Assembly: GCA_001797815.1 (NCBI GenBank)
Contig: MGQK01000016.1
Span: 7,138-18,676, forward strand
Source of the DNA: Deltaproteobacteria bacterium RBG_13_61_14
Lineage (GTDB): Bacteria; RBG-13-61-14
Direction: 5' to 3'
DNA: 11,539 bases
The position numbers were made by a program, and so were the translations under genes. Positions within the stretch are counted from its first letter, which is position 1. Each line of letters starts with the position of its first letter. Shown one piece after another: positions 1-11,539 of this stretch. The notes below the pieces were generated by a model, which made no database searches, was not told the DNA's origin, and was given only the letters and a program-made list of their open reading frames with translations.

Positions 1-1
1 C

Positions 2-1051
2 CATACCGGGGAAGTGCTGGCGCTCTTCAGCGCGCCGACCTATGACCTGAATGCTTTCGTCGGTAAGACTCCGCAGGCGGTGTGGTCCGCGCTCAAGTCC
101 GATCCCCGGAAGTCCCTGCTCAATCGCGCCATTGCCGGGCAATACCCGCCCGGTTCGGTCTTCAAGCTCATCCTGGCCGCGGCCGGCCTGGAAGAGGGCG
201 TGATCACTCCTTCCACCCGGTTGGCTTGCTCGGGCAATTATCCTTTCGGCAACCATGTTTTTCACTGCTGGAAAAAACACGGTCACGGCCGGCTCACCGT
301 GGAACAAGCGATCGTCCAATCCTGCGATATCTTTTTCTACCAGGTGGGCCAGCGCCTGGGCATTGACCGCATCGCCAAGTATGCCAACCGCTTCGGATTG
401 GGCTTGCCCACCGAGATCGAGCTGTTCGGAGAAAAAACCGGCCTGATCCCCACTACCCAATGGAAGAAAAAGGCTTTGGGGGTGGAGTGGTTCCCGGGCG
501 AAACCTTGTCCTGCGCGATCGGCCAGGGCTACGTGCTGGTCACGCCCCTGCAGGCCGCCCTGATCCCCGCCTTCCTGGGCAACGGCGGCAACGTCTTCCG
601 CCCCCAACTCGGCCGCCGGGTGCTCAACGTGGACGGCAAGGTGGTGAAAGAATTCGAGCCCGAACGGCTATCCTCCACCCCCCTCTCCCCGGCCACCCGC
701 GAACTTATGCTCAAAGCCATCACCGGCGCGGTCAACGATTCGCGCGGCACCGCCTATTGGTCCGCCCGTAGCGATAAGGTGCGGATCGCCGGCAAGACCG
801 GGACCGCGCAGGTTACCCGCCTCGACCGTTTCCAGGACCTCCCTAGTGACCAGGTCCCGCCGGAGTTCCGCGACCATGCCTGGTTCGTGGCCCTGGCGCC
901 GGCCGATGCCCCGGAGATCGCGGTGGCGGTCCTGGTCGAGCACGGCGGCCATGGGTCCTCGGCCGCGGCGCCGCTGGCTAAAATATTGATTGAAAGTTAC
1001 TTCGCCCATCGCGAAAAAACCGCCGGAGCCGCTCCGGCTGGAAAAAGCTGA
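2..1051 (+). CDS. mrdA: Penicillin-binding protein 2 (peptidoglycan transpeptidase), 3' part
   Basis: This is the C-terminal transpeptidase domain of PBP2, the class B enzyme that cross-links peptidoglycan on the periplasmic face during cell elongation. The reading frame is open at the left edge (first codons H-T-G-E-V), so the N-terminal membrane anchor and dimerisation domain lie outside; about 349 residues are visible. All three penicilloyl-transferase motifs are present: SVFK with the nucleophile Ser codon at 155-157 and Lys at 164-166, SCD at 320-328 (SxN position), and KTGTAQ starting at 794. The stretch QSCDIFFYQVGQRLGID is typical of PBP2 rather than PBP3. It ends in a short Ala/Gly/Lys-rich tail. 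PBP2 normally sits next to rodA and mreBCD, which would be to the left. No frame damage is seen. Family assignment is secure; the symbol follows from the family. Confidence 0.93.
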   Translation, partial: HTGEVLALFSAPTYDLNAFVGKTPQAVWSALKSDPRKSLLNRAIAGQYPPGSVFKLILAAAGLEEGVITPSTRLACSGNYPFGNHVFHCWKKHGHGRLTVEQAIVQSCDIFFYQVGQRLGIDRIAKYANRFGLGLPTEIELFGEKTGLIPTTQWKKKALGVEWFPGETLSCAIGQGYVLVTPLQAALIPAFLGNGGNVFRPQLGRRVLNVDGKVVKEFEPERLSSTPLSPATRELMLKAITGAVNDSRGTAYWSARSDKVRIAGKTGTAQVTRLDRFQDLPSDQVPPEFRDHAWFVALAPADAPEIAVAVLVEHGGHGSSAAAPLAKILIESYFAHREKTAGAAPAGKS

Positions 1052-1052
1052 G

Positions 1053-1085
1053 CTGGGACGGAATCCCCCCTTTTTTCCGTCCCGG
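1053..1085 (+). terminator. Hairpin just after mrdA, possible terminator
   Basis: An 11-bp inverted repeat (1053-1063 with 1075-1085, one G-T wobble) starts two bases after the mrdA stop codon. The core arms are GGGACGGA and TCCGTCCC and the loop is C/T-rich. There is no T-tract after the 3' arm, so this is either a weak intrinsic terminator or an mRNA 3'-end stabiliser. Its position between a gene end and a new promoter fits termination. Confidence 0.45.
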
Positions 1086-1115
1086 CCAGGAACCGGCAGA
1101 CTTTCAACTTTTACT

Positions 1116-1143
1116 TTGACTTTCCCGCCGGATGATGTATAGT
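1116..1143 (+). promoter_or_regulatory. Sigma-70-type promoter for infA
   Basis: TTGACT (1116-1121) and TATAGT (1138-1143) are separated by 16 bp, each one base from consensus. Transcription would start near 1150, giving an infA leader of about 178 nt. The rest of the 1052-1327 gap is this leader; no ORF or clear RNA family is recognised in it. Confidence 0.65.
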
Positions 1144-1327
1144 AATTTGAAACATACAGGTTTATGAATCGCTCTTTGGGTCGAACCCCCAGCCCGCCTT
1201 TTCATCCGTCCCAAGAACCCTTCCTGAATCTGTAGGAAAAAAGAGTTTTTTGAACTAAAAATTGACTGACCTGCTCGAGCTAGGTTTTCGGTCCTAAGGC
1301 AAGTATCGGAGCAGGGGAGAAGTATCT

Positions 1328-1546
1328 ATGAGCCATGCAGACAACATCCGGGTGGACGGCACTGTGACCAAAGTCCACTCGGGTGGAATTTTTCAGATCG
1401 AGTGTGAAGGCGATGTCAAGATCTTGGCCCGCCTCAGCGGCCGGATGCGGCGGTTTCGCATTCGGGTTTTGCTGGGCGACAAGGTCACGGTGGCGGTCTC
1501 GCCCTACGAGCCGGCGCGAGGGCTGATCGTGCGCCGCCTCGGCTAG
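1328..1546 (+). CDS. infA: Translation initiation factor IF-1
   Basis: This encodes a 72-residue protein, exactly the usual IF-1 length. It is a single OB-fold (S1-like) domain that occupies the ribosomal A site on the 30S subunit during initiation. Recognisable IF-1 blocks are the N-terminal V-x-G-T-V strand, the central GRMRRFRIRVLLGDKV segment corresponding to the usual G(K/R)MRK..I.(I/V)..GD.V, and the C-terminal SPYEPARGLIVRR corresponding to the usual SPYDLTKGRI..R. A GGGGAG Shine-Dalgarno lies a few bases before the ATG. The gene has its own strong-looking promoter and a long leader rather than sitting in a ribosomal-protein operon. It is followed by an RRM RNA-binding protein on the same strand. 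A few residues differ from common IF-1 sequences, but the fold-defining positions are kept. Confidence 0.95.
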   Translation: MSHADNIRVDGTVTKVHSGGIFQIECEGDVKILARLSGRMRRFRIRVLLGDKVTVAVSPYEPARGLIVRRLG

Positions 1547-1549
1547 AAG

Positions 1550-1568
1550 CCCGGGACCGAAGTCCGGG
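1550..1568 (+). terminator. Small hairpin after infA
   Basis: A 7-bp stem with one bulged G and a CGAA loop (1550-1557 with 1562-1568) begins three bases after the infA stop. No T-run follows. It could be a weak terminator or a processing/stability element between infA and the RRM gene. Confidence 0.25.
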
Positions 1569-1661
1569 TCTGCTGGCCGGCGCGTTGATGAGGGGAAGGA
1601 AAGAGCTTGACGGAATCCGGCGTTCCGTCGCCAACGAAAAAAAGGGAGAAAGGATAGCGAA

Positions 1662-1988
1662 ATGAACATTTACGTAGGGAACCTGTCTCGGGACGTCACG
1701 GACGATGAGCTGCGGGGAGCTTTCGAAGGCTTTGGGGAAATCACTTCCGCCACGGTCATCAAGGATAAATTCAGCGGCCAGTCCCGGGGCTTTGGGTTCG
1801 TGGAGATGCCCGCCAAGGCCGAAGCCGAGGCAGCCATCCAGGGCATGAACGGCAAGGATCTCAAGGGTCGAACCCTGAGTGTCAATGTGGCTCGTCCCCG
1901 CACCGAAGGCGGACCCCGTCGCGGTGGCGGCGGCGGCGGCTTTGGCGGTGGTGACCGCGGCGGTGGTGGCGGCGGCCGGCGTTACTAA
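1662..1988 (+). CDS. RRM-type glycine-rich RNA-binding protein
   Basis: A 108-residue protein with one RNA recognition motif followed by a Gly/Arg tail. RNP2 is IYVGNL at residues 3-8 and RNP1 is RGFGFVEM at residues 42-49, with the aromatic positions that stack on RNA bases intact. Residues 83-108 are almost only Gly, Arg, Asp and Phe. This is the architecture of the bacterial RRM proteins first described in cyanobacteria (Rbp family), which are single-stranded RNA binders often induced by cold. It is widespread in Desulfobacterota and other phyla, so it does not indicate a cyanobacterium. An AAGGA ribosome-binding site at 1650-1654 precedes the ATG. The gap from infA is 115 bp, so they may share a transcript. 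The RNA target is unknown. Confidence 0.92.
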   Translation: MNIYVGNLSRDVTDDELRGAFEGFGEITSATVIKDKFSGQSRGFGFVEMPAKAEAEAAIQGMNGKDLKGRTLSVNVARPRTEGGPRRGGGGGGFGGGDRGGGGGGRRY

Positions 1989-2001
1989 ATCTGCCGGCCG
2001 C
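1972..2001 (+). terminator. Hairpin spanning the RRM gene stop codon
   Basis: A perfect 9-bp inverted repeat (GCGGCCGGC at 1972-1980 with GCCGGCCGC at 1993-2001) has a 12-nt loop that contains the TAA stop codon. The sequence after it is only moderately T-rich (TTGTCGCC, then ATCTTTTCC). It is a candidate terminator or 3'-end stabiliser. Confidence 0.4.
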
Positions 2002-2051
2002 TTGTCGCCTTAAATCTTTTCCGGGCATTTTATCCGCCCTCCCCGATCAGG

Positions 2052-2244
2052 AAGGCGGCAAAGGGAGGGAGACCGCCTTGCCGCAAGGCTGCCGCCTCTT
2101 CGTTGAAGAGGCGGAGGTCCGTTCCACGCTCGGATCTTCGCCGCTTCCAAGCAGACCCCCTGCCCTTCATCGCTCTCGGCAAGGGATGAATGCGAATGGG
2201 GTTTTCTAGAGAGGGCGCCGTGCCGCTCACGAATCCAATCGTGA
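2052..2244 (+). other. Structured intergenic stretch of unknown role
   Basis: No convincing gene lies between 1989 and 2281, but several inverted repeats do: AAGGCGG/CCGCCTT (2052-2058 with 2073-2079); GCCTTG/CAAGGC (2075-2080 with 2084-2089), which overlaps the previous stem and so excludes it; a perfect 10-bp stem CCGCCTCTTC/GAAGAGGCGG with a 3-nt loop (2092-2114); and TCACGA/TCGTGA (2227-2244). It may be a regulatory leader for the downstream carboxyltransferase genes or a small RNA. I do not recognise a known riboswitch or RNA family. Confidence 0.35.
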
Positions 2245-2281
2245 ACTACGCTCTCGACTCGCAGGGCGGGAGGGGGTAGTC

Positions 2282-2476
2282 ATGGAGAGCAAGGGGAACG
2301 AGGGCCCCGTATTGGCCGCCATCACCACGGCGATTGAGTCCTACCTCAGCCTGGAGCAAGAAGCGCATCCGCCCGCCGTCCTGCCGGCGCCGCCGGTCAG
2401 TCTCTGGTCTCAGTTCGGCCGGCAGGAATTGATGAACCAAAGGATCTGGTGTCAATTGCGGATGCTCCGGCATTGA
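2282..2476 (+). CDS. Small (64 aa) companion of biotin-dependent carboxyltransferase
   Basis: A 64-residue soluble protein without a signal or membrane segment. The N-terminal third (VLAAITTAIESYLSLEQEA) looks like an amphipathic helix. A Pro/Ala linker follows, then a C-terminal block rich in Trp, Arg and Gln (WSQFGRQELMNQRIW). From memory, similar 60-100 aa proteins with an AAI..A...YL start and a W...GR.E.M..R..W end are encoded beside OadA-type or acyl-CoA carboxylase genes in many anaerobes, where they are usually called hypothetical. The start is well supported: GGAGG at 2269-2273 lies 8 bases before the ATG. The gene is 112 bp upstream of the oadA-like gene on the same strand. A role as an accessory or assembly subunit is an inference; it is not OadG, which has a membrane helix. 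Confidence 0.7.
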   Translation: MESKGNEGPVLAAITTAIESYLSLEQEAHPPAVLPAPPVSLWSQFGRQELMNQRIWCQLRMLRH

Positions 2477-2588
2477 AACCTTTTTGCCTTGAGTGGTTTT
2501 TAAAGCAGTATTCGGTTTGGTCAGCGGCGTCCAACAGAATTGAGAACGCATCCGGGCGGGAACGCCTCTAACCCAAGGAGTAACGGAA

Positions 2589-4544
2589 ATGACCAAAGCG
2601 AAAAAAACCGTGAAACCCGGCCCGCCGAAAAAGAGAATTCCCGTCAAGATTATGGATACCACGCTGCGGGACGGCCACCAGTCGCTCTGGGCGACCCGCA
2701 TGCGCACCGAGGACATGCTCCCCGTCCTCCAAGAGATGGATGAGGTGGGCTTTCACGCCCTGGAAGTCTGGGGCGGCGCCACCTTCGATGTCACCCACCG
2801 TTACCTGAACGAGGACCCCTGGCAACGCCTGGCCGCTCTGAAAAAAGGCTTGAAGAAAACCCCGCTGCAAATGCTGCTCCGGGGCCAGAACCTGGTCGGC
2901 TACCGCAACTATGCCGACGACGTGGTCCGCGCCTTTGTCCTCAAAGCCGCACAGACCGGCATTGATATCTTCCGGGTCTTCGATGCGCTCAACGACGAGC
3001 GCAATTTTGAGACTTCCTTTGCCGCGATCCGGGAAGCCGGCAAGCAGATCCAGGGAGCCATCTGCTATTCCCTGACCGAGCGCCGGATGGGCGGGCCGGT
3101 CTATCACCTCGACTATTACCTGAACAAGGCCAAAGTCATCGAGGAGATGGGTGCGGACAGCCTGTGCATCAAGGACATGGCCGGTCTGCTCGCCCCCTTG
3201 GATGCCTACGAGCTGATCCAAGCCCTGAAAGCGACGGTCCACATCCCGATCCAACTCCACACTCACTACACCAGCGGCATGGGTTCCATGACCTATCTGA
3301 AAGCCATCGAAGCCGGGGTGGACGTTGTGGATACCGCGCTGGCGTCCTTCGCGCTCCGCTCCTCCCAACCCGCCATCGAACCCATCCTGGTCGCCCTCGA
3401 AGGCAGCGAGCGCGACCCGGGCCTGGACCTCGGCCATCTCTTCAAGCTCGGCAATTATCTCGAATCTATTTCTCCCAAATACCGTGATTTTATGAACCCC
3501 ACCCAGATGTCGGTTATTGATATTAACGTGCTCCTCCACCAGGTGCCGGGCGGCATGCTCTCCAACCTGGTCTCCCAGCTCAAAGAGGCCGGCGCCCTCG
3601 ACCGCATCCAGGAGGTTTACGCGGAACTGCCTCGCACCCGCAAGGATCTGGGCTACCCGCCCCTGGTCACGCCCACCAGCCAGATCGTGGGCATCCAGGC
3701 CGTGCAGAACGTGCTCTTCGGCCGCTACCAGATGATCTCGGCCCAGGTCAAAGACTATGCCTACGGCCTCTACGGCCGGCCGCCGGTGCCCATGGACCAG
3801 GAAGTGCAAAAACTTTGTCTCAAAGGCTACGAGCGCGGTGATAAACCTTTCACCGGCCGGCCCGGGGATATCCTGGAGCCGGAGCTAGAGAAAGCCAAAG
3901 CCGCGGTGAAAGACATCACCGCCGATCTGGGCGACGTGCTCATTTACGCGCTTTACCCCACCACCGGCATGAAATTCCTGCGCTGGAAATACGGACTGGA
4001 AGCGCCGCCTCCCTCGGTCAAGCCCAAGACCTTGGAAGAGGTGAAGCGCGAAGACGAGATGCTGAAACTCCTCAAAGACGGAAAGCTGGTGCCCAAGGAG
4101 GAAAAACCCGCGCCGCCGAAAGGGCCGGGCCTGCGGGCTTTCCATGTATTTGTGGATAACACCTATTACAACGTGGAAGTGGAAGAAGTCGGCGGCAAGC
4201 CCCGGATCGCTTCCATCTCCCACAACCCTAGTCGCGTCCAGCATTCGCCTCCTCCACCCGCCGCCGCGCCGACGGCACCGGCATCCGCGGCGCCTCCACC
4301 CGCCACCGCGGCGAGTCTATCCGGTAACGAAACCCCGCTGTGCGCGCCGATGGCGGGACTGATCATCGAGTATAAGGTCAAAGTGGGGGACCAGGTGAAG
4401 AAAGGCGACGTGGTCCTGGTCCAGGAATCCATGAAAATGCAGAACAACCTGGAAGCTCCGGCGGACGGCACCGTCGCTAAAATTCCCTTTGCCAAGGGCG
4501 CTTCGGTCTGCAAAGGCGAGGTGCTGCTGGTGATCGCGGCTTAA
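2589..4544 (+). CDS. oadA: Pyruvate carboxylase subunit B / oxaloacetate decarboxylase alpha-type carboxyltransferase
   Basis: A 651-residue biotin-dependent carboxyltransferase. The N-terminal HMGL-like TIM barrel begins with DTTLRDGHQS (Asp23-Ser32), carries the metal-site lysine in CIKDMAG (Lys195), which is carbamylated in this family, and the metal ligands HTH (His224, His226). The conserved carboxyltransferase C-terminal region follows to about residue 470, then a charged segment, a Pro/Ala linker (about 553-580) and a biotinyl domain with ESMKMQ; Lys616, 35 residues from the end, is the biotinylation site. It transfers a carboxyl group between carboxybiotin and pyruvate, as PycB or OadA, or acts as a transcarboxylase 5S-type subunit; the sequence alone does not say which. 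No biotin carboxylase or OadB/OadG is in the window. An AAGGAG site lies 8 bases before the ATG. The protein is somewhat longer than typical OadA, because of the linker. BioD at the right end supplies its cofactor. Confidence 0.9.
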   Translation: MTKAKKTVKPGPPKKRIPVKIMDTTLRDGHQSLWATRMRTEDMLPVLQEMDEVGFHALEVWGGATFDVTHRYLNEDPWQRLAALKKGLKKTPLQMLLRGQNLVGYRNYADDVVRAFVLKAAQTGIDIFRVFDALNDERNFETSFAAIREAGKQIQGAICYSLTERRMGGPVYHLDYYLNKAKVIEEMGADSLCIKDMAGLLAPLDAYELIQALKATVHIPIQLHTHYTSGMGSMTYLKAIEAGVDVVDTALASFALRSSQPAIEPILVALEGSERDPGLDLGHLFKLGNYLESISPKYRDFMNPTQMSVIDINVLLHQVPGGMLSNLVSQLKEAGALDRIQEVYAELPRTRKDLGYPPLVTPTSQIVGIQAVQNVLFGRYQMISAQVKDYAYGLYGRPPVPMDQEVQKLCLKGYERGDKPFTGRPGDILEPELEKAKAAVKDITADLGDVLIYALYPTTGMKFLRWKYGLEAPPPSVKPKTLEEVKREDEMLKLLKDGKLVPKEEKPAPPKGPGLRAFHVFVDNTYYNVEVEEVGGKPRIASISHNPSRVQHSPPPPAAAPTAPASAAPPPATAASLSGNETPLCAPMAGLIIEYKVKVGDQVKKGDVVLVQESMKMQNNLEAPADGTVAKIPFAKGASVCKGEVLLVIAA

Positions 4545-4551
4545 ATTTAAA

Positions 4552-4564
4552 GGGGTCAGACCCC
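4552..4564. repeat. Perfect palindrome GGGGTCAGACCCC
   Basis: A 13-nt palindrome (arms GGGGTC and GACCCC around a central A) sits 7 bases after the oadA-like stop and is preceded by an AT-rich TTTAAA. Very similar short intergenic palindromes recur in many uncultured bacterial genomes, often near REP-associated tyrosine transposase genes. Only one copy is present here and no transposase is nearby, so assignment as a REP element is tentative. It could also be a regulator-binding site. Confidence 0.4.
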
Positions 4565-4605
4565 GAATGTTAACAAGAGGTCCGGCTCCTGCCCAGGTAA
4601 CTTCC

Positions 4606-6987
4606 ATGTCCGTGCTTACCCCCTCGAGCAAGACCGCCCCTTCCATGCTGGCCGGAATTGTCGGCCTGCTCTTGACCGTGGCCGTGGCCCTGGCCTATTG
4701 GTTCGGACTTCTCGACTCCCTTGAACTTCGAAGCTACGACCTCCGCTTTCGAGGGCGCGGCCCCCTGCCCGCGCGGCCCGACCTTTTGCTCATCACCATT
4801 GACGAGACCACGGCCCAAACCCTGGGCGGAAAAATCAACGCCATCTCCCGGGCCGACCACGCCCAGGTGATCGAGAACCTCACCCGCCGCGGGGCCAAGC
4901 TGATCGTTTACGACCTCGACTTCTCCCGGCTTTCCCCTCCGGGTGAGGAGGACAGCGACTACCTTTTGCAGCAAGCCCTGGTCCGCTCCGGCCGGGTGAT
5001 ATTGCCCCGTTTCATCTCCCAGGGCGATTGGGTGCGGCCGGAGGAGATGTTCCGCCAGGCCCCGGTCATGGTGAATGACGCCGTGGCCCGGTGGACCGAG
5101 CAGGGTATTCCGGACGAGGAAGGCAACATGGTCATTTTCTGGAGCCCCTCAGGCACCGAAGCGGAGAGTTGGTGGGTGTTTGCCTCCCATCAGCCTTTCT
5201 CCGACCCTGAGGCGGAAGGGGTGGTCCCCCTGGCCGCGGTGCCTGCCGGCAGGCACTTTCTACAAGTGTCCAACTTGGAGCCGAGAGTGAAGTATTATTT
5301 CCTGGTCGTGGGCCGCCGGAAGGTCAATCCCCTTGTCGGCGAGGTCTCGACCCAGGAGCTGCCCGATGCCGACGGCCGCATCCGCCGCCTGCCCCTCCTG
5401 GTCCAGGTTCCCCTGGACCAGGAAAAAGTGCCGACCCTGGCCCTGGCCGCGGCGCTGGCCCTGCTCTGGCCTGACCAACCGCCCCAGGAATGCTCCATTG
5501 GCCCGGACCAGTTCTGTCTAAAGGGCCAGGGCCGCGAGCTTCGCATTCCCCTCCAGCAGGGAATTTTTTTAATCAACTTCATCGGGCCGGCGGGCGCGTT
5601 CCCGCGCTTGAGCTTCAGCCAGGTCTTGAGCCAAGAAGTGGAGCCGGGCGCCAAGCCGGACCTGGAAGGAAAAATTGTCCTGGTCGGCTTCACCCATCCC
5701 GCCTCCCAGGATAATTACCTCACCCCCTTCAGCCGGACCGATTCCGTCGCCGCCGAGAGCGCTCTGGACTCGACTCGGCCGGGTGACACCTCGGGCCTGG
5801 AGATCCACGCCCACGCGCTCCAGACCCTGCTCGACCAGGCTTTTCTCCACACCCAGATCCCGCGCCGGGTCGCAGGGCTGATCCTGGTCCTGGGCACCCT
5901 CCTGACCGTCCTCTTCGTTGCTCTCCGCCCTTCCTCCCGCGGGGGCGTGCTCGTGCTGCTCGGCTCCCTGGCCGGGCTTGCCCTGTTCGCCTATTATCTC
6001 TTTGCGTATAAAAATTATTGGCTGGTGGTCACCCCGCTCCTGCTCACCGCGGGGCTGACTTTCATCGGGATCCTGGCCATCCAGGCGCTCGGCGAATACC
6101 GGCAAAAAGAAGCGCTCAAGGCCGCCCTCAGCCCTTACCTGGCGCCAACCGTGATGGACAAGCTCGCGCACCAACCCGATCCAATCTCCCTGGACGGTGA
6201 GATCCGCCAACTCTCCGTCCTCTGCTCCGACCTCCAAGGTCTCTCCCTGCTTCCCGAAAAGCTCGCCCCGCAGCAGTTGATCCTTCAGCTTAACGAGTAT
6301 CTCTCCGCCATGGGCGAGGTGATCTTCGAGTTCGAAGGCACCATTGCAAAGTTGGAAGGTGACGCGATCAAGGCTTGCTTCGGCGCGCCGCTCGATCAAC
6401 CCGACCATGCCCGCCGCGCCTGCCTGGCCGCGCTGGCCATGCAAAAGCGAAACGCGGAACTCCGGGCCCAATGGGAAGCCGAAGGCAAGCCCGCCCTGGC
6501 CGCCCGCATCGGCCTGAATACCGGCCCGATGCTGGTGGGGAACATCGGTCCGGCCCAGCGCCTGCACTGGACCGTCCTGGGCGCTAACGCTGACCTCGCC
6601 TCCCGCCTGCTGGAAGCCGGCCGGCGATGGGGCGTCTCACTCCTGCTCACCGAGTTCACCTATCAGCCGGCGGAAGACGCGATCGAGGTCCGCGAGCTGG
6701 GCCGATTCACGGCCGCCGGCCGGGACCGGCCGGTCCGGGTTTACGAACTCCTGGCCCGGAAAGGCGAACTGGACGAGAAGACCCGCGAGGCCCTGGCCGC
6801 CTTCGCTCAAGGATTGGCGCTTTACCGCGAACGGAAATGGGATCAGGCCCTGGCCCAATTTCAAGCGGCGATCCGGCTCCGGGGCGAGGACTTGCCTTCG
6901 CAAGTTTATCTAAAGCGCTGCCGACAATTCCTGGCCAACCCTCCGGTCGCCGATGGGCCGGACGAGTTTCCGCTCGATCAAGATTGA
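4606..6987 (+). CDS. CHASE2-domain membrane class III nucleotide cyclase with TPR-like tail
   Basis: A 793-residue membrane protein. Order: a transmembrane helix (about 14-35), an extracytoplasmic CHASE2 sensor (about 40-420, with LLLITIDETTAQTL and DADGRIRRLPL blocks), three membrane helices (about 421-439, 446-468, 471-496), a class III cyclase catalytic domain (about 530-690) and a TPR-like C-terminal repeat (RKWDQALAQFQAA). Both metal aspartates are present: Asp542 in CSDLQGLS and Asp586 in KLEGDAIKACFGAP. Lys582 matches the purine-selecting lysine. However, the usual GDxVNxASR block reads GANADLASR, so the second purine-selecting residue is Ala660 and the transition-state Asn is Asp663, while Arg667 is kept. 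Cyclase activity is therefore uncertain. Residues about 170-242 look like an insertion into CHASE2. I chose ATG 4606 because AGGTAA lies 5 bases upstream; an in-frame ATG at 4567 has no ribosome site and would add 13 residues. Confidence 0.88.
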   Translation: MSVLTPSSKTAPSMLAGIVGLLLTVAVALAYWFGLLDSLELRSYDLRFRGRGPLPARPDLLLITIDETTAQTLGGKINAISRADHAQVIENLTRRGAKLIVYDLDFSRLSPPGEEDSDYLLQQALVRSGRVILPRFISQGDWVRPEEMFRQAPVMVNDAVARWTEQGIPDEEGNMVIFWSPSGTEAESWWVFASHQPFSDPEAEGVVPLAAVPAGRHFLQVSNLEPRVKYYFLVVGRRKVNPLVGEVSTQELPDADGRIRRLPLLVQVPLDQEKVPTLALAAALALLWPDQPPQECSIGPDQFCLKGQGRELRIPLQQGIFLINFIGPAGAFPRLSFSQVLSQEVEPGAKPDLEGKIVLVGFTHPASQDNYLTPFSRTDSVAAESALDSTRPGDTSGLEIHAHALQTLLDQAFLHTQIPRRVAGLILVLGTLLTVLFVALRPSSRGGVLVLLGSLAGLALFAYYLFAYKNYWLVVTPLLLTAGLTFIGILAIQALGEYRQKEALKAALSPYLAPTVMDKLAHQPDPISLDGEIRQLSVLCSDLQGLSLLPEKLAPQQLILQLNEYLSAMGEVIFEFEGTIAKLEGDAIKACFGAPLDQPDHARRACLAALAMQKRNAELRAQWEAEGKPALAARIGLNTGPMLVGNIGPAQRLHWTVLGANADLASRLLEAGRRWGVSLLLTEFTYQPAEDAIEVRELGRFTAAGRDRPVRVYELLARKGELDEKTREALAAFAQGLALYRERKWDQALAQFQAAIRLRGEDLPSQVYLKRCRQFLANPPVADGPDEFPLDQD

Positions 6988-7007
6988 AAGCATCATCGCG
7001 CTCTGCA

Positions 7008-7036
7008 TTGAATCATCGAACAAAAGCTGTTATGTT
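7008..7036 (+). promoter_or_regulatory. Possible promoter immediately upstream of larA
   Basis: TTGAAT (7008-7013) and TATGTT (7031-7036) are spaced by exactly 17 bp in the 58-bp gap between the cyclase and larA. The start site would fall near 7042-7044, giving an almost leaderless larA mRNA if translation begins at 7046. Confidence 0.4.
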
Positions 7037-7045
7037 GAAAAACCA

Positions 7046-8359
7046 ATGCAGGTGAAAATGCCCTGGGGCCGCGACGGTGAATTGGTGCTCGATCTCCCTT
7101 CCCACTGGCAAGTCCTGGCCCAGGCCCGCCCCGCGGGAATGCCCGCGCTCGCCGACCTGACCCGCGCGATTCATCAAGCCCTGGATCAACCCCAAGGCCT
7201 TCCTGCGCTCGAGTCCCTGGTTCCCGCTGCCGGCGCCGTCGCCCTGGTGGTGGACGACATCTCCCGGCCGACCCCGGCTCATCTCCTGGCGCCGCCGCTG
7301 GTCCAGCGCTTGCTGGCCGCGGGGGTTGATCCCGAGCGCATCCGCCTGGTCTTTGCCCTGGGCACTCACCGGGCCATGACCAAATCTGAAATGCGAAGCC
7401 GCGTCACCCCGCAAGTCTTTGACCGGATCCAGTGCCAGAACCACGACTGCCGCGATGCGACCGGCCTGGTCCGCCTGGGCAAGACCCGCTTCGGCACCGA
7501 GGTCGGGTTCAACCGCGTGGTGGCCGAGGCCAAGCTCCGCATCCTGATCGGCACCATCGAGCCGCACCCGCAGGCCGGGTTCGGCGGCGGGCTGAAGAAC
7601 CTCCTGCCCGGCGTGGCCGGCGCCGAGACCATCGGCCGCAATCATCTGCTCATGCCCTCCCCTGCCCAATACCACATGATCGGCACCGACCCGGACGCCA
7701 ACCCCATGCGCCAGGACATAGAAGAAGCGGCGCAGATGCTTCCCGGTCAAACTTTCATCCTCAACAGCGTGCTTAATCCGCAGGGCGAGGCGGCCCGGGT
7801 GGTGGCCGGCGACCCGATCGCGGCCCACCGGCAAGGCCTTGCCGCGGCGCGCCAAATCTATTGCGTGCCCATTCCCCGGCCGGCCGACGTGATCCTCTCC
7901 AATTCCCATCCCATGGACCTGGACCTTCGCCAGGGCGTGAAGGCCGTGGCCAACATGCCGGCCGCGGTGAAAAAAGGAGGCGTCATCCTCGGCTTCTTCC
8001 GCTGCGAGCTGGGCCTCGAGCAGGTGAAACTCCCCGCAACTTTCCCGCCGATGGGTTTGCTCCGGCTGCTCTTGCGGGGCCTGGGCTCACGCGGGATCTA
8101 CTGGCTGGCCAACCATCTGCCGGCCTCGGTGCCGGTGGAGGAACGCTTCATTATCAATTACAGTTTGCAGATGCTCAAGGATTATCACTTGCTGATCTAT
8201 TCTCCCAACCTGGTCCGCGACACCCGGGGCAAATACCGGCAGATGCTCTACGATGACCTCCCTGCCCTGCTCGCCCGGGCCGACCAACTCCTGGGCCGGC
8301 GCCGGGCCGAGGTCCTCGTGTTCCCCCAAGGCGCGGTCACCGTCCCCGCCTTAAACTGA
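7046..8359 (+). CDS. larA: LarA-family (lactate racemase-like, nickel-pincer) protein
   Basis: A 437-residue LarA/DUF2088 protein. Family enzymes racemise or epimerise 2-hydroxy acids with a nickel-pincer nucleotide bound covalently to a lysine. The active-site set of Lactobacillus plantarum LarA is kept: Arg in DISRPTP (residue 74), His108 in GTHR, His174 in EPH, the cofactor lysine at 184 in GGGLKNLLPG, nickel ligand His200 in RNH, and the Gln/Lys pair in RQGVK (296 and 299). Counting from ATG 7046 gives almost the same numbering as that enzyme. ATG 7058 has a better Shine-Dalgarno (AGGTGA) and would remove four residues; I prefer 7046 because its first strand MQVKMPWG matches family N-termini. 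The substrate-side residue before Gln is Arg where L. plantarum has Tyr, so lactate need not be the substrate. The maturation genes larB, larC and larE are not in the window. amrB follows after 17 bp. Confidence 0.88.
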   Translation: MQVKMPWGRDGELVLDLPSHWQVLAQARPAGMPALADLTRAIHQALDQPQGLPALESLVPAAGAVALVVDDISRPTPAHLLAPPLVQRLLAAGVDPERIRLVFALGTHRAMTKSEMRSRVTPQVFDRIQCQNHDCRDATGLVRLGKTRFGTEVGFNRVVAEAKLRILIGTIEPHPQAGFGGGLKNLLPGVAGAETIGRNHLLMPSPAQYHMIGTDPDANPMRQDIEEAAQMLPGQTFILNSVLNPQGEAARVVAGDPIAAHRQGLAAARQIYCVPIPRPADVILSNSHPMDLDLRQGVKAVANMPAAVKKGGVILGFFRCELGLEQVKLPATFPPMGLLRLLLRGLGSRGIYWLANHLPASVPVEERFIINYSLQMLKDYHLLIYSPNLVRDTRGKYRQMLYDDLPALLARADQLLGRRRAEVLVFPQGAVTVPALN

Positions 8360-8376
8360 GGCAAGGACTTTCCCCC

Positions 8377-9597
8377 ATGGACTTCCCCAAACTCCGCGAG
8401 ATCGCCGCCATCCCCACCGAACACCAGGGCCGGAAAATGCTGCTGTTGCAAGACCCGGAGCAGATCAGCGAAGCGGTGGTGATGATCCCGCTCGAGCTGT
8501 TGCCCCTGATCCGCTTTTTCGACGGCCAGCATTCGTTCCGCGACATCCAGGCCGAGATCATGCGCTCGACCGGCGAGCTGATAGACAGCGAGCTGATCAG
8601 CAAGGTGGCGGAAGAACTGGACCAGCACCTGCTCCTGGACTCCGAGCGCTTCCAGCAACACCTCCGCGAAATCTATGAACGCTGGAACGCTTCTCCTCTC
8701 CGGCCCGCGTTTCACGCCGGCACGGCCTATCCGGCTGATCCGGAAGAACTGCGCCGCATCCTCGACGGCTACTACACTCCTCCCGACGGCCCGGGCCCGA
8801 TTGACCCGGCCCGCGCCGGCTCCGGGCTCAAGGGCATACTGGCCCCGCACATTGACGTCAAAAGCAACGGCCCTTGCTACGCCCATGCCTACAAGGCCCT
8901 GGCCCAAGGCACCGATGCCGACCTCTTCCTCATCTTCGGCACCGGCCACGCCGTGGCACAGCAGCCGCTCGTCCTCTCCGAAAAAGATTACGAGACCCCG
9001 CTCGGACTTGCCAAGACCGACCGCGACCTGGTCCAGCAGGTGTGGCGGAGCGTGCGCAACCGCTCGCTCTGTGACGACCTCCCCCACCGCAAGGAACACT
9101 CCATCGAGTTCCAGGTCATCTTCCTGCAACACGCGCTCGCCGGCCGGCGCGATTTCCGGATCGTGCCCATCCTGACCGGCTCGTTCAGTCTCTTTGCCCA
9201 GACCAACGAAAGCCCGGCCGATGATCCCGGCTTCCGCGACTGGATCGAGGCCTTACGCTCCGCACTCGCCGGCCGCAAGGCCGCCTTCATCGTGGGAGGC
9301 GATTTGGCCCACCTCGGCCCGCGCTACGGCGACCAGGAACAATACACCCAAATCCGGGAGCCGGAAATCCGGCAGGATGACGAAGAGATGCTTCAGCCCC
9401 TTCAGTCAGGCGATGGGGAAAGCTTCTTTCAGAAGATCGCGCTCATTCAGGACCGCCGCCGGATCTGCGGCCTGCCCGCGATCTACGCGGCCCTGGCCCT
9501 GTTCCAGCCGGCCAAAGGCGAGCTGCTCAAATGGTCCTGCTGGTATGACCCCTCCACCGGCTCCGCGGTCTCCTTCGCGGCCATGGCCTTTCGCTGA
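8377..9597 (+). CDS. amrB: AmmeMemoRadiSam system protein B (MEMO family) with extra N-terminal domain
   Basis: A 406-residue protein whose residues from about 115 on form a MEMO-family domain, related to extradiol dioxygenases. Landmarks are the HAGTAYPADPEELRR entry motif and the putative metal/active-site residues His158 (APHID), His191 (GTGH), His241 (HSIEFQ) and Cys364 (CGLPA), matching the three histidines and the cysteine of human MEMO1. Residues about 20-100 form a separate helical domain that resembles the small winged-helix/PqqD-like N-terminus of other bacterial AmrB proteins. In many bacteria and archaea MEMO is encoded with an AMMECR1 protein and a radical SAM enzyme; neither is visible here. 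The reaction is not established. AAGGA at 8363-8367 supports the ATG. The 17-bp gap from larA suggests one operon. Its last codons are the source of a 23-bp exact repeat found again at 10234. Confidence 0.87.
   Translation: MDFPKLREIAAIPTEHQGRKMLLLQDPEQISEAVVMIPLELLPLIRFFDGQHSFRDIQAEIMRSTGELIDSELISKVAEELDQHLLLDSERFQQHLREIYERWNASPLRPAFHAGTAYPADPEELRRILDGYYTPPDGPGPIDPARAGSGLKGILAPHIDVKSNGPCYAHAYKALAQGTDADLFLIFGTGHAVAQQPLVLSEKDYETPLGLAKTDRDLVQQVWRSVRNRSLCDDLPHRKEHSIEFQVIFLQHALAGRRDFRIVPILTGSFSLFAQTNESPADDPGFRDWIEALRSALAGRKAAFIVGGDLAHLGPRYGDQEQYTQIREPEIRQDDEEMLQPLQSGDGESFFQKIALIQDRRRICGLPAIYAALALFQPAKGELLKWSCWYDPSTGSAVSFAAMAFR
9563..9585 (+). repeat. 23-bp direct repeat, left copy (in the amrB 3' end)
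   Basis: Identical over 23 bases to 10234-10256 (begins CCGCGGTCTCC, ends GCCATG), 671 bp apart in the same orientation. It codes for the end of AmrB (AVSFAAM). The two copies flank hicBA like an attachment-site pair or recombination remnant. Confidence 0.85.
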
Positions 9598-9633
9598 GGA
9601 CATTCGATTCGCGGTTTTCGGCTCAGGGTTCAG

Positions 9634-9648
9634 CCCGCCATTGGCGGG
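9634..9648 (+). terminator. Hairpin downstream of amrB
   Basis: A 6-bp GC-only stem CCCGCC/GGCGGG with an ATT loop lies 37 bases after the amrB stop. No T-tract follows. It is a possible end of the larA-amrB transcript. The rest of 9598-9770 holds only the hicBA promoter region. Confidence 0.3.
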
Positions 9649-9702
9649 GTTCGTAATTCAAAAGGTGCCGAGAGTTGAAAAATTTGGAAAGCCGCGATAA
9701 GC

Positions 9703-9708
9703 TATAAT
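9703..9708 (+). promoter_or_regulatory. Consensus -10 box (TATAAT) upstream of hicBA
   Basis: A perfect TATAAT lies about 65 bases before the hicB start. The best -35-like hexamers are badly spaced (TTGAAA at 9675-9680 by 22 bp, TTGGAA at 9684-9689 by 13 bp). The promoter is therefore plausible but may be weak or activator/antitoxin controlled. Confidence 0.4.
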
Positions 9709-9773
9709 CAGGTAAATTGGGAGATGCGGGAAGGGGACGATCAGGACTTGTTCCAAAAGGAGGATGGCACGTG

Positions 9774-9995
9774 ATGCGCCGAATTTTTACCGCGGTGGTG
9801 GAAAAGGAGGGCGATGGCTATGTGGCCTTATGCCCGGAGCTGGATGTGGTCAGCCAGGGCCGCACGGTGGAGGAAGCCAGGGCCAATCTCAGCGAGGCGG
9901 TCCAGTTGTTTCTCGAATGCGCCAATCCCCAGGAAATCGAAGAGCGTCTGCATTCCGAGGTGTATGTGACTCCCTTCGAGGTCGCGGTTGGTTAA
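9774..9995 (+). CDS. hicB: HicB-family antitoxin (short form)
   Basis: A 73-residue HicB antitoxin with the RNase H-like fold that binds and blocks the HicA toxin. Typical features are the N-terminal strand FTAVVEKEGDGYVALCPELD, the turn VSQGRTVEEA and the helix ANLSEAVQLFLE. No C-terminal helix-turn-helix or ribbon-helix-helix DNA-binding domain follows, so it belongs to the short HicB type. The start is set by AAGGAGG at 9757-9763, spaced 10 bases from ATG 9774; GTG 9771, one codon upstream and spaced 7, is equally possible. The antitoxin gene comes first and overlaps hicA by 8 bases. The pair is flanked by a 23-bp direct repeat, which suggests acquisition as a unit. Confidence 0.88.
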   Translation: MRRIFTAVVEKEGDGYVALCPELDVVSQGRTVEEARANLSEAVQLFLECANPQEIEERLHSEVYVTPFEVAVG

Positions 9996-10209
9996 GCTCA
10001 AAGTCCTTTCCGGCCGCGAAGTCTGCGCCATTTTGCAAAAACACGGATTTTTCGAAGTCCGTCGTCACGGCAGTCATATCGTTATGCAGAAACAATTGCC
10101 GGCTTCCACGATCACCGTTCCGGTCCCGGATCACCAGGAGCTGCGACGAGGCACTCTCCAGGGAATCATTCGCCAATCCCAAATTCCCCGAGCCGAGTTC
10201 GAATCCTAG
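9988..10209 (+). CDS. hicA: HicA-family toxin (mRNA interferase)
   Basis: A 73-residue HicA toxin, a small dsRBD-like ribonuclease that cleaves mRNA and stops translation until neutralised by HicB. The family pattern is clear: SGREVCAILQKHGFFEVRRHGSH with the catalytic His30 in G-S-H, then the strand ITVPVPDHQELRRGTLQGIIRQ. The only usable start in the frame after an upstream in-frame stop (9967-9969) is TTG at 9988; GAGG at 9978-9981 lies 6 bases before it. The TTG overlaps the hicB stop (TTGGTTAA), which points to translational coupling. The low-efficiency start would keep toxin yield below antitoxin yield. All motif residues are intact, so it is probably functional. Confidence 0.88.
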   Translation: MVKLKVLSGREVCAILQKHGFFEVRRHGSHIVMQKQLPASTITVPVPDHQELRRGTLQGIIRQSQIPRAEFES

Positions 10210-10211
10210 AA

Positions 10212-10268
10212 ACTCTCGATTCCCCCACTGGCGCCGCGGTCTCCTTCGCGGCCATGTCGTTCTCCGGT
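10212..10268 (+). pseudogene. Remnant of an amrB-like 3' end
   Basis: Read from 10212, this encodes a short stretch (SPTGAAVSFAAMSF) that aligns without gaps to the last 18 residues of the AmrB encoded upstream, with 11 of 18 identical. Differences include synonymous changes (GAC/GAT, ACC/ACT), so it derives from a once-coding, diverged copy and not from a recent local duplication alone. The frame runs on into unrelated AT-rich sequence to a stop at 10344-10346. There is no start or upstream body of the gene; hicA ends 2 bases before. Confidence 0.6.
10234..10256 (+). repeat. 23-bp direct repeat, right copy
   Basis: Exact copy of 9563-9585, lying 25 bases after the hicA stop inside the amrB-like remnant. 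Together the copies bracket the hicBA module. Confidence 0.85.
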
Positions 10269-10327
10269 AAAGAAATGTTTGATTTGGCGTTTATACCGAA
10301 TAGAATTGTCAGGCTGGCCCAATTAAA

Positions 10328-10702
10328 TCACTTAATCATTAGTTGAAAGAGTTCAGGAGCCTTAAGATAATAAGTAAGCGTTAAAAGCCCCATCATCGCA
10401 ATAACAATATAATTTACAATCAATGCTCGCCGGTTCAATTCTTTTCTAAATACTATCAGTAAAATTTGAATAAGCATCAGCAGAATGAGGACGAGCAACT
10501 TTGCGCCGGGTGTTGCCCAAATCGGATCGAAATGCCAAGAGCCAACTCCATCTGTATAATACATTGGAATATATTCTGCCTGAAAAATCAATAACGCCTG
10601 AGTGGTAAAAGAAAGAAATAATAAGCCATTGTAATAAAATTTCTTTAGGTTTGGTGATGGGCTGCCCCGGTTGTCTCCCTTCATAGCCGCAGAGGATTTC
10701 AT
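10328..10702 (-). CDS. AT-rich three-helix membrane protein in the toxin position after an antitoxin
   Basis: A 124-residue protein of no family I recognise. It has three predicted membrane helices: about 22-42 (FYYNGLLFLSFTTQALLIFQ), 68-85 (KLLVLILLMLIQILLIVF) and 94-113 (LIVNYIVIAMMGLLTLTYYL). The positive clusters NLKK before helix 1 and RKELNRR between helices 2 and 3 suggest a cytoplasmic N-terminus; an aromatic, acidic loop (43-67) would face outward. Its ATG overlaps the stop of the upstream antitoxin gene as ATGA, implying coupled translation. Base composition is striking: 41 G/C in 120 bases (10381-10500), far below its neighbours, except for the first 40 or so bases of the gene, which are GC-rich like the surroundings. 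It may be a horizontally acquired cargo or a membrane-active toxin; function is unknown. A second in-frame ATG (codon 7) is an alternative start. Confidence 0.72.
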   Translation of the reverse strand: MKSSAAMKGDNRGSPSPNLKKFYYNGLLFLSFTTQALLIFQAEYIPMYYTDGVGSWHFDPIWATPGAKLLVLILLMLIQILLIVFRKELNRRALIVNYIVIAMMGLLTLTYYLKAPELFQLMIK

Positions 10703-10917
10703 GATCCCCGCACCCGCTCCTTGATTTCCTCCCAGGGAGAACCTTCGTCCGGGTTCCGATGATACGCTTCCAACCTCCGGTCCAGCTCTTCGCGTTGGGC
10801 CTCGGTCAAGGGAATCGCCTCCGGGACCGCGGCAATGCTGTCCCAGATGTCCTCCACCAGGAGAATGCGCTCCGCCACCGGCAACTTGAGAATCTCCGCC
10901 AAATTAATTTTGCTCAT
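10699..10917 (-). CDS. Addiction-module antitoxin of the Unstab_antitox (TIGR02574-like) family
   Basis: A 72-residue protein with the hallmark pattern of small antitoxins usually paired with RelE/ParE toxins: EILKLPVAERILLVEDIWDSI, then PLTEAQREELDRRL, then a C-terminal NPDEGSPWEEIKERV block. The ATG at 10917-10915 is preceded by GGAGAGGGGG; an upstream in-frame ATG at 10956 would add 13 residues but lacks homology and a ribosome site. Antitoxins of this family fold on and inhibit the cognate toxin and often repress their own promoter. Here no RelE/ParE gene follows. Instead its TGA overlaps the start of a membrane protein gene (ATGA). A promoter and tandem operator-like repeats lie upstream in the gap to bioD. 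Confidence 0.85.
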   Translation of the reverse strand: MSKINLAEILKLPVAERILLVEDIWDSIAAVPEAIPLTEAQREELDRRLEAYHRNPDEGSPWEEIKERVRGS

Positions 10918-10981
10918 GCTACACCCCCTCTCCGGGCATTTCCCATCCCAAACCATCTACTTCCCGGCAGGCTGAATCAAG

Positions 10982-11000
10982 TACCTATAACTACCTATAA
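10982..11000 (-). repeat. Tandem 9-bp repeat at the antitoxin promoter (operator candidate)
   Basis: TACCTATAA occurs twice (10982-10990 and 10992-11000) with a one-base spacer, a 10-bp period or one helical turn. On the minus strand it reads TTATAGGTA twice and sits just downstream of the -10 box, where a repressor such as the antitoxin complex could block transcription. Confidence 0.5.
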
Positions 11001-11002
11001 AT

Positions 11003-11031
11003 AATTTATGATAAACCGCAAAATAAGGCAA
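11003..11031 (-). promoter_or_regulatory. Promoter for the antitoxin-membrane protein pair
   Basis: On the minus strand TTGCCT (11031-11026) and TAAATT (11008-11003) are separated by 17 bp in an AT-rich stretch just after the bioD stop. It would give the pair independent transcription with a leader of about 80 nt. Confidence 0.5.
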
Positions 11032-11043
11032 GCCGCGAAAAAA

Positions 11044-11539
11044 TCAGGAGATGTAACTCAAGGCCGCGTATTTCGAGAACATTTCCACCCGGCGCACCAG
11101 ATCTTCTCGATGGTCGCGGAAGATGGCGGCCAAGCCAGCCTCCCGCTCCGTTTCCTGGAAATAGGGTATTTCTACCAGCCACTCCACTTGACCATGCTGC
11201 CGAATCGCCGCGGCATTGGCGGCGGCAGAGGCATCCGGCTCAGCGGAGAGCTGGTTCAAGACCACGCCCAGGACCGGCACCTTGCGACTCTGGAGCGCTT
11301 CCAGGGAGAGAAGAGTATGGTTGATCGCGCCCAGGCGGTTGGGCGCGACCAGGAGCACGGGCAGGACAAAATTGGGGAGCAGGTCGGCGAAGAGGAAGTT
11401 GTCGTTGATCGGGACCAGAAGCCCGCCGGCGCTTTCCACCACGATCAGGTCATAACGGCCGGCAAAGAAATCGAAAGTCTGGAAAATGCGGTCAATGGTG
11501 ATGATCACGCCTTCCTGCTTCGCGGCCTCGGCCGGGGCG
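11044..11539 (-). CDS. bioD: Dethiobiotin synthetase, C-terminal part
   Basis: About 164 C-terminal residues of BioD, which closes the ureido ring of biotin: ATP-dependent carboxylation of 7,8-diaminononanoate to dethiobiotin in the cytoplasm. Recognisable blocks are the start of the visible part (PAEAAKQEG, as in the usual SP..AA..EG), YDLIVVESAGGLLVPIND, where most BioD have EGAGG, and LGVVLNQ with the nucleotide-binding Asn. The coding frame continues past the right edge, so the P-loop and the true start lie outside; a GTG at 11508 inside the frame is not the start. The gene ends with TGA at 11046-11044, 126 bp before the antitoxin gene on the same strand. Other bio genes probably lie to the right. 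Biotin is the prosthetic group of the carboxyltransferase encoded in this window. Confidence 0.88.
   Translation of the reverse strand, partial: APAEAAKQEGVIITIDRIFQTFDFFAGRYDLIVVESAGGLLVPINDNFLFADLLPNFVLPVLLVAPNRLGAINHTLLSLEALQSRKVPVLGVVLNQLSAEPDASAAANAAAIRQHGQVEWLVEIPYFQETEREAGLAAIFRDHREDLVRRVEMFSKYAALSYIS

Follow-up and report, generated by a model that had tools for sequence, protein, structure and literature searches.

An Unstab_antitox antitoxin gene that has probably lost its ParE toxin and overlaps an AT-rich membrane-protein frame

The stretch of DNA analysed here, referred to as the window, comprises 11,539 nucleotides of Deltaproteobacteria bacterium RBG_13_61_14, and the antitoxin gene at its centre of interest is very probably an orphan: its toxin appears to have been lost, and an unrelated gene, AT-rich and coding for a small membrane protein, appears to have been joined in frame at the position where the toxin formerly started. 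We regard the locus as most probably the decayed form of a toxin-antitoxin pair and not as a new type. The original prediction had offered two explanations of the arrangement, namely that an AT-rich gene had replaced the lost toxin, or that the membrane protein was a membrane-targeting toxin belonging to a new type of toxin-antitoxin system. The first is supported by a genome of the same order (G002), in which an antitoxin 76% identical to that of the window is followed by ParE at the same ATGA junction. The second is disfavoured, as no relative of the membrane protein could be detected and the protein does not occur at any of 61 other antitoxin loci.

The antitoxin gene, its junction and its neighbours

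The antitoxin gene (10699-10917, minus strand) encodes 72 amino acids and is a member of the Unstab_antitox family, its full-domain score exceeding the curated cut-offs of both PF09720 (E 8.4e-22, 77.4 bits against a Pfam cut-off of 23.3) and TIGR02574 (E 3.8e-27, 94 bits against an NCBIfam cut-off of 31.9). An SD-like AGGGGG lies 5' of its ATG, and its stop codon, TGA, lies within the ATGA (10699-10702, minus strand) that opens the 124-aa membrane-protein frame, so that the overlap and the coordinates originally given for it are correct. This overlap is the usual start of the ParE/RelE toxin, as indicated by 30 of the 62 antitoxin loci surveyed below and by the point at which the alignment with G002 ends. 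Two regulatory features that had been attributed to the locus fared less well: a consensus scan finds no promoter on the minus strand, and the operator-like repeats amount to a single 10-bp tandem repeat (10979-10998).

The claim that no RelE/ParE gene is present stands, since a six-frame search reveals neither a ParE/RelE frame nor a remnant of one anywhere in the window, and the sequence past the ATGA retains at most a possible MK of ParE. Two features of the Unstab_antitox-ParE/RelE module can be scored at this locus, of which the ATGA overlap is present and the downstream toxin gene is absent. Because no ParE remnant survives in the window, the argument for replacement has to be drawn from relatives.

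Close comparison extends to three genomes in the phylum. In G002, ParE starts at the same ATGA and lies upstream of a tgt-like gene; this toxin matches the Pfam ParE_toxin family at E 7.5e-4, just below the cut-off. When the DNA of the window is aligned with that of G002, the similarity runs through the antitoxin and ends at ATGAA. A second genome of the same order (G001) has an antitoxin 75.7% identical to that of the window, with no toxin at the junction. Both genomes carry the module at a site different from that of the window and lacking the bioD and hicBA flanks, so the ancestral state of the window's own site can be reconstructed only indirectly. A RelE/ParE toxin at exactly this place in close relatives had been named beforehand as the sign of a chance replacement, and that is in substance what G002 provides, with ParE at the same ATGA but at another genomic site. 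The window's own genome contains a second PF09720 gene (contig C28), which is adjoined by ParE (E 1.1e-7). From this pair and the G002 pair, both of them at other sites, it follows that the Unstab_antitox-ParE module is ordinary in the lineage.

The orphan antitoxin of G001 (L086) is followed by frames of 64 aa (3123-3317) and 84 aa (2882-3136). The 84-aa frame looks RelE-like by eye, and there is possibly a second, different toxin-antitoxin pair beside the orphan antitoxin in that genome.

Upstream of the antitoxin lies bioD (dethiobiotin synthase; 11044-11538, minus strand; AAA_26 E 5.5e-29, TIGR00347 E 2.3e-24), which is cut by the edge of the window. Downstream, on the plus strand, a hicB-like gene (9774-9995, with a sub-threshold HicB-like match) and hicA (9988-10209; HicA_toxin E 2.9e-17) overlap in their frames; this is a separate neighbouring toxin-antitoxin module on the opposite strand, outside the antitoxin operon. 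It is bracketed by a 35-bp direct repeat whose copies, 91% identical, lie at 9551-9585 and 10222-10256. Of these, the first forms the 3' end of a gene that is MEMO-like on our own reading rather than by family search (...STGSAVSFAAMAFR), and the second, after hicA, reads as a matching tail (SPTGAAVSFAAMSF...), as if the hicBA cassette had come to lie inside a duplicated gene end. A third MEMO-like tail, on contig C104, was rejected because no MEMO gene is found there.

What follows this antitoxin in other loci

The survey of downstream genes comprised 62 antitoxin loci, whose members were recognised by an in-house profile and were taken from genome contigs and from PF09720 matches in relatives. 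The ParE/RelE profile was built from the downstream frames of antitoxin loci, and since these are a subset of the same loci, the following counts lean towards the recognition of toxins: a full-length ParE/RelE gene starts exactly at an ATGA/GTGA overlap in 30 loci and at a different spacing in 13, is broken or short in 9, and is absent from 10, the window among them. Apart from the window, then, a full toxin lies downstream in 43 of 61 loci (30 at the exact overlap) and is missing or broken in 18. A Pfam check of two of the toxins, which is independent of the in-house profile, points in both cases to PF05016, in one of them just below the cut-off. Annotated plasmid records agree: among three, a RelE/ParE toxin is present in two, and no toxin is listed in the third. 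The window accordingly shows what defines an orphan antitoxin, a gene kept without its toxin and having relatives with a toxin at the same junction (30 of the 61 loci; compare the alignment with G002).

Several loci show that the overlap outlives the toxin. In two of them (L058 and L074) only what appear to be the first toxin codons are left after the ATGA (MNPVII... and MKYNIIVR...), and in a third (L039) the ATGA start leads into an unrelated, lipoprotein-like frame of 399 aa. An antitoxin gene followed by an ATGA overlap is therefore not enough to indicate a new toxin, because the overlap is a legacy of the lost ParE and gives an appearance of coupling to whatever gene comes to lie in frame. 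Given that the toxin is missing or broken in 18 of the 61 other loci, assignments of function by association with this antitoxin require a test of conservation.

Two genomes belonging to one family (G036 and G181; loci L039 and L045) have an unrelated, lipoprotein-like gene in the position of ParE, either overlapped by the Unstab_antitox gene or directly adjoining it. This layout bears on the proposal that the membrane-protein gene is a co-regulated non-toxin gene captured by the antitoxin promoter, with the antitoxin acting as its repressor. The operon arrangement is the same, translational coupling is possible, and the two lipoprotein-like cases are parallels; but the consensus for a minus-strand promoter is not found, and the membrane-protein frame, having no relatives, provides no conservation data, so that recruitment is judged improbable.

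In the orphan-antitoxin reading, the ancestor of this antitoxin would have belonged to a module of the ordinary Unstab_antitox-ParE/RelE kind, with the toxin gene starting at the ATGA overlap. Recombination just past the first toxin codons would have removed the toxin and brought in a stretch of unrelated, AT-rich DNA bearing a small membrane-protein gene, which fell in frame with the old ATG by a chance of one in three. The antitoxin probably continues to regulate its own promoter or is able to neutralise a related ParE, for instance the one in the C28 pair, while the membrane-protein frame, if expressed, would have its translation coupled to that of the antitoxin and would serve an unrelated role. 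From the comparison of sequences we infer both the replacement event and the absence of a functional pairing.

The 124-aa frame and the search for its relatives

The frame that follows the junction (10328-10702, minus strand) is AT-rich and encodes an orphan membrane protein of 124 aa. Its first ~20 codons (10643-10702; MKSSAAMKGDNRGSPSP...) are GC-rich and are followed by a sharp shift to AT-rich sequence, which marks the probable join. The GC content is ~28-46% over roughly 10250-10700, whereas most coding sequence on either side has ~54-69%; the AT-rich block begins just past the ATGA junction, with the shift in composition falling within ~20 codons. No convincing mobile-element repeats are found at the block.

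The frame exceeds the length expected by chance: of 5000 dinucleotide shuffles, a single one leaves it open, and 21 contain any frame of at least 115 codons. Since it is intact and unlikely to arise by chance, it may be a working gene under the antitoxin promoter, a point that weighs against the orphan-antitoxin reading. These results, together with a codon-position GC of 0.43/0.33/0.39, which is compatible with coding, count against the view that it is no gene at all, but either part of some larger membrane protein or a stretch of AT-rich foreign DNA that happens to be open. That view draws on the lack of any homologue and on the two candidate starts, the ATG of the junction and a second in-frame ATG at codon 7, neither of which has a good ribosome-binding site visible by eye. 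It is unlikely, though the least so of the alternatives considered, and it is compatible with the orphan-antitoxin reading.

The description of the product as a three-helix membrane protein holds in part. Hydropathy gives two strong hydrophobic helices (65-88 and 91-113), and a single-sequence AF2 model of low confidence (pLDDT 68, pTM 0.35) gives three long ones (17-43, 65-84 and 91-114), of which the first is the weaker and lies under the hydropathy threshold.

That the protein belongs to no recognisable family was confirmed, there being no trustworthy match in Pfam, NCBIfam, PADLOC, PHROGs or the PDB. No Pfam or PADLOC family matches at E <=1 and no PDB sequence at E <=10; the NCBIfam and PHROG matches are sub-threshold and of partial coverage only (PHROG 31504 at E 0.021). 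A fold search with the AF2 model gives no match at E <1, and the library searches reveal no sequence link to small membrane toxins. A tblastn search of 72,556 plasmid and 50,697 phage records returns no match, scans of GTDB and viral contigs by sequence pattern return no real one, and 290 relatives and three further phylum sets yield chance matches only. These searches reach close to moderate relatives, and a distant family could escape them.

Among the candidates set aside are two viral contigs (L005 and L006), in which terminase-like frames share the motif PIWATPGAK, a series of weak tblastn or HMMER matches in the 290 relatives (L007-L019), and two matches in the phylum of G120 (L088 and L089). 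All were judged to be due to chance, being short segments, mostly in much longer or interrupted frames, and falling on hydrophobic or single-motif stretches.

The tabulation of neighbours that had been proposed for homologues of the 124-aa protein consequently has no entries from the searched genomes, plasmids, phages and viral contigs, and the pairing with the antitoxin occurs at 0 of the 61 other loci. Since the membrane protein has no detectable relatives, there is no conserved pairing. This bears directly on the suggestion of a true two-gene module, in which the 124-aa protein would act on the membrane as a toxin and the Unstab_antitox protein would neutralise it. The ATGA overlap, an intact frame longer than chance, and a small hydrophobic product like the type I and type V membrane toxins speak for such a module, but the overlap coincides with the junction at which ParE ordinarily starts and carries no independent weight, the protein is without any homologue found, and the pairing is absent from the other antitoxin loci. 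The module is therefore considered highly improbable. The same very low probability attaches to a switch of partner, by which the Unstab_antitox protein would now neutralise, as a type II module, a membrane-acting toxin lying in frame at the old ParE start.

Comparison with known systems

Type I and type V membrane toxins are small hydrophobic proteins, and the likeness of the 124-aa protein to Hok, TisB and GhoT extends only to its being small and hydrophobic. To our knowledge, the known toxins of this kind are neutralised by antisense RNA or by an RNase, and not by a type II protein antitoxin. If the membrane protein were in fact toxic, the system would be an unusual type II system, and nothing found points that way. 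Pairs of antitoxin-like and membrane-protein genes were left out of the survey of Makarova et al. (2009; PMC2701414), as membrane components were not then known from any type II system, which likewise speaks against a two-gene module.

With the type II module of Unstab_antitox and ParE/RelE (PF05016), the window shares the antitoxin gene, whose score is far above the cut-off, and the exact ATGA overlap; it differs in having neither ParE/RelE nor a remnant of it, and an unrelated AT-rich membrane-protein frame in its place. A survey of Klebsiella reports 2253 orphan antitoxins, 49% of which lie near a coding sequence without a known toxin domain, and its authors note that such sequences might include new toxins (PMC7192599); because of this caveat, a novel toxin is still accorded a very small probability here. 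The window likewise has a toxin-less antitoxin beside a coding sequence with no known toxin domain, and differs from the Klebsiella cases in that this sequence happens to share the frame of the former toxin start and has a hydrophobic product. On this comparison, the locus fits among the orphan antitoxins of the Klebsiella type.
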